DNA of 64,000 bases from positions 62,001-126,000 of the forward strand of contig NZ_FWFZ01000006.1 of the NCBI RefSeq assembly GCF_900172355.1, given 5' to 3'. The notes beneath the pieces are model-generated. The model was given only the letters and a program-made list of their open reading frames with translations, made no database searches and was not told where the DNA came from. Within the stretch, counting starts at the first letter, position 1, and every line of letters starts with the position of its first letter. The position numbers and the translations under genes are program-made. This DNA is from Roseisalinus antarcticus. Its GTDB lineage: Bacteria; Pseudomonadota; Alphaproteobacteria; Rhodobacterales; Rhodobacteraceae. This document shows positions 1 through 64,000 of this stretch, one piece after another.

Positions 1-1
1 G

Positions 2-1069
2 ATCCGCACCGCGCTTCAGGCGGCGCAGAAGATGGCGCAGGTCCGCGTCGATCACGTGATCGCCTCGTTCTCGGGCGCGCGGCCCCGGTCCTACGGGCTG
101 GATGGGGCGATCGACGTCACCGGCGCCCAGGTCGAAGAGGGCGATATCGGCCGCGTGCTGGCCGCCTGCGACGTGCCCGATTACGGCGCAGGTCGCCACG
201 TGCTGCACGCCCAGCCGGTGAACTTCGCGCTGGACCACCGCTCCGGCCTCGCCGATCCGCGCGGCCAGATCGGCAACAAGCTGACCTGCGACATGCACCT
301 GCTGACGGTCGAGGAGATGGCCGTCCAGAACCTGATCCACGCGGTCAAGCGCTGCGACCTCGAGATCGCGGGCCTGGCCTCCTCGGCCTATGCCTCGGGC
401 ATATCGAGCCTCGTGGAGGACGAGCAGGAGCTGGGCGCCGCCTGCATCGACCTGGGCGGTGGCGCCACCGGCCTGTCGATCTTCATGAAAAAGCACATGA
501 TCTATGCCGACAGCGTGCGGCTGGGCGGCGACCACGTGACCGGCGACATCTCCATGGGGCTGCAGGTCTCGATGTCCGTGGCCGAGCGGATCAAGACCTT
601 CTACGGCGGGCTCGTGGCGACCGGCATGGACGACCGCGAGCAGATCGAGATCGGCGGCGACACCGGCGACTGGGAACACGACCGGCGCCAGGCCAGCCGG
701 GCCGAGTTGATCGGCATCATGCGGCCGCGCGTCGAGGAGATCCTCGAAGAGGTCCGCGCCCGGCTCGACGCGGCGGGGTTCGAACATCTGCCCTCGCAGC
801 AGATCGTGCTGACGGGCGGCGGCTCGCAGATCCCGGGGCTCGACGCGCTGGCCTCGCGGATCCTGGGCCAGCAGGTGCGGCTCGGCCGGCCGCTGCGGGT
901 GCAGGGCCTGCCGCAGGCCGCCACCGGCGCCTCCTTCGCGAGCGCGGTGGGCCTGGCGCTGTTCGCGGCCAACCCGCAGGACGAATGGTGGGATTTCGAG
1001 ATCCCGGCCGAGCGTTACCCCGCCCGCTCGTTCAAGCGGGCGGTGAAATGGTTCAAGGACAATTGGTAG
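2..1069 (+). CDS. ftsA: Cell division protein FtsA (5' end outside window)
   Basis: The last 355 codons of FtsA are present; the frame is open back to the window edge, so the start lies upstream. FtsA is the actin-like ATPase that tethers FtsZ filaments to the inner membrane and recruits later divisome proteins. The phosphate-2 motif (CIDLGGGATGLSIF) and the adenosine motif (VLTGGGSQIPGLDALA) are both visible. The chain ends in a basic, aromatic helix (FKRAVKWFKDNW), the usual amphipathic membrane anchor. ftsZ follows on the same strand after an unusually long spacer of about 390 bases, as expected for the division cluster. Confidence 0.96.
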   Translation: MRTALQAAQKMAQVRVDHVIASFSGARPRSYGLDGAIDVTGAQVEEGDIGRVLAACDVPDYGAGRHVLHAQPVNFALDHRSGLADPRGQIGNKLTCDMHLLTVEEMAVQNLIHAVKRCDLEIAGLASSAYASGISSLVEDEQELGAACIDLGGGATGLSIFMKKHMIYADSVRLGGDHVTGDISMGLQVSMSVAERIKTFYGGLVATGMDDREQIEIGGDTGDWEHDRRQASRAELIGIMRPRVEEILEEVRARLDAAGFEHLPSQQIVLTGGGSQIPGLDALASRILGQQVRLGRPLRVQGLPQAATGASFASAVGLALFAANPQDEWWDFEIPAERYPARSFKRAVKWFKDNW

Positions 1070-1461
1070 GCGCGGCAGTCGAGATTTTTGGCCCCGTGGG
1101 CGTCAGACCCCGTGACGGCACCGCCCCGGTCTGCTAAAAACATCCACAGAGTCGCCCACAGAGGCGCCCACATCAGGCCGACCGAGCAGTCGCCCCGAGA
1201 GTCCAAATGAACCGCACGACGTCGCATCCCGATTTGCGACAACCGGAGACGTGACTTCAATATCTCGTGGTGGCCGGGTCGCGATTGCCTAGAATTGGAA
1301 TGACCGGCAGGATATTGCCGGATTCCGTCAATTCGACCGCTTATTTTGTGTTTTTTTCGAGGAATTGGCGTGACGTGCAGCCCAGAGGCAGTTAGAGTCA
1401 ATCAATACAGGTGCAAGCGCCCGGTGGGACGGGCGGGAGAACAAACAGGCGGACAGCAACC
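1070..1461. other. ftsA-ftsZ intergenic region, no gene
   Basis: No convincing reading frame is seen in these 392 bases. The region is less GC-rich than its surroundings, especially from 1290 to 1360, as expected for a promoter and leader of ftsZ. It carries a long imperfect inverted repeat (1292-1334) followed by a T-rich stretch (1341-1357). I could not assign -35 and -10 boxes with confidence. Confidence 0.6.
1292..1334 (+). other. Imperfect hairpin in the ftsZ leader region
   Basis: Three stacked paired segments can be read: GAATT (1292-1296) with AATTC (1330-1334), GGAAT (1297-1301) with ATTCC (1322-1326), and CCGGCA (1304-1309) with TGCCGG (1316-1321), around a GGATAT loop. This gives 16 paired positions with a GA bulge on one side and GTC on the other. 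A T-rich tract follows 7-20 bases later. It could be a weak terminator or attenuator after ftsA, or a regulatory structure for ftsZ. Confidence 0.5.
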
Positions 1462-3042
1462 ATGACACTGAATCTATCCCTCCCCGGGCACGACGAGCTG
1501 AAGCCCCGTATCACCGTTTTCGGTGTCGGCGGTGCCGGCGGCAACGCGGTCAACAACATGATCGAGAAGCAACTCGACGGGGTTGAGTTCGTGGTTGCCA
1601 ATACCGACGCGCAGGCCCTGCAGCAGTCGATGGCCCCGGCCAAGATCCAGATGGGCGTGAAGGTCACCGAAGGGCTGGGCGCAGGCGCCCGGGCCACCGT
1701 GGGGGCCGCCGCTGCCGAGGAGTCGATCGAGCAGATCGTCGATCACCTCGCGGGCGCGCACATGTGCTTCATCACCGCGGGCATGGGTGGAGGCACCGGC
1801 ACCGGCGCCGCCCCGATCATCGCCCAAGCCGCCCGCGAGCTGGGCGTGCTGACCGTGGGCGTCGTCACCAAACCGTTCCAGTTCGAGGGCGGCAAGCGCA
1901 TGAAGCAGGCCGACGACGGCCTCGAGGCGCTGCAGAAGGTCGTCGACACGCTGATCATCATTCCCAACCAGAACCTGTTCCGGCTGGCGAACGAGAACAC
2001 GACCTTCACCGAGGCCTTCGCGCTGGCCGACGACGTGCTCTACCAGGGCGTCAAGGGTGTCACCGACCTGATGGTTCGGCCCGGCCTGATCAACCTCGAC
2101 TTCGCCGACGTCCGCGCGGTGATGGACGAGATGGGCAAGGCGATGATGGGCACCGGCGAAGCCGAGGGCGACAACCGCGCCGTGCAGGCCGCCGAGAAGG
2201 CCATAGCGAACCCGCTGCTCGACGAAATCAGCCTCGAAGGCGCGAAGGGTGTGCTGATCAACATCACCGGCGGCTACGACCTGACCCTGTTCGAACTGGA
2301 CGAGGCGGCGAACAAGATCCGCGAGAAGGTCGATCCGGAGGCGAACATCATCGTGGGCTCGACCCTCGACACCGAGATGGAGGGCCGCATGCGCGTCAGC
2401 GTCGTGGCCACCGGGATCGACGCCGTGGCCAAGACCGGCGACATGCCGGCGCCGCGCCGCTCCATGGCGGCACCTCTGCAGCAGCCCGCCGCCGCGGCCC
2501 GGTCGGCCGCTCCCACGCCGGCCCCCGCGCCGGTGCGTGAAGAGCCCGCCCGCCAACCCGAGGTGGCCGCCCGCGCCCCCGAGCCGGAAGAGCCCACGTT
2601 CTTCGACGACGAGACCGACGAGGTCCGGGACGAGCCGATGTACGAGGAGGACATGGCCGAGGAGGATCTGCCCGCGCCGGCCTATCGCCCGCGGCCCGAG
2701 CCCGCGGTCGACGCGGAACCGGCAAGCTTCGTCGCGCCCCGCGCCCCGACCCCCGGCCAGCCCTCGCCCGAGGCGCTGGCGCGTCTGAAGGCCGCGGCCG
2801 GGAAGTCTCCGTCCGCGCGGCCCGCGGCACCGGCCCATGGGTCCGAGCACCGCGGCGAGGAAGAGCGTCCGCGCTTCGGCATCAACTCGCTGATCAACCG
2901 GATGACCGGCCATGCCGAGCAGCCGAACCCGCAGCGCCGCCAGCCTCAGGTCAGCGCCCTGCGCCAGGACGAAGAGGCCGAGGCGGATCCCGAGCAGGAA
3001 CGCATCGAGATCCCGGCCTTCCTGCGGCGTCAGGCGAACTGA
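1462..3042 (+). CDS. ftsZ: Cell division GTPase FtsZ
   Basis: FtsZ is the tubulin-like GTPase that forms the cytokinetic Z-ring. The 526-residue chain starts at ATG 1462; a longer reading from GTG 1411 adds residues without family similarity. Visible are an early glycine-rich loop (GVGGAGGNA), the tubulin signature [10 protein letters not shown] near residues 108-117, and a GTPase core to about residue 320. A long Pro/Ala/Glu-rich disordered linker follows, typical of alphaproteobacteria. The extreme C-terminal peptide ([12 protein letters not shown]) is the docking tail for FtsA and other partners. A strong terminator follows the stop, so ftsZ appears to end its transcription unit. Confidence 0.98.
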
Positions 3043-3070
3043 GCCCGGACCGAAACGACAACGCGACATC

Positions 3071-3103
3071 AACCGCCGACACGCAGCCCGTGTCGGCGGT
3101 TTT
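3071..3103 (+). terminator. Rho-independent terminator after ftsZ
   Basis: A perfect 13-bp stem, AACCGCCGACACG (3071-3083) with its complement at 3089-3101, closes a CAGCC loop and runs into TTTTCC. It lies 28 bases after the ftsZ stop codon. Confidence 0.9.
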
Positions 3104-3322
3104 CCTTTGCCCTCCGCCCGCGTCCGCCCGTGCGGTCAGCATGTTGCAACAGGGGCCGGCGGATTGATGGAAGCCGCCGCGCACATCCGCCGAAATATAA
3201 TGGAAATCAATGCCTTACCACACCTGCCTGAGGATGTTTCAGTCGGTTGCAAAGAGTGAGTTGAGAGCCGGGGACAGGGCGACTAGGTCAGAGGCTAACA
3301 AACGTTAACAGGACAGCTCCGC

Positions 3323-4237
3323 GTGCAATCCACACTTTCCCGATCCGTGCAATTCGACGGCGTGGGCCTCCATTCGGGCGCCCCGGTCTCGATGCATGTG
3401 CTGCCGGGTCAGGTGGGGCAGGGCATCGTCTTCGTTCGCCAGGATCTTGGCGGCGCCCGGATCGCCGCCCGCTGGGACCATGTGGAACAATCGCCCCTGA
3501 TGACGCGGCTGGTCGCCCCCGGCGGCGCCAGCGTCTCGACTGTCGAGCATGTGATGGCGGCGCTCGCGGGGTGCGGCATCCACAACGCGACGGTCGTGCT
3601 CGACGGGCCGGAGGCGCCGATCGCCGACGGATCCTCGGCCCCCTTCGTGCGGGCTTTCCTCGATGCCGGGCTCACGCACCAGGCCGCCCCGCTGACGGCG
3701 ATCCGGGTCCGCCGCAGCGTCGAGGTCCGGCGCGGGCTGGCGATGGCGCGGCTTTCGCCGGCACAGGCGCTCACCATGGATTTCGCGATCGAGTTCGACG
3801 ACGCCGCGATCGGGCGTCAGCGCCTGGGGCTCGACATGGCCAACGGCGCCTTCGTGCGCGAGCTTTGCGACGCCCGGACCTTCTGCCGGAGCGCGGATAT
3901 CGATGCCATGCGCGCCGAGGGCCGGGCCCTGGGCGGCACGCTGGAAAATGCGGTCGTCGTTGACGGCGACAAGGTCCTGACCCCGGGCGGCCTGCGCCAC
4001 CCGGACGAGGCCGTGCGGCACAAGATGCTGGACGCGCTCGGCGATCTGGCCCTGGCCGGGGCGCCGATCCTGGGGGCCTATGTCGGCCTGCGCGCCGGGC
4101 ACGCCATGACCAACGACCTGCTGCGCAAGCTCTTTTCCGATCCCGCCAATTATGAACGGGTGCACTGCCCGCCGCATATCGCGGCCCGTCTGCCGGGCGC
4201 GGGGATCCATGCCGAAGACCTGCGGGCGGTGGCCTGA
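3323..4237 (+). CDS. lpxC: UDP-3-O-acyl-N-acetylglucosamine deacetylase LpxC
   Basis: LpxC is the zinc deacetylase of the first committed step of lipid A synthesis and acts in the cytosol. The 304-residue length matches the family. Zinc ligands can be placed at His76 (TVEHVMAAL) and at His233 and Asp237 (HKMLDALGD), matching His79, His238 and Asp242 of the E. coli enzyme. The start is GTG 3323, preceded by AACAGGA at 3307-3313; no ATG start fits. A 220-base spacer with a TATAAT at 3196-3201 separates it from the ftsZ terminator, so lpxC probably has its own promoter. Confidence 0.97.
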   Translation: MQSTLSRSVQFDGVGLHSGAPVSMHVLPGQVGQGIVFVRQDLGGARIAARWDHVEQSPLMTRLVAPGGASVSTVEHVMAALAGCGIHNATVVLDGPEAPIADGSSAPFVRAFLDAGLTHQAAPLTAIRVRRSVEVRRGLAMARLSPAQALTMDFAIEFDDAAIGRQRLGLDMANGAFVRELCDARTFCRSADIDAMRAEGRALGGTLENAVVVDGDKVLTPGGLRHPDEAVRHKMLDALGDLALAGAPILGAYVGLRAGHAMTNDLLRKLFSDPANYERVHCPPHIAARLPGAGIHAEDLRAVA

Positions 4238-4347
4238 CGCCACCTCGGGCCCCTCGCCGCGCCACGGGCGAAAAGAGCGTTTTGCCCCGGAATCATCTAT
4301 GCTAGACCTGTCTCAAACCGGCGGATGTCCGGAAACATGAGGACGGC

Positions 4348-5208
4348 ATGAGCAGGGGGCGGGGAATGTCGGCACGACGGGCGAAAATCATGGCTGTTGC
4401 GGCATTGGCCGCAGGCCTGACGCTGGCGGGCTGCGACACGTTCGATCCGCGCCAACCGGGCGTGCTGGAGGCCTATTCGGCCCAGCAGATCTTCGAACGC
4501 GGCGAATTCGAGCTGGATCGCAACCGCGCAGATGACGCGGCCTATTACTTCGGCGAGATCGAGCGGCTTTATCCCTATTCGGAATGGGCGAAGCGGGCGC
4601 TGATCATGCAGGCCGCGGCCTATCACCAGGATCGCGACTATCCCAACGCCCGGTCCGCCGCCCAACGCTTCATCGACTTCTACCCCGCCGATACCGACGC
4701 AGCCTATGCGCAATACCTGCTGGCGCTCAGCTATTACGACCAGATCGACGAGATCGGCCGCGACCAGGGTCTGACATTCCAGGCCCTGCAGGCCCTGCGC
4801 GCCGTGATCGAGATCTATCCCGACAGCGAATATGCCGAACCCGCGATCCTGAAGTTCGACCTGGCCTTCGATCACCTCGCCGCGAAAGAGATGGAGGTCG
4901 GACGCTACTACCTGAAGGGCGGGCATTACGCGGCGGCGGTCAACCGGTTCCGGGTCGTGGTCGAGGATTTCCAGACCACCGCCCACACGGCCGAGGCGTT
5001 GCACCGGCTGGTCGAGGCCTACCTGTCGCTGGGCCTCACCGAGGAGGCCCAGACCGCGGGCGCGATCCTGGGCTACAATTACCGCTCCACGCCGTGGTAT
5101 CAGGACAGCTATGCCCTGCTGACCGGACAGGGGCTGAACGTCGAGGCCACGGGCGACAACTGGCTGGCCTCGATCTACCGTCAGGTTGTGCGGGGCGAAT
5201 GGCTTTAG
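4348..5208 (+). CDS. bamD: Outer-membrane assembly lipoprotein BamD
   Basis: BamD is an essential lipoprotein of the BAM complex, which inserts beta-barrel proteins into the outer membrane. The 286-residue chain has a signal sequence ending in the lipobox LAGC, with the lipidated cysteine at residue 29. It then has TPR-type helical repeats (AYYFGEIERLYPYSEWA, SAAQRFIDFYPADTDAAYA and similar) that fill the chain. The start ATG is preceded by ATGAGGA at 4336-4342. The position between lpxC and recN is the order expected in Rhodobacterales. Confidence 0.95.
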   Translation: MSRGRGMSARRAKIMAVAALAAGLTLAGCDTFDPRQPGVLEAYSAQQIFERGEFELDRNRADDAAYYFGEIERLYPYSEWAKRALIMQAAAYHQDRDYPNARSAAQRFIDFYPADTDAAYAQYLLALSYYDQIDEIGRDQGLTFQALQALRAVIEIYPDSEYAEPAILKFDLAFDHLAAKEMEVGRYYLKGGHYAAAVNRFRVVVEDFQTTAHTAEALHRLVEAYLSLGLTEEAQTAGAILGYNYRSTPWYQDSYALLTGQGLNVEATGDNWLASIYRQVVRGEWL

Positions 5209-5213
5209 GGGCT

Positions 5214-5234
5214 GGTGCGCAATGACCGCGCACC
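5214..5234. repeat. Small palindromic hairpin between bamD and recN
   Basis: GGTGCGC (5214-5220) pairs perfectly with GCGCACC (5228-5234) around AATGACC, five bases after the bamD stop, and runs into CTACCC. There is no U tract. It resembles short REP-like elements of GC-rich genomes rather than a classic terminator. Confidence 0.4.
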
Positions 5235-5291
5235 CTACCCAAGCCGAAAGGCTGCGCCTCTGCCGCGCAGCGATGTGAGGCCGTCAGGCGA

Positions 5292-6938
5292 ATGCTGCGA
5301 ACGCTCGATATTCGGGACATGCTTATCATCGACCGGCTGGAGCTTGAGTTTCAGCCCGGTCTGAACGTGCTGACCGGCGAGACCGGGGCCGGCAAGTCGA
5401 TCCTGCTGGATGCGCTAGGCTTTGTGCTGGGCTGGCGGGGGCGGGCGGAACTGGTGCGCAGCGGTGCTGAGCAGGGCGAGGTGACGGCGGTGTTCGATCT
5501 CGCGCCCGGCCATGGCTGCGAGGCGGTGCTGGCCGAGGCCGGGATCGGCGCGGAGGATGGCGAGCTGATCCTGCGGCGCGTCAACGCCCGGGACGGGCGC
5601 AAGACGGCCTGGGTCAACGGCACCCGGGTCTCCGGAGAGGTGCTGCGGCAATTGTCCGACAGGCTGGTGGAGTTGCACGGCCAGCACGACGATCGTGGCC
5701 TGCTGAACCCGCGGGGCCACCGCGCGTTGCTCGATGCTTTCGCGGGCGCGGATACGGGCGCTGTGCGCGGCGTCTGGACCGCGCGGCGCAAGGCGCAGGC
5801 CGCGCTGGCCGAGGCGCGGGAGGCGGCCGAGACCCTGCGCTCCGAAGAGGAATTCCTGCGCCACGCGGTGGCCGAGTTCGACGACCTCTCGCCCGAGGAG
5901 GGCGAGGAGGAGCTGCTCGACCGGCAGCGGCGGACGATGCAATCGGCGGAACGGATCCGCGCGGACATCGCCAAGGCCCACGGCGCGTTGACGGGGCAGG
6001 GGGCCGAGGGTCTGATGACCGACGCGATCCGCTGGCTTGACGGCGCGGCCGAGGCCGCCGAGGGGCGGCTCGACGCGCCGCTGGAGGCGCTCGGACGGGC
6101 GATGGATGCACTGGGTGAGGCGGAACAGGGGGTGGCGGACTGCCTCGATGCGCTGGATTTCGACGGGCTGGCGCTGGAGCGGGTGGAGGAGCGTCTGTTC
6201 GCGATCCGGGCACTGGCGCGCAAGCACGGCGTCCTGCCCGATCAACTGCCCGCCTTCGACGGAGAGCTGCGCCATAGGCTGGAGGCGCTCGACGCCTCCG
6301 ACGGGGATCTCAAGCGGCTGGAGGCGGAGGCCGCGGCCGCCGAGACGGCCTATGCCACCGCCGCCGCTGCCCTGTCGGAGGAAAGGACCGTCGCCGCGCG
6401 CCAGCTGGAGGTCGCGATGGGCGCCGAGCTTGCCCCGCTCAAGATGGAGCGGGCCGAGTTCCGTGTCCAGATCGAGGACGGAGAGCCCGGCCCCGAGGGG
6501 TGGGACGCGGTGACCTTTCTGGTGGCCACCAACCCCGGTGCGCCGGCGGGCGCGTTGAACCGTATCGCCTCGGGCGGGGAATTGTCGCGTTTCCTGCTGG
6601 CCCTGAAGGTCTGCCTGACCCGCGAGGCGCAAGGGCTGACCATGATCTTCGACGAGATCGACCGCGGCGTCGGCGGCGCGACCGCTGCGGCCGTTGGCCG
6701 GCGGCTGGCGCGGCTGGCCGGGGATGGCCAGGTTCTGGTCGTCACCCATTCGCCGCAGGTGGCGGCCCTCGGCGGCCATCACTGGCGGGTCGAGAAACGA
6801 CAGGGCGCGGATGAGACGATCTCGACCGTGGTGCCGCTGGACGCGGAGGCGCGGGTGGACGAGATCGCGCGGATGCTGTCGGGCGATACCCTGACGGACG
6901 CGGCACGCCAGGCCGCGCGGGCGCTGATTGACGGCTGA
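5292..6938 (+). CDS. recN: DNA repair ATPase RecN
   Basis: RecN is an SMC-like ATPase recruited to double-strand breaks for recombinational repair. The 548-residue length is normal. Walker A is GETGAGKS at residues 29-36. A long, charged helical middle part, about residues 150-360, is the coiled-coil region. The ABC signature (ASGGELSRFLLALK) and Walker B (MIFDEIDRGVGG, near residue 452) lie in the C-terminal head. It is the last gene of the cell-wall/repair cluster on this strand. No SOS box was identified upstream by eye. Confidence 0.96.
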   Translation: MLRTLDIRDMLIIDRLELEFQPGLNVLTGETGAGKSILLDALGFVLGWRGRAELVRSGAEQGEVTAVFDLAPGHGCEAVLAEAGIGAEDGELILRRVNARDGRKTAWVNGTRVSGEVLRQLSDRLVELHGQHDDRGLLNPRGHRALLDAFAGADTGAVRGVWTARRKAQAALAEAREAAETLRSEEEFLRHAVAEFDDLSPEEGEEELLDRQRRTMQSAERIRADIAKAHGALTGQGAEGLMTDAIRWLDGAAEAAEGRLDAPLEALGRAMDALGEAEQGVADCLDALDFDGLALERVEERLFAIRALARKHGVLPDQLPAFDGELRHRLEALDASDGDLKRLEAEAAAAETAYATAAAALSEERTVAARQLEVAMGAELAPLKMERAEFRVQIEDGEPGPEGWDAVTFLVATNPGAPAGALNRIASGGELSRFLLALKVCLTREAQGLTMIFDEIDRGVGGATAAAVGRRLARLAGDGQVLVVTHSPQVAALGGHHWRVEKRQGADETISTVVPLDAEARVDEIARMLSGDTLTDAARQAARALIDG

Positions 6939-6947
6939 GCCGCTGGC

Positions 6948-7133
6948 CTAGTCCGTCGTCTCCTCGAGCGGCCGTTTTCGGATCCGCCTGGGCAATTTCA
7001 CGCAGCCCATATCGACCCTCTCGAGCCGTTCGTGCAGGGAATCGATGCTGTGATCGATCTCCTTCAGATATTGCTCGAGCTCGGCCCGTTTTTCATAGGC
7101 TCGCATCAGCGCCTGTGTTGTCCTTTGAGGCAA
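6948..7133 (-). CDS. Small predicted coiled-coil protein, unknown
   Basis: A 61-codon frame on the strand opposite recN, 9 bases beyond its stop. The protein is highly charged and helical (RAYEKRAELEQYLKEID, then HERLERVD), with no membrane segment and no family I recognise. The TTG start at 7133 sits 7 bases after a GGGGGA ribosome site; the alternative ATG at 7106 has AAAGGA about 13 bases upstream and would give 52 residues. Base usage at third positions is less GC-biased than in neighbours, so it may be a fast-evolving or acquired small gene, or not a gene. Confidence 0.4.
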   Translation of the reverse strand: MPQRTTQALMRAYEKRAELEQYLKEIDHSIDSLHERLERVDMGCVKLPRRIRKRPLEETTD

Positions 7134-7230
7134 TCATCAATCCCCCGCAATGGCGAACAATGGTATGTATCGACACCGATCCCCCTCGGATGGCTGACGA
7201 TCATTCTAGGACGAAATACCGATCGTATAC

Positions 7231-7248
7231 AACCTTAGGTTATTGACA
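7231..7248. promoter_or_regulatory. AT-richer segment with palindrome and TTGACA
   Basis: AACCT-T-AGGTT (7231-7241) is followed by TTGACA (7243-7248). The segment lies upstream of the small leftward gene at 6948-7133 and beyond the 3' end of the leftward oxidase at 7292. TTGACA points rightward, where no gene begins, so only the palindrome is a plausible operator. Confidence 0.2.
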
Positions 7249-7291
7249 GTCATTGTCGGGTGATGTGCGCACGCACCACGCGTGTGCCGTT

Positions 7292-8665
7292 TCAGGATCC
7301 TTGCGGAACGAGTTTTCCGGGGTTCATGAGGTTTTGCGGATCAAGGGCCCGCTTGATCGCGCCCATGATCTGCCAGGCGGCGCCATGCTCTGCGGCCATG
7401 TGTTTGAGCTTGCCCAGGCCCACGCCATGCTCGCCCGTCGCGGTGCCGCCCATGGCGAGCGCCCGGTCGATCATCGCCGCCGAGACCTCTTCGGCGGCGC
7501 GCCGCTCCGCCTCGGATCCGTCGAGCAGAAGGATCGCGTGAAAGTTGCCGTCGCCCACATGGCCCAGGATCGGGGCCTGCAGACCGGCTTGCGCAATATC
7601 GGCCTGGGTCTGCTCAACAGCTTGGGATAACATGGAAATCGGCACGCAGACATCGGACACGATGGCCCGGCTTCCGGGGCGCGATGCGAGGATCGCCCAA
7701 TAGGCATGGTGGCGCATCCGCCACAGCCGGGTCCGGTCCTCAGGCCGGGTCGCGCCCTCGAATCCGGTGCAGCCGTGATCGCGGGCGATCTCGTGGAACT
7801 GTTCGGTCTCGGCGGCGACGGCCGCCTCGGTGCCGTGAAACTCCACGAAGAGATGCGGCATCAGGGGAAAGTCCGCGTCCGAATAGCCGTTCACCGCCGC
7901 CACGCTCGCCGCGTCCAGGATCTCTATCCGGGCCATGGGGATGCCGGTCTGGATCGTCTCGACGACCGCATCGACGGCCTGGTTGAAGCCGGGAAAGGCG
8001 CAAGTGGCCGCGGCAATCGCGGCCGGCTGGCCTTGCAACCACAAGGTGAGTTCAGTGACAAGGCCGAGCGTGCCTTCCGACCCCACCATCAGCCCGGTCA
8101 GATCGTAGCCGGAGGCGGATTTGGCCGTCGTCCCGCCGGTGCGAATCACGCGGCCGTCCGCGGTCACCACCTCCAGGGCGGCCACGTTGTCGCGCATCGT
8201 GCCATAGCGGACGGCGGTGGTGCCCGAGGCGCGGGTCATCGCCATGCCGCCCAGGGTGGCATTGGCGCCGGGGTCGACCGGAAAGAACAGGCCGGTGGCG
8301 CGCAGCTCTTCGTTCAGGCGTTCGCGGGTGATGCCGGGCTGGACGCGGGCGACCCTGTCCTCGGCCCGCACCTCGAGCACTGCGTCCATCCGGGTGAAGT
8401 CCACCACGAGACCGCCCTGCACCGCGAGCCCGTGCCCCTCCAGCGAGGTGCCGGCCCCCCAGCCGATCATCGGACAGCCGTGATCCACGCAGATCCGCAC
8501 GATGCCTGCCACCTCGTCGGTCGACGCCGGATAGGCCACCGCATCGGGCGGCGTCAGGGGGAAATGGCTTTCGGAGCGGCCGTGCGCCTCCAAATCGGTC
8601 TTGGACCGCGACAGGCGATCCCCTAGGAGTGAGGTCAACGCCTCAAGGGCGGCTTCGGCGATCAT
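7292..8665 (-). CDS. FAD-linked oxidase, D-lactate/glycolate dehydrogenase type
   Basis: A 457-residue member of the GlcD/Dld group, which oxidises D-2-hydroxy acids with FAD and passes electrons to the respiratory chain. The N-terminal half is the PCMH-type FAD-binding domain (MIGWGAGTSLEGHG, then GGMAMTRASGTTAVRYG). The C-terminal half is the cap/oxidase domain with the conserved end TGEHGVGLGKLKHM and LDPQNLMNPGK. I chose ATG 8665 because AAGGA lies 9-10 bases upstream and the longer frame to 8968 has no similarity there. No glcE or glcF partner is adjacent, which favours a stand-alone D-lactate dehydrogenase (cytochrome) over glycolate oxidase. Confidence 0.85.
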   Translation of the reverse strand: MIAEAALEALTSLLGDRLSRSKTDLEAHGRSESHFPLTPPDAVAYPASTDEVAGIVRICVDHGCPMIGWGAGTSLEGHGLAVQGGLVVDFTRMDAVLEVRAEDRVARVQPGITRERLNEELRATGLFFPVDPGANATLGGMAMTRASGTTAVRYGTMRDNVAALEVVTADGRVIRTGGTTAKSASGYDLTGLMVGSEGTLGLVTELTLWLQGQPAAIAAATCAFPGFNQAVDAVVETIQTGIPMARIEILDAASVAAVNGYSDADFPLMPHLFVEFHGTEAAVAAETEQFHEIARDHGCTGFEGATRPEDRTRLWRMRHHAYWAILASRPGSRAIVSDVCVPISMLSQAVEQTQADIAQAGLQAPILGHVGDGNFHAILLLDGSEAERRAAEEVSAAMIDRALAMGGTATGEHGVGLGKLKHMAAEHGAAWQIMGAIKRALDPQNLMNPGKLVPQGS

Positions 8666-8740
8666 GGCAGGTCTTCCTTCGCTCCTGGTCCGGCCTGACG
8701 CAGCATAGGGGCAGGCGCGGGGCGCGGAAAGGCGGCAGGG

Positions 8741-10429
8741 ATGGCTGCGGGGGTTGGCACATTCGTGAAGGAGAGCCTCGCCGAAGGCTGGCGGGCACTC
8801 GGTCGGGGCCTGGGCGTCATCCGCCGCAAGGGGCCGTCCAAGATCCAGTTCTGGCTGATCGCCCTCGTGATCGGGATCGGCGCGGGCTTCGCGGCCCTGG
8901 GTTTTCGCCTCGGGATCGAGGCGCTTCAGCATGCGCTCTACCGGACCGAGGATCCCCACCTTCTGCATACCGCCGCGGCGGGGCTCGACTGGTATTGGGT
9001 GCTGCTGGTGCCGGTCGCGGGCGGGCTTGCGGTGGGGCTGTTGCTGGACCGTTTCACCGACGACGGGCGGGTGCGCGCCGTGGCCGACGTGATCGAGGGC
9101 GCGGCGCTGGACAACGGCCGGGTCGAGGTCCGGCGGGGGGCGGTTTCGGCGCTGGCCTCGTGGATCACCCTGTCGACCGGCGGCTCATCGGGGCGCGAGG
9201 GGCCGGTCGTCCACGTGGCGGCCGTGATCTCGACCCTGATCTGCAGGGTGCTGCGCGCCGACGGGATCACCGGGCGCGACCTGCTGGGCTGCGCCGTAGC
9301 GGCGGCCGTTTCGGCCAGCTTCAACGCGCCGATCGCGGGGGCCCTCTTTGCGCTGGAGGTGGTGCTGCGCCATTTCGCCGTCCATGCCTTCGCGCCCATC
9401 GTCATCGCCAGCGTGGCGGGCACGGTCATCAACCGGCTGGCCTATGGCGGGCTGACGGAATTCGTGCTGCCGAACCAGAACGCCCTGGAATTCTACGTGG
9501 AATTGCCGGCCTTCCTGCTGCTGGGCCTGGTCTGCGGGATCGTTGCCGTGGTGCTGATGCGGGGGATCTTCTGGGCCGACGACCTCGGCAACGAGATCCA
9601 GGCCCGGACCGGGCTGCCCCGCTGGGCCCGACCCGCCGTCGCGGGGCTGCTGCTTGGGGGGCTCGCCGTGTTCTGGCCCCACATCATCGGCGTCGGCTAC
9701 GAGACGACGTCGCGCGCCCTCACCGGCGATCTGCTGTTCCGCGAGGCGGTGGTCTTTGCCGTGCTCAAGGTGGCGGCGGTTGCGATCACCGTAGGCGGCC
9801 GGATGGGGGGCGGGGTGTTTTCGCCCTCGCTCATGGTGGGGGCCCTGACCGGGCTCGCGTTCGGGACGGTCGGCACGGCAGTGTTCCCGGACGTTTCGGG
9901 CGAGGGGACGCTCTATGCGCTGGCGGGAATGGGGGCGGTCGCCGCGGCGGTGCTGGGGGCGCCGATCTCCACGACGTTGATCGTATTCGAGCTGACCGGG
10001 GATTGGCAGACCGGCCTTGCGGTCATGGTGTCGGTGTCGATCTCGACCGCGCTGGCCTCGAACCTGGTCGACCGGTCGTTCTTCCTGACCCAGCTGGAGC
10101 GGCGCGGGGTGCGGCTGGCGGCGGGCCCGCAGGCCTATCTGCTGTCGACCTTCTCCGCGGGCGCGGTGATGCGCACCAGAACGGCACCAAGAGCGGCCCC
10201 CGAGGACAGCTGCTGGGAGATGGTCGAAGCGGGCACCTACCTCGACGTGGGGGCCACGCTGGAACAGGCGATGCCGATATTCGAGAAGGCGAACCCGCTA
10301 TTCATCCCGGTGGTGCGCCTGTCGGGCTCGGACGAGCCGCCCGAATTGCTGGGCGCATTGTTCCAGGTCGACGCGCTGCGGGCCTACAACCGCGCCCTCG
10401 CGGCGACGGCGGCCGAAGAGCATTCCTGA
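8741..10429 (+). CDS. clcA: ClC-family chloride channel/transporter
   Basis: A 562-residue membrane protein of the ClC family, which moves chloride through or in exchange for protons across the inner membrane. The GSSGREGP motif near residues 148-155 carries the gating glutamate. The second signature, GRMGGGVFSPSL near residues 353-364, forms part of the anion pathway. About ten or more hydrophobic helices are evident. The last 100 residues are soluble and resemble a single degenerate CBS-type segment (LEQAMPIFEKANPLFIPVV). It is divergent from the FAD oxidase with a 75-base gap. The symbol denotes the family, not proven orthology. Confidence 0.9.
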   Translation: MAAGVGTFVKESLAEGWRALGRGLGVIRRKGPSKIQFWLIALVIGIGAGFAALGFRLGIEALQHALYRTEDPHLLHTAAAGLDWYWVLLVPVAGGLAVGLLLDRFTDDGRVRAVADVIEGAALDNGRVEVRRGAVSALASWITLSTGGSSGREGPVVHVAAVISTLICRVLRADGITGRDLLGCAVAAAVSASFNAPIAGALFALEVVLRHFAVHAFAPIVIASVAGTVINRLAYGGLTEFVLPNQNALEFYVELPAFLLLGLVCGIVAVVLMRGIFWADDLGNEIQARTGLPRWARPAVAGLLLGGLAVFWPHIIGVGYETTSRALTGDLLFREAVVFAVLKVAAVAITVGGRMGGGVFSPSLMVGALTGLAFGTVGTAVFPDVSGEGTLYALAGMGAVAAAVLGAPISTTLIVFELTGDWQTGLAVMVSVSISTALASNLVDRSFFLTQLERRGVRLAAGPQAYLLSTFSAGAVMRTRTAPRAAPEDSCWEMVEAGTYLDVGATLEQAMPIFEKANPLFIPVVRLSGSDEPPELLGALFQVDALRAYNRALAATAAEEHS

Positions 10430-10472
10430 GCAAGGACCGCGTGGCCGCCCCCGGCGGGCGGGGCGGGCGCGG

Positions 10473-10489
10473 GACCCTCGGGGAGGGTC
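10473..10489. terminator. Hairpin between convergent clcA and DUF427 gene
   Basis: GACCCTC (10473-10479) pairs perfectly with GAGGGTC (10483-10489) around GGG, in a very GC-rich spacer between two converging genes. It has no U tract, so function as a terminator is inferred from position only. Confidence 0.4.
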
Positions 10490-10543
10490 GCCGGCCCGTG
10501 GCCTGATGGCGGCCGGAAAGGGGGGCGGGCTATCACCCCGCCG

Positions 10544-10885
10544 TCAGACCTGCTCGACCGCAACGGTCGAGGTGTAGAACGCCACATATCCCGCGATTTC
10601 CTCGAGCCCGGCATTCGGGCTTTCGAAGGACCACGCGGCGTTATTCAGGGGGCCGCTCTTGATCTGGATCGTGAAATACCGCGCCTCGCCCATGTGCGGA
10701 TGGGTCGAGACCGAGTCGGAGCGGTCCAGGAACGCCATCGCGATGTCGTCGCGCGGAAAATAGATCACCGGGGCATAATCGCCCTCGGTCAGTTCGAGGG
10801 CGTTGTCGGTCTCGCCGATCACGGCGCCCCCTGTGCGCACCACCCATGTACCCTCGGCGGGTCTGATCTTGATGTGGTCGGCCAT
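10544..10885 (-). CDS. DUF427 family protein
   Basis: A 113-residue cytosolic protein of the DUF427 family: a small all-beta fold with recurring aromatic and His residues, no defined reaction known to me. Typical sequence includes VIYFPRDDIAMAFLDRS and the Asp/His segment SVSTHPHMGEARYFTI, then AAWSFESPN. The ATG at 10885 follows GGGGAGGG in the upstream leader, a good ribosome site. It lies downstream of aminopeptidase P on the same strand with a 103-base gap, so the two could be cotranscribed. Confidence 0.85.
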   Translation of the reverse strand: MADHIKIRPAEGTWVVRTGGAVIGETDNALELTEGDYAPVIYFPRDDIAMAFLDRSDSVSTHPHMGEARYFTIQIKSGPLNNAAWSFESPNAGLEEIAGYVAFYTSTVAVEQV

Positions 10886-10988
10886 GGCCCCTCCCCAACT
10901 ACTGTCGTTGTCATGTCCGGTCGTCCCGGTCCGTTGTCCGGCAAGGCTGCCTCAGGCGAGGCAACACCAAAGAGCCCCTGCCGCCCGG

Positions 10989-12788
10989 TCAGAGCGGGGC
11001 ACAGGCGGTCTCGAGCCAGTCCAGCACCGGCCCGTCCACGAGCGGACCGATCTTTCGCAACGTATCCGCATGGTAGCCGTCTATCCAGCCCCTCTCGTCG
11101 TCCGACAGCATCCGCGTGTCGATCAGCCGCCGGTCGAGCGGCACGCAGGTCAGCGTCTCGAAGTCGAGCATCTTGCGGTCATCCGCCCCCGGCAACTCCG
11201 GCGCGGGCCGCACGACCACAAGGTTCTCGATCCGGATCCCGAAGGCGCCCTCGCGGTAATAGCCGGGCTCGTTCGAGAGGATCATCCCGGCTTCCAGCGG
11301 CACGGTCGAGCGGCGCGAGATCCCCTGCGGGCCCTCATGAACGCTGAGGTAGACCCCGACGCCGTGCCCTGTCCCGTGGTCATAGTCGAGCCCCCTGGTC
11401 CAGAGCGGGAACCGCGCCAGCGCATCGAGGTCGCGGCCGGTGATGCCGACGGGAAAGCGGGCGCGGGACACGGCGATCATGCCCTGCAGGACGGCGGTGT
11501 AGCAGCGCCGATGCTCCTCTGTCGCAGGGCCCACGATCACAGTGCGGGTGATGTCGGTGGTGCCGTCCATGTATTGCCCGCCGCTGTCCACCAGCAGCAG
11601 CTCTCCGGGCTTGACGGCCCGGTTGGTGTCGGTGGTCACGCGGTAGTGGATGATCGCGCCATGGGGGCCGGCGCCGGAGATGGTCTCGAAGCTGATGTCG
11701 CGCAGGACGTTCGTGCCCCGGCGGAACCCCTCGAGCGCGGTCACCACGTCGATCTCTGTGAGCCCGCCGCCCGGCGCCTCGGCATCGAGCCAGGCTAGAA
11801 AGCGGGTCATCGCGGCGCCGTCGCGCAGATGCGCGGCGCGGCTGCCGTCGAGCTCCGCCGCGGTCTTGCGGGCCTTGGGCAGCAGGCAGGGGTCGTCGCC
11901 GTGCACCGGGTCGATCCCCTTGGCCGCGAGCGTGTCGGCGACGATCTGCGGGGTGCTTTTGGGGGCGATCAGAACCGTTCCCGAGAGGCTTTCGAGGCTG
12001 GACAGCAAACTGGAACGGTCCCGGATCGTGACATCGGGGCCGAGGTGGTCGGCGACGGGATCGGCTTGCCCGGGGGCACAGAACAGGTCCACGCGGGCGT
12101 CGGCATGCAGGATCGCGAAGGCGAGCGGTACGGGGTTGCACTCGACATCCGCGCCCCGGATGTTGAGCAGCCAGGCGATGCTGTCGGGCAGGGTCAGGAC
12201 CACGCTGTCCTGACCGGCCTTGCCCATTCCAGCGGCCAGGCGCTGCCGCTTCTCGGCGGAGGTCGCCCCGGCAAGATCGTCGGGGTAGGCGAAAAACGGG
12301 GCATTGGGCGGAGCGGGGCGGTCGTTCCAGATCCGGTCCACGAGGTTCGGCCCGGCAGAGAGCGTGATCCCGGCCACGCTCAGCCGCTCCTGCAGCCCCT
12401 CGATCTCGGCCACGGTGTGCAGCCAGGGGTCGAACATGACCTTTTCGGCGCGGCCCAGGCGAGCGAGCAGCCAGTCGGCGAGCTGCGTCTCGGGCCAATC
12501 GACCGGGGTGAAGACCGGCGCGGCCTGCTGCCTGACCTGGACCCTGTAGCGGCCATCGACAAAGAGCCCGGCCTCTTCCGCGAGCACCGCGCAGAAACCG
12601 GCGGAGCCGGTGAACCCGGTCAGCCAGGACAGCCGTTCATCCGAGGCCGGCACGTATTCGCCCTGATGAGCGTCGGCCCGGGGGACGATGAAGGCGTCCA
12701 CCCCGGCGTCCGCCATCTCGCTGCGCAATGCGGCCAGCCGCGGCACGCCCTGATCCGGTGCGCTGGTGACTTCAAACGTCTGGAACAT
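10989..12788 (-). CDS. pepP: Xaa-Pro aminopeptidase (aminopeptidase P, M24B)
   Basis: A 599-residue cytosolic metallopeptidase that removes N-terminal residues preceding proline. It has the three-part layout of the eukaryote-like long aminopeptidase P: two N-terminal creatinase-like domains, then the pita-bread catalytic domain. Metal ligands are visible in LLLVDSGGQYMDGTTDITRT (two Asp), DYDHGTGHGVGVYLSVHEGP (His) and the later acidic residues of SNEPGYYREGAFGIRIEN (Glu). A C-terminal extension follows. Its promoter region contains the twin palindrome at 12860-12900, about 70 bases upstream of the start. Confidence 0.93.
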   Translation of the reverse strand: MFQTFEVTSAPDQGVPRLAALRSEMADAGVDAFIVPRADAHQGEYVPASDERLSWLTGFTGSAGFCAVLAEEAGLFVDGRYRVQVRQQAAPVFTPVDWPETQLADWLLARLGRAEKVMFDPWLHTVAEIEGLQERLSVAGITLSAGPNLVDRIWNDRPAPPNAPFFAYPDDLAGATSAEKRQRLAAGMGKAGQDSVVLTLPDSIAWLLNIRGADVECNPVPLAFAILHADARVDLFCAPGQADPVADHLGPDVTIRDRSSLLSSLESLSGTVLIAPKSTPQIVADTLAAKGIDPVHGDDPCLLPKARKTAAELDGSRAAHLRDGAAMTRFLAWLDAEAPGGGLTEIDVVTALEGFRRGTNVLRDISFETISGAGPHGAIIHYRVTTDTNRAVKPGELLLVDSGGQYMDGTTDITRTVIVGPATEEHRRCYTAVLQGMIAVSRARFPVGITGRDLDALARFPLWTRGLDYDHGTGHGVGVYLSVHEGPQGISRRSTVPLEAGMILSNEPGYYREGAFGIRIENLVVVRPAPELPGADDRKMLDFETLTCVPLDRRLIDTRMLSDDERGWIDGYHADTLRKIGPLVDGPVLDWLETACAPL

Positions 12789-12859
12789 CCTGTCGCCTCT
12801 TTCTGACTGCTGAGAACCGTCCTTCGCCGTCCAGCGCCCGCACGGTTTTGAAGGGCCAA

Positions 12860-12900
12860 GATTATTCGCGAATAATCCTGCCGATTATTCGCGAATAATC
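12860..12900. promoter_or_regulatory. Two identical 18-bp perfect palindromes
   Basis: GATTATTCGCGAATAATC occurs at 12860-12877 and again, identical, at 12883-12900. Each copy is its own reverse complement, and the copies start 23 bases apart, about two helical turns. They fill the gap between the cobT stop codon (12907) and the start of pepP (12788), both transcribed leftwards. They are AT-rich in a GC-rich genome and lack U tracts, so an operator for a dimeric regulator acting on pepP is the best reading. Confidence 0.7.
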
Positions 12901-12906
12901 GGGGGA

Positions 12907-14787
12907 TCAGGCGACCCGGCGCATTCCCAGGACGCGGGCGCGCTTGCGGGGATCCTGGTCGAAGAGACCGGCGAGCTGCTCGGTCATCGCTCCGGCCAGT
13001 TGTTCGACATCCGTGATCGTGACTGCGCGCTGGTAATATCGGGTCACGTCATGGCCGATGCCGATCGCGATAAGCTCCACCGCGCGGCGCCGCTCGACCA
13101 TGGCGATCACGTCGCGCAGATGTTTCTCGAGGTAGTTCGCCGGATTCACCGACAGGGTCGAATCGTCCACCGGCGCCCCGTCCGAGATCACCATCATGAT
13201 CTTGCGCTGTTCCGGCCGAACAAGCATGCGGCGGTGGGCCCATTCCAGCGCCTCGCCGTCGATGTTCTCCTTCAGAAGGCCCTCTTTCATCATCAGCCCG
13301 AGGTTCGACCGGGTGCGCCGCCACGGCGCGTCGGCCGATTTGTAGATGATATGGCGCAGGTCGTTCAGCCGCCCCGGGGTCGCGGGCCGCCCCTGTGCCA
13401 GCCATTCCTCGCGGGCCTTGCCGCCTTTCCAGGCGCGGGTTGTGAAGCCCAGGATCTCGACCTTGACGTCGCAGCGCTCCAGCGTTCGCGCCAGCACATC
13501 GGCGCAGATCGCCGCGATCGAGATCGGCCGCCCCCGCATGGAGCCGGAATTGTCCAACAGCAGCGTCACCGTCGTGTCGCGGAACTCCATGTCCTTCTCG
13601 ACCTTGAAGCTCAGCGGTGTCGTCGGGTTCGCCACGACGCGCGCCAGCCGGCCCGCATCGAGGATGCCTTCCTCGCGGTCGAATTCCCACGATCGGCTCT
13701 GCTTGGCCTGCAGGCGCCGCTGCAACTTGTTGGCCAGGCGCGACACCGCGCCCTTCAGAGGGTCCAGCTGCTGGTCGAGATAGGCGCGCAGCCGTTCCAG
13801 CTCGATCGGCTCTGCCAGGTCCTCTGCGCCGATCTCCTCGTCGTGCCCCCTGGAGAAGATCTCGTAATTCGGGTCGGCCTCCGAGGCGGGCGGCGGGGGC
13901 GGGGGCTCCATCGGCGCCTCGCCCTCGGGCATCTCGGTTTCCTCCGCGAACTCGGCATCGGCCAGCTCGTCGAGATCGACCTGGGCCTGGCTCGCGTCCT
14001 GCTGCTGATCCTGGGCGCTCTCGGGCGAGGCGTCCATGTCCTCGCTCTCGTCGCTCTCGTCCTCGCCGGCCTCTTCGGGGCTGTCCTCGTCTTCGTCCGA
14101 GCTCTCGGCGGTCTCGTCCTCGTCATCGTCGGGCGCGTCGGGGTCGTCGCCCAGCTGGTCGCCGTAGCCCATGTCCTCGATCAGCCGCCGGGCCAGCCGG
14201 GCAAAGGCCCGCTGGTCGTCGAGCGTGCCGTCGAGCGCGTCGAGCGTCCCGCTGCAATTCTCCTCGATGAAGCCGCGCCACAGGTCCATCACGTTGTCCG
14301 CGCCCTCGGGCAGGGCCCGGCCGGTGGCAAGGTGGCGGATCAGGTAGCCGGCTGCGGTGGACAGCGGCGCCTCGGCCTTGTCGCGGATCTGGGCGTAGCC
14401 TTTGCGCCGCGCTTCTGCGGCGATCTTGGCGTCGATGTTGCCGGCGGTGCCGGGCATCCGCTGGGCGCCGACGGCCTCGACCCGCGCGCTCTCCATCGCC
14501 TCATAGAGATCCCGCGCCATCTGGCCCTCGGGCATGTAGCGGGCCGCGAGCCTTGGGTCGTGGTAGCGGTGCCGCAGCGCGTAGGCGTCGGCGGTCCCGC
14601 GCGCCAGCATCACCTCGTCCCGGGTCATCCGGCGAGAGATCTGCGGCAGGCGCACGGAATCGGAGGTCTGACCGGGCGGGTCGACGGAATAGGAGACCGC
14701 GAGTTCGGAATCGTCCGCCAGAACCTTGGTGGCTTCGGCGAGCGCCTTCTTGAACGGGTCGGCGGGGTTGTCGGAGTTCTGGGCCAT
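12907..14787 (-). CDS. cobT: Aerobic cobaltochelatase subunit CobT
   Basis: CobT works with CobS as the AAA+/MIDAS motor of the CobNST chelatase that inserts cobalt into hydrogenobyrinic acid a,c-diamide. The 626-residue chain has the CobT N-terminal domain, an acidic Asp/Glu/Ser linker at about residues 215-300, and a C-terminal von Willebrand A domain with the MIDAS motif [15 protein letters not shown]. cobS lies 1.4 kb upstream on the same strand, separated by a divergent regulator/reductase pair. The cobN gene is not in the window. The stop codon abuts the twin palindromes. Confidence 0.96.
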
Positions 14788-14962
14788 GTGGACTACATCG
14801 CGCCGGGAGCGGGTCTTGGCAAGAGCCGGGCTGCGCGAACCTAGCGGATTTCACCGTGTTCGCGGGCCGCGCAGGGCCGCGACCGGTCAGAGGTGCGCGG
14901 ACCGTGCAGGCCCGCGGCGGACCTGTCAGCGGACCTGGCGGCGGACAGGAGGGTCTGCGCTG

Positions 14963-15346
14963 CTATCCGACGCTTGCACGATCCTGCAGCAGATCGAACG
15001 CCGCGCGGGCGGACTCCATCCTGCGGTGGTTCGCACCGGCCCAGTGCGCCAGCGCACCAAGCGGCTCGTTCAGCTCTTTTCCGAAGTCGGTCAGGCCGTA
15101 GTCGACGCGGGGCGGGCGCAGCGGCGTGACCGTGCGCGAAACAAAGCCGTCCCGCTCCAGCCCGCGCAGTGTCGTGGTCAGCATCTTCTTGGAAATGTTT
15201 CCAATTTCGCGCTGAAGTTCGCTGAAGCGCATTGGCCCGGCTGCCAGTTTCACGATGACCAGAACCGACCATTTGTCGCCGATCCGGCTCAGCACATCGC
15301 TGATGGCGATGCAGGGCCCGGTTTCCTGGTGGATAACAGGTTTCAA
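14963..15346 (-). CDS. HxlR/DUF24-family regulator with one cysteine
   Basis: A 127-residue winged-helix repressor of the HxlR family (DVLSRIGDKWSVLVIVKL, FSELQREIGNISKKML). The start is decided by the ribosome site: AGGAGG lies 7 bases before TTG 15346, whereas the GTG at 15364 would place that site inside the gene. The only cysteine is Cys12, just before the first helix, the position used for redox sensing in HxlR-type regulators such as YodB and QorR. It is divergent from a flavin-dependent reductase, 83 bases away, which is its likely target. The redox role is inference. Confidence 0.85.
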   Translation of the reverse strand: MKPVIHQETGPCIAISDVLSRIGDKWSVLVIVKLAAGPMRFSELQREIGNISKKMLTTTLRGLERDGFVSRTVTPLRPPRVDYGLTDFGKELNEPLGALAHWAGANHRRMESARAAFDLLQDRASVG

Positions 15347-15365
15347 AAAGGTGCCTCCTTGCACA

Positions 15366-15378
15366 GATCGGCGCGATC
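15366..15378. promoter_or_regulatory. Candidate operator between hxlR-type gene and reductase
   Basis: GATCG-GCG-CGATC is a perfect inverted repeat in the 83-base gap between the divergent regulator and reductase, where HxlR dimers would be expected to bind. Confidence 0.35.
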
Positions 15379-15429
15379 GTTAGATGGCATCGGGAACGAA
15401 CAGTAACCATTGCCCGAAAGGAGACTATC

Positions 15430-16032
15430 ATGTCCCGCCCCCGTATTGCCATCGTCATCGGCCACTCCCGTCCGACCCGTTTCGCGGACAAGCCGGCCGC
15501 GTGGCTGCTTGAAAAGGCCGAAGGCCATGGCGAGGTCGACGCCGAGATCGTGGACCTGCGCGACTTCGACCTGCCGTTCTTCGACGCGCCGGCCTCTGAC
15601 CTGTGGATGGAGACCACCGACCCGAAGGCGAAGGCCTGGCAGGACAAGATGGCCGAATTCGACGGCTATGTCTTCATGGTCGCCGAATACAACCACTCGA
15701 TCACCGGCGAGCTGAAGAACGCGCTGGACTGGGCCTACATGCCCTTCGTGCGCAAGCCCTTCTCGGCCTTCGGTTACGGCGGCGTCGGCGCGGCCCGCGC
15801 GGTCGAGCACCTGCGCACCATCGGCGTGGAGCTGCAGATGGCCCCGATCCGCAATGCCGTTCATCTCGGCGGCGGCGAGATGCTGAAAGTCCATCCGATG
15901 GGCCAGAATGGCGACATGTCCGAGGTTGACGCGGTGCTCGCGCCCTCCGCCAAGCAGATGTTCGACGATCTGGCCTGGTGGGCGCGCACCCTGAAATCCG
16001 CCCGCGCGGAAGAGCGCGCCGAGGCCGCCTGA
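15430..16032 (+). CDS. NADPH-dependent FMN reductase family flavoprotein
   Basis: A 200-residue flavodoxin-fold protein of the NADPH_dep_FMN_red family, which reduces flavins, quinones or azo compounds. The phosphate-binding loop is IGHSRPTRFADKPAAW, and the family motif EYNHSITGELKNALDW is intact near residues 86-101. The ATG follows AAAGGAGAC, a strong ribosome site. It is paired head to head with the HxlR-type regulator, suggesting induction by quinones or other electrophiles. It is followed by a bidirectional terminator shared with cobS. Confidence 0.87.
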   Translation: MSRPRIAIVIGHSRPTRFADKPAAWLLEKAEGHGEVDAEIVDLRDFDLPFFDAPASDLWMETTDPKAKAWQDKMAEFDGYVFMVAEYNHSITGELKNALDWAYMPFVRKPFSAFGYGGVGAARAVEHLRTIGVELQMAPIRNAVHLGGGEMLKVHPMGQNGDMSEVDAVLAPSAKQMFDDLAWWARTLKSARAEERAEAA

Positions 16033-16137
16033 GACCGCCGGGCCCCGATCTGACGCCCCCCGCAATCGGTCACACCGGAGCCGACGAAAAGGGATCCGAG
16101 GAAGGGACCCGGGCGGCAAGGCTCCGGTAACAAAGCA

Positions 16138-16171
16138 AAAGGCGAGGGGGGCTTTCGCACCTCTCGCCTTT
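16138..16171. terminator. Bidirectional terminator between reductase gene and cobS
   Basis: AAAGGCGAG (16138-16146) pairs with CTCGCCTTT (16163-16171), extended by further G-U/G-C pairs around a GCTTTCGCA loop. T-rich sequence follows on both strands. It lies between converging genes. Confidence 0.8.
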
Positions 16172-16223
16172 CTTGTCCGTTCACCGCTGCGTCCCCGAGC
16201 GTCGCGCGGGGGCGACGCGGACC

Positions 16224-17210
16224 TCAGCCCAGTGACAGGGACGCCGCGCTCTCGGGCAGCTCCATGTCAAAGCAGCGCTGGAAGAACTCCGCCACGGTCT
16301 GACGCTCCAGCTCGTCGCACTTGTTCAGAAAGGACAGCCGGAAAGCATAGCCCACGTCCTTGAAGATCCGCGCGTTCTCGGCCCAGGCGATGACCGTCCG
16401 GGGCGACATGACGGTGGAGAGCTCGCCGTTCATGAAGGCGGTGCGCGTCAGGTCGGCGACGGTGACCATCTGGCTGACCGTCTTGCGCCCCTCGGCGGTG
16501 TTGTAATGCGGCGCCTTGGCCAGCACGATCGCCGCCTCGGCGTCGTGGGACAGGTAGTTCAGCGTCGCCACCATGGACCAGCGGTCCATCTGCGCCTGGT
16601 TGATCTGCTGGGTGCCGTGATAAAGCCCCGTGGTGTCGCCAAGGCCGACGGTGTTGGCGGTGGCGAACAGGCGGAACGACGGGTGCGGGGTGATGATCTC
16701 GTTCTGGTCCATCAGCGTGAGCTTGCCGTCATGCTCCAGCACCCGCTGGATCACGAACATGACGTCCGCGCGGCCGGCGTCGTATTCGTCGAAGACGATC
16801 GCGACGGGGTTGCGCAGGGCCCAGGGCAGGATCCCCTCGTGGAACTCGGTCACCTGCTTGCCGTCGCGCAGCTTGATCGCATCCTTGCCGATCAGGTCGA
16901 TCCGGCTGATGTGGCTGTCGAGGTTCACCCGCACGGCGGGCCATTTCAGCCGGGCGGCCACCTGTTCGATATGGGTCGACTTGCCGGTGCCGTGATAGCC
17001 CTGGATCATCACCCGCCGGTTGTAGCCGAAGCCCGCCAGGATCGCGAGCGTGGTGTCGGGGTCGAACTTGTAGGTGGAATCGATCTCGGGCACCCGGTCC
17101 GACGTGTCGGCGAAGCCTTTCACATGCATGTCGCTGTCGATCCCGAAGACATCGCGCACCGAGACTTCCTCGGTCGGTCTTGCGGTCGGGTCAATCATGC
17201 CATCAGCCAT
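16224..17210 (-). CDS. cobS: Aerobic cobaltochelatase subunit CobS (AAA+)
   Basis: CobS is the AAA+ ATPase subunit of the CobNST cobalt chelatase, forming hexamers that associate with CobT. The 328-residue chain shows a CobS N-terminal helix, Walker [10 protein letters not shown], Walker [11 protein letters not shown] and sensor-1 LFATANTVG. Length and motifs match the family. It is transcribed towards cobT but separated from it by the regulator/reductase pair. The upstream neighbour is the divergently oriented sigma factor. Confidence 0.95.
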
Positions 17211-17389
17211 GGTCGTCTGCCTTTATGTCAACGGGGCGCTCGGGGTCCGGGGATGCAACATATCGCCCGCGCCCGCAAGGGGAAGGGGCGCACACCGAAG
17301 CAGTCTTTGCCGCGGTGCCCGCCTGCGTCGCGGCGTCTTGCATCCCGGCGGCTTTCTGCCACTCTCGCCCGCGTCAACCAAGAGGGCGC

Positions 17390-17938
17390 ATGAGCACGAC
17401 GGGCCGCCAGGACATCGAAGCGATGATCGCCCGGGTCAGCCTCGGCGACCGCAAGGCGTTTGCCGCGCTTTATTCGGCGACCTCGGCGAAACTGTTCGGC
17501 GTGGCCTTGCGTGTCTTGAACGACCGCGCCGAGGCGGAGGAATGCACGCAGGAGGTTTTCATCCGCATCTGGGATGCGGCGGGCCGATACCAGTCGAACG
17601 GGCTGAGCCCGATGACATGGCTCATCACCATCGCCCGCAACAGGGCCATCGACAGGTTGCGCACGCGCAAGACGCGGCCCGGGGATCTGGGCGAGGCGGC
17701 CGAGGTGCCGTCCGCCGGGCCGGGCCCCGAGGCGCTGGCGATCGCCGCGAGCGACCGCGAGCGGATCGTCGCCTGCATGGGCACGCTGCCGCAGGACCGG
17801 GCAGAGGCGATCCGGCGGGTCTACCTTGAAGGCGAGACCTACCAGGAACTGGCGGACCGCTTTTCGATGCCGTTGAATACCATAAGGACATGGCTGCGCC
17901 GCGGCCTTCAGAAATTGAGAGAGTGCCTGACAGAATGA
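17390..17938 (+). CDS. ECF RNA polymerase sigma factor
   Basis: A 182-residue extracytoplasmic-function sigma factor with region 2 (FAALYSATSAKLFGVALRVL, then EECTQEVFIRIWDAAGRYQ) and region 4 (LPQDRAEAIRRVYLEGETY, ELADRFSMPLNTIRTWLRRG). I chose ATG 17390, preceded by AAGAGGG, since the upstream extension lacks similarity. The stop overlaps the start of the anti-sigma gene (ATGA at 17935-17938), so the pair is translationally coupled. The layout resembles SigK/RskA-type systems, and the downstream msrB suggests a response to envelope oxidative damage. Confidence 0.93.
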   Translation: MSTTGRQDIEAMIARVSLGDRKAFAALYSATSAKLFGVALRVLNDRAEAEECTQEVFIRIWDAAGRYQSNGLSPMTWLITIARNRAIDRLRTRKTRPGDLGEAAEVPSAGPGPEALAIAASDRERIVACMGTLPQDRAEAIRRVYLEGETYQELADRFSMPLNTIRTWLRRGLQKLRECLTE

Positions 17939-18621
17939 CCGACTCCACGGGACCAGACGACGACGGGATCGGCCTCGCGGCCGAATACGTCCTTGGTCTG
18001 CTCTCGACCGAGGAGCGGGCGGCCTGTGACACGCGTCTCGAAACCGACCCGGTGTTCCGCGCCGAGGTGGCGTTCTGGGCCGAGCAGCTGGCGACGCTGG
18101 CCGTGGCCGAGGTGCAGCCCGTCGCGCCGCCCGCGCGCCTTCAGGCCCGGATCGAACGGGCGCTTTTCCCGGACATGGCGCGGGCCTGGTGGCGGCGCCT
18201 TGGCATCGTGCCCTCCTTCGTGGGCGCGGCCGCGGCGGCGGGGCTGGTCTGGCTGTCGCTCAGCCTGGGCTGGATCGGCGGGCCGCAGGTGCCGGCCGTC
18301 CCGACCTACCAGGCGGAGCTTGCCGCCGAGGACGGCAGCCTCGTCGTGCGCGCCTCGGTCACGCCCGAGGCCGTGGCCGTGAACGTGACCGCGGGCGGGG
18401 CCCGCACCGGCCGCGCACTGGAGCTGTGGCTGATCGCGGGCGAGGCGGCCCCGGTGTCGCTCGGCCTGCTGCCCGAGGCCGAGACCGCGCTCTTCTCCCT
18501 GCCCGAGGGCCTGGACATCGCCGGCGCCCTTCTGGCCGTTTCCGACGAGCCGCCGGGCGGCTCGCCGACCGGGGCGCCCACCGGCGATGTGCTTGCCGCG
18601 GGGCCGATCACCGCCTTGTGA
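17935..18621 (+). CDS. RskA-type membrane anti-sigma factor
   Basis: A 228-residue anti-sigma factor overlapping the sigma gene by 4 bases. The N-terminal domain (AAEYVLGLLSTEERAACDTR) is the cytosolic sigma-binding part. One membrane helix lies near residues 96-116 (FVGAAAAAGLVWLSLSLGWI). The periplasmic RskA domain contains ALELWLIAGEAAPVSLGLL. It should hold the ECF factor inactive at the membrane until a periplasmic signal. There is no HxxxCxxC zinc motif, so it is not a ChrR/ZAS-type redox anti-sigma factor. Confidence 0.9.
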   Translation: MTDSTGPDDDGIGLAAEYVLGLLSTEERAACDTRLETDPVFRAEVAFWAEQLATLAVAEVQPVAPPARLQARIERALFPDMARAWWRRLGIVPSFVGAAAAAGLVWLSLSLGWIGGPQVPAVPTYQAELAAEDGSLVVRASVTPEAVAVNVTAGGARTGRALELWLIAGEAAPVSLGLLPEAETALFSLPEGLDIAGALLAVSDEPPGGSPTGAPTGDVLAAGPITAL

Positions 18622-18712
18622 CGCCGCGTGCTGAAACTCTGCGCCCTGCTCCTGCGTGAGTCCGGTCAGACAGTCGCGCAACCCTGTGCGACCTGGAACA
18701 GGAGGATGAACC

Positions 18713-19186
18713 ATGAAACGCCGCACATTTCTAAGCCTTGCCGGGGCCACCGGCCTTGCGGGCACGTCGCTGCCGGCGCTGCTGGCCGCGCAGGAACAAT
18801 TCGAGGTCGCGCGGACCGAGACCGAATGGCGCGCGATGCTGACCGATGCCGAATACCGGGTGATGCGCGAGGAGGGCACCGAGCGTGCCGGGTCCTCGCC
18901 GCTGGACAAGGTCTATGAGCCCGGGACCTATCATTGCAAGGGCTGCGACCAGGCGCTCTATTCGTCCGAGGCCAAGTATGACAGCGGGACCGGCTGGCCG
19001 TCGTTCTTCCGCGCCCTGCCGAACGCGGTGGAGACCAAGCCCGACCGCAGCTTCTTCACCACCCGGACCGAGGTCCATTGCGACCGCTGCGGCAGCCACC
19101 TTGGCCACATCTTCGACGATGGCCCGCAGCCCACGGGCAAGCGGCATTGTCTCAACGGTGTCAGCCTGAGCTTCGTGCCGGCCTGA
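18713..19186 (+). CDS. msrB: Exported peptide-methionine (R)-S-oxide reductase MsrB
   Basis: MsrB reduces methionine-R-sulfoxide in oxidised proteins. The 157-residue chain begins with an RR-containing signal (MKRRTFLSLAGATGLAG) typical of Tat substrates, so it is probably periplasmic. Two CxxC pairs (CKGC, CDRC) bind structural zinc, GTGWPSFF is the substrate-site motif, and the catalytic cysteine is in RHCLNGVSL. ACAGGAGGATGAACC provides a strong ribosome site. It lies 91 bases after the anti-sigma gene and is probably part of that regulon. The stop codon sits in a 17-bp tandem repeat. Confidence 0.94.
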   Translation: MKRRTFLSLAGATGLAGTSLPALLAAQEQFEVARTETEWRAMLTDAEYRVMREEGTERAGSSPLDKVYEPGTYHCKGCDQALYSSEAKYDSGTGWPSFFRALPNAVETKPDRSFFTTRTEVHCDRCGSHLGHIFDDGPQPTGKRHCLNGVSLSFVPA

Positions 19187-19222
19187 CCTTCGCGCCGGCC
19201 TGACCTTGTCGCCGGCCTGACC
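19172..19222 (+). repeat. Three 17-bp tandem repeats spanning the msrB stop
   Basis: Units at 19172-19188, 19189-19205 and 19206-19222 share the core GCCGGCCTGACC and differ only in the first bases (TTCGT, TTCGC, TTGTC). The msrB stop TGA lies in the first unit, and each later unit repeats a TGA. Confidence 0.9.
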
Positions 19223-19325
19223 CTTCGCCAGGAAGGCGCGATCTTCACAGGGCGGTCCTTCGGGGCCGCCCTGTTCGCTTTCCCGGGCGGGTCCGCGCCC
19301 CGCGCCGCCCGGGTTCGGCCACAGT

Positions 19326-19351
19326 CCGGAATCGCTGGCCGGAATCGCTGG
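19326..19351 (+). repeat. Two 13-bp tandem repeats
   Basis: CCGGAATCGCTGG occurs twice in a row (19326-19338, 19339-19351) in the spacer before the membrane-protein gene. It is a short slippage-type duplication with no evident function. Confidence 0.75.
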
Positions 19352-19466
19352 CCGGCAACGCCGGAAAAACAAGGTTAGCGCCATGCTAATCGTACCGGTT
19401 CGGCCATGTTCTTGCCACCTTCGGACAGCAGATAACGGTCAGCAACAGTAAGAACGGGGCTGATGC

Positions 19467-20276
19467 ATGGCGTGGCTGACGGATGGAATGACGCGGGCGA
19501 CGGATGGAGAGCGGGGGCGGGCGCTGGCCTACCTCATCGTGGTCCTGTTCGGCGCCGGTCTGACCTTCGTGATCGTCGCCCAGCTGGAGAACAGCGGCCG
19601 GCGGCCTTTCGATCCGCTCACCCTCTATGAATGCTGGGTCATCCTGGCGGGCGGCATAGGCGCGGCCGGCGGACTCTACCTGACCGGAGAGCTGATGGGC
19701 ACGCCCGGCAGCTCCGGCTGGCCGCGGGCCTTGCGCGGTGTGCTGATCCTCAGTTTTGCCGGCTCGGTGATCACGGGCACCCTGGCCCTGCCGATTTACG
19801 GGACCATGTTCGGGCCGTTCTCTCTTTTCATGAAACTGGCCAGCTCGCCGCTGCTTGCGGTGCTTTGGTTCAGCTGCCTCTTCGCGGCGCATTTCCTGAT
19901 GGTCCGCTGGCGGCAAGAGCGCGATTCGATCTTCGTTCCCATCGCCGATCTGCCGCGCAGCCCGAGGGCGCCGTCGACCTCGCCCCTGCGCAAGCGGCCG
20001 GGGACGGCCCCGGAAAAGGGCCTGCTCGACGACGAAGACGCGGCCCGGCGCGCACTGGAGACCGCGGCGCAGGAGCGTGAGGCCCGGGTCACCCCCGAAT
20101 CGCAGGCGGTGCCTGATCCGTCCGAGCGGCGCGAGCCGCTTCGGCAGGCCGCGGCGGCAAGCCCGCTGCGCATCAGCAAGGCGCGGCCGCCGGCGCCAGC
20201 GGGACGATTGCGGCGCATCCGTCCGCGAAGACCGGTGCGAAGCAAGCGCGTCGAAGAGACCTCCGGCCAGGCCTGA
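19467..20276 (+). CDS. Four-helix membrane protein with basic tail, unknown
   Basis: A 269-residue protein not recognised by family. Four hydrophobic helices are clear at about residues 20-40, 55-78, 90-112 and 126-146. A long hydrophilic C-terminus rich in Arg, Pro and Ala follows (for example RLRRIRPRRPVRSKR), which would be cytosolic if the N-terminus is inside. The codon pattern fits the surrounding genes. It follows msrB on the same strand after a 280-base spacer that contains short tandem repeats but no gene. The function cannot be inferred from context. Confidence 0.72.
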   Translation: MAWLTDGMTRATDGERGRALAYLIVVLFGAGLTFVIVAQLENSGRRPFDPLTLYECWVILAGGIGAAGGLYLTGELMGTPGSSGWPRALRGVLILSFAGSVITGTLALPIYGTMFGPFSLFMKLASSPLLAVLWFSCLFAAHFLMVRWRQERDSIFVPIADLPRSPRAPSTSPLRKRPGTAPEKGLLDDEDAARRALETAAQEREARVTPESQAVPDPSERREPLRQAAAASPLRISKARPPAPAGRLRRIRPRRPVRSKRVEETSGQA

Positions 20277-20341
20277 CCCTTGCGCGATCGGCGAAGCGGT
20301 TCTATCGCGAAGTGTCGCGATCACGATCGGGGGGGGGGCAT

Positions 20342-20818
20342 ATGGCTCCGCGAGGCTTTGCGCCATGGCGCCTCGTCATCTTTGTTCTGCTGGGGCTTCT
20401 GGCCGGCGGCGCCGTAGCACAGCAGGCGCCCGACGTGCCGGAACTGCAGCCCGGCACAGTGCTCGCGCTCGGCCACCGGCCGGACGATCCGCGCAAGTTC
20501 ATCCTCTACCGGGTGACGCCCGACAAGGGGCTGACCGGCGTCGTGACCCTGCGCCGGATCGGGGAATCCGGGGATGCGGGCATCGTCGCCGGCACCAAGG
20601 TGCTGGGCAACGAGCCGGGCCGCGCCGGTCTGGGCGGCCTTCTGGCGGTGCGCAAGGGGCCGGACGGCGAGGTGCAGACCTTGTGTTTCGGCCCGGTCCG
20701 CGACGGCCCGGTCTATGTGGAGATCTACACCGAGGACAACGCGACCGGGGCCTGGGACCTGACCTACGACGAGGTGGTGCCGGGGCTCGGCCCCTGCGAG
20801 GCCCTGCCCCTGTCCTGA
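20342..20818 (+). CDS. Small secreted protein, unknown
   Basis: A 158-residue protein with a cleavable signal sequence (LVIFVLLGLLAGGAVAQQ) and a compact mature domain containing two cysteines (TLCFGP and LGPCEAL), which could form a disulfide in the periplasm. ATG 20342 directly follows a run of ten G residues (20329-20338) that serves as its ribosome site; longer starts upstream lack one. The family is not recognised. It is separated by 65 bases from the four-helix membrane protein and may be cotranscribed with it. Confidence 0.72.
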   Translation: MAPRGFAPWRLVIFVLLGLLAGGAVAQQAPDVPELQPGTVLALGHRPDDPRKFILYRVTPDKGLTGVVTLRRIGESGDAGIVAGTKVLGNEPGRAGLGGLLAVRKGPDGEVQTLCFGPVRDGPVYVEIYTEDNATGAWDLTYDEVVPGLGPCEALPLS

Positions 20819-20926
20819 GCGGCAGCGGTGGCGGCGGCTGTGTCGCCCCTGTCTGCCCCTTTGGCCCGATGTCAGATGCCTGCGTCCGATGCCCCGGCCC
20901 GACAGCCGACGACGGGGGCGGGCGGA

Positions 20927-21562
20927 TCAGTCCTTGAAGGACCGGGAGGTCTTGATCTGGTCCCAGGCCCAGACGACTTCGGTCAACTGTTCCTCGTGGC
21001 TGCGGTCGCCGCCGTTCATGTCCGGGTGCAGCACCTTGATCAGCGCCTTGTAGGCCTTGCGGATCTCGGTCTTGGTCCAGCTGTCGTTGGCGTCGAGGAT
21101 CTCGATCGCCTTGCGTTCGGTCGGGGGCAGGCGACGGCTGCCGTTGCCGCTGGTCTTGCCGGGGTTGCGCGTCGCGTTGTCCCCCAGGACCTGATGCGGG
21201 TCCTCGATGCCGAGGCGCGCCCAGGCGCGCTCTTCGGCGGAGCGTTTGAAAGGCTTGGTCTGACGCTCCCACACGCGGTCGCGCTGGACCTGGTCGAGGT
21301 AGTCCTTTTCCGACCCGGTCTCAAAGAAGTTCCACTTGAGGTTGTATTCTCGCACATGCTCCTTGCAGAACCAGAAATAATCGTCGAGCACGTCGGGAGA
21401 CTTGGGGGCACGGTATTTGCCGGCCTCCTTGCAGCCCTCGTGGTCGCATTCGCGGGTAGAGGTTTCAATCGCGCCGGACATCCCCCGCCTGCCGCGGGGG
21501 TTCTTCTTCTTGGAGGCCGACACGGACATGTTGAAACCGAAGGGGTCTGGCTTGTCGGGCAT
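20927..21562 (-). CDS. DnaJ-domain protein of the bolA-cobST neighbourhood
   Basis: A 211-residue cytosolic protein with a C-terminal J domain: helix II, the HPD tripeptide (KVLHPDMNGGD) and helix III are visible at about residues 150-205. The N-terminal part has a Cys/His cluster (CDHEGC, then WFCKEH) that could bind zinc. There is no Gly/Phe region or DnaJ zinc-finger repeat, so it is a specialised Hsp70 partner rather than DnaJ itself. This type is typically found beside bolA, cobS and cobT in alphaproteobacteria. It is divergent from bolA, with a 73-base gap. Confidence 0.9.
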   Translation of the reverse strand: MPDKPDPFGFNMSVSASKKKNPRGRRGMSGAIETSTRECDHEGCKEAGKYRAPKSPDVLDDYFWFCKEHVREYNLKWNFFETGSEKDYLDQVQRDRVWERQTKPFKRSAEERAWARLGIEDPHQVLGDNATRNPGKTSGNGSRRLPPTERKAIEILDANDSWTKTEIRKAYKALIKVLHPDMNGGDRSHEEQLTEVVWAWDQIKTSRSFKD

Positions 21563-21635
21563 GATGCCTCCTTTGCTCGTCGGACGGGGGAGTTTAAACC
21601 TTGGACCGCGAGAGGGAAGGGGGAGATTGGAGAAA

Positions 21636-21890
21636 ATGGGACTTGAATCTGAAATTCACGACCGGCTGGAGGCAGCGTTCGCGCCGCGAACGCTGGTCGT
21701 CGAGAACGAGAGCCACCGCCACGCGGGCCACGCGGGCGACGATGGCAGCGGGGAAAGCCACTGGAAGGTGACGATCGAGGCGGAGGCCTTCGCCGGCATG
21801 TCCCGCATCGCCCGCCACCGCGCGGTGCACGGGGCGCTCGGACCCGGGATCATGGGGCGGATCCACGCGCTTTCGCTCGATCTGAGCTAG
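21636..21890 (+). CDS. bolA: BolA family protein
   Basis: An 84-residue BolA-fold protein. BolA proteins pair with monothiol glutaredoxins in iron-sulfur trafficking and can affect morphology and transcription. Family features are the early ESEIHDRLEAAF helix, the His-rich SHRHAGH segment and the C-terminal FAGMSRIARHRAVH with conserved Arg and His. ATG 21636 follows TTGGAGAAA. It is divergent from the J-domain gene, as is usual for this neighbourhood. Confidence 0.93.
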   Translation: MGLESEIHDRLEAAFAPRTLVVENESHRHAGHAGDDGSGESHWKVTIEAEAFAGMSRIARHRAVHGALGPGIMGRIHALSLDLS

Positions 21891-21904
21891 GGGGAGGGGC
21901 CGGT

Positions 21905-21944
21905 GGACGACGCTCGGCTGCGCCATCGCCCCGCCCACCGTCCC
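21905..21944. repeat. 40-bp dispersed repeat, copy 1
   Basis: These 40 bases are identical, in the same orientation, to 62025-62064. The copy lies between the convergent bolA and gatB genes. The repeat ends in CGCCCACCGTCCC, and its flank GGTGG can pair with CCACC inside it, so it could fold as a hairpin. Confidence 0.85.
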
Positions 21945-22008
21945 CTGGCCGGCTCTGGGTGTCCGGCAGGTCCGTGGTTGGGCCGGGGGCCGGCGTCGAG
22001 ACCGGGGG

Positions 22009-23523
22009 CTAGAGCCCCAGTTTCTGCGTGACCAGCTCGTTCACCGCCTTCGGATTGGCCTTGCCGCCCGTTGCCTTCATAACCTGGCCCACGAACCAGC
22101 CCGCGAGCTTGGGGTTCTGTTGCGCCTTCTCGACCTGGCCGGGGTTGGCGGCGATGACCTCGTCCACCGCGGCCTCGATGGCGCCGGTGTCGGTGACCTG
22201 CTTGAGGCCCTCGGTCTCGACGATCTCGGCCGGGTCGCGGTCCTCGGAATAGGCCTTCTCGAAGACGTCCTTGGCGATCTTGCCCGAGATTGCGTCCGAG
22301 GCGATGAGGTCGATGATCTGGCCCAGCCGCGCGGGCGGCAGGGGCGAGGCGGCAAGGTCCAGGTCGTCCCGCTTGAGGCGGCCGAAGAGCTCGTTGATGA
22401 CCCAGTTCGCGGCCATCTTGCCGTCGCGGCCCGTTGCCACGGCCTCGAAATAGGTGGCGGTTTCGACCTCGGCTGTCAGCACCGAGGCGTCGTATTCGGT
22501 CAGGCCGAAATCCGTGACGTAGCGGGCCTTTCGCGCGTCCGGCAGCTCGGGCAGGGAGGCTGCGATATCGTCGACCCAGGCCTGCTCGATCTCCAGCGGC
22601 AGCAGGTCGGGGCAGGGGAAGTAGCGGTAGTCATGCGCCTCTTCCTTGGACCGCTGGGTCCGCGTCTCGCCCTTGTCGGGGTCGAAGCCTCGGGTCTCCT
22701 GGTCGACCGTGCCGCCGTCCTCGAGGATGGCGATCTGGCGCCGCGCCTCGACCTCGATCGCCTGCTGGATGAAGCGGGTGGAGTTCATGTTCTTGATTTC
22801 GCACCGGGTTCCCAGGTGCGAGAAATCGCCGCTTTCCTGATATCTCTCGTAGTCGCCGGGCCGGCAGACCGACACGTTGACGTCCGCCCGCAGGTTGCCG
22901 TTCTGCATGTCGCCATCGCAGGTGCCGAGGTAGCGCAGGATCTGGCGCAGCTTGAGGATATAGGCCGCCGCTTCTTCGGGGCCGCGGATGTCGGGGCGGC
23001 TGACGATCTCCATCAGGGCGACGCCGGTGCGGTTGAGGTCGACGAAGGACATGGTCGGATCCATGTCGTGGATCGACTTGCCGGCGTCCTGTTCCAGGTG
23101 GATGCGCTCGATCCGCACGAGCCGCGCGATGCCCGGCCCCATGTCGACGATCACCTCGCCCTCGCCCACGATAGGGTGGTAGAGCTGGCTGATCTGGTAG
23201 CCCTGCGGCAGGTCGGGATAGAAGTAGTTCTTGCGGTCGAAGGCGGAGCGCAGGTTGATCGCGGCATTGAGGCCGAGGCCGGTCTTGACCGCCAGCGCCA
23301 CGCAGCCCTCGTTGATGACGGGCAGCATCCCGGGCATGCCGGCATCCACGAAGGCGACGTTGGAATTGGGCTCGGCGCCGAAGAGGGTCGAGGCGCCGGA
23401 GAAGAGCTTGGCGCGGCTGGCCACCTGGGCATGCACCTCCAGGCCGATCACAAGCTCCCAATCGCCGGTCGCGCCGGCAATGACCTTGGGTTTCGGTTCC
23501 TCGTACGTCAGATGATCGAGCAT
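22009..23523 (-). CDS. gatB: Asp-tRNA(Asn)/Glu-tRNA(Gln) amidotransferase subunit B
   Basis: GatB is the kinase/tRNA-binding subunit of GatCAB, which amidates misacylated Glu-tRNA(Gln) and Asp-tRNA(Asn). The 504-residue length is standard. The N-terminal cradle is intact ([29 protein letters not shown], and [14 protein letters not shown] with the catalytic region), followed by the helical and YqeY-type tail domains. gatC and gatA are not in the window, as is common when gatB stands apart. Its upstream region is the long non-coding stretch containing the large GC hairpin. Confidence 0.97.
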
Positions 23524-24214
23524 GGTATGCGGCCCCTTCTCGTGCTGCCCCGTTCTCTAGGCGAGGCGCGCGAAGGCTACAAGTCCGCGATGGCGTTCAG
23601 CGCGGCTCCGGGCGGCGTGAGCAGGGTGCCGGGACTCGGCCGGGTGCGGGGGGGAAGAGGGCGGCAAATGCGCGGTGGCCCGCCCGCGTTGGCCTGCCGC
23701 GCCCTGCCCCCCGGGGGGCCTCAGGTCCAGGCAGAGGCCCCCGGGGGGGGGGCAGGGCGCGGCATCCCGGCCAAGGGGAACAAGCCCGAGACCCTCGGCG
23801 ATCCGCTCGGCGTCGCGACCCTCGGCCGCGGAAGGGGGGGCGCCGCGGGGCATCGATTCGCAGGGGCTTCGCCGTCGCCTTCCGGTCCCTTGCAGGCGCG
23901 GAAACCGACCGTTCCGGGGGCCCCGAGCCGGGACGGACCGCGGTCCGGCGGGCGGCCAGGGACCGGTCCGGGATCGGGGGCGTGGTCGCTCCGGCCGGGC
24001 ATCGGATTTTCTGAGCCCAGTCATGGGCTTGAGGGGGCGGAGTGACGGCCGCCGAATGCGCGGCGGAGCATGCATTTTTCCGGGGTCGCCAGGCGGAAAA
24101 CCCCTTGCATTGGCGAGGTCTTGCCGAAAGCCGCCCGCCGGATTCGACTCGCCCCGCGATTCGCGCAAGACGGTGACCGCCGGACAAGGGTTCGGTGTCA
24201 CCCGGAGTTTCCAG
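23524..24214. other. Non-coding GC-rich region with large hairpin
   Basis: No credible gene is seen in these 691 bases between divergent gatB and the first transglycosylase-like gene. Frames that cross it encode low-complexity Pro/Arg/Gly sequence with no domain. It has runs of G or C up to nine long, a large inverted repeat at 23695-23764, and several smaller GC palindromes. It may be a degraded gene, but nothing recognisable remains. Confidence 0.6.
23695..23764. repeat. Long GC-only inverted repeat (about 26-bp arms)
   Basis: The left arm 23695-23720 is complementary to the right arm 23736-23764 around a 15-base loop. The outer 14 positions (TGCCGCGCCCTGCC) match perfectly; the inner part consists of C and G runs of unequal length (C6G6 against C5G9 on the same strand). 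There is no U tract. It lies about 170 bases upstream of the gatB start. Confidence 0.85.
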
Positions 24215-24796
24215 ATGCGATTGTCGCTGAGTGCGCTCGCGCTAGCCGCCATGACCACCCTGACTGCCTGCGCCGCGATGGCGCCGGAGCCAACACCCGA
24301 GCCTGTCGTCGCCACAATGCGTTGGGACCACCGGCCCGAAGCGTCCGAATGGACCCAGGCATCCTTCGCAGCGCTGCAGACAGACAGCGCGCCGCTGGTG
24401 GATATCGTGCCCGGCGATATCGAGACCTGGTGCCCGAAATACCTGGAAGGCTCGCGCACCGAACGGGCCGCGTTCTGGACCGGGCTGATGTCGGCGCTGG
24501 CGAAGCACGAAAGCACCTGGAACCCCGAGGCCGTCGGCGGCGGCGGTCGCTGGTTCGGCCTGGTCCAGATCGATCCCAGCACGGCGCGCGGTTATGGCTG
24601 CGAGGCCCGGACCGGCTCGGCGCTGCGGGACGGTGCATCGAACCTGACCTGCGCGTTCCGCATCGCCTCCAGCCAGGTGGCCCGCTACGGCACCGTCAGC
24701 CGCGGCATGCGCGACTGGGGCCCGTTCCATTCCGCCTCCAAGCGGCAGGACATGCGCGACTGGGTCAGCAACCAGCCCTATTGCTCCGCCGAGTGA
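24215..24796 (+). CDS. Lytic-transglycosylase-like lipoprotein
   Basis: A 193-residue lipoprotein with lipobox LTAC (Cys19) and an SLT/lysozyme-like domain. The probable catalytic glutamate is in LAKHESTW, followed by GGRWFGLVQIDP, the counterpart of the GLMQI motif of soluble lytic transglycosylases. Four further cysteines (WCPKY, YGCEA, LTCAF, YCSAE) suggest disulfides. ATG 24215 follows CCGGAG 8 bases upstream. The next gene is a clear paralogue, so this is a tandem duplication. Cleavage of peptidoglycan is inferred; some members may be inactive or involved in binding. Confidence 0.82.
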   Translation: MRLSLSALALAAMTTLTACAAMAPEPTPEPVVATMRWDHRPEASEWTQASFAALQTDSAPLVDIVPGDIETWCPKYLEGSRTERAAFWTGLMSALAKHESTWNPEAVGGGGRWFGLVQIDPSTARGYGCEARTGSALRDGASNLTCAFRIASSQVARYGTVSRGMRDWGPFHSASKRQDMRDWVSNQPYCSAE

Positions 24797-24855
24797 TCCA
24801 CCCCTTCGCGGCGGAATTGTTTGGACGGGGTCGGCGCCGCACGGCATGATGCGGC

Positions 24856-25707
24856 ATGTCTGCCCTACGCTCCCTGATTCTCGGGGGGACACTGTTGTGC
24901 CTCGCATTCACAGCTGCCGCTGAATCCGGGCCGGAGGCCACCGCAGAGCCGGTGACCGTCGAACTGCGTCCCCTGTCCCGGTCCGATGCGCTGGCTGCCG
25001 AAGCCGCCGCGCGGCGAGAGCACCTGTCGTCGGTGCGCCCCGTGGCGCGACCGGCGCACATGCTGCGCTATCCCGTGCGGGTGATCGAGGGGCCGCCGCC
25101 GGTGCGCCCGCCCGCGCGGATCGACTGGGTGCCGCCGGCCCGCTGGGATTTCCATTCCGACGGCGAGCGCTGGACCCGGGCCGCGATGTCGGCGATCCGC
25201 TCTCACGGCGGCGGGCTGGAGGACATCGTGCCACGGGACATCGCGACCTGGTGCCCGGCCTACCGGCAGAATTCGGCGCTGCAGCGGCGGGCCTTCTGGG
25301 TCGGGATGATGTCGGCGCTGGCCAAGCACGAAAGCACCTGGCGGCCCGGCGCGGTGGGCGGAAACGGGCGCTGGTTCGGGCTGTTGCAGATCTTCCCGGA
25401 CACGGCGCGGCGCTATGGCTGCCGGGCGCGGACCGGGGCCGCCCTGACCGATCCCGAGGACAACCTGTCCTGCGCGGTGCGGATAATGGGGGTCACGGTG
25501 CGCCGTGACAACGCGATCGCCCTGCGCGACGGGCGCTGGCGCGGGGTCGCCGCCGACTGGGGGCCGATGACAAACCGCCGCAAGATCGCCGAAATGGCGG
25601 CCTGGACGCGGGAGCAATCCTATTGCCAGCCCAACCTCGCGGTCATGGCGAGCCTGCGGCCGCAGATGCGCCCGGTGGTCGAAACCGTCTCGACGATGGG
25701 AGAGTAG
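24856..25707 (+). CDS. Secreted lytic-transglycosylase-like protein (paralogue)
   Basis: A 283-residue paralogue of the preceding gene, 59 bases downstream. It has a signal sequence (LGGTLLCLAFTAAAES) without a clear lipobox, a Pro/Arg-rich spacer of about 80 residues, and the same SLT-like core: LAKHESTW, then GRWFGLLQIFPDTARRYGC. The four core cysteines are conserved in spacing with the first copy. The first copy should be anchored to a membrane and this one free or wall-bound, so the pair may have divided roles in periplasmic peptidoglycan turnover. Confidence 0.82.
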   Translation: MSALRSLILGGTLLCLAFTAAAESGPEATAEPVTVELRPLSRSDALAAEAAARREHLSSVRPVARPAHMLRYPVRVIEGPPPVRPPARIDWVPPARWDFHSDGERWTRAAMSAIRSHGGGLEDIVPRDIATWCPAYRQNSALQRRAFWVGMMSALAKHESTWRPGAVGGNGRWFGLLQIFPDTARRYGCRARTGAALTDPEDNLSCAVRIMGVTVRRDNAIALRDGRWRGVAADWGPMTNRRKIAEMAAWTREQSYCQPNLAVMASLRPQMRPVVETVSTMGE

Positions 25708-25733
25708 GAGGGCCGCGCCCGGCGTCGGTTCCG

Positions 25734-26594
25734 CTAGAAACGGACCATCGGCCTGCGGGTCGCCCGCACCAGGCTGACGGTCGGAGCGTCCGCCCCCCCG
25801 AGCGCCAGGGTAGCCTTGCGCAGCATCTCTATCCCGTCTTCGGATTTCTCCGGCAGGGCACTGGGCGAAATCGGCTCTCCGACGGTGATCCGGTAAGGCT
25901 GGCGATCCTTGTTCAACGCCTCGTGAAACAGGGTGATATCGCGCAAGGTCGGGTGGATCAGGTCGAAAAGGTAGAACAACACGGAATTGCGCGCCCGGAT
26001 GTTCACCGGAATGACCGGAAGCTCGAACTTGCGGGCCAGCATCGCGGCGGAGGCCATCCAAGGACGCTCGTAAAGACGCAGGCCGCGGCGCTTGGCCAGC
26101 CGACCGGACGGAAAGATCACCCCGAGCCGCCCGTCGTTCACCGCGCGGCGGGTGAAGGCCATGGTCTCGCGCGTCTTGCCGTGAGACCTCCTGTCCTTGC
26201 GCCATTCCACGGGGGCGATGAAGTTTTCCATCTGCGGCAAGACCCGCAGGATGTCGCGGTTGGCGAAGAAGTAGGTGTCGTCGCGGACGGTGCGGATCAG
26301 GTGCTGCAGGATGATCCCGTCGGCGATGCCGGTTGGGTGATTGGCCACGATCAGCGCCGGGCCGACCCTTGGAATGTTGGTCAGGCCATGCGCCTCGACA
26401 TCTTGGCTCAGCAGGTTGCCGAGGGTGCCCATCACCTCGTCGGTGGGGCTGTCCTTGAACCCGTTCGCGATCCGGATCGTCTTGTCATACGACAGCGCCT
26501 TGTTCAGAGCCGCACGAACGAACCGCGTGCCCGGGCGGGCGCGGTACAGCCAAGGCGCACGCTCGGCAATCAGAGGATCTATACGGTCTTTCAT
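25734..26594 (-). CDS. PlsC-like lysophospholipid acyltransferase family protein
   Basis: A 286-residue protein of the glycerolipid acyltransferase superfamily. The catalytic NHx4D motif is NHPTGIAD near residue 85, and the phosphate-binding block is GVIFPSGRLAKRRG. A hydrophobic stretch (SVLFYLFDLIH) could touch the membrane. I chose ATG 26594 over ATG 26630, which lacks a ribosome site. It could acylate lysophosphatidic acid, ornithine lipid precursors or another lipid. It is downstream of pepN on the same strand, with a 180-base gap. Confidence 0.78.
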   Translation of the reverse strand: MKDRIDPLIAERAPWLYRARPGTRFVRAALNKALSYDKTIRIANGFKDSPTDEVMGTLGNLLSQDVEAHGLTNIPRVGPALIVANHPTGIADGIILQHLIRTVRDDTYFFANRDILRVLPQMENFIAPVEWRKDRRSHGKTRETMAFTRRAVNDGRLGVIFPSGRLAKRRGLRLYERPWMASAAMLARKFELPVIPVNIRARNSVLFYLFDLIHPTLRDITLFHEALNKDRQPYRITVGEPISPSALPEKSEDGIEMLRKATLALGGADAPTVSLVRATRRPMVRF

Positions 26595-26774
26595 GGCCCT
26601 GCATTCACCACGAATTTGTAACGGACGCATTGTGAAGGCGCACGTCCGCGGTTGAACATAAACCCGCCATGGGCGGATTGGTTCCCAGCGTCATAGTGAC
26701 TTCTGGGCGTCTTGGAAAGCTTTGGCGTCGCGCGGCCCGCTCTCTGGCGGGCGGGTGCCGGCCGCGCAAGGGGC

Positions 26775-29354
26775 CTAGTCGCCCAGCATCCGCTCGACCA
26801 TTTCGCCCGTGTCGCGGCTGAGGCCGGGGGTGTCGCGGATCCTGCGGATCGTGTCGCGGATCCGCTCCTGCCGGGCGGGGTCGTAGCGACGCCAGGTCTC
26901 GAAGGCGGTCGACATGCGGGCGGCGGTCTGAGGGTTGATCGGGTCGAGCTTCAGCACCCAGTCGGCGAACAGCGTGTAGGCCGCGCCCGAGGCATGGTGA
27001 AAACCCGCCGCGTTGCCGGCCAGCGAGCCGATCACCGCGCGGAACCGGTTCGGCGTCTTCCAGGTGAAGGCGGGATGTTCGGTCAGGCCGCGGGCGACGT
27101 CGGCGGCCTTGTCGGGCGCCGCGCACATGACCTGGAGCGCGAACCACTTGTCCATCACGAGACGGTCGCCGGACCAGCGGGCCTCGAACGTGGAGAGCTC
27201 TTCGGCGCCTCGGCCGATGTTCAGCAGGGCCGACAGCGCGGCGAGGCTCTGGGTCATGTTGTCGGCCTCGGCGAACTGCGCGGCCGCGCGGGCGCCGTCG
27301 TCGGTCCGGCTGAGCAGCGAGAGCGTGGCGTTGGCGAGGCCCCGGCGCCCGGCCTGATCCGCGTCGGGGCAGTAGCGACCGGGCGTGGCATTGGCCGCAT
27401 GGGTTTCGGCCAGAAGATCGCCCAGGGCTTCCGCGGTGCGCCGACGCTGGATTTCGGCCGCGTCGTGGATCGCGGCGGGGTCGGGGGTGGTGCCGGCATC
27501 GAACAGGCTCTGGGCGAGGTCGTCCTCGGACGGCAGCGCCAGCACCAGCGCCTTGAACGCCGGGTCGAGCGCCGGGTCGGACAGGACCGCGCGGAGACCG
27601 TCCAGGTAGGCCGCGTCGTCGAAGTCGGTGCCCGTTGCGCGGGCCATCAGAACCTCGCGCGCCAGACCGCGGCCCGCCTCCCACCGGTTGAACGGATCGG
27701 TGTCATGGGCCAGCAGAAAGGCCCTGTCCTCGGTCGTCAGGGGCCGGTCGAGGATCACCGGCGCAGAGAAGTCGCGCAGCAGCGAGGGCACCGGCCGCGC
27801 GACCGGCTTGCCCTGCTTGGCGCAAAGCGCGGCGCCGTCGAAGTCGACCGTCTGGGTTGCCTCGGTCACCTCGATGGTGGTGCTGGGCATCAGCTCGCTG
27901 CCATCGGGGTGCAGCAGGCCCATGGTCAGCGGGATCACCTGGGGGCCCTTGTCGGGCTGGCCCGGGGTGGGGGGCGTCACCTGGACGAAGGTCAGGCGCA
28001 GGGTCTCGCCGTCCCAGGCCTCGGTCACCGACAGCCGCGGGGTGCCGGCCTGGGAATACCAGCGCTGGAATTGCGACAGGTCGCGCCCGGTCACGTCGGC
28101 GAAGGCCCTGAGCCAATCCTCGATCGTGACGGCCTGCCCGTCATGCCGCTCGAAATAGAGGTCGCAGCCCGCCCGCCAGGCATTGTCGCCGATCAGCCGC
28201 TTGAGCATCGAGACGACCTCGGCCCCCTTGTCATAGACCGTGGTGGTGTAGAAATTGTTGATCTCCACGAATTCCTCGGGCCGGACCGGATGCGCCAGCG
28301 GGCCGCCATCCTCGCGGAACTGGCGCGAGCGCATCATCAGCGCGTCCTCGATCCGCTTGACCGGGGCAGAGCGCATGTCCGAGGTGAACTGCTGGTCGCG
28401 AAAGACCGTCAGCCCCTCCTTGAGGCAGAGCTGGAACCAGTCGCGGCAGGTCACGCGGTTGCCGGTCCAGTTGTGGAAATACTCGTGGGCGATCACCGCC
28501 TCGATCCGTTCGTAGTCCCGGTCGGTCGCTGTCTCCGGAGAGGCCAGAACGAGGGCGGAGTTGAAAATGTTCAATCCCTTGTTCTCCATCGCCCCTGCAT
28601 TGAAGTCGTCGACAGCTACGATGTTGAAAATGTCCAAGTCGTATTCGCGGCCATAGGTTTCTTCATCCCACGTCATCGAGGCCTTGAGAGAGGTCAGCGC
28701 CCAGTCGCACTTGCCCTCGTCCCCCGGCCGGACCCAGATCGCGAGGTCCACCTCGCGGCCCGCGCGGGTCACGAACCGGTCGCGCACCGCCACCAGGTCG
28801 CCGGCCACCAGCGCGAAGAGATAGGCCGGTTTCGGCCAGGGATCGTCCCACTCGGCCCAACCGTCGCCCCGGCCGGTCTGGTTCCCGTTGGACAGCAGCA
28901 CCGGCGCGGCGCTCTCGATCCGCACGCGGAACGGCGCCATCACGTCGGGGCGGTCGGGGTAATAGGTGATCTTGCGAAAGCCCTCGGCCTCGCACTGGGT
29001 GCTGTAGATCCCGCCGGACATGTAGAGCCCTTCGAGCGCGGTGTTGCTCTCGGGCGCGATCTCGACCTCGGCCTCCCACAGGAAGGCGCGGTCGGGGACA
29101 TCGCAGGTCAGCCCTTCGGGCGTGATCCGGGGCGCGACGGGGGTGCCGTCGATCGCCGCCGAGATCAGGCGCAGGTCCTCGCCATGCAGAAAGAACGGGC
29201 CGTCGCCCGCCTCCGGGTTCGGGCGATAGGCGACGCGGGCCAGCACCCGGGTCGTCGTCGGCGAGAGGCGAAACGTGAGGTCGACGCGGTCCACGATCCA
29301 GGGAAAAGGCGCGTAGTCTTTCAGGTGGATTGTCTGCGGCGCGGCATCTTTCAT
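26775..29354 (-). CDS. pepN: Aminopeptidase N (M1 metallopeptidase)
   Basis: An 859-residue zinc aminopeptidase of the bacterial PepN type, which removes N-terminal residues from peptides in the cytosol. The exopeptidase motif GAMENKG lies near residues 253-259. The zinc site HEYFHNW near residues 290-296 is followed 18 residues later by the third ligand in LKEGLTVFRDQQF. A C-terminal helical domain (DUF3458-type) completes the usual four-domain layout. The start has AAGG 8 bases upstream. It is divergent from a small membrane-protein gene. Confidence 0.96.
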   Translation of the reverse strand: MKDAAPQTIHLKDYAPFPWIVDRVDLTFRLSPTTTRVLARVAYRPNPEAGDGPFFLHGEDLRLISAAIDGTPVAPRITPEGLTCDVPDRAFLWEAEVEIAPESNTALEGLYMSGGIYSTQCEAEGFRKITYYPDRPDVMAPFRVRIESAAPVLLSNGNQTGRGDGWAEWDDPWPKPAYLFALVAGDLVAVRDRFVTRAGREVDLAIWVRPGDEGKCDWALTSLKASMTWDEETYGREYDLDIFNIVAVDDFNAGAMENKGLNIFNSALVLASPETATDRDYERIEAVIAHEYFHNWTGNRVTCRDWFQLCLKEGLTVFRDQQFTSDMRSAPVKRIEDALMMRSRQFREDGGPLAHPVRPEEFVEINNFYTTTVYDKGAEVVSMLKRLIGDNAWRAGCDLYFERHDGQAVTIEDWLRAFADVTGRDLSQFQRWYSQAGTPRLSVTEAWDGETLRLTFVQVTPPTPGQPDKGPQVIPLTMGLLHPDGSELMPSTTIEVTEATQTVDFDGAALCAKQGKPVARPVPSLLRDFSAPVILDRPLTTEDRAFLLAHDTDPFNRWEAGRGLAREVLMARATGTDFDDAAYLDGLRAVLSDPALDPAFKALVLALPSEDDLAQSLFDAGTTPDPAAIHDAAEIQRRRTAEALGDLLAETHAANATPGRYCPDADQAGRRGLANATLSLLSRTDDGARAAAQFAEADNMTQSLAALSALLNIGRGAEELSTFEARWSGDRLVMDKWFALQVMCAAPDKAADVARGLTEHPAFTWKTPNRFRAVIGSLAGNAAGFHHASGAAYTLFADWVLKLDPINPQTAARMSTAFETWRRYDPARQERIRDTIRRIRDTPGLSRDTGEMVERMLGD

Positions 29355-29458
29355 GACAGGACCTTGCTGATTGTTCGGGGAACCCTAGGCTTCTTTCAGT
29401 AGTTAAACTTGCGACGCGAGCGCCACAAGCGCTCGCCCCCAACACTCAGGAGACGAAC

Positions 29459-29659
29459 ATGTCTGCACCCGAAACGAACCTCGAGAAACAGGAAAAGAAT
29501 CATCGCCCGGCCCTGCGCGGCATCATCGTCTCTGTGGGGTTCGCCGCGGTGCTGTTGGTGGCGTTGCTTGTATGGCTGTTCGCAACCGGCAATGAGCCCG
29601 ATACGCCCGAAACCCGGATCGATGGCCGCACCGGCGGCGAGATCGGCGCCGACGGCTGA
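29459..29659 (+). CDS. Small single-pass membrane protein, unknown
   Basis: A 66-residue protein with a charged N-terminus ([15 protein letters not shown]), one strong membrane helix ([20 protein letters not shown]) and an acidic, Gly-rich tail. The start is supported by AGGAGA 5 bases before ATG. It immediately precedes a DUF2256 gene, with 17 bases between them. The family is not recognised; the strong ribosome site and good codon pattern make it a likely real gene. Confidence 0.72.
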
Positions 29660-29676
29660 CGTCCGGCTGGTCCGCC

Positions 29677-29835
29677 ATGCCCGCCATGCGACGCAAGGGC
29701 GACCTGCCCAGCAAGACATGCGCGACCTGCGGGCGCCCCTTTGCGTGGCGCCGCAAATGGGCGCGGGTCTGGGACGAGGTCCGCTATTGTTCCGATAGGT
29801 GCCGACGCGAAAAGCGGCAGACGACCTCGATCTGA
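29677..29835 (+). CDS. DUF2256 small zinc-ribbon-like protein
   Basis: A 52-residue basic protein (49 residues from the second ATG, 29686). The pattern is [20 protein letters not shown], then [11 protein letters not shown]. This CxxC...CxxxC layout around WRRKW is characteristic of the DUF2256 family, whose members probably bind zinc. No function is known to me. It has no clear ribosome site and sits 17 bases after the preceding small gene, so translation may be coupled. Confidence 0.85.
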
Positions 29836-29945
29836 CCGCCGATCATGTTTCCCAAGCTCGTCGCGTGTTGCCGATAGGAAACAAGTGAGTTACCCCCCTC
29901 CCGCGGCCATCAGATGGCCGATGCAGGACGAACAAGGAGACAGGG

Positions 29946-32090
29946 ATGGCTGAACGGGTCGAGCGTGACGGGTTGCAGGTCGCAGATGTTCTGGCGCAGT
30001 TCATCGAGAGGCAGGCCTTGCCGGGAACCGGCGTGGCGAAGGATGATTTCTGGGCCGGCTTTTCCGCGCTGGTGCATGAGTTCGCGCTCCGCAACCGGGA
30101 GCTTCTGGCCCGGCGGGCCGAGATCCAGTCCCGCGTGGACGATTGGCATCTGACCCACGCAGGCCAGCCCTTCGATGCGGATGCCTACGCCGCATTCCTC
30201 AAGTCCATCGGATATCTCGTCGAGGAAAAAGGCGATTTCACCGTCGATACCGGCAATGTCGATCCCGAGATCGCCAGCATCGCCGGCCCGCAGCTGGTGG
30301 TCCCGATCACCAATGCAAGGTTCGCGCTGAACGCCGCCAATGCGCGGTGGGGGTCTCTCTACGATGCGCTTTACGGCACCGATGCCATGGGGGACCTGCC
30401 CGCGGGCAAGGAGTATGATCCCGAGCGCGGGGCGCGGGTGATCGCCTGGGCCAAGGCGTTCCTCGACGAGGCGGCGCCGCTCGCCTCCGGCAGCCACGCG
30501 GACGCCGTCGCCTATGGCGTGGCGGACGGCGCCCTGGTCGCCACCATCGACGGCTCGACCGTGGCGCTGGCCGATCCCGGGCAATTCGCGGGCCATGTGG
30601 GCGACGAGAAATTCCTGCTCGGGCACAACGGCTTGCTGATCGAGGTGGTGATCGACAAGACCTCTGTCATCGGCGGTTCGGACCCGGCGGGGGTGTCGGA
30701 CATCCGGCTGGAATCCGCGATCTCCACCATCATGGATTGCGAGGATTCCGTCGCCTGCGTCGATGCCGAGGACAAGGTGCTGGCCTATGGCAACTGGCTG
30801 GGCCTGATGCAGGGCACGCTGGAGGAGACGTTCTCCAAGGGCGGGCGCGAGATGACGCGCCGGCTCAACCCGGACGCCGTCTATACCACCCCCTCGGGCG
30901 GCACGCGAAGCGCGAAGGGCCGGTCGCTGATGCTGATCCGGAACGTGGGGCATCTGATGACCAACCCCGCGATCCTCGACCGCGAGGGGCGCGAGATCCC
31001 CGAGGGGCTGATGGATGCGATGGTCACCACGCTGATCGCGATGCATGACCTGAAGAAGACCGACGGCCTGCGCAATACCGTCCACGGCTCTGTCTACGTT
31101 GTGAAACCCAAGATGCACGGGCCCGAAGAGGTCGCCTTCGCCTGCGAGACCTTCGACCGCGTCGAGGCGGTGCTGGGCCTGCCCGCGAACACGGTCAAGA
31201 TCGGGATCATGGACGAGGAGCGCCGCACCAGCGCCAACCTCAAGGAATGCATCCGCGCGGCGAAATCGAGGGTCGCCTTCATCAACACCGGCTTTCTTGA
31301 CCGCACGGGGGACGAGATCCACACCTCGATGGAGGCCGGACCCATGGTGCCCAAGGGCGAGATGAAGGACAGCGCCTGGATCCAGTCCTATGAGGATCGC
31401 AACGTCGACATCGGGCTGGCCTGCGGGCTGCGCGGCAAGGCGCAGATCGGCAAGGGCATGTGGGCCATGCCCGACCTGATGGAAGCGATGCTGGAGGCGA
31501 AGATCGGCCATCCGAAATCGGGCGCCAATTGCGCCTGGGTGCCGTCGCCCACCGCCGCCACCCTGCACGCGACCCATTATCACAAGGTCAACGTGTTCGA
31601 GGTGCAGGACCGGATCGCCGCGGGTGGGGCGCGGGGCACGCTGGACGATCTGCTGAACATCCCCGTCGCCACCGGCCGCAACTTCTCGGAAGAGGAGATC
31701 AGCCGCGAGGTCGAGAACAACGCGCAAGGCATCCTCGGCTATGTGGTGCGCTGGATCGACCAGGGGGTCGGCTGCTCCAAGGTGCCCGACATCAACGACG
31801 TGGGCCTGATGGAGGATCGCGCGACCTGTCGGATCTCCAGCCAGGCCCTGGCCAACTGGCTCCACCACGAGGTGGTGAGCGAGGAACAGGTGATGGCCGC
31901 GATGCGCAAGATGGCCGCCGTGGTCGACCGGCAGAACGAGGGCGATCCGGCCTACGAGGCCATGGCGCCGGGCTTCGACGGGATCGCCTTCCAGGCGGCC
32001 TGCGACCTGGTGTTCCGCGGCCGGGTCCAGCCGTCGGGCTATACCGAGCCGGTGCTCCACGCCCGGCGCCTGGAAAAGAAAGCATCCTGA
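29946..32090 (+). CDS. glcB: Malate synthase G
   Basis: A 714-residue malate synthase of the G type, which condenses glyoxylate with acetyl-CoA to malate in the cytosol. The length matches the single-chain G isoform (about 720 residues), not the shorter A form. Recognisable parts are [49 protein letters not shown] and the C-terminal [26 protein letters not shown] precedes the ATG. A glcG-like gene follows 11 bases after the stop, giving a glyoxylate/glycolate-use operon. Confidence 0.97.
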
Positions 32091-32101
32091 AGGGGGACGA
32101 C

Positions 32102-32531
32102 ATGCCAGAGATCTCAATGAACCGCGCCCGCACGATCATCCGCAAGGCGCTGGCCTATGGCCGCGAGAACGGGCTGAAGCCGCTGTCCGTGGCGGTGCTG
32201 GATTCGGGCGGCAACCTGAAGGCGTTCGAGCGTGACGACGGCGCTGGCCCCGGGCCGCTATGCCATCGCGCAGGGCAAGGCCTACGGCGCCGTGATGCTC
32301 GGGATGCCGGGCAGCGCCCAGATGGCCCGGGCCGAGAGCCAGGCCTATTTCATCGCCTGCGCCAACGGGGCGCTGGGCGGCCAGATGATCCCGGTGCCGG
32401 GCGGGGTGCTGATCAAGGACAAGAAGGGCGCCGTCATGGGCGCCGTGGGCGTCACCGGCGACAGCTCGGACAACGACGCGGCCGCCGCGATGGCCGGGGT
32501 CGAGGCGACCGGGCTGACCGGCGAGGCCTGA
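32102..32531 (+). pseudogene. GlcG/HbpS-family gene with a +1 frameshift
   Basis: Two consecutive frames together encode one GlcG-like protein of about 142 residues. The first, from ATG 32102, gives SMNRARTIIRKALAYGREN and LDSGGNLKAFERDDGAG. The second supplies YAIAQGKAYGAVMLG, PGGVLIKDKKGAVMGAVGVT and the C-terminus. Removing one C from the CCCC run at 32248-32251 restores a smooth reading through DDGAGPGRYAIAQGKAYG. It is therefore a real frameshift or a sequence error in the homopolymer. The family (PF03928) is often linked to glycolate genes and, in HbpS, binds haem. It directly follows glcB. Confidence 0.85.
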
Positions 32532-32703
32532 GCCCGCGCGGGGCGGGACGCACCCGGGTAGGGGCGCCCCCGTTGCCGCAAGAATGGTCGGGGCGGCCCC
32601 GTGCCGCAATGATGCGAGGCTCTGGCCCGGCCCGAGGCCTGCCCGCCCGGCGGGCCGGTGCCAGACCGCGCGGCGACCCGAACGATTTTCGCTGCCTTGA
32701 TGC

Positions 32704-33936
32704 CTAGGCGAGGCCCATCTGCCGGCGGCCCAGCGGCGTGAGGTCGTCCAGCGTGGCCCGGCCCTCGAAATCCACCTCGTAATCCTCGGGCGCGAAATCG
32801 GGCGAGGACTTGCCCGCAAGAAAGGCCTGGGCCTGCCGCGCGGCAAAGGCGCGGTTCTTCCTGCAATCGGGCGAGGCGCCTATGTAGATCACGTTCGCCC
32901 AGCTCTCGCTGGTGTTGGCGCCCTCGACCGCGTGGATCACGTCGGTGTGCCACCAGACCGTGTCGCCGGGATTGACGGTGGGGATCGTGACCAGCCCCTC
33001 CAGCAACTCGGCGTGGTATTCGGGGCCGGCCCCAAGCGCACGGCCCGGCGCGGCGCCGCAGAGGTCATCCCCGGCCACGTCGTCCTGCAGGGCCCGCAAC
33101 AGCATCCACGGCATCGACAGCGTCGTCGGCACAAGCTGCAAGGTGCCGCCGCCCGGCCCCTGTTCGGTCAGCCCGGTCCAGCCCTGAAACGTCCGGAACA
33201 TGGAGCCGACCGCCGGGCTCTCGTATTCGCGGACCTGGGTGCGGAAGGTGGCCTTCCATGGATCGTAGTCTTCCCAGGCGCCCTCGAACACGGGCGCATA
33301 GACCGCCTGATAGGCCGGGTCGAGCCAGCGCTCGTAGGATCCGGCGTCCATGTGCGGCGACAGCCCCAGCGTCGTGTCGCCGGGCCGCCTGCGGCGGGTG
33401 CGGTCGGCATAGACCAGGTCGAGGTCGGGGTCGAACTCCGGCCCCATCGGCCCGTCGATGGACCAGAGCCGGTTGAGGAACCGCTTGGTCTCGGCCATCG
33501 CCGGGTCCTGGCGGGCGTCGATCTGGGGCCGCGACCAGTAGAGGCCGAAGATCTGCGGCACCGCGTCCTCGAGCTGCGAGAAATACTTGTCGAGCCCGGC
33601 CTTCTGCTTGGCTTTGGTGAAATAGTCGTTGGCCTCGATATAGGCGCCCATCTCGGCGTCCCAGCGCTCGGCCCGGGCCCGGCCGAAGACGCCGCGCACG
33701 ATCACGCAGCCCTTGCGCCGGATCTCGTCGACCGCGCCGGCGGACACGCTGGCCGAGGCGATGTCGGCGTGGCGCAGCTCTGGGATGGCGCTGCCGCCGC
33801 GGGCGATCTCTTCGTGCAGATCCCCGATCGCCGCCCGGGTCGCGGCGCGAAGCCGCGCGAAGGACGCGGCCACGTCCGACCGGGCCCGCAGCCGCGCCTT
33901 TGTGGCCGAGATATAGGGTTTGGGGTCAAACACCAT
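32704..33936 (-). CDS. DUF1479 protein (YbiU-like), putative Fe(II)/2-oxoglutarate dioxygenase
   Basis: A 410-residue protein of the DUF1479 family, related to YbiU. Although poorly characterised, it shows a plausible Fe(II) facial triad: HMD in LSPHMDAGSYERW and a distal His in DTVWWHTDVIHAVEG. The conserved segment FRTFQGWTGLTEQGPGGGT lies between them. The start ATG 33936 follows GGGAGGAGAC. It is divergent from the amidotransferase-type hydrolase gene. The substrate is unknown. Confidence 0.85.
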   Translation of the reverse strand: MVFDPKPYISATKARLRARSDVAASFARLRAATRAAIGDLHEEIARGGSAIPELRHADIASASVSAGAVDEIRRKGCVIVRGVFGRARAERWDAEMGAYIEANDYFTKAKQKAGLDKYFSQLEDAVPQIFGLYWSRPQIDARQDPAMAETKRFLNRLWSIDGPMGPEFDPDLDLVYADRTRRRRPGDTTLGLSPHMDAGSYERWLDPAYQAVYAPVFEGAWEDYDPWKATFRTQVREYESPAVGSMFRTFQGWTGLTEQGPGGGTLQLVPTTLSMPWMLLRALQDDVAGDDLCGAAPGRALGAGPEYHAELLEGLVTIPTVNPGDTVWWHTDVIHAVEGANTSESWANVIYIGASPDCRKNRAFAARQAQAFLAGKSSPDFAPEDYEVDFEGRATLDDLTPLGRRQMGLA

Positions 33937-34117
33937 GGCGCAGTCTCCTCCCTGATCCCGCTGCGGGAAACCGGAGCATTGTTGCCGCCACGGGTCAAAT
34001 GGTATCGTCCTGCCCGTCATTGCGGCATGTGCGTCAGCCGCGCCCGCACCCTGCGCCCGGTTCCCTTTTCACCAGGCGCCCGGCAGGCTATCTGACGACA
34101 AAGGATTGGATATCTAC

Positions 34118-34894
34118 ATGGCTCGCCCGGTTATCGGCATTGTCGGCAACTTCTTCCTGATCAACGACCGCTACGCGACCCATTCGGCGGGGCGGATGAA
34201 CAGCGACGCGATCGCCGAGGTCTCCGACTGCATCCCGCTCATCATCCCGTCGGATCCGCGGCTGGCTTCGGTCGAGGAGCTGCTGGAGGTCTGCGACGGC
34301 ATCCTGCTGACCGGGGGGCGCGCCAACGTCCATCCCGAGGAATACGGCGAGGAGCCGACCGAGGCGCACGGCACCTTCGACCGCGAGCGCGACGCGGTTG
34401 CCCTGTCGCTCGTCCGGGGCTGTGTCGCCCGGGGCCAGCCATTCCTGGGCGTCTGCCGCGGCTTTCAGGAGGTGAACGTGGCCATGGGCGGGTCGCTCTA
34501 TCCCGAGATCCGCGACCTGCCGGGGCGGATGAACCACCGGATGCCGCCCGAGGGCACGCTCGAAGAGCAATTCGCCATCCGCCACCGGGTCACCGTGGGC
34601 GAGGGCGGGCCCTTCCACCGCATCTTCGGCGCGACCGAGGTGATGACGAACACCCTGCACGGGCAGGGGATCAAGGCGCCCGGACCGCGGGTGGTCATCG
34701 ACGGGCATGCCGACGACGGCACCCCGGAGGCGCTTTTTATCGAGGGTGCGCCGGGCTTTGCCCTCGCGGTCCAATGGCATCCGGAATGGCAGGCCGCCAT
34801 GGATCCGGTGTCGCAGCCCCTCTTTCGGGCGTTCGGCGATGCCGCGCGGGCCTGGGCCGGCCGCGGCCGGGAAACCCTGCGGGCGGCGGGCTAG
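34118..34894 (+). CDS. Class I glutamine amidotransferase-like hydrolase (PuuD type, C26)
   Basis: A 258-residue peptidase C26 protein related to gamma-glutamyl-GABA hydrolase PuuD. The nucleophile elbow is FLGVCRGFQEVNVAMGG with the catalytic cysteine, and the His/Glu pair is in VQWHPEWQ. LLTGGRANVHPEEYG also matches the family. ATG 34118 was chosen; an in-frame TTG at 34106 has no ribosome site. Related enzymes serve polyamine breakdown, but no other puu genes are nearby, so the substrate is uncertain. Its stop is 7 bases from the end of the convergent aminotransferase gene. Confidence 0.85.
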   Translation: MARPVIGIVGNFFLINDRYATHSAGRMNSDAIAEVSDCIPLIIPSDPRLASVEELLEVCDGILLTGGRANVHPEEYGEEPTEAHGTFDRERDAVALSLVRGCVARGQPFLGVCRGFQEVNVAMGGSLYPEIRDLPGRMNHRMPPEGTLEEQFAIRHRVTVGEGGPFHRIFGATEVMTNTLHGQGIKAPGPRVVIDGHADDGTPEALFIEGAPGFALAVQWHPEWQAAMDPVSQPLFRAFGDAARAWAGRGRETLRAAG

Positions 34895-34901
34895 GCCCGC
34901 G

Positions 34902-35840
34902 TCAGCGCCCGGCCTGGGCGGCGATGTCCCGCGCGATCAGATCCTTGTAGAGGGCGCGGATCCTTTCCGTGACGGGCCGGGCCCTGTCGTCGACGGGTTT
35001 GCCGTCGATCGAGGCGACAGGAGTCTGGGCGCCGAAGGTGCCGGTCAGGAAGGCCTCGTCCGCGCCGTAGGCCTCATAGAGCGAGAAGTTCTTTTCGAAT
35101 ACCGGAATGCCGTTGTCGCGGCAGAGCTGGATGACCTTGGCCCGGGTCACCCCGTTCATGCAGTAATCGCCGGTGGAGGTCCAAACCTCGCCCCTGCGGA
35201 CGATGAAGAAATTGCAGGCGTTGGTCGTGTTCACGAAGCCCAGGGGGTCGAGCATCAGCCCCTCGTCCGCCCCGGCCTGTTCGGCCTGCAGGCAGGCGAT
35301 GACGCAATTGAGCTTGGAATGGCTGTTGAACTTGGGGTCCTGGCTTGTGGGCAGGCCGCGCACCTGCGGCACCGTGGCCAGCCGGATGCCCTTGGCCTGG
35401 AGCGTCGCGACCGGGCGCGAATGCTCGAGGATGATGACCAGGGTCGGGCCCGAGCGGCTGAGAGCCGGGTGCTGGAACGGCTTGGACTTGATCCCGCGGG
35501 TCAGCATCAGCCGGCAATGCACGTCGGTGACCATGCCGTTGGCCTCGGCGGTGCGGGTGAGCGCGTCGAGGATGCCGGCGCGGTCCATCCCGACCTCCAG
35601 GCTGACCGCCTTGCAGGAGTCGAAGAACCGATCCATGTGGTCGTCGAAGAAGGCCCAGTGGCCATCGTGGAGCCGCATCCCCTCCCACATGCCGTCGCCG
35701 AGCAGGAAGCCGCTGTCGTAGACCGAGACCTTTGCCTCGTCGCGGTGGACGATCTCGCCATTCACGTAGATCCGGATATCGCGGTTGCGCGGATCGTCGT
35801 CCGCGTCGTGGGTCGTGGGGGCGGCGTCGGCTGAATGCAT
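34902..35840 (-). CDS. Class IV PLP aminotransferase (BCAT / D-amino acid type)
   Basis: A 312-residue fold-type IV aminotransferase. The start of the fold is IYVNGEIVHRDEAKVSVYDS, and the PLP lysine is probably Lys176 in HSKLNCVIA. LTGTFGAQTPVASIDGK is the C-terminal cofactor-phosphate region. The family includes branched-chain aminotransferase, D-alanine aminotransferase and aminodeoxychorismate lyase; the sequence alone does not settle the substrate. The ATG at 35840 is preceded by only a weak ribosome site. Confidence 0.85.
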   Translation of the reverse strand: MHSADAAPTTHDADDDPRNRDIRIYVNGEIVHRDEAKVSVYDSGFLLGDGMWEGMRLHDGHWAFFDDHMDRFFDSCKAVSLEVGMDRAGILDALTRTAEANGMVTDVHCRLMLTRGIKSKPFQHPALSRSGPTLVIILEHSRPVATLQAKGIRLATVPQVRGLPTSQDPKFNSHSKLNCVIACLQAEQAGADEGLMLDPLGFVNTTNACNFFIVRRGEVWTSTGDYCMNGVTRAKVIQLCRDNGIPVFEKNFSLYEAYGADEAFLTGTFGAQTPVASIDGKPVDDRARPVTERIRALYKDLIARDIAAQAGR

Positions 35841-35868
35841 CTGTGTCGGCTCTTGTTGCTGGGACGTG

Positions 35869-35938
35869 CGCCCCGGGGGGCGCTGCCCCCCCTTGGCCCT
35901 GGCGGGCCAATTCCCCCCCGGGATATTGCCGAGGCAAT
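35869..35938. repeat. Cluster of three GC-rich palindromes
   Basis: Three adjacent inverted repeats: GCGCCCC/GGGGCGC (35869-35884, with two extra G), TTGGCCC-TGGC-GGGCCAA (35893-35910, perfect) and ATTGCC-GA-GGCAAT (35925-35938, perfect). They occupy the gap between two leftward genes and look like a REP-type mosaic. They could act as an mRNA stabiliser or terminator for the upstream lipoprotein gene. Confidence 0.5.
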
Positions 35939-35983
35939 GAAGGTGCGGGCTGGGGGGGGGGCTGCGCCTGTCAGACCCGGGGC

Positions 35984-36487
35984 TTAGCCGCCGCCGAAGA
36001 CGGTCGACAGGATCGAATCGGGTTCTGTGGGCGTCGGCACGTCGATCGGCGGATCGACCCCGCCGAATTGCGAGGCGGCGCTTCCGGGCAGGGCGGAGAG
36101 ATAGACGTTCACCGCGTCGAGGACGGTCGCGACCGGCGTGCCCTGGCAGAAATCCACGATGTAGCCGGCGACCTCGGGGGCGTCGGCCGGCGTGGGGTGG
36201 GCGACCTGGGGGTTGTCGTCGACGAAATCCTCCCATTTCCCGAAGGCCCAGCGGGTCGCCTCGTAGATCGGTCCGGTCGAGGCGGTCTGGACGATCGTCG
36301 TGCAGCGGATGTTGCCGCCGTTTCCGGGCGGCGAATAGGCCGGGTCGGGCGTGTCGTAGCCTTGTGCGGCCGGGTCGAGCACCAGCGGCAGCAGTGCCGG
36401 GGCGTTGGACGAGGGCACGCCGTCCGAACAGGCCGCGAGAAGGGCGGCGGTCAGCGACAGGGAGACGATGGGTATTGCTCTTCGCAT
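35984..36487 (-). CDS. Predicted lipoprotein, unknown
   Basis: A 167-residue lipoprotein: signal RRAIPIVSLSLTAALLAAC with the lipidated Cys20. The mature part has two cysteines (IRCTTIV and DFCQGTP) and ends in a Pro-rich segment with PDSILSTVFGGG. A helix around QGTPVATVLDAVNVYLSAL recalls small periplasmic HdeA-like folds, but this is weak. ATG 36487 was chosen because it gives a proper signal sequence. It is divergent from D-lyxose isomerase with a 45-base gap. Confidence 0.7.
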   Translation of the reverse strand: MRRAIPIVSLSLTAALLAACSDGVPSSNAPALLPLVLDPAAQGYDTPDPAYSPPGNGGNIRCTTIVQTASTGPIYEATRWAFGKWEDFVDDNPQVAHPTPADAPEVAGYIVDFCQGTPVATVLDAVNVYLSALPGSAASQFGGVDPPIDVPTPTEPDSILSTVFGGG

Positions 36488-36532
36488 TGGGCTGGGGCCA
36501 TTGTTGCTTCGGAATTTTCCGGAAGGTGCCCC

Positions 36533-37219
36533 ATGAAACGCTCCAAGATCAATCAGATCATGGCCGAAGCCGACGAGATGATCCGAGGGCACGGCTTTGC
36601 GCTGCCCCCGTTCGCCTATTGGTCCCCGGATGCCTTCCTGGCCCAGGCGGCCGCCGCGCGGCATGTGATCGACGCCCGCTGCGGCTGGGACATCACCGAT
36701 TACGGCGCCGGGCGTTATGACGAGATGGGCCTGTTCCTGTTCACCCTGCGCAACGGGCGGCTGGACGATCTGCTGCGCGGGCAGGGCATGTGCTATGCCG
36801 AGAAGCTGTTGATTTCAAAGCAGGATCAGCTGTCGCCCATGCATACTCACGTGATCAAGGCCGAGGACATCATCAACCGCGGCGGGGCCACGCTGGTGAT
36901 CGAGCTTTTCGGGTCCGACGACGACGGCAACTTTGCCACGGACCGGGGCGGCCGGGTGATGTGCGACGGGGTCGAGCGGGCCTATGCCCCCGGCGAAAAG
37001 CTGCGGTTTGCCCCGGGCGAAAGTGTGACATTGATGCCGGGAGACTGGCACGCGTTCTGGGGCGATGGCGGCGACGTGCTGATCGGCGAGGTCTCGACCG
37101 TCAACGACGACGAGACCGACAACTTTTTCCGCGAGCCGATCGGCCGCTTTTCGCAGATCGAGGAGGACGAGCCGCCGACTCACCTGCTGGTCAGCGACTA
37201 CGCGACCTGGCTGGGCTGA
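36533..37219 (+). CDS. D-lyxose/D-mannose ketol-isomerase (Lyx_isomer family)
   Basis: A 228-residue cupin-type sugar isomerase of the D-lyxose isomerase family, interconverting D-lyxose with D-xylulose and often D-mannose with D-fructose. Metal ligands are visible in PMHTHVIKAEDIIN (two His and a Glu) and in GDWHAFWGDG (His). The whole chain matches the family (KRSKINQIMAEADEMI, YAEKLLISKQDQLSPMHTH). GGAAGG lies 7 bases before ATG. No sugar transporter or kinase is adjacent. The stop codon lies in a 14-bp tandem duplication that contains the next gene's start. Confidence 0.9.
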   Translation: MKRSKINQIMAEADEMIRGHGFALPPFAYWSPDAFLAQAAAARHVIDARCGWDITDYGAGRYDEMGLFLFTLRNGRLDDLLRGQGMCYAEKLLISKQDQLSPMHTHVIKAEDIINRGGATLVIELFGSDDDGNFATDRGGRVMCDGVERAYAPGEKLRFAPGESVTLMPGDWHAFWGDGGDVLIGEVSTVNDDETDNFFREPIGRFSQIEEDEPPTHLLVSDYATWLG

Positions 37220-37238
37220 TGGGGCTGGGCTGATGGGG
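37211..37238 (+). repeat. 14-bp tandem duplication at a gene junction
   Basis: CTGGGCTGATGGGG occurs at 37211-37224 and again at 37225-37238. Each copy contains TGATG. The isomerase stop uses the first copy, and the following VOC gene starts at the ATG of the second. Confidence 0.92.
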
Positions 37239-37631
37239 CTGGGCCTGATCACCCTGGTGGTGCCGGATTACGACCCTGCGATCGACTACTTCACCCGTGC
37301 GCTGGGGTTCGAGCTGGTCGAGGATTCGCCGGCCGTCAGCTCTCGGGATCCCGGCCGCGAGAAGCGCTGGGTCGTGGTCAGGCCGCCCGGTGCGGGGGCC
37401 GCGCTGCTGCTGGCGCGGGCCGACAGCAAGGCCGAGCGCGCCCGGATCGGCGACCAGACCGGCGGGCGCGTGGGCTTTTTCATGGAAACTGACGATTTCG
37501 CCCGGGATCACGCGCATATGCTGGCCGAGGGCGTCGCCTTCCTGGAGGAGCCGCGGGTGGCGCCGTATGGCACGGTGGCCGTGTTCCGCGACATCTGCGG
37601 CAACCTCTGGGACCTGATCGAGCGGCGCTGA
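37233..37631 (+). CDS. VOC (glyoxalase/dioxygenase) superfamily protein
   Basis: A 132-residue vicinal-oxygen-chelate protein with the paired beta-alpha-beta-beta-beta modules: LVVPDYDPAIDYFTRALGFE at the start and VAPYGTVAVFRDICGNLWDL at the end. Such proteins include glyoxalases, lyases and resistance proteins; the substrate is not predictable here. The start is ATG 37233 in the second copy of a 14-bp duplication, and GATGGGGCTGGG upstream serves as the ribosome site. It is probably cotranscribed with the isomerase. Confidence 0.87.
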   Translation: MGLGLITLVVPDYDPAIDYFTRALGFELVEDSPAVSSRDPGREKRWVVVRPPGAGAALLLARADSKAERARIGDQTGGRVGFFMETDDFARDHAHMLAEGVAFLEEPRVAPYGTVAVFRDICGNLWDLIERR

Positions 37632-37636
37632 CCGGT

Positions 37637-38830
37637 TCAGGTGACGGCCGCGCGTTGGCGGAAGGCCGGCGTGTCCCACAGGGATGTCTCCATGATCTCG
37701 CCCAGCACCGCCACCGCGCGGTCGATGTCGCCCTCGTCGAGATAGAGCGGCGTGATGCCGAATCGCATGATGTCGGGGGCGCGGAAATCGCCGACCACCC
37801 CGCGCGAGATCGCGGCCTGCATCGCGGCGTAGCCCTCGGCGAACCGGAACGACACCTGGCTGCCGCGCTGGGCGGGGTCGCGGGGCGAGGCGAGCGTCAG
37901 GGCGGGGCAGGCGGCCTCCACCCCCGCGATGAAGCGGTCGGACAGCTGGATGGAGCGGGCCCGGACCTCGGCCATCGTGACCATGTCGTAGATGTCGAGG
38001 GCGGCGTCGAGCGCGGCGAGCTGGATGATCGGGGGCGTGCCCACGCGCATGCGCTCGATTCCCGCGCCGGGCCGGTAGCCCAGGTCGAAATCGAACGGCG
38101 CCGCGTGCCCCAGCCAGCCCGAAAGCGCCGGCACCGCCTGGTTGGCGAAGCGGGGGGCCACGTGGATGAAGGCCGGCGCCCCCGGCCCGCCGTTGAGATA
38201 CTTGTAAGTGCAGCCCACCGCGAAATCGGCGTCGCCCGCGGTCACGTCGACCTCGAGTGCGCCGGCCGAATGGGCGAGATCCCAGATCGCCAGCGCGCCG
38301 GCCGCATGGGCACGGGCGGTCAGGGCGGGCATGTCGTGCCGGCGGCCGGTGCGGTAATCCACCTCGGTCAGCATGAGCACGGCGACCTCTTCGGTGATCG
38401 CCCCGGCGACGTCCTCGGGGGGGACCACCCGCAATTCCAGGCCCTGGCCGAGCATCTTGACCAGCCCTTCGGCCATGTAGAGATCGGAGGGGAAGTTGCC
38501 GCTGTCGGACAGGATCACCTTTCGGTCCGGCCGCAGCGCCAGCGCCGAGGCCAACGCCTGGTAGACCTTGACCGACAGCGTGTCGCCGAGGACCGTGGTG
38601 CCGGGCGGCGCCCCGATCAGCCGGCCGATCCGGTCGCCGATGCGCAGGGGCGAGGCCATCCAGCCGGCGCGATTCCAGCCGGTGATGACCAGTTCGCCCC
38701 ATTCCTCGCTCAGCATCGATTCGACCCGTCGGGGCACGGATTTCGGCAGGGGCCCCAGTGAGTTGCCGTCGAGATAGGTGATCGCATCGGGCAGGTGAAA
38801 CAGCGCCTTGGTGGCGGCGAAATCGGTCAT
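37637..38830 (-). CDS. kynU: Kynureninase
   Basis: A 397-residue PLP enzyme that cleaves L-kynurenine (or 3-hydroxykynurenine) to anthranilate and alanine in tryptophan breakdown. Family segments are ITYLDGNSLGPLPKSVP, ILSDSGNFPSDLYMAEGL, WDLAHSAGALEVDV and the PLP lysine Lys210 in GCTYKYLNGGPGAP. The length is slightly under the usual 405-420. No tryptophan dioxygenase or formamidase gene is adjacent. The 26-bp direct duplication upstream (38866-38917) lies in its leader. Confidence 0.93.
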   Translation of the reverse strand: MTDFAATKALFHLPDAITYLDGNSLGPLPKSVPRRVESMLSEEWGELVITGWNRAGWMASPLRIGDRIGRLIGAPPGTTVLGDTLSVKVYQALASALALRPDRKVILSDSGNFPSDLYMAEGLVKMLGQGLELRVVPPEDVAGAITEEVAVLMLTEVDYRTGRRHDMPALTARAHAAGALAIWDLAHSAGALEVDVTAGDADFAVGCTYKYLNGGPGAPAFIHVAPRFANQAVPALSGWLGHAAPFDFDLGYRPGAGIERMRVGTPPIIQLAALDAALDIYDMVTMAEVRARSIQLSDRFIAGVEAACPALTLASPRDPAQRGSQVSFRFAEGYAAMQAAISRGVVGDFRAPDIMRFGITPLYLDEGDIDRAVAVLGEIMETSLWDTPAFRQRAAVT

Positions 38831-38865
38831 GGGGGGCTCCTTGAGGTCGGGGGCGACCCTATTTC

Positions 38866-38917
38866 CCCGGACGCCGGGCGCAAGGGGGTCGCCCGGACGC
38901 CGGGCGCAAGGGGGTCG
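38866..38917. repeat. Perfect 26-bp tandem duplication
   Basis: 38866-38891 is repeated exactly at 38892-38917 (unit beginning CCCGGACGCCGGGCGC). It lies between the divergent kynureninase and methyltransferase genes, 36 bases upstream of kynU. Confidence 0.93.
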
Positions 38918-38964
38918 ACAGCCGCGGGGCCGCGTGGTTCGGTCGGCACGCGAAGGAGCTGCCT

Positions 38965-39426
38965 ATGCCGAAGATGCCGCTTTGGAAATGGATCGACATA
39001 CCGCCGGTCTGGCTGCTGGCGCATCTGTTGGGCGCCTGGCAGATCCGGCAGTTGTCGCTGCCGGGTTTCGGTGGGCCATGGGCGGATTTCGCGGGCGGGC
39101 TGCTGGTCGGCGGCGGGCTGATCCTGATGGGGCTCGCGCTGATCGAGCTGCGCAAGGGACAGACGACTCCGATCCCGCACCAGCAGGCCGACCACCTGGT
39201 GCAGACAGGTATCTACCGTCGCAGCCGCAATCCGATCTACCTCGGCGACGCGCTGCTGCTGACGGGGGTGATCCTCTACTGGGGCGTCGCCCCGGCGCTG
39301 TTGCTGGTGCCGCTATTCGTTACGATCATCACGCGGCGCTTCATCCTGCCCGAGGAAGACGCGCTGCGGCGCAAGTTCCGCAAGGAGTTCTTTCGCTACA
39401 CCCAGCGCACCAGGCGCTGGATCTGA
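38965..39426 (+). CDS. Membrane methyltransferase of the ICMT/PEMT type
   Basis: A 153-residue integral membrane protein with about four hydrophobic helices and the family core TGIYRRSRNPIYLGDALLL, then EEDALRRKFRKEFFRYTQRT. This is the isoprenylcysteine carboxyl methyltransferase/phospholipid methyltransferase-like group, which uses S-adenosylmethionine at the membrane. Bacterial members mostly have unknown substrates. The ATG follows GAAGGAGCTGCC. It stands alone before the pntAB operon. Confidence 0.85.
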   Translation: MPKMPLWKWIDIPPVWLLAHLLGAWQIRQLSLPGFGGPWADFAGGLLVGGGLILMGLALIELRKGQTTPIPHQQADHLVQTGIYRRSRNPIYLGDALLLTGVILYWGVAPALLLVPLFVTIITRRFILPEEDALRRKFRKEFFRYTQRTRRWI

Positions 39427-39482
39427 GGGGCGATCCGGCTGTCAAGTCACGCACATAGGTTGTGCAATCGTTCGCACAGCCC

Positions 39483-39509
39483 TTGTGAAACATTCTGTCG
39501 CACTATACT
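39483..39509 (+). promoter_or_regulatory. Candidate promoter of pntAB
   Basis: TTGTGA (39483-39488) and TATACT (39504-39509) are separated by 15 bases, about 30 bases before the pntA start. Both resemble sigma-70 elements, though the spacing is short. Confidence 0.4.
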
Positions 39510-39539
39510 CCGTTCTGACGTCTAGAAGATGTGAGGGGG

Positions 39540-41120
39540 ATGACCGTGAAAATCGGCGCACCGAAGGAAATCATGCCTGGCGAAGCGCGGGTGGCCATGA
39601 CGCCAGCCTCGGCCAAGGAACTTCAGAAGCTCGGACATGAATGCATGATCGAGGCGGGCGCGGGGATGCGCGCCGGCTTTACCGACACGGCCTATTCCGA
39701 GGCCGGGGTCGAGGTCGTGGACAGCGCCGATTCGCTCTGGTCCGCCGCGGAGGTGGTCGCCAAGGTGCGCCCGCCCACGGATGAAGAGGCCGCGAAGCTG
39801 CGCGAGGGCCAGCTTCTGATCTCGTTCTTCTGGCCCGCCCAGAACGAAGCGCTGATGGAAAAGGCCAAGGACGCCGGCGCGTCGGTCATCGCCATGGACA
39901 TGGTGCCGCGCATCAGCCGCGCCCAGAAGATGGACGCGCTGTCGTCGATGGCCAATATCGCGGGCTACCGCGCCGTCATCGAGGCCGGCAACAACTTCGG
40001 CCGGTTCTTCACCGGCCAGGTCACCGCCGCGGGCAAGGTTCCGCCGGCCACGGTGCTGATCGTGGGCGCGGGTGTCGCCGGCCTTGCCGCGATCGGCACC
40101 TCGACCTCGCTGGGCGCGATTACCTATGCCTTCGACGTACGCCCCGAAGTGGCCGAGCAGATCGAGAGCATGGGCGCCGAATTCGTCTTTCTCGACTTCG
40201 ATGAGAGCTCGCAAGACGGCTCCGCCACCGGCGGCTATGCCGCGCCTTCAAGCCCCGAATTTCAGGAAAAACAGCTTGAGAAGTTCCGAGAGCTTGCCCC
40301 GGACATCGACATCGTCATCACCACGGCCCTGATCCCGGGCCGGCCTGCGCCCAAGCTCTGGACCAAGGACATGGTCGAGATGATGAAGCCGGGCTCGGTC
40401 GTCATCGACCTTGCGGCCGAGCGCGGCGGCAATTGCGAGCTGACCGTGATGGACGAGAAGATCGTCAGCGAGAACGGCGTGACCATCGTCGGCTACACCG
40501 ATTTCCCCAGCCGGATGTCGACGCAGAGCTCCACGCTCTATGCCACCAACATCCGCCACATGATGACCGACCTCACGCCGGACAAGGACGGCGTCATCAA
40601 CCAGAACATGGAAGATGACGTGATCCGCGGCGCCACGGTCGTCCATGCCCGAGAGATCACTTTCCCGCCGCCGCCACCCAAGGTGAAGGCGATCGCGGCG
40701 GCCCCGAAGAAGGACAAGCCCAAGGAGCTGACGCCGGAAGAGAAACGCGCCCAGGAAGTGGCCGCGTTCAAGGCGCAGACCCGAAGCCAGGTGACATTGC
40801 TGGCTGTCGGCGGGGCGTTGCTGCTGTTGCTTGGGCTCTACGCGCCCGCCAGCTTCATGCAGCATTTCATCGTCTTCGTGCTGGCGATCTTCGTGGGGTT
40901 CCAGGTGATCTGGGGCGTCGCCCATTCACTGCACACGCCGCTCATGGCCGTGACCAACGGTATCTCGTCGATCATCATCGTCGGCGCCCTGATGCAGATC
41001 GGATCGGGCAGCTGGCTGGTGGTCCTGCTGGCAGCGCTCAGCGTTTTCATGGCCGGGATCAACATCTTCGGCGGTTTCCTCGTGACACGGCGCATGCTTG
41101 CCATGTTCCAGAAATCCTAA
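39540..41120 (+). CDS. pntA: Proton-translocating NAD(P) transhydrogenase subunit alpha
   Basis: PntA carries the NAD(H)-binding domain I and the first membrane helices of the enzyme, which uses the proton gradient to make NADPH. The 526-residue chain has [20 protein letters not shown] at the start and the nucleotide-binding [15 protein letters not shown]. Four membrane helices follow at the C-terminus (from [17 protein letters not shown]). The membrane part is fused in this alpha subunit rather than split as a PntAB protein. ATG 39540 follows GAGGGGG. pntB starts 12 bases after the stop. Confidence 0.96.
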
Positions 41121-41132
41121 GGGGCAGGGCTT

Positions 41133-42575
41133 ATGGACTACGGATTCACCACCGCGGCCTATGTTGTCGCCGCCGTTCTCTTCATCCTGTCGCTGGGCGG
41201 GTTGTCCAACCAGGAAAGCGCCAAGCGAGCCGTCTGGTACGGGATCGCCGGCATGGCGCTGGCCGTCGTCGCCACGCTGGCGGGACCCGGCTCGGGCTTC
41301 TGGCTGCTGTCCCTGATCCTGATCGCGGGGGGCGCCGTCATCGGCGTCACGCTGGCGCGGCGGGTTGAAATGACCCAGATGCCCGAACTCGTGGCGGGCA
41401 TGCATGCGCTGGTCGGTCTTGCGGCGGTCTTCGTCGGTTTCAACGCCGACCTCATGATCGACCGCGCCCATCTGGCGAACGAGGCCGGGCCCGACGCGGT
41501 CGCCGCGCTCGGCGTGTTCGGACAGCTTGTCGCCAAGAAGACCATGGTCGAGATCAACATCCTGCGGGTCGAGCTCTTCCTCGGCGTCTTCATCGGGGCC
41601 GTGACCTTTACCGGTTCGGTGATCGCCTACGGCAAGCTGTCGGGGCGCGTCAGCTCGGCCGCCACCAAGCTGCCGGGCGGGCATTTGCTGAATGCGGCGG
41701 CTGCCGCGGCGGCGGTGCTCTGCCTCATCTGGTACATGGCCTCGGGCGGCACTCTCCCGCTGGTCCTGATGACGCTGGTTGCGCTCTTCATCGGCTACCA
41801 CCTCATCATGGGGATCGGCGGTGCGGACATGCCCGTCGTGGTCTCGATGCTGAACAGCTATTCCGGCTGGGCCGCGGCGGCGATCGGCTTTTCGCTCGGC
41901 AATGACCTTCTCATCGTGGTCGGCGCGCTGGTGGGCTCTTCGGGTGCGATCCTCAGCTACATCATGTGCAAGGCGATGAACCGGTCGTTCGTCTCGGTGA
42001 TCCTCGGCGGCTTCGGCAGTGCCGGCGGCCCCGCGCAGGAGATCGACGGCGAACAGATCGCCATCGACGCCGACGGCGTGGCCGGTGCGCTCGACGAGGC
42101 GGACAGCGTCATCATCATCCCGGGCTACGGCATGGCCGTCGCCCAGGCGCAGCAGAACGTGGCCGAGCTGACCCGGCGTCTGCGGGCCAAGGGCAAGCAG
42201 GTGCGCTTTGCCATCCACCCCGTCGCGGGCCGTCTGCCCGGGCACATGAACGTGCTGCTGGCCGAGGCGAAGGTCCCCTATGACATCGTCCTCGAGATGG
42301 ACGAGATCAACGATGACTTCCCCGACACCGACGTGGCCATCGTCATCGGCTCCAACGACATCGTGAACCCGGCGGCGCAGGAGGATCCAAATTCCCCCAT
42401 CGCCGGGATGCCGGTGCTGGAGTGCTGGAAGGCCAAGCAGGTGTTCGTCTCCAAGCGGGGGCAGGGCACCGGCTATTCCGGGATCGAGAACCCGCTGTTC
42501 TTCAAGGAGAACACCCGAATGTTCTACGGCGACGCGAAATCCTCGCTGCAGGAGCTTCTGAACCGGATCACCTGA
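41133..42575 (+). CDS. pntB: Proton-translocating NAD(P) transhydrogenase subunit beta
   Basis: A 480-residue PntB: about nine membrane helices in the N-terminal 270 residues and a soluble C-terminal NADP(H)-binding domain III ([57 protein letters not shown]). With PntA it couples inward proton flow to hydride transfer from NADH to NADP. The 12-base gap from pntA and AAGGGGCAGGG upstream indicate an operon. A hairpin terminator follows 25 bases after the stop. Confidence 0.97.
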
Positions 42576-42599
42576 GCCGCAGTCCACGCGGCAATCGTC

Positions 42600-42625
42600 C
42601 AACGCCCGCCCTTCGGCGGGCGTTG
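42600..42625 (+). terminator. Terminator hairpin after pntB
   Basis: CAACGCCCGCC (42600-42610) pairs perfectly with GGCGGGCGTTG (42615-42625) around a CTTC tetraloop. The following TGCGTT is only weakly U-rich. Confidence 0.75.
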
Positions 42626-42746
42626 TGCGTTCCGGCCATGGGCGGGACCGTGCCGATTCCCTCGCCTCGCGCCAAAAGTTATCCACAGGCGCGTCCGGTG
42701 GGGTTAGGCTGTAGGGACAGGCAAACCGGACAAGAAGAGGCACATC

Positions 42747-43268
42747 ATGCGCGCAGTCCTACTCTCCTCGATATTCACGCTCACCTTTCCGGCCGGCATG
42801 GCCCTGGCCCAGGACGATTCCGGCTGGGAGCTTCGGGCCGGGCTGACCCGGGCCTCGGCCTCGGTCTGCAGCACCGGCGGCGCCTGTTTCGGCGTGACCT
42901 GCGCCGGTGCTGCGGGCTGGACACCCGCCTGGTTCGTCGAGGTCGAGGCGATCTCGGACGCGCCGCCCGCCGACCCGATCCTGGCGATCCGCACCGAAGG
43001 CACCGCCAGCGAGCGCTTTGCGCTGACCTCGCTGAGCGAGGCGGCCGGCGGGGACGCGGTCATCAAGCGCTACGAGGGCCGGATCGTGTCGGACGACGAC
43101 GCCTTGCTCTCGGCGCTTCAGTCGGGCGAGGGCGTCGTGGTCGATCCGGGCCGGGATTTCGCCCTGGCCGAGTTTTCCCTGCGCGGCTCGCGCTGGGCGG
43201 TCAGCGCGGCGCTGGATCTGTGCGACGAGGGCGGACCGGACGCGGCGCAGGCGGCCCCCGCGGAATAG
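42747..43268 (+). CDS. Secreted protein, unknown
   Basis: A 173-residue protein with a signal sequence ending in AGMALAQDD. The mature part contains four cysteines (VCSTGGACFGVTCAG and DLCDEGG), so disulfides in the periplasm are likely. AGAAGAGG precedes the ATG. The family is not recognised. The last residues are Ala/Pro-rich. It lies upstream of a VOC protein with a 36-base gap; a functional link is not evident. Confidence 0.75.
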   Translation: MRAVLLSSIFTLTFPAGMALAQDDSGWELRAGLTRASASVCSTGGACFGVTCAGAAGWTPAWFVEVEAISDAPPADPILAIRTEGTASERFALTSLSEAAGGDAVIKRYEGRIVSDDDALLSALQSGEGVVVDPGRDFALAEFSLRGSRWAVSAALDLCDEGGPDAAQAAPAE

Positions 43269-43304
43269 GTCGCCGCGGGGCGCGGGCCTTGCTAGGATAG
43301 GGCC

Positions 43305-43679
43305 ATGGAAAAAGTGACAGGCATTGGCGGCGTCTTCTTTCGGGCCGCCGCCCCGGCCACGCTCGCCGCGTGGTATCGGGATCATCTGGGCGTCGATCCG
43401 GTGTCCGAAACCGGCGCCTGGACGCAGACGGCCGGGCCGACCGTCTTTGCGCCGTTTTCGCAAGACACCACCTATTTCGGCGACCCGGCACAGGCCTTCA
43501 TGATCAACTTTCGCGTGGCCGACCTTGCCGCGATGATCGCCCAGCTGGAGGCGGCCGGTATCACCGTCGAGACCCGCGCGGATTGGGACAGCCCCGAGAT
43601 CGGCCGCTTCGCCCGCATCCACGACCCCGAAGGCAACCCGATCGAATTGTGGGAGCCCGCGGCCGGCGCCGGCGCCTAG
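43305..43679 (+). CDS. VOC superfamily protein (glyoxalase-like)
   Basis: A 124-residue VOC-fold protein: GIGGVFFRAAAPATLAAWYR, DHLGVDPVSE, then FARIHDPEGNPIELWEP, the canonical C-terminal strand with a metal-ligand glutamate in IELWEP. It is related to glyoxalase/bleomycin-resistance-like proteins; the substrate is unknown. It is a different subfamily from the VOC protein at 37233. Confidence 0.87.
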   Translation: MEKVTGIGGVFFRAAAPATLAAWYRDHLGVDPVSETGAWTQTAGPTVFAPFSQDTTYFGDPAQAFMINFRVADLAAMIAQLEAAGITVETRADWDSPEIGRFARIHDPEGNPIELWEPAAGAGA

Positions 43680-43710
43680 CCCGCGCCATGCGCCGATTGA
43701 GTGTGGCGGG

Positions 43711-45249
43711 TCAGCCGCCGTCGTACCACCGCGTCCGGTAAAGGTCGAACCGCCGGTCGCGCAGGTTGCGGACAGAGCCCTGCGCCCGCGCCCAGCTGAC
43801 GGTAGCCAGGTTCAGGTCGGCGACGATCAGCATCTCCACATTCTCCGACGCCTCGGCCGCGATGCCGTCACGGGCGAAGGGAAAGTCGCAGGGCGTCAGG
43901 ATCGCCGCCTTGGAATACTGGATGTCGATGTTCGACACATTGTCCAGATTGCCGGTCATGCCGGAGGTCACCACATAGCACTGGTTCTCGATCGCGCGGG
44001 CCTGGCTGCAATAGCGCACCCGCAGGTGGCCGTGCACGGTGTCGGTATTCTGTGGCACGAAGAGGATCCGCGCCCCTTCGTCCGAAAGCCGGCGGGCAAG
44101 TTCCGGGAACTCGGCGTCATAGCAGACCATCACGCCGATCGGCCCGCAATCGGTGGGGATCACGTCGACCACGTCCCCGCCCTTGATGTTGAACGAGGCC
44201 CGTTCGTCCGGGGTGGGGTGGATCTTGTCCTGGGTGTGCACCGTGCCGTCGCGCAGGAAGACGTGGCAGACGTTGTAGATGTCGTCGCCGCGCTTCACCG
44301 GGTGGCTGCCGGCCACGATGTTGATGGCGCGGGCGATGGCCATGTCGCGCAGGCGGCTGATGAATTCCTCGGTGAAGGTGGTGGCCCGATCGATCGCCTC
44401 CAGCGGCGGCAGCTCGACCCCGTCGCAGGACAGAAGCTGCAGCGAGAAATACTCCGGCAGCAGCACGAAATCGGCCCCGTATTCCGAGGCGATGTTCACG
44501 AAGTAGTCGACGTTGCGGTAGAAATCCTCCGGGTCGGACAGCGTCGCGGCCTTCAGCTGGACCGAGGCCACCCGCACCTGTTCCGGATCGCGCCGGGTCA
44601 GGGGCTGGTCGTCGGCCCAGTCGCCCGCATGCGGGTTGCGCCAGACCATCAGCACCGCGTGCCCGCCCGAGGCCAGGTCCTCGGGGGCATAGTTCCTGAG
44701 CAGCAGCAGCGGCTCGAATCCCGCCTTGGCCTGGAACGACAGCACCGGGTCGCGCAGGTCGCCGTCGCGCACCGCCTCGAAATAGCTTTGCGGGTCGGGA
44801 TGGGCCTTGCGCTGCCGGCGATAGCCCGGGATCCGGCCGCCGAAGGCAATGCCCTTCAACCCGCGCTCCAGGCAGAGCCGTTCGCGCGCCTGATAGAGCC
44901 GCTTGCCGATCCGCAGCCGGCGATGGTCGGGCGAGACCATGACCTCCATCCCGTAAAGCCAGTCGCCGCCCGCGAAGAACTGCGAGCCGTAGCCGCCGCC
45001 GGAGATCTCGTCCCACGTGTGCTGGCTCAGCGCCGTGCGCTCGCGCACCAGGGTCGAGGCGGCATAGCCCACGACGGTGCCGCCGTAGGTCGCAACGAAC
45101 ACGCCGTCGGGGAAGGCGTGGATCTGGCCCAGGATCTGGCCCCGGGTATAGGGCGGCTCTTCGGGATAGACCCGGGCAGACAGCGCGACGATACCGTCCA
45201 CGTGGCTGAGGTCGGCGGCGATCACGTCAAGGCGGGGTTTTTGCTGCAA
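43711..45249 (-). CDS. GNAT acetyltransferase-nitrilase fusion protein
   Basis: A 512-residue two-domain protein. Residues 1-200 are a GNAT-type N-acyltransferase (YGMEVMVSPDHRRLRIGKRL is the acyl-CoA pocket). Residues 225-500 are a carbon-nitrogen hydrolase (nitrilase superfamily) with the Glu-Lys-Cys triad in FVLLPEYFSLQ, HTQDKIHPTPDE and VMVCYDAEFPELARR. This fusion recurs in bacteria (YhcX-like proteins), but its substrate is unknown. It is divergent from the protease Do gene. The amidase probably acts on an N-acyl or amide small molecule; this is inference. Confidence 0.9.
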   Translation of the reverse strand: MQQKPRLDVIAADLSHVDGIVALSARVYPEEPPYTRGQILGQIHAFPDGVFVATYGGTVVGYAASTLVRERTALSQHTWDEISGGGYGSQFFAGGDWLYGMEVMVSPDHRRLRIGKRLYQARERLCLERGLKGIAFGGRIPGYRRQRKAHPDPQSYFEAVRDGDLRDPVLSFQAKAGFEPLLLLRNYAPEDLASGGHAVLMVWRNPHAGDWADDQPLTRRDPEQVRVASVQLKAATLSDPEDFYRNVDYFVNIASEYGADFVLLPEYFSLQLLSCDGVELPPLEAIDRATTFTEEFISRLRDMAIARAINIVAGSHPVKRGDDIYNVCHVFLRDGTVHTQDKIHPTPDERASFNIKGGDVVDVIPTDCGPIGVMVCYDAEFPELARRLSDEGARILFVPQNTDTVHGHLRVRYCSQARAIENQCYVVTSGMTGNLDNVSNIDIQYSKAAILTPCDFPFARDGIAAEASENVEMLIVADLNLATVSWARAQGSVRNLRDRRFDLYRTRWYDGG

Positions 45250-45362
45250 GAGCCTTCCTTTCCGGCGGTTTACCCCTTCTTTGCCATGAGATGGCAGGAT
45301 GCAAGGGCGGGCTCGGGGGATCGCGGCGCTGTCACGGTCCGGTGACGGCGCGTGCGTTTTGT

Positions 45363-45390
45363 TTGAGTTGCACTCATTTCGTCATAGATA
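45363..45390 (+). promoter_or_regulatory. Candidate promoter of the protease Do gene
   Basis: TTGAGT (45363-45368) and TAGATA (45385-45390) with a 16-base spacer lie about 60 bases before the GTG start. This is the most AT-rich part of the spacer. Confidence 0.35.
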
Positions 45391-45452
45391 CAGTGTCGAT
45401 ACACGGGCCGGGGTCGATCCCGACCAATCCATCAGAACCAGGAGACCCATCC

Positions 45453-46961
45453 GTGAAACCACAGGCGATTGCTCTTGCGACCACACGTGAAACCAGGGCG
45501 GCACGTGTGCGTGTCGCGCTGACCGGGCTGGCGATCGGCGCGGCCGTTGCGCTGACGCAGGCTCTTCCGGCCGAGGCGCAGGACCGGCCGATGTCCTTTG
45601 CCGACCTTGCCGAAATGGTCAGCCCCTCGGTGGTCAACATTACCACCTCCACCATGGTCTCGGGCCGGACCGGGCCCCAGGGCATCGTGCCCGAGGGGTC
45701 GCCGTTCGAGGATTTCTTCAACAACATGCCCGATGGCGACAGCCCGCGCCGGTCCTCGGCGCTTGGGTCCGGCTTCGTGATCTCGGCCGACGGTTATATC
45801 GTGACGAACAACCACGTGATCGAAGGCGCCGACGAGATCCTGATCGAGTTCTTCGACCGTGACACCGAGTGGCCGGCGGAGGTCGTCGGCACCGATCCCA
45901 ACACCGACATCGCCCTGCTGAAGGTCGAAGTCCCCGAGGGCGAGACACTGTCCTTCGTCCAGTTCGGCGACAGCGACGGCGAGACCGCCGAAGTCGGCGA
46001 CTGGGTCATGGCCATGGGCAACCCGCTGGGCCAGGGCTTCTCGGTCTCGGCCGGGATCATCTCGGCCCGCAACCGGGCGCTCTCGGGCACCTATGACGAC
46101 TACATCCAGACCGATGCCGCGATCAACCGGGGCAATTCCGGCGGGCCGCTCTTCGACATGGACGGCGACGTGATCGGGGTGAACACCGCGATCCTGTCGC
46201 CCACCGGCGGCTCCATCGGGATCGGCTTCGCGATGTCCTCGGGCGTGGTGAACAACGTGGTCGAGCAGCTGGCCGAATTCGGCGAGACCCGCCGCGGTTG
46301 GCTCGGCGTGCGGATCCAGGACGTGACCCCGGACATGGTCGACGCGATCGACGGGCTGGCCGATGCCCAGGGCGCCCTCGTCACCGACGTGCCCCCGGGC
46401 CCGGCCGAGGATGCCGGAATGCTCTCGGGCGACGTGATCGTGGTGTTCGATGGCCAGGACGTGGCCGACACCCGCGAGTTGGTGCGCATCGTCGGCAACT
46501 CCCCCGTCGGAAAGGAGGTCGCCGTCGACGTCCTGCGCGAGGGCGAGATGACCGAATTGACGGTCGTTCTGGGCCGCCGCGAGACCGCAGAGGCCTCTAT
46601 GCCCGCGCCGCAGGAGTCGCCGGAAGAGGCGATGCCGGAGGAAAGCGTCGTGCTCGGCCTGACCCTGTCGGAATCGAGCGATGAGCTGATGGAGCAATAC
46701 GGGCTCGAGATCGAAGAGGGTCTTGTGATCACCGATATCGACCCGATGAGCGAAGCGGCGTCCAAGGGCCTTCTGCCCGGCGATGTCATCACCGAGGCCG
46801 GCCAGCAGCAGGTCGCCTCCGTGGACCAGTTCCGCGACCGGATCGACGAGGCGCGGGACGCCGGCCGCAAGTCGCTTCTGCTTCTGGTGCGCCGGGGCGG
46901 GGATCCGCGGTTCGTCGCCCTGTCGCTGGTCGAAGAGACGCCTGAGGCCGACGACGAGTAG
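45453..46961 (+). CDS. Periplasmic serine protease Do (DegP/MucD type)
   Basis: A 502-residue HtrA-family protease/chaperone acting on misfolded envelope proteins. The catalytic triad is His121 (NNHVIEGA), Asp152 (NTDIALLKV) and Ser229 (NRGNSGGPLF). Two PDZ domains follow, at about residues 265-365 (GWLGVRIQDVTPDM) and 400-495 (VLGLTLSESSDELM). The start is GTG 45453, with CCAGGAGA 7-8 bases upstream; the longer frame lacks a proper signal. The signal is somewhat long (LTGLAIGAAVALTQALPAEA). A clear terminator follows. Confidence 0.95.
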   Translation: MKPQAIALATTRETRAARVRVALTGLAIGAAVALTQALPAEAQDRPMSFADLAEMVSPSVVNITTSTMVSGRTGPQGIVPEGSPFEDFFNNMPDGDSPRRSSALGSGFVISADGYIVTNNHVIEGADEILIEFFDRDTEWPAEVVGTDPNTDIALLKVEVPEGETLSFVQFGDSDGETAEVGDWVMAMGNPLGQGFSVSAGIISARNRALSGTYDDYIQTDAAINRGNSGGPLFDMDGDVIGVNTAILSPTGGSIGIGFAMSSGVVNNVVEQLAEFGETRRGWLGVRIQDVTPDMVDAIDGLADAQGALVTDVPPGPAEDAGMLSGDVIVVFDGQDVADTRELVRIVGNSPVGKEVAVDVLREGEMTELTVVLGRRETAEASMPAPQESPEEAMPEESVVLGLTLSESSDELMEQYGLEIEEGLVITDIDPMSEAASKGLLPGDVITEAGQQQVASVDQFRDRIDEARDAGRKSLLLLVRRGGDPRFVALSLVEETPEADDE

Positions 46962-46985
46962 GCCCCGGGGCTTGTTGGACGACAG

Positions 46986-47011
46986 AAGGGGCGCCTTGCG
47001 GCGCCCCTTTT
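46986..47011 (+). terminator. Rho-independent terminator after protease Do
   Basis: AAGGGGCGCC (46986-46995) pairs with GGCGCCCCTT (47000-47009) around TTGC, followed by TTTTATTG: a classic terminator 25 bases after the stop. Confidence 0.92.
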
Positions 47012-47088
47012 ATTGATTGGGGCTGCGATGCCGCAGCACCTTTTTCATTGGGCTGCGATGCGGCGGCCCGTGCCCCGGGGGGGACGTG

Positions 47089-47634
47089 TCAGTCTTCGGA
47101 CAGGGCCGAAATCTCGTCCCGGCGCAGCGCCGCGAGGCCCAGGAGCACCGCCGTCGTGCGCGCCAGGACCGGGCTGTCGGGCCCGCCCTCCGCAGCCTGG
47201 TAGGCCTGGAGCGCCTGCCGGGTCGGCCCGTCGAAACGGGAGGTGACCGGCCCGTCATAGGCCTCGCGCACGGCCAGGGCGCGCTGGACCGAGGCCGCGA
47301 AGTCCGGGGTCAGCGCCTCGGGGCAGAGCGCCTCGAACGCCTGTTCGCGCCGTTCGCGCAGGATCCTCTGGCGGGTGACCGTGCGAAAGCTGGCCGGCGA
47401 CAGCAGCTCCCCGTCGGGGGCAAGCTGGGCGGGCTGGACCAGCACCTGCTCGGTCACGGTCTCGATCACCGCGGGCGTGGTGGTGCGGCCATAGCACAGC
47501 CCCTCGGGGCCCCGCGCGATCTGCAGCCGGTCGGCATCGGGCGCGATGCGGCCCGGCCCGCCGCCGTCGGACCCGGGGCCCGCACCGCAGCCCGCCATCG
47601 CGAAGAGGCCCAGAAGGGCAATTGGTTTGATCAC
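47089..47634 (-). CDS. Lipoprotein with peptidoglycan-binding-like C-terminus
   Basis: A 181-residue lipoprotein starting at GTG 47634, with GCGGAG 7 bases upstream, and lipidated at Cys16 (LLGLFAMAGC). The C-terminal 60 residues (VQRALAVREAYDGPVTSRFD, then TRQALQAYQAAEG) resemble the PG_binding_1 helical domain, suggesting attachment to the cell wall from the outer membrane. Two cysteines (GLCYGR, EALCPEAL) may form a disulfide. The function is unknown. The gene runs towards the protease Do terminator. Confidence 0.72.
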   Translation of the reverse strand: MIKPIALLGLFAMAGCGAGPGSDGGGPGRIAPDADRLQIARGPEGLCYGRTTTPAVIETVTEQVLVQPAQLAPDGELLSPASFRTVTRQRILRERREQAFEALCPEALTPDFAASVQRALAVREAYDGPVTSRFDGPTRQALQAYQAAEGGPDSPVLARTTAVLLGLAALRRDEISALSED

Positions 47635-47780
47635 GGCTCGCTCCGCAGGGTCTTTGCGCCCCGTCGCGGCAAACCCTAGCCGAGACCGCCCGCGGCGCAA
47701 AGTCCGCGCGTGACACCCGTTGGGGATACGACCCGGCCTGTGCGTATTTGGCACTGGCCGCGCGGGGACGGTCGGATTAA

Positions 47781-48149
<369 letters not shown>

Positions 48150-48208
48150 CCCTGCTCGGCCGGATCCGGGGGCTGCGCCGTCTGCAGGGATGTGCCGCGG
48201 CGGGGGCG

Positions 48209-48907
48209 GTGCTGTTGGCCGGGCTCATGCCCGCGGGCGCGGCGCTGGCCGAGAGCCCGATCTTGGCGGCGGCCTATGCCGCGCCGACGACGCGCTATCC
48301 GCATGGTGTGCTGGGCGATGCGGTGGAATGGGGGGCCTTGGACCTGACCCTCGCGGACGGGCAGCGGGTGAAGATCGTGTTGCCCGAAGACCGGGTCTTC
48401 GAGGACGTCGCCCCGCGTCTGATCGACGTGGACCTGGATGGCGATGCCGAAGTGGTGGTGGTCGAAAGCGACCAGGGCCGTGGCGCCCGGCTGGCGATCC
48501 ACGACGCCCGCGGGCTGGTCGCGGCAACGCCCTTCATTGGGCAACGGTTCCGCTGGCTCGCGCCGGTCGGCGGGGCTGACCTGGACGGCGACGGCGCGGT
48601 CGAGATCGCCTTTGTGGACCGTCCCCACCTGGCACGGGTCCTGCGGGTCTGGCGGTTCCGGCCCGATGGGGCGGGCGGCGGCCGGCTCGAAGAGGTTGCC
48701 GCAGCGGCGGGACTGACCAACCACCGGATCGGAGAACCCGACATCGCCGGCGGCCTGCGGCGCTGCGGCGGCCGGATCGAGATGGTCACCGCCGATGCGG
48801 GCTGGGCGCGGATCGTCGCCACCCGGCTGGAAGACGGCCAGCTTCTGAGCCGCGACCTCGGGGCGCACCGGGGGCGCGAGAGCTTTCGCGCCGCCATGGC
48901 CTGCTGA
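48209..48907 (+). CDS. Secreted FG-GAP/VCBS-repeat-like protein
   Basis: The frame has two integrin-type FG-GAP elements with calcium-loop-like sequences (LIDVDLDGDAEVVVVE and GGADLDGDGAVEIAFVD), so a small beta-propeller fragment outside the cytoplasm is likely. The first conventional start is GTG 48209, which gives 232 residues but a signal peptide lacking its basic head. The frame is open upstream and encodes RIRGLRRLQGCAAAG before the hydrophobic stretch. A CTG at 48146 (overlapping the ferredoxin TGA) or at 48152 would give a proper signal peptide and about 253 residues. The family function is unknown. Confidence 0.75.
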   Translation: MLLAGLMPAGAALAESPILAAAYAAPTTRYPHGVLGDAVEWGALDLTLADGQRVKIVLPEDRVFEDVAPRLIDVDLDGDAEVVVVESDQGRGARLAIHDARGLVAATPFIGQRFRWLAPVGGADLDGDGAVEIAFVDRPHLARVLRVWRFRPDGAGGGRLEEVAAAAGLTNHRIGEPDIAGGLRRCGGRIEMVTADAGWARIVATRLEDGQLLSRDLGAHRGRESFRAAMAC

Positions 48908-49031
48908 CCGCGGCGCGGTCAGCCCGGGGCAGGGGTGACCTTGCGGTGCGCGTCCGCGCACTCTTCTTTCAGCACCTTGAGGGGTGACGCCCAGATGGCG
49001 GGCCGGGGCTGGCTTGCCCCGTTGCGTGGCG

Positions 49032-49790
49032 TCAGGTCAGGACGGCGGCGTAGGCCAGCAGGGCGGTGAGCTCTGTCAGCTGCTGGGTGGCGCCGAGGAT
49101 ATCGCCGGTCTGGCCGCCGAGGCGGGCCATCGCCAGTCGCGCCACCGTCAGGCCCGACAGCAGGGCGACCAATGCCAGCGCCGGGAGCGTGGCCGGCGCC
49201 AGGGCAAGGCAAGCCAGCGCCGCCAGACCCGCGGCGGCGGCGGCGGTGCGCGGCGCCGGGCGTCCGGTCAGCCGGGCCAGCCCGTCGGCGCGGGCATGGG
49301 GCAGCGCCGCCATCACCGCCGCCATCGTCGCGCGGCTGGCAGCCCCGGCCAGCGGCAGGGCGACCCAGTGGGCCTTCGCCGCGACCAGCCCCTCCAGCGC
49401 GGTCCATTGCAGCAGCAGCACCAGCGCGATCGCCAGAACACCGTAGCTGCCGACCCGGCTGTCGCGCATGATCTCCAGCCGGCGCGCCCGGTCGCGCCCG
49501 CCCCAGAGCCCGTCGGCGCTGTCGGCCAGCCCATCCTGGTGCAGCCCGCCGGTGAGCCCCGCCAGCAAGGCGAGCGCGAGGGCCGCGGCCGCACCTGCGG
49601 GCAGGCCGAGCGCCAGCGCGATCTGCACCCCCAGGGCGGCGAGTGCCCCCAGCAGCAGCCCGACCAGCGGCCAGGCCCAGGCCGCAGACGCCCCCCTGGC
49701 GTGATCGGCGCCGGGGGCGGGCAGCCGTGTCAGCAGGGCCATCGCTGCCCCGAGGTCTCCGGCAGAAAAAAGCCTGTCTTTGTCGCGCAT
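49032..49790 (-). CDS. cobV: Adenosylcobinamide-GDP ribazoletransferase (cobalamin synthase)
   Basis: A 252-residue integral membrane enzyme that joins adenosylcobinamide-GDP and alpha-ribazole in the last part of cobalamin synthesis. The signature [17 protein letters not shown] and [15 protein letters not shown] are intact, and about six hydrophobic helices are visible. Named cobV in aerobic-pathway organisms and cobS in enteric bacteria; the former is used to avoid confusion with the chelatase gene at 16224. It is divergent from the phosphoribosyltransferase gene, 83 bases away, with no space for a cobalamin riboswitch. Confidence 0.95.
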
Positions 49791-49873
49791 CCGCGCCTCC
49801 AGCCCGCGCCGGGGTCTTTTCCCCGCCGTCCCATCCGATAAGGAGGGGCAAACGGCAATGCAATGAGGCCCGC

Positions 49874-50890
49874 ATGACTGACCGCCCCGCCACGCTTCAG
49901 GAATTCCGGGACATGCTCGTGGACCTGCCCGCCGCGTCCGCCGGTGTAATCGCGGCGGCGGAGGCCAGGGACGCCCAGTTGACCAAGCCCCCCGGGGCGC
50001 TCGGGCGGCTGGAGGAACTGGCGATCTGGTACGCCGGGTGGCGCGGCACGGCGCGCCCGACGATCGAGGCCCCGCAGATCGTCATCTTCGCGGGCAATCA
50101 CGGGGTGGCCGCGCGGGGAGTGTCGGCGTTTCCGCCCGAGGTGACGGTGCAGATGGTGGCCAATTTCGAGGCCGGCGGCGCGGCGATCAACCAGCTGGCC
50201 CGGGCCTTCGGCGCGAGCATGGCGGTCGTCGCCCTCGATCTGGAGAGGCCCACGGCGGATTTCACCGACGCGCCGGCGATGACCGAGGCCGAGGTGCTCG
50301 CGGCTCTGCAGGCGGGGTGGTCGGCGGTGGCGGAGGATGCGGATGTCTTCATCGCCGGAGAGATGGGCATCGGCAACACCACCTCGGCGGCGGCGCTGGC
50401 GGCCGCGCTTCTTGGCGGCACAGGCGCGGATTGGGCGGGCCGGGGCACCGGGCTCGACACCGCCGGCGTGGCGCTGAAGGCCGGTGTGGTCGATGCGGGC
50501 CTGGCGCACCACGCGGACCATCTTGCGGATCCAATCGAGGCGCTGCGCCGTCTGGGGGGCCGCGAACTGGCGGCGATGACCGGGGCGATCCTGGCCGCGC
50601 GGATGGCGCGGGTGCCGGTGATCCTCGACGGGTTCATCGCCTGTTCGGCGGCGGCGGTGCTGGCGAGGGCCGCGCCGGGGGCCCTTGATCACGCCATCGC
50701 CGGCCATCTGTCGGCAGAGGGCGCCCATGCCCGCCTGCTGGCGGCGCTGGACAAGGTGCCGCTGCTGGACCTGGGCCTGCGGCTGGGCGAGGGCTCGGGC
50801 GCGGCCACCGCCCTGGCGGTGCTGAAGGCGGCGGTGGCCTGTCACTCGGGCATGGCGACCTTTGCCGAGGCCGGCGTCAGCGACGGCTGA
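49874..50890 (+). CDS. cobU: Nicotinate-nucleotide-dimethylbenzimidazole phosphoribosyltransferase
   Basis: A 338-residue enzyme that makes alpha-ribazole-5'-phosphate from dimethylbenzimidazole and nicotinate mononucleotide, the lower-ligand branch of cobalamin synthesis. Key regions are [35 protein letters not shown] and the catalytic-base region [13 protein letters not shown]. Called CobU in Pseudomonas denitrificans and CobT in enteric bacteria. ATG 49874 has TGAGG 7 bases upstream. With the divergent cobV it forms a lower-ligand assembly pair. Confidence 0.95.
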
Positions 50891-50915
50891 CGCTTCCGCC
50901 GCGGGGGCAGGGCGA

Positions 50916-52832
50916 TCAGGTCTTGGACCGCCCGCCCGCCGCGCCCAGCCGCTCCTTGGCCACGGTGTTCACGTCGAAATTCCCGGCCAGGGCGGTTTCG
51001 AGCTCGTTCGCGAGCTCTTTCGATTTCGCCACGTATTCGGGGTTTTCCGTGATCGGCACGCCGGGTTTCCACAGCTCGGCCAGGGTCCGCAGGGCAGCCC
51101 GGTCGTGGTGATAGAAATACATCTCGGCCTCGTTGGCCTCGAATTCCGACAGGCCCAGGTTTTCGAGCACGTAGCGCCCCGCCCGCAGGCTGCTGTCGAA
51201 AAGCTCGCGCACGATGTCGTCGGCCCCGGCCTGATACAGCTCGTAGACATGGATGCGGTCGCGGGCCCGGGCGACGATGTGCAGGTCGGGCCGCGCCGAG
51301 CGGGCATACCGCACCAGGCGGGTCGCCGCCGCCCGGTCATCGAGCCCCACGACCAGCACCTTGGCCTCGTCGAGCCCTGCGCTGTGCAGAAGGTCCGGCC
51401 GGGTCGGGTCGCCGAAAAAGCCCTTGAAGCCGAATTTGCGCATGGTCTGGACCGTGCCCAGGTTGGTGTCGAGCACCACGGTCGAGAACCCCGCCGATTG
51501 CACCAGCCGGTTGACGACCTGACCGAAGCGTCCGATCCCGGCGATGATGACGGTGCCGCGCTCGTCGATCTCGTCGGCGGGATGATCAGCCGCGTGGGTG
51601 TCCTCCAGCCGGCGGGACAGGTATTCGTAGAGGATGAACAGCAGCGGGGTCATCAGCATCGTCAGCGCCACGACAAGCAACAGCGTCGCGGTGAGCGACG
51701 GGCCGAGCACTGCCTGCTGCGACGAGAACGACAGCAGCACGAAGCCGAACTCCCCCGCCTGGGCCAGCCCGAGCGTGAACAGCCAGCGGTCGCGGGGCTT
51801 CAGCCGGAACATCCGCGCCAGAAGGTAGAGCACCGCGCCCTTGATCGCGATCACCCCCATGGCCAGGCCGATGATCGTCACCGGTTTCGACAGCAGCAGG
51901 TCGAAGTCGATGCCCGCCCCGACGGTGATGAAGAACAGCCCCAGAAGCAGGCCCTTGAACGGCTCCAGGTCGCTTTCCAGCTGGTGGCGGAACTCCGAAC
52001 TGGCCAGCACCACCCCGGCGAGGAAGGTGCCCAACGCGGGCGAGAGGCCGACCAGCTGCATCAGCACCGCGATGGAGACGACCATCAGCAGCGCCAGTGC
52101 CGTATACATCTCGCGCAGGCGGGCCTGGTGGATGTAGCGAAAGACCGGCCGGGTCATGAAGGTGCCGGTCAGGATCACCGCGGCCACGGCGCCAAGGGTC
52201 ACCAGGGTCACGCCCCAGCCGGGCAGCCCCTCGACCAGGCTCATGGCGTGGTGGGCCGCGTCCTCGGCATGGTCGGTGTTGGCGGGCTGAAGCGAGCCGT
52301 CGGCGCCGATCTGCACCGGCGTCGGGATCGCCAGCAGCGGCAACAGCGCCAGCATCGGGATCACAGCGATGTCCTGCGTCAGCAACACCGAGAAGGTCGA
52401 CCGCCCGCCCTGGGTCTGGATCAGCCCCTTTTCCGTCAGGGTCTGCAACACGATGGCGGTGGAGGACAGGGCGAACACCAGCCCGATCGCAAGCCCGGTG
52501 GGCCAGGGCTGCCCCAGCGCCATCGCGGCGCCCATGATCAGCACCGTGGTCAGGCCGATCTGCATGCCGCCCAGCCCGATCAGCCGGTCGCGCATGTCCC
52601 ACAGGGCGCGGGGCTCCAGCTCCAGCCCGATCAGGAACAGCATCACGACGACGCCGAATTCGGCCACGTGCTGAAGCTCTTGCGTGTCCGACCCGATGCC
52701 GGGGACGAAGCCGATGAAGATGCCGGCCATCAGGTAGCCCAGCACCGAGCCCAGCCCGAACCGTGCCGCCAGCGGCACGGTCAGAACGGCTGCGCCGAGG
52801 TAGATCGTGCTGAGAACAAGGACTTCCTGCAT
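50916..52832 (-). CDS. Kef-type K+/H+ antiporter (CPA2) with RCK domain
   Basis: A 638-residue protein: about twelve membrane helices of the CPA2 antiporter fold in residues 1-400, then a TrkA-N/RCK Rossmann domain (GTVIIAGIGRFGQVVNRLV, VVLDTNLGTVQTMRKFG) and a C-terminal tail. This is the layout of KefB/KefC, glutathione-gated potassium efflux systems protecting against electrophiles. No KefF/KefG-type oxidoreductase is adjacent. The start ATG 52832 begins directly with the first helix; longer readings lack similarity. The upstream regulator gene is on the same strand. Confidence 0.9.
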   Translation of the reverse strand: MQEVLVLSTIYLGAAVLTVPLAARFGLGSVLGYLMAGIFIGFVPGIGSDTQELQHVAEFGVVVMLFLIGLELEPRALWDMRDRLIGLGGMQIGLTTVLIMGAAMALGQPWPTGLAIGLVFALSSTAIVLQTLTEKGLIQTQGGRSTFSVLLTQDIAVIPMLALLPLLAIPTPVQIGADGSLQPANTDHAEDAAHHAMSLVEGLPGWGVTLVTLGAVAAVILTGTFMTRPVFRYIHQARLREMYTALALLMVVSIAVLMQLVGLSPALGTFLAGVVLASSEFRHQLESDLEPFKGLLLGLFFITVGAGIDFDLLLSKPVTIIGLAMGVIAIKGAVLYLLARMFRLKPRDRWLFTLGLAQAGEFGFVLLSFSSQQAVLGPSLTATLLLVVALTMLMTPLLFILYEYLSRRLEDTHAADHPADEIDERGTVIIAGIGRFGQVVNRLVQSAGFSTVVLDTNLGTVQTMRKFGFKGFFGDPTRPDLLHSAGLDEAKVLVVGLDDRAAATRLVRYARSARPDLHIVARARDRIHVYELYQAGADDIVRELFDSSLRAGRYVLENLGLSEFEANEAEMYFYHHDRAALRTLAELWKPGVPITENPEYVAKSKELANELETALAGNFDVNTVAKERLGAAGGRSKT

Positions 52833-52935
52833 GGGATCGGTATCGCAGGGGCCAATGACCTTGGCAATCTCTGGGGCGCAGGCGCCGGCGGTCTGGGGCG
52901 AAACACCCCGCCGCTGCATCGCAATGAGGCAGCGT

Positions 52936-54435
52936 TCAGACGGCGTCCCCGGCGTAGAGGCGCAGCGCCGCGCGGATCGCCCCGAGCAGGTGCTGCCGGT
53001 CCCGGTCGTGCTCGAACAGATATGAGCGTTCGGCCGCGGCGACACAATCCCACGCCGGATCCAGCGCGAAGGCCCGGTCGAGGTGGCGGCGCACCCCCTC
53101 GCTGTCCCCCGCGCAGGCATGAATCGCCGCAAGGCGGACCAGCTGGCGGATGCCAAGCTGCGGCAGGCTTGCGAGGGCGCGGGCCGCGGCGTCGAAATGC
53201 CCCTGCGCGAACAGCGCCTCGGAGCGCAGCACGTCATGGGCCGGCGGTTTCAGCGGGTTGATCTCTTCCGCCCGGTCGAGCCAGGTCAGCGATTCGGCGG
53301 GGCGCCCGCGGCACAGGCAGACAAAGGCCATGTCCGCGAGGCAATCCGACAGGCAGGGGTTGGCCGCTATGGCCCGGCGGATCAGCGTCTCTGCGGCCTG
53401 CCAATCCTCCAGGTAGCAATGGACGAAGCCCAGCATCGACAGGCACTGCGCCTCATCGGGGGCCAGTTCGACCGCGCGGGCGGCATGTTCTCGGGCGCGC
53501 AGGCGGGCCGCGCGGGAGGACAGGCCGAACCCCTCCAGCGCGATCTCGGCCCGGGCCAAGAGGCAATGGGCCAACGCGAAATCCGGGTCGAGGCGCAGGG
53601 CCGCCAACAAGTAGTCGTGGGCGCGACGTTCCTGCTCCGTCGTCAGTTGCCGCTGCAGCGAGACGGCCCGCGCGTAATGCGCGAACGCGGTCGGATTGCT
53701 GGTCTGCTGTCGCCGCGCCCCTTCGGCGGCCGACAGGGCCAGCGACTGGACGATCCGGCGCGGCACCAGATCCTGGAGCGTCAGCAAGCGGTGCCCCACG
53801 CAGGTCAGGCTCTCGGCCCAGATCACCTCGCCGGTGGCCACGTCGTTGAGGCTGATCGACAGCCGGAGCTGATCGCCTGCGAGGTGCGCGGTGCCGTCCA
53901 TGACGTAATCCGCGCCCAGTCGGGCGCCGATGCCGGGCAGGTCCAGCCCCGGCTCATCGGCGGCGGCAAAGGCCGAGTGCCGCGCGATCACCGCGAGACT
54001 GCGGAACCGGCTGAGACCGATGGTGATCTCTTCGATCAGCCCGTCGATCAGGTCCGACGCCTCGGTCCCGCCCGAGCGCCGCTGCAATGGCAAAAGCGCG
54101 ATCCGTGGGCGTTTCGGGGGGGCGGGCGCCGCCGCGTCGGGGTGCAGGGCATAGCCCCGCCGCGCCACGGTGCGCAGCCGATCCCGCGCCTCGGGCCCAA
54201 GGACGCGGCGTATGTCCCGAATGGCCTGGGTGAGCGAATCCTCGGTCACTGTCACATCCGGCCAGACCGCGGCCATCAGCGCATCTTTCGAAACCACCTC
54301 GCCCGGTCGACGGGCAAGCTGGTCGAGCACCGCAAAGGCCTTCGACCGCAGCGAGACCGCCTGTCCGTCCCGCGTCAGATGTCCTGCCCGGAGGTCGAGG
54401 GTCAGCGGCCCGAATGACAAGAGCCCCGTTTCCAT
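52936..54435 (-). CDS. CadC-like winged-helix regulator with TolB-like and TPR domains
   Basis: A 499-residue cytosolic protein with three parts. Residues 1-100 are an OmpR-type winged-helix DNA-binding domain (LARRPGEVVSKDALMAAVWP, SLTQAIRDIRRVLG). Residues 110-225 resemble the TolB-like/adenylate-cyclase-associated segment (IALLPLQRRSG, GARLGADYVMDGTAHL). Residues 245-490 contain TPR repeats. There is no receiver domain and no membrane helix, unlike CadC or ToxR. The target genes are unknown; the downstream Kef antiporter on the same strand, 104 bases away, is one candidate. Confidence 0.85.
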   Translation of the reverse strand: METGLLSFGPLTLDLRAGHLTRDGQAVSLRSKAFAVLDQLARRPGEVVSKDALMAAVWPDVTVTEDSLTQAIRDIRRVLGPEARDRLRTVARRGYALHPDAAAPAPPKRPRIALLPLQRRSGGTEASDLIDGLIEEITIGLSRFRSLAVIARHSAFAAADEPGLDLPGIGARLGADYVMDGTAHLAGDQLRLSISLNDVATGEVIWAESLTCVGHRLLTLQDLVPRRIVQSLALSAAEGARRQQTSNPTAFAHYARAVSLQRQLTTEQERRAHDYLLAALRLDPDFALAHCLLARAEIALEGFGLSSRAARLRAREHAARAVELAPDEAQCLSMLGFVHCYLEDWQAAETLIRRAIAANPCLSDCLADMAFVCLCRGRPAESLTWLDRAEEINPLKPPAHDVLRSEALFAQGHFDAAARALASLPQLGIRQLVRLAAIHACAGDSEGVRRHLDRAFALDPAWDCVAAAERSYLFEHDRDRQHLLGAIRAALRLYAGDAV

Positions 54436-54466
54436 CGGTCAATAGGAAGCGGCAGCAAGCCCCATG

Positions 54467-54733
54467 TCAATCGGCCGACACGCCGTCGCCGCGGGAACAG
54501 GGCCGGCAGCCATGCGTGACGGGCCCGCCGCGGGCTTCGAGCTCGCGCGGGGTGCTGTCGCGCGCGGCGCCGATGTCGGCCAGCAGATGCGGCGCGGTCC
54601 CGGCAAGCCGGTCGAGCGCCGCCCGCTCGCGTGTCGCCAAGCTGTGCCCGGCAAACTTGTCGCGCAGCCACCGCCAGCAGTGTCGCGGCGCAAGGCTGGC
54701 GCGGCGGGGCGGGGTGTCGATCAGCAAGGTCAT
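54467..54733 (-). CDS. Small DUF1127-like protein
   Basis: An 88-residue Arg-rich protein. The middle part (RERAALDRLAGTAPHLLADIGAAR) resembles DUF1127, whose short members have a conserved L-x-DIG core; related proteins affect RNA turnover and phosphate/carbon balance in other alphaproteobacteria. GGAGA lies 6 bases before ATG 54733. The C-terminus after the core is not conserved-looking. It may share a transcript with the regulator gene 31 bases downstream. Confidence 0.6.
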   Translation of the reverse strand: MTLLIDTPPRRASLAPRHCWRWLRDKFAGHSLATRERAALDRLAGTAPHLLADIGAARDSTPRELEARGGPVTHGCRPCSRGDGVSAD

Positions 54734-54850
54734 CTCGGGTCTCCGGCATAGGTCAACGCCCTGTCAGAGTGCCGGACATACCCGCGCCGCGTCCTGAACG
54801 CGGTCTGAAACTTTCCTGAAAATGAGGGGGGCGAAGGGCGCGTCACGTCA

Positions 54851-54926
54851 GCCGATCAGCACGGCCGATCAGCCCGGCCAATCAGGCCACCAACAAGCAC
54901 GGCCAATCAGGCCGGCCAATCAGCCC
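54851..54926. repeat. Six degenerate 12-13-bp tandem repeats at a gene end
   Basis: Units (54851, 54863, 54876, 54889, 54901, 54914) follow GGCCAATCAGGCC with variants; the fourth is the most diverged. The array ends over the stop codon (54920-54922) of the long leftward gene, and most units contain a TGA on that strand. Confidence 0.88.
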
Positions 54927-57900
54927 GGAATGTCCAGCCGCACGTTCCGCCCGCCTCGTGTGTAGGTGATGTAGCCGTCGCCGATGCCGCGTACCTGGCC
55001 GCCATCATCCAGGCGGTCTCCGACCGCGACACGCATGTAGCGGCCATTGGCCAGCCGCACGAGGGCGCGGCGGTCATCCTCGCGGCCGTAGATGCCGATC
55101 AGGTTGATCCGGCTGAGGTTGATCGCGTTGTCGGTGGTCGCCGCGGTCGCCACGCCGCCGCTGGTGCGCCCCGAGGGCTGAACCGCGGTGCCCCTGCTCG
55201 CGGCGGGCGCCGCCGCGGCGGTGCGCACCGAGGGCTGTCGCGCGGCCTGGGTGCGGGCGCGGCTGACGATCCTGTCCATGTTGCGCGGGCGGGCGTCCGG
55301 GCGCGGCGACCGTGCGATGGCCAGGTTCGAGGCGTTGACCGTGGCCGGCACGCTGTTGCCCAGGGCGGCCGCGGCCGCGGCCGCCGCGGCCTGGAACTCT
55401 CCGCTGCGATCGGGGGCGGCCTCGGCAACCTCCGGCTCGGCCTCCGCCTCCGCCTCCGCCTCGGGGGCGAGCCCGGCGGGCCGCACCCGCGGGCGGAACC
55501 CCGCGAGCGTCGGATCCGGCGGCGGGGGGGCGGCGGCCACGATCTCGTCGGGCCGGACCCGCGGCCGGAGCGTGGTGAGAGAGACACCGCCCGCGCTGGC
55601 GAGGGTCACGGTCTGGCCCGCCTCGAGCGCGGGCTCGGGCTCGGGCGCCGCGTCGTCGCGCGGCTCGGGCGTGGCCTCGGCTTCGGCTTCGGGTGCGGCA
55701 ACTTCGGCGCCCATGGTCTCTATCGCCGCCTCGGTGACCGAGGCGGGCCGGGCCGGCGGGCGCACGCCCGGTGCGTCGAGAAAGGCGAGCACATCGGTGT
55801 CGACCCAGGCTTCCGGCGGGGCTTCGGTCGCGGCCTCGTTCGCCAGGGACGCCTCGGTTTCTTCGGGCTGGGCGGGCTCAGGGGCGGCTGTCGGCTGTTC
55901 GGGCGCGTCGGGGCCCGCGGGTGATGTGCCCGGCCGGACCGGAGGCCGCACGGTGATGGTGTCGATGAAGCGCACATCGTCGGGCGCCGCAGGTTCTGAT
56001 TCAGGGGCCGATGCAGGCTCTGTCTCCGGACTCGGGTCGGCCTCGGCCTCGGGGGTCGTGTCGGCCTCGGCCTCCGGGGTCGCGGCTTCTGCGGGCGGCG
56101 GCGTTCCGGGCCGCGCGGGGGGGCGGATCCCGGAAGTGGCGAGATAGACCACCGTGTCGCCCTCGGCTTCGTCGCTTGCGGATGTCTCGCCCTCGGCGGC
56201 ATCGCCTGCGTCAACAGGGTCGGCTGGCGCACCAGGCGCGGCGAGCGCCGGGGCAGGGTCGACGGCAAACGGCCCGGTGTCGGGGCGCCCCGGCGGGCGG
56301 ACATCGGCCCGCGCGAGATAGACGACCCCGGGCGGGGCGGTCTCCGGGGCTTCGGCGGTCCCGGTTTCAGCCACTCCGGATCCAGCCACCTCGGATCCAG
56401 CCACCTCGGGGTCCAGTGCATCGGGGTCCGCCACCCCTGCGTCGGGCGCATCGGCCACCGGCACTTCCGCCGCGGCGACATCGGCGTCCGGAAGCCCTGT
56501 TTGCGGCGTCTCGGGCGCGATCTCAGCGGCGTCGATCTGGTCATCGGCGGCGGGCGGCGGCTCCGGTCCGAAGGCGGTCAGGGCCGCTTCGGGCACCAGG
56601 TCTTCGGGGCGCAGAGGCGGCTGCAATTCCGGTGCGCCGGCTATCACGAGGGTGCCGTTCGCAACCTCGGTCTCGGCATCCTCGGGGGCCAGGTCCGTCG
56701 CCGGGTCGAGCGGCGGCGGCTGCGTTCCGGGACGTGTCGGCGGCAGCAGCGCCGGCCGCCCGGCGAACACCAGGATGCCGTCGGGCGTCAGCGTCCCCTC
56801 GGGCGTGGCCAGGATGAAGCCGCGCTCGTCGCGCTCGAAGGTCTCGCCCGGGGGCGGCGGGTCGGCAGGCGTGGGAATGCGCGCATCGCTCAGCGCCCCG
56901 TCAAGGTCCAGCGGCAGGTCAGGCGGCGGGGTCACGTCGTAGCCTTGCGTCGCGATCGGAAGCACCCCGCTCTGGGCCTCGATCCGCGGGGTGAGCGGGA
57001 TCCGCGGGGCGCGCTGCCAGACGCCGGTGGCGGCATAGATCCGCTGGGCCTCGGCAGGGCTGAGGACACGGCCGATGGGGGTGGCGGGCGTCGAGGCGAT
57101 GACCGGGGCAAAGGGGCTCGCCACGGCACCGCTGTCCCCGCTATCAGCTTCGATATCAGGGGCTTGCGGGGCGGTCGCCGCGATCTGCGGCGCCTCGGGC
57201 AGGGTTGCCTCCGCGCCTGCGGGCTCTGCCGCGCGGGTGCCGCTTTCGGGGGTCGCGACCGGGGCGCCGGGGGCGGCGGGGGCCGCGACCAGCGGGGCCG
57301 AGGCCGAGACCTCGGGGGCGGCGGGCGGCTGTGCAGAGGCGACGGCCGTGCCGGGGTCATTGCCGCCCAGCCCGAGCCATCGCGCCACGCCCTCGGGCCC
57401 GACGGCCGCCATGGCGCCGACCACGGCCATGACGATCAGCAGGATCACGGTCAGGATCAGCCCCAGGAACCGCGGCTTGCCGCCTACGCGGCGCTCCTGC
57501 TCGGCGCGGCGGGCGCCGAAGACGGTCATCTGCGCACGCTCGGCGTCCGGCTTTTCGCTGGCAGGCGCCGGCGTCGGCGTGGGCTGCTTGCGGCCCTTGA
57601 ACAGACCGCGGCGTCCAGGGCTCTCGGCCTCGGCCTCCGGCGCGGCCGGCGTCTCGCGCAGGGGGCCGAGGTCACCCTTGGCGGCCGGGCCGGTCGGTGG
57701 GGCGTGGATTTCGCGCGGGCCGTCGTCGGGGTCACGGGTCTTGCCGCTGGGCCGCGCCGGGGGCGAACCCGGGGTCTGCGGGATCGGAGCGGCGCGGTCC
57801 GGATCCACGGTCAGGGACGGCGCCTCGCCGGCGTCGAGCGTGCTGGCCGCGCGGCCGGTGACGGCCGGCGCGGCGCCTGCGTTGGGGCCAGCCGCGGCGC

Positions 57901-59626
57901 CGAGGGCGGTCGCGGGGGCGGCGGGCACGTCCTCTTCCGGCCGCGACACGGTGAGCGGGGCGGTCTCACCCGCGGGGGCGCGGGACGGCGTCGGTTTCGC
58001 CTTGCGGAACGCGCTGCCAATGGTGTCGCGCCAGGATCCCTGTTTCGGGCGGTTCTCGGCGGCGATTTCGCCGGTGGCCTCCGACGTCGCGGTCCGGGGC
58101 GCGTCGAGGAAAGCCGGCCTCTTCATCGCGGGAGCCGCGTCCACTGCAGGAGCCGAGGTTTCCGGCAGCGGGGATGGCGGCTCGGTCGGGTCGGACGCCC
58201 CTTTGCCGGGCATCTTGCCGGACATGCTGCCGGACGCCGGCGGTGGCGGTGGATCGCGTCGGGCGCGGAACGACAGCGGCGCCTGTCCCGCGCTGCCGCT
58301 CGGAGAGGGGGCCGGCGGCCGTGTCACCGGGGGATGGGACGGCGCGGCGGGGCCGGCCGGGGCGCGGCGGCGGAAGCTGAGCGCCGGCTCTTCGGACGGG
58401 GCCTTGTCGGTGGCGGGCCTGCCGGGCACGGGGCGGCCCGGGGCCCGGGGCGGCGGGCCGGCTCCGGCCTTGGCGCCCGGAGCGGGGTTTGCGTGCCTGG
58501 GGCCAGGGGGCCTGGGGCCAGGGGGCGCGAGTCCGCCGCCGTTCGTCCGCCCGTTGCCGCGATGCCGCGAGGCGAAAAGCGGGGCCGGTTCGGGCTCTTG
58601 CGCGCGGGGGGACTCCGCCGAATCTTCCGTCTCGGACGCAGGCGCGGCCCGCGGTTCCGGGTCGACCGCGGGCGGCGCTTCGGCGGGCTCTTGCGCCGGG
58701 GGCGTGGTCGCGACCCCAGCGGGCGGATTGGCAGGGGCGTCGGTGCCCTTGCGAGGGGCCGCGTCCGTGTCCGCAGGCTCACCTGCCATGGGCTCACCGG
58801 CCCCGGCGTCGCTGTCGGCAGGATCTTCTGCGGCAGATTTGGTGACCTGGGGCTTGGGGGCCGCAGGTTCTGTGACGTTATCGCTGGTGTTCGGGGTCTC
58901 GGCTGCCGGCTGCGCCGCCCCGGGCGCCGGATCCGCCGGCGGCTCCGGGAGGTCCGGCACGGGGTCCGGGTCCGTGGCGGCGCCGGGGGCGCTTGCAGCG
59001 GCGGCGATCTCGACCTCGGACGCTTCGGCGTCCTCCGGCGACTCGGCGACCGATTCCGCCCGCTCATCCTCTCGTGCGGCGGCGCGGGCGGACCCGGGCA
59101 GGTGCGCCGTGCCGACGACCTGGACCGGATCGTCGTCGCGCGGCACGTCCCGGCCCGGCGCGTCGGAGGTCGGGCCGAAGACCGCCTCGCCGACGAAGGT
59201 GAAGGGATCAGGGATCGCCGCGAAGGAGATCGGTGTGAAGCCGTGGGTGCGGGCGAATTCCTCGGCCTCGGCCAGGGTCTCGCGGGCCACGGCGGCCACA
59301 TAGGTGCGCCCGCCGCCCTTGGTGTAATCGATCACCAGGTCATCGACCTGGTAGGGCGTCACGCCGACGAGCGCGAGCCGAACGTCCGCATCCGTCGTCA
59401 TCGTCCCGTCGATCGCGAGATACTTGATCTGTTCGTTCGGTATCAGCAGCTTGACCTTGAACGGACCGTCGGCCAGCGCCTCTCCGCGACCGCGGAGCGC
59501 GGCGAGCGCGGGGCCTACATCCTCGGTCTCGAGGCCGACCTCGCCCACCAGAAGCCAGCCGTCCTCTGCCCGCTGCAGCAGGCGAAGACCATCGAAAGCA
59601 AGGGACAAGGCGTAGTTGGGTGTCAT
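54920..59626 (-). CDS. 1568-residue envelope-spanning protein with GspL/PilM-like and GspC/PilP-like ends
   Basis: Residues 1-155 resemble the first actin-like lobe of GspL/PilM (KVKLLIPNEQIKYLAI, VTPYQVDDLVIDYTKGGG, HGFTPISFAAIPDPF). Residues 160-715 are Pro/Ala/Glu-rich and probably disordered. One membrane helix lies near 719-742 (FLGLILTVILLIVMAVVGAM). Residues 745-1490 form an acidic periplasmic arm with recurring RPPxRP motifs (VRPPGRPDTG, IRPPARPGTP, VRPPVRPGTS, VRPPARPAS). The last 65 residues (INLIGIYGREDDRRALVRLA, then VGDRLDDGGQVRGIGDGY) resemble the GspC/PilP homology region. The low-complexity part can be mistaken for translation factor IF-2, but there is no GTPase. The function is unknown. 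The frame is intact despite its length and repeats. Confidence 0.85.
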   Translation of the reverse strand: MTPNYALSLAFDGLRLLQRAEDGWLLVGEVGLETEDVGPALAALRGRGEALADGPFKVKLLIPNEQIKYLAIDGTMTTDADVRLALVGVTPYQVDDLVIDYTKGGGRTYVAAVARETLAEAEEFARTHGFTPISFAAIPDPFTFVGEAVFGPTSDAPGRDVPRDDDPVQVVGTAHLPGSARAAAREDERAESVAESPEDAEASEVEIAAAASAPGAATDPDPVPDLPEPPADPAPGAAQPAAETPNTSDNVTEPAAPKPQVTKSAAEDPADSDAGAGEPMAGEPADTDAAPRKGTDAPANPPAGVATTPPAQEPAEAPPAVDPEPRAAPASETEDSAESPRAQEPEPAPLFASRHRGNGRTNGGGLAPPGPRPPGPRHANPAPGAKAGAGPPPRAPGRPVPGRPATDKAPSEEPALSFRRRAPAGPAAPSHPPVTRPPAPSPSGSAGQAPLSFRARRDPPPPPASGSMSGKMPGKGASDPTEPPSPLPETSAPAVDAAPAMKRPAFLDAPRTATSEATGEIAAENRPKQGSWRDTIGSAFRKAKPTPSRAPAGETAPLTVSRPEEDVPAAPATALGAAAGPNAGAAPAVTGRAASTLDAGEAPSLTVDPDRAAPIPQTPGSPPARPSGKTRDPDDGPREIHAPPTGPAAKGDLGPLRETPAAPEAEAESPGRRGLFKGRKQPTPTPAPASEKPDAERAQMTVFGARRAEQERRVGGKPRFLGLILTVILLIVMAVVGAMAAVGPEGVARWLGLGGNDPGTAVASAQPPAAPEVSASAPLVAAPAAPGAPVATPESGTRAAEPAGAEATLPEAPQIAATAPQAPDIEADSGDSGAVASPFAPVIASTPATPIGRVLSPAEAQRIYAATGVWQRAPRIPLTPRIEAQSGVLPIATQGYDVTPPPDLPLDLDGALSDARIPTPADPPPPGETFERDERGFILATPEGTLTPDGILVFAGRPALLPPTRPGTQPPPLDPATDLAPEDAETEVANGTLVIAGAPELQPPLRPEDLVPEAALTAFGPEPPPAADDQIDAAEIAPETPQTGLPDADVAAAEVPVADAPDAGVADPDALDPEVAGSEVAGSGVAETGTAEAPETAPPGVVYLARADVRPPGRPDTGPFAVDPAPALAAPGAPADPVDAGDAAEGETSASDEAEGDTVVYLATSGIRPPARPGTPPPAEAATPEAEADTTPEAEADPSPETEPASAPESEPAAPDDVRFIDTITVRPPVRPGTSPAGPDAPEQPTAAPEPAQPEETEASLANEAATEAPPEAWVDTDVLAFLDAPGVRPPARPASVTEAAIETMGAEVAAPEAEAEATPEPRDDAAPEPEPALEAGQTVTLASAGGVSLTTLRPRVRPDEIVAAAPPPPDPTLAGFRPRVRPAGLAPEAEAEAEAEPEVAEAAPDRSGEFQAAAAAAAAALGNSVPATVNASNLAIARSPRPDARPRNMDRIVSRARTQAARQPSVRTAAAAPAASRGTAVQPSGRTSGGVATAATTDNAINLSRINLIGIYGREDDRRALVRLANGRYMRVAVGDRLDDGGQVRGIGDGYITYTRGGRNVRLDIPG

Positions 59627-59804
59627 CCGTCAACGGCTCTAGCAGGTGTCCGGAAGGGTGCAAGCTCTGCCTTCCAACAGGTCGCAACTACAGCAGAAAT
59701 CCGCCAAGTCCAAGCGGGTGCGAATTTCTTCCAAGGATCGTGATACGACATCCGTCACATAGGTCGTAAACGTGAAAATAACCATAGCATTGAGGGGATC
59801 CACG

Positions 59805-60533
59805 ATGACAAGAATTGGTTTCCAGATCATTAATCTGGTGCTCGCGGCGGTCGCGGCCGCGGCGTTCCTGGCGCTGTTCGGGCTGGCGGCGCGGCCCGCG
59901 GCGGCACAGGGCTTTGAGGCGCCGGTGATCCGGGTGTCGGGCGAGGGGGCGGTGACAGTGGCCCCGGACATGGCGGTGCTGAGCCTGGGCATCCGCGAAG
60001 AGGCGCGGACGGCGGAGGTGGCTGTCGCGGCCATGGGGCGGCGGACGCAGAGCGTGCTGGACGCGCTGGCGGAGGTTGGCATCGTCAAGACCGACATCGC
60101 CACGGGCAGCCTGAGGCTTGACCCGACCTTTTCGTCTTCGTCGATCAACTCCGGCCCGCAAGTCACGGGATTCGTGTCGGAAATCACGTTGGAGGTGCGG
60201 ATCCGGGACCTCGATGAGCTCGGTGGGATCCTGAGCTCCGTCGTGGCCGAAGGCTCCAACCTTTTCCAGGGGGTGCAGTTCGACGTGGCCGACCGGGACG
60301 AGGCTCTGGACGAGGCCCGGGCGCTGGCGGTGGCGGACGCGCGGGCGCGGGCGGAGGTCTTTGCGGCGGCGGCCGGGGTCGCCCTTGGCCCGCTGCTGAG
60401 CCTGTCGGAGGCCAGTGCGGGCGGCGGCCCCGCGCCGATGATGGAGTCGCGGGCCATGGACTTCGTGCCGGTGCCGCAGGGGGAATTGACGATTCGCGCC
60501 AATGTCACGATGGTCTACGGGATTTCCGAATAA
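59805..60533 (+). CDS. SIMPL-domain (DUF541) periplasmic protein
   Basis: A 242-residue exported protein with a signal sequence (LVLAAVAAAAFLALFGLAAR, ending ARPAAAQ) and a SIMPL/DUF541 domain: IRVSGEGAVTVAPDMAVLSL, then ARALAVADARARAEVFAAAAG and a C-terminal VTMVYGI strand. Relatives include BP26/OMP28 of Brucella and YggE, linked to oxidative stress. I chose ATG 59805 because GAGGGGA lies 6 bases upstream; GTG 59772 has none. It is divergent from the 1568-residue gene with a 178-base gap. Confidence 0.9.
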   Translation: MTRIGFQIINLVLAAVAAAAFLALFGLAARPAAAQGFEAPVIRVSGEGAVTVAPDMAVLSLGIREEARTAEVAVAAMGRRTQSVLDALAEVGIVKTDIATGSLRLDPTFSSSSINSGPQVTGFVSEITLEVRIRDLDELGGILSSVVAEGSNLFQGVQFDVADRDEALDEARALAVADARARAEVFAAAAGVALGPLLSLSEASAGGGPAPMMESRAMDFVPVPQGELTIRANVTMVYGISE

Positions 60534-60565
60534 ATTCCTTTGCCTGCGCGGCGGTCCTCATGGGG

Positions 60566-60598
60566 ACCGCGCCCCGGCGCGAAAGGCCGGGGCGCGGT
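60566..60598. terminator. Hairpin between convergent SIMPL gene and metY
   Basis: ACCGCGCCCCGG (60566-60577) pairs perfectly with CCGGGGCGCGGT (60587-60598) around a 9-base loop. It lies between converging genes and probably serves both, though neither side has a strong U tract. Confidence 0.6.
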
Positions 60599-60606
60599 TC
60601 TGCCGG

Positions 60607-61899
60607 TCAGGCGTTGGCCTTGGCCAGCGCCTGATCGAGATCGGCGATCAGGTCGTCGGCATCCTCGATCCCGATCGACAGGCGCACCACGTTCGGTGCG
60701 GCGCCGGCGGCGATCTGCTGCTCTTCGGAGAGCTGCCGGTGGGTGGTTGAGGCGGAGTGGATCACCAGGCTTCGGGTGTCGCCGAGGTTGGCGACATGGG
60801 AGAAGAGCCCAAGCGCATCGACGAACTTCTTGCAGGTCTCGTAGCCGCCCTTGAGCGCGAAGGTGAAGAGCCCCCCCGCGCCTTTGGGGCAGACCTTCGC
60901 CATCCGCGCCTTGTAGGGCGAGCTGTCCAGACCGGCATAGGTGACCGTCTCGACCGCGTCGTGTGCTTCGAGCCATTTGGCGACCTTCTCGGCGTTTTCC
61001 ACGTGGCGGGCCATGCGCAGGGAGAGGGTTTCGATCCCCATCAGGGTGTAGTGGGCGCCCTGCGGATTCATGGTCATGCCGAGGTCGCGCAGGCCGACGG
61101 CGATGGAGTGGAAGGTGAACGCCATGGGGCCCAGGGCTTCGCCGAAGGTGAGGCCGTGGTATGCCGGTTCGGGCTGTGACAGGGACGGGAACTTGTCCGA
61201 GGCCATCCAGTCGAACTTGCCCGAGTCGACCAAGCAGCCGCCGGTCACCGTGCCGTTGCCGGTGAGATACTTGGTGGTGGAGTGGACGACCAGCGTGGCA
61301 CCAAGCTCGATCGGGCGGCAGAGGTAGGGGGTGGCCGAGGTGTTGTCGACGATCAGCGGCAGGCCGGCCTTGTCGGCGATCGCGGCGATGGCGGGGATGT
61401 CGGTGATGTAGCCGCCCGGGTTGGCGATGGCTTCGCAGAAGATCGCGCGGGTGTCGTCGTCGACCGCGGCGGCGACGGCGGCCTCATCGTCGAAATCGAC
61501 GAATTTCGCCGACCAGCCGAAGCGCTTGATGGTCTGGCTGAACTGGGTGATCGTGCCGCCGTAGAGCCGGGTCGAGGCGACGATGTTGCGGCCGGGGCCC
61601 ATCAGCGGAAACAGGGCCATGATCTGGGCGGCGTGGCCCGAGGAGCAGCAGATGCCGCCGGCGCCGCCCTCGAGCGCGACGATCCGGTCGGCCAGCGCCG
61701 CGACGGTCGGGTTGGTCAGGCGGGAGTAGATGTAGCCCACTTCCTGCAGGTTGAAGAGCGCAGCGGCGTGATCCGCGTCGCGGAAGACATAGGCCGTGGT
61801 CTGGTAGATCGGGACCTGGCGGGCGCCGGTGGCGGGATCGGGGTTGGCGCCTGCGTGGATCTGCAGGGTGTCGAAGCCGAGCTGGCGGTCTGTGGACAT
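60607..61899 (-). CDS. metY: O-acetylhomoserine aminocarboxypropyltransferase (sulfhydrylase)
   Basis: A 430-residue PLP enzyme of the Cys/Met metabolism family that makes homocysteine from O-acetylhomoserine and sulfide. The length is typical of MetY and longer than MetB or MetZ. The PLP lysine is Lys210 (HSTTKYLTGNG). Other family segments are YIYSRLTNPTVAALADRIVA, EAIANPGGYITDI and VDNTSATPYLCRPIELGATL. GAGGGAG lies 5 bases before ATG. The leader contains a 17-base palindrome but no SAM-II riboswitch core that I can see. Confidence 0.94.
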   Translation of the reverse strand: MSTDRQLGFDTLQIHAGANPDPATGARQVPIYQTTAYVFRDADHAAALFNLQEVGYIYSRLTNPTVAALADRIVALEGGAGGICCSSGHAAQIMALFPLMGPGRNIVASTRLYGGTITQFSQTIKRFGWSAKFVDFDDEAAVAAAVDDDTRAIFCEAIANPGGYITDIPAIAAIADKAGLPLIVDNTSATPYLCRPIELGATLVVHSTTKYLTGNGTVTGGCLVDSGKFDWMASDKFPSLSQPEPAYHGLTFGEALGPMAFTFHSIAVGLRDLGMTMNPQGAHYTLMGIETLSLRMARHVENAEKVAKWLEAHDAVETVTYAGLDSSPYKARMAKVCPKGAGGLFTFALKGGYETCKKFVDALGLFSHVANLGDTRSLVIHSASTTHRQLSEEQQIAAGAAPNVVRLSIGIEDADDLIADLDQALAKANA

Positions 61900-61939
61900 G
61901 GGGTACTCCCTCGTTTTCTGTCGAAGCGGACGCTACGCG

Positions 61940-61956
61940 GTGCGGCCGGGCCGCAC
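61940..61956. promoter_or_regulatory. Palindrome in the metY leader
   Basis: GTGCGGC-CGG-GCCGCAC is a perfect inverted repeat 41 bases upstream of the metY start codon. It may be an operator or a leader hairpin. Confidence 0.4.
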
Positions 61957-62024
61957 AATACTTGCCGGCGGTGGCTGCGGGGGCGGTGTTTCTGGGCGTG
62001 GCGGGCAGTGTCGGCGGAACGGTG

Positions 62025-62064
62025 GGACGACGCTCGGCTGCGCCATCGCCCCGCCCACCGTCCC
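62025..62064. repeat. 40-bp dispersed repeat, copy 2
   Basis: Identical over 40 bases, same orientation, to 21905-21944. It lies between the metY start and the 3' end of the next leftward gene. The flank GGTGGG can pair with CCCACC inside the repeat, giving a stem-loop. Confidence 0.85.
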
Positions 62065-62089
62065 TTGGGCGCGGCGCGGGCGGGCCGGT

Positions 62090-63091
62090 TCAGCGCATCC
62101 AGAAGCCGTGCTTCTTGATCTGGTTGCGCAGCTTGCGCTCGGGGCGGGGGAGGTTGTCGCGATCGAACAGGGCGCGGACCTTTTGACCCCGGCCCTGGAA
62201 CAGGAAGCGCTTGAAGGGTTCATGGCCCTTCAGCACCTTCTTGATCCGGTTGGGCGTGGCCGCCGCCTCGGCCACCTGCACCGCCCGGTCGCTTTCGCGG
62301 GCGTAGAGCAGGGGCATCACCCGCCAGTGGCAGGTCATCTCTCCGTCGAGCCCGTCGAGCTCCGGCCCCGGCCGCCCGCCGCCGAAGGAATGGATGACGA
62401 GCGGCAGGGCGACCTGGTCCAGCCAGGGGTCCAGGCTCTGGATCACCAGCTCTTCGGGCGGGTCGTCGCGGATCGCGGTGGCGTAGTCGAGGAACCGCCG
62501 CCCGAAGGCCACCGGGTCGGCCCCGAAGAACCAGCCCGCGTTGAAATAGAGATACCGCTGCCAGTATTCGGCGGGCTGGCCGAGGTCGAGCGAGCTTTCG
62601 AACTCCAGCCCGAACTTGTCGTAGAGCGACCGCCAGATCGCGGTGTAGCCGGGCCAGTAGAGCTCTTCCTCGGGCCAGGAGCCCTCGCGGCGCATGGAGG
62701 CGGCGGGGCGGCTGAAATCGAAGGGCACGGTCTGCAGGTCGCCCAGCACCAGCGTGTCGCTGTCGAAGAACACGAAGGGCGCATCTTCGGGCATGGCAAG
62801 CAGGCCCTCGATCTTGTTGCCGTAGGGATAGGCCGCGCCGAAGGTCCGGCTCTCGAAGGGGCGGATCTCGGCGCCGAGCTCCAGCAGGGCCGCGCGGACG
62901 TCGCTGGCCATCCGCGGCTCCCCGGGCCAGAGCGGGCCGGGCTGCGGCTCCACCACCACCAGGCGGCCGGCGAAATCGGGGGTGTTGGCCCGCAGCGAGG
63001 CGGCGAACAGCAGCGCCTCACAGCCCAGACGGCCGGCCTGGCCGACCACCATGATATTGAACGCTTGGTCGTGGACTGGCTTTCGCGCCAT
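62090..63091 (-). CDS. Putative glycosyltransferase (GT-A-like, DxD motif)
   Basis: A 333-residue cytosolic protein with a Rossmann-like start (FNIMVVGQAGRLGCEALLFA) and a DxD-type motif, FVFFDSDTLVLGDL near residue 110, followed by YFNAGWFFGADPVAFG. This pattern fits nucleotide-sugar-dependent glycosyltransferases such as GT8-like proteins. No other polysaccharide gene is adjacent and the acceptor is unknown. The C-terminus is basic (RPERKLRNQIKKHGFW), possibly a membrane-associating tail. Confidence 0.68.
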   Translation of the reverse strand: MARKPVHDQAFNIMVVGQAGRLGCEALLFAASLRANTPDFAGRLVVVEPQPGPLWPGEPRMASDVRAALLELGAEIRPFESRTFGAAYPYGNKIEGLLAMPEDAPFVFFDSDTLVLGDLQTVPFDFSRPAASMRREGSWPEEELYWPGYTAIWRSLYDKFGLEFESSLDLGQPAEYWQRYLYFNAGWFFGADPVAFGRRFLDYATAIRDDPPEELVIQSLDPWLDQVALPLVIHSFGGGRPGPELDGLDGEMTCHWRVMPLLYARESDRAVQVAEAAATPNRIKKVLKGHEPFKRFLFQGRGQKVRALFDRDNLPRPERKLRNQIKKHGFWMR

Positions 63092-63177
63092 TATGGACCC
63101 ATCCGGCTGCTCTCGTCCGCGCAGTATAGGCTGTGCCCGGGGGCGGGGAAACCGGTGCCATTGTCCGGAGGAACAAT

Positions 63178-63714
63178 ATGCTCGAATTCTACCTGCCGTT
63201 TATCATCGGTGTCGCATTGGGTATCGATCCGACCGCCTCGGGCGGGGGCGCGACCGCCGCCCCCGACGAGATCGCGGCCCCGCTGGAGGACAATATCGGA
63301 CAGGGCTCGGGCGATGACGGCACCGGCCGCGCACCCGAGCCGCAGGTCGCGACGGGCAAGTTCACCACCGCGCTGGAGGTGCGGCCGATCCTCGGCATGA
63401 CCCAGGCCAACTGGGTCGCCGTGCGCGATTACAACGGGCAGGACCTGTTGTATTTCACTCATCTTCTCAGCTGGCGCTGCGGGCTCTGGGACATCAGCTA
63501 TGGGCTGAACGGGGCCCCGCCCGAGGAGGTGTTCCCGATGGAGCCGTGCTATCCGGACACCGCGTCGCCGAACGCGCTGGTGGCCTCCGAAAGCTATCTG
63601 CCCTACATCAGCCTGCCGGCGGGCAGCGTCGACAGCGTGACCGTCGCGATCACCTATGACGACGGCGGCACCGAAGAGGTGACATTCGAGCGGGCGCAGG
63701 TGCTGATGCCCTGA
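63178..63714 (+). CDS. Secreted protein, unknown
   Basis: A 178-residue protein with a short hydrophobic start (LEFYLPFIIGVALGIDP), a Gly/Ala/Asp-rich low-complexity spacer, and a beta-rich domain with two cysteines (SWRCGLWDISYGL and MEPCYPDTA). CCGGAGGAAC precedes ATG 63178, a strong ribosome site. The family is not recognised. It is divergent from the putative glycosyltransferase with an 86-base gap, and convergent with the next gene, whose stop lies 2 bases beyond its own. Confidence 0.72.
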   Translation: MLEFYLPFIIGVALGIDPTASGGGATAAPDEIAAPLEDNIGQGSGDDGTGRAPEPQVATGKFTTALEVRPILGMTQANWVAVRDYNGQDLLYFTHLLSWRCGLWDISYGLNGAPPEEVFPMEPCYPDTASPNALVASESYLPYISLPAGSVDSVTVAITYDDGGTEEVTFERAQVLMP

Positions 63715-63716
63715 GC

Positions 63717-64000
63717 CTAGCGCCGGGTCAGATCGACGACCGAGGTCTCTTCGGTCCCCGCACGGGTCTGGCGGGTCGTCGCGATGCGCAGGCCGTCGCC
63801 GTCCAGCGGCACGAACTGGACCGCGGCGGTCTCGCCGTCTGCCGTGCCGCGCAGGGTCAGCGCGTTGTCGTCCGGCGTGCCGGTCAGCTCTTCGATCCTT
63901 GTGGTGGTGTTGGGCTCCACCCCTTGGCCGCGGGCGATCACGCTGCCATCGGGCTGAGGGGTCAGCAGCAGGCCGATCTCGATCCCGCCTTCGGGGATCG
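63717..64000 (-). CDS. C-terminal part of an unknown protein (5' end outside window)
   Basis: The frame is open from the window edge to a TAG at 63717-63719, giving the last 93 or so residues. They are Thr/Asp/Gly-rich with alternating hydrophobic residues (IEIGLLLTPQPDGSVIARG, ALTLRGTADGETAAVQFVPL), suggesting a beta-rich secreted or envelope domain. A GTG at 63941 could begin a shorter gene, but the frame upstream reads as the same kind of sequence, so it is treated as partial. The family is not recognised. Confidence 0.55.
   Translation of the reverse strand, partial: IPEGGIEIGLLLTPQPDGSVIARGQGVEPNTTTRIEELTGTPDDNALTLRGTADGETAAVQFVPLDGDGLRIATTRQTRAGTEETSVVDLTRR

Follow-up and report, generated by a model that had tools for sequence, protein, structure and literature searches.

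A near-universal Rhodobacteraceae membrane protein with predicted GspL/PilM-like and GspC/PilP-like ends: a candidate trans-envelope scaffold

Introduction

What would a protein do that seems to carry, on a single chain, the docking parts of a type II secretion system or type IV pilus, and whose gene lies apart from both? The question is raised by a long frame in the window analyzed here, that is, the whole stretch of 64,000 nucleotides of Roseisalinus antarcticus DNA. An initial annotation made from the sequence had proposed that the ends of this protein correspond to GspL/PilM and GspC/PilP. GspL anchors the cytoplasmic ATPase of type II secretion systems.

Structure of the gene and organization of its product

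The frame starts with ATG and contains no internal stop codon, and the gene is present in a single copy in the genome (G000; 4,999,877 bases, 155 contigs). Antisense frames of up to 1080 aa overlap it; the minus-strand frame was preferred because homologues support it, and the intact frame of 1568 codons described initially was thereby confirmed. The following features were distinguished:

54920..59626, minus strand: whole gene of a putative bitopic inner-membrane protein of 1568 aa (intact frame, single copy, family-wide homologues)
59162..59626, minus strand: N-terminal domain, residues 1–155, predicted to form a single actin-like lobe that includes an SHS2/1C-type subdomain, resembling one half of GspL/PilM
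57473..59161, minus strand: putative cytoplasmic low-complexity linker, residues 156–718 (P 20%, A 21%)
57401..57472, minus strand: membrane helix, about residues 719–742 (hydropathy maximum)
55181..57400, minus strand: putative periplasmic low-complexity arm, residues 743–1482 (P 17%, A 22%)
56999..57064, minus strand: conserved periplasmic island LSPAEAQRIYAATGVWQRAPRI, residues 855–876 (full-length alignment of 69 proteins)
56732..56863, minus strand: conserved periplasmic island starting DPPPPGETFERDERGFILATPEGT, residues 922–965 (same alignment)
55259..55306, minus strand: conserved motif PRPDARPRNMDRIVSR, residues 1441–1456, with the last RPxxRP (same alignment)
54926..55123, minus strand: C-terminal HR domain, residues 1502–1567, predicted GspC/PilP/GspB fold

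The composition on either side of the helix agrees with the long low-complexity part reported initially. Exactly one hydrophobic stretch was found, with the threshold passed by 20-mers starting at residues 714–729 (best at 723, mean hydropathy 2.98), in accordance with the helix proposed at 719–742. After the helix, exact RPPxRP copies occur at residues 1110, 1168, 1227 and 1289, which bears out the claim of at least four on the periplasmic arm, and are accompanied by three more RPxxRP (1354, 1378 and 1442) and two PPxRP (962 and 1003); before the helix, a single PPxRP was found (622).

The full-length set comprised 69 proteins of 714 to 1568 residues, including the window protein. Residues 1–170, the helix and residues 855–876, 922–965, 1441–1456 and 1483–1568 were conserved in their alignment, whereas the linkers varied freely; the consensus of the PRPDARPRNMDRIVSR region was.RPd.RPrNf.rvVa. 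(n = 69). The cytoplasmic linker, counted from residue 161, was 104–562 residues long, and the periplasmic arm 328–751 (n = 69 for both). In 68 of the 69 proteins, the 15 residues preceding the most hydrophobic stretch were more positive than those following it, and consequently, by the positive-inside rule, the lobe would be cytoplasmic and the HR domain periplasmic, the membrane side being assigned from charge alone. RPxxRP was absent before the helix in all 69 proteins and present after it in all 69, in one to seven copies.

The N-terminal lobe

Residues 1–155, described initially as structured, were indeed predicted to be compact (AF2 mean pLDDT 94.6, pTM 0.88), and the AF2 model together with the fold search indicated an actin-like lobe with an SHS2/1C subdomain. 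The second actin lobe is absent: the sequence beyond residue 155 is of low complexity, and the model shows the first lobe alone. Because this lobe is missing, the nucleotide pocket would, judging from the fold, be incomplete. One of the PDB hits, 4pht, is the GspE–GspL complex. The window protein differs from the cytoplasmic domain of GspL and from PilM in having one lobe of 155 residues, in the chain running on into an HR domain, and in that no pilus or type II gene was seen beside its gene. Sequence profiles were less telling than structure: the window copy did not match PF11104 or PF05134 at E ≤ 1, the T2SSL profile matched 2 of 80 members (best E 0.11), and nothing useful for the N-end was obtained from Pfam, NCBIfam or PDB by hmmsearch. 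A search with PF11104 over 149 genomes was set aside as uninformative, the matches falling mostly at model positions of about 165–238, in frames taken for FtsA or other actin-like proteins.

The SHS2/1C subdomain also brings FtsA to mind, and a divisome or polarity component was considered in which the lobe would make an FtsA 1C-like contact and the arm would signal to the periplasm, so that FtsA and FtsN parts stood on one chain. A division role keeps some probability because the lobe resembles FtsA. However, FtsA scored below both GspL and PilM in the fold search and was not the best match, and the second lobe is absent in the window protein. FtsA is not known to have a periplasmic part, and we know of no division role for any HR domain. 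In a published abstract, moreover, PilM is reported not to be needed for the recruitment described there. On balance, the divisome reading appears unlikely.

The C-terminal HR domain

The compact C-terminus of about 65 residues was recovered with pLDDT 90–94 over residues 1506–1565. Its HR-domain fold was indicated by the predicted structure and the structure search, with weaker support from two further comparisons. The window copy fell under the curated cut-offs of PilP (16 vs. 25.6 bits) and pilP_fam (26.4 vs. 34.65 bits). It was also considered that this may be a general small beta-domain whose HR likeness is uninformative on partners. Of 21 members, 12 gave weak matches to SctD profiles and three to L2, L2 was close behind in a further comparison of the C-end, and a short stand-alone paralogue with no visible signal peptide occurs in the genome and in relatives, all of which would suit such a domain. 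However, the twelve best rows of the structure search were all trans-envelope machines, with a clear gap beneath them, and this reading is decidedly improbable.

The paralogue was located at G000:C126:145179-145412 (minus strand; L155) in a 152-aa frame (E 5.9e-13). In relatives, similar short HR-like frames adjoin genes read as purF and cvpA.

According to passages of PMC9239104, the HR domains characterized so far attach to the N0 domains of secretins, and the HR domain of GspC touches the secretin; Dickeya OutB is an HR protein that binds peptidoglycan via a C-terminal extension, and in GspAB the periplasmic part of GspB shares one chain with GspA, which carries a cytoplasmic ATPase domain. 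In contrast to GspC/PilP, the window domain lies below the curated cut-off and also occurs in genomes where PF00263 found no match. GspB/OutB and the GspAB (EpsAB) fusion differ in that GspA is an AAA+ ATPase and not an actin-like lobe, and GspB works with the secretin of a type II system, the homologues reported in those passages being gamma- and betaproteobacterial (PMC9239104). The folds ascribed to the two ends in the initial annotation are supported by the AF2 models and the fold search, and GspL/PilM-type and GspC/PilP-type folds are, as far as predicted structures indicate, very probably united in one chain.

Gene neighborhood and distribution in Rhodobacteraceae

The gene neighborhood reads as generic, and no type II or type IV pilus gene adjoined the gene in the loci viewed. 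Its divergent neighbor at 59772-60533 (plus strand) encodes a SIMPL/DUF541 protein (PF04402, E 1e-48), which occupies this position in 50 of the 79 related loci that extend 1 kb or more upstream. A promoter connection with the Rhodobacter sphaeroides CenKR regulon was rejected: of the 11 exact TGA-N8-TGA matches in the window, a number equal to chance expectation, none lay within 59627-59771 (site as given in Table 1 of PMC9275681).

Rhodobacteraceae is a large family with marine and photosynthetic members. The family survey covered 149 genomes of 148 genera, nearly one per genus, of which 132 were rated good (completeness ≥90%, contamination ≤5%). The N-end (query residues 1–153) was detected in 135/149 genomes and the C-end (last 81 residues of the query) in 143/149; among the good genomes, the initial search gave 123/132 and 130/132, respectively, where the C-end counts may take in the stand-alone HR-like paralogue. 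Five further N-ends were recovered by profile (G017, G083, G094, G101 and G130) and one by locus search (G090), so that the N-end is present in 129 of 132 good genomes. As for the good genomes with no N-end match, G095 has a long C-end frame ending at a contig edge; G029 has a 121-aa C-end frame, possibly the stand-alone paralogue; and G015, negative even by profile, has only an HR-like domain in a 223-aa protein with PRPRP repeats (L140 9051-9722, plus strand), whose export was judged from appearance. Conversely, G030 and G054 have the N-end and no C-end match. When 140 genomes from other families of the class were searched with the N-end profile, none gave a match.

Scanning of named genomes yielded 416 confirmed relatives, with the closest N-end in Histidinibacterium lentulum (73% identity). 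The initial annotation had allowed that the two ends might never share one chain in homologues; this is not so, since an intact frame from the N-end to the C-end was found in 68 of the 80 related loci retained as the best of the 416. In the other 12 loci, nine frames leave the contig or locus, one is interrupted by a stretch of N (L068), and the remaining two, L103 and L119, are broken or odd. In a smaller set of 20 loci, single-sequence search placed both ends in one frame in 17. In L036 (G049), L050 (G014) and L148 (G059), the ends lie in two frames, owing to a frameshift, a sequencing error or a true split; these three loci, together with L103 and L119, were left out of the one-chain counts.

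This distribution bears on the idea that a type II secretion or type IV pilus system was once present and then lost, and that the protein is a remnant of it whose ends persist for some minor or unrelated reason. The derivation of the folds from such systems and the lack of any other such gene beside it in the loci viewed are in its favor. This reading is nevertheless highly improbable because the ends are conserved, unlike the linkers, and the N-end is near-universal in the good genomes.

Secretins, ATPases and the Tad-like locus

PF00263 and PF00437 each match once in the genome, at sites on contig C100 separated by about 3 kb, whereas the window lies on C70; the initial claim that secretion and pilus genes are absent nearby therefore holds for the secretin and the T2SSE ATPase. 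Both matches sit in a Tad-like locus (G000:C100:103000-113700, L168), where the run of genes was read as cpaB-cpaC-...-cpaE-cpaF-tadB-tadC-tadD-cpaA, the names being a reading of that run. A search of the genome for N_methyl prepilins gave no match. As the sole secretin and T2SSE-type ATPase matches both belong to the Tad-like locus, no type II or type IV pilus system was recognized in this genome.

A secretin (PF00263) was detected in 133 of 149 family genomes and in 120 of 132 good genomes. In eleven of the 12 secretin-negative good genomes, a single frame spans the two ends (G045, G056, G067, G071, G090, G094, G102, G117, G125, G136 and G148), and G030 carries the N-end alone. PF00437 at E ≤ 0.001 was absent from 9 of the 12 (G030, G045, G056, G090, G094, G117, G125, G136 and G148), while G067 has a PF00437 match below the curated cut-off. 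Consequently, 8 of the 11 one-frame genomes keep both ends with neither a secretin nor a T2SSE match; among them is G045, whose assembly is a single contig. The match-negative genomes may still contain secretins or ATPases that have diverged too far for the search to detect. The occurrence of homologues in genomes lacking secretion or pilus genes, for which the initial annotation had suggested looking, was thus found for these two components in eight good genomes.

To our knowledge, Tad loci lack GspL/GspC-type links, and the window protein might replace them as a Tad pilus accessory, with the lobe docked on the CpaF side and the HR domain on the Tad secretin. The pairing of secretin and ATPase in the Tad-like locus, the lack of an N_methyl pilin match and the affinity of known HR domains for secretin N0 domains (PMC9239104) fit this arrangement. 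Against it, the window gene lies outside the Tad-like locus, eight good genomes have both ends and no match to the Tad secretin or ATPase, and the N-end profile matched none of the 140 genomes of other families, which would count against a Tad role insofar as these carry Tad loci. The Tad accessory is, in our judgment, quite unlikely. The window protein cannot simply be classed as a component of a secretion or pilus machine, and it is probably independent of secretins. Because it persists in genomes where neither a secretin nor a T2SSE ATPase was found, it should have other partners there, and because bacteria with no detected secretion or pilus machine retain it, another job in the envelope is probable.

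The RPxxRP motif

The motif was counted in samples of four genomes (G117, 708 kb; G000, 593 kb; G045, 419 kb; G148, 400 kb), comprising 1846 genes called by an in-house codon-usage program. RPxxRP after a hydrophobic N-terminal segment was found in 8 of 598 such genes, with the window protein and its orthologues excluded, while the control patterns gave 3 (RPxRP), 3 (RPxxxRP), 4 (RPx4RP), 4 (RPx5RP) and 4 (PRxxPR), some proteins being counted under several of these patterns. One carrier lies in the window:

24856..25707, plus strand: SLT lytic transglycosylase (P0002) with two RPxxRP (PF01464, E 7.6e-10; export judged by eye from the N-terminus)

The other carriers were a second SLT transglycosylase (P0004), a D-Ala-D-Ala carboxypeptidase (P0003), a PF07486 cell-wall hydrolase, a TonB-like protein and an ABC-auxiliary lipoprotein of G148 (L268 5055-5846 and L264 343-1077, respectively), a probable TolA of G000 with two copies, and an oxidoreductase for which export is improbable. 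The probable TolA had no Pfam match and was named from its position, at the tolA place in a tolQ-tolR-(tolA)-tolB-pal-like run. Nine of the 11 proteins with other RP spacings alone were scanned (L223 and L228 excepted), and one was a transglycosylase (L201).

At least two RPxxRP occurred in 3 of 648 genes in G117 and 3 of 491 in G000, where eighteen other motifs gave 0–2 each, and each set consisted of the window protein or its orthologue and two of the envelope proteins listed above. In G045, the window-protein orthologue alone had two or more, and in G148 one gene did, with overlapping matches and a doubtful N-terminus. Over all called genes, RPxxRP showed no excess (4/648 and 9/491, like other spacings). 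The recurrence of the motif in four peptidoglycan enzymes and the probable TolA provides a lead toward the cell wall from a small sample; it is a lead and not proof because the excess is small and the samples, of which G117, G000 and G045 include the window-protein locus, were partly chosen to include it. It may be that the SLT transglycosylase of the window acts in the same process as the window protein. One helix and a long proline-rich arm are common to the window protein and TolA/TonB-type proteins, while the window protein ends in an HR-type domain; an actin-like lobe is not known from TolA.

Discussion

The reading preferred here, to which we give a probability of about 0.5, is that of a secretin-independent single-chain trans-envelope scaffold. 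A one-lobe GspL/PilM-type docking domain in the cytoplasm would lead through a flexible tether to one membrane helix, beyond which a long flexible periplasmic arm with RPxxRP motifs would end in an HR docking domain. The lobe may bind a cytoplasmic or membrane partner through its SHS2/1C face; the arm, whose length in this family would suffice to span the periplasm, may pass through the peptidoglycan; and the HR domain could grip a non-secretin envelope protein, possibly making contact with the outer membrane. Such a scaffold might, perhaps at the site of division, position peptidoglycan-remodeling enzymes and/or Tol-Pal, the best candidates for partners being the wall enzymes and the probable TolA that share their motif with the arm.

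We infer that cell-wall remodeling is the most likely task of the scaffold; this cell-wall role is tentative and is given somewhat less than an even chance. The broader proposal that a family-wide, secretion-independent Rhodobacteraceae machine organizes peptidoglycan hydrolases and Tol-Pal via a common RPxxRP docking motif is speculative and rather doubtful.

In the titles and abstract openings searched, neither a fusion of GspL/PilM with an HR domain nor a description of the window protein was found, and no function for it in those papers. Relative to this literature, the HR and GspL/PilM folds are known, while their union in one chain and its existence with no detected secretin appear to be new. 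Thus, a near-universal protein of the family bears, by prediction, both of the folds that, in other systems, connect a motor in the cytoplasm with a pore in the outer membrane. If the scaffold reading is true, docking parts of secretion and pilus systems would have been reused in the envelope of these bacteria, and the RPxxRP motif would offer a direct handle on the partners.
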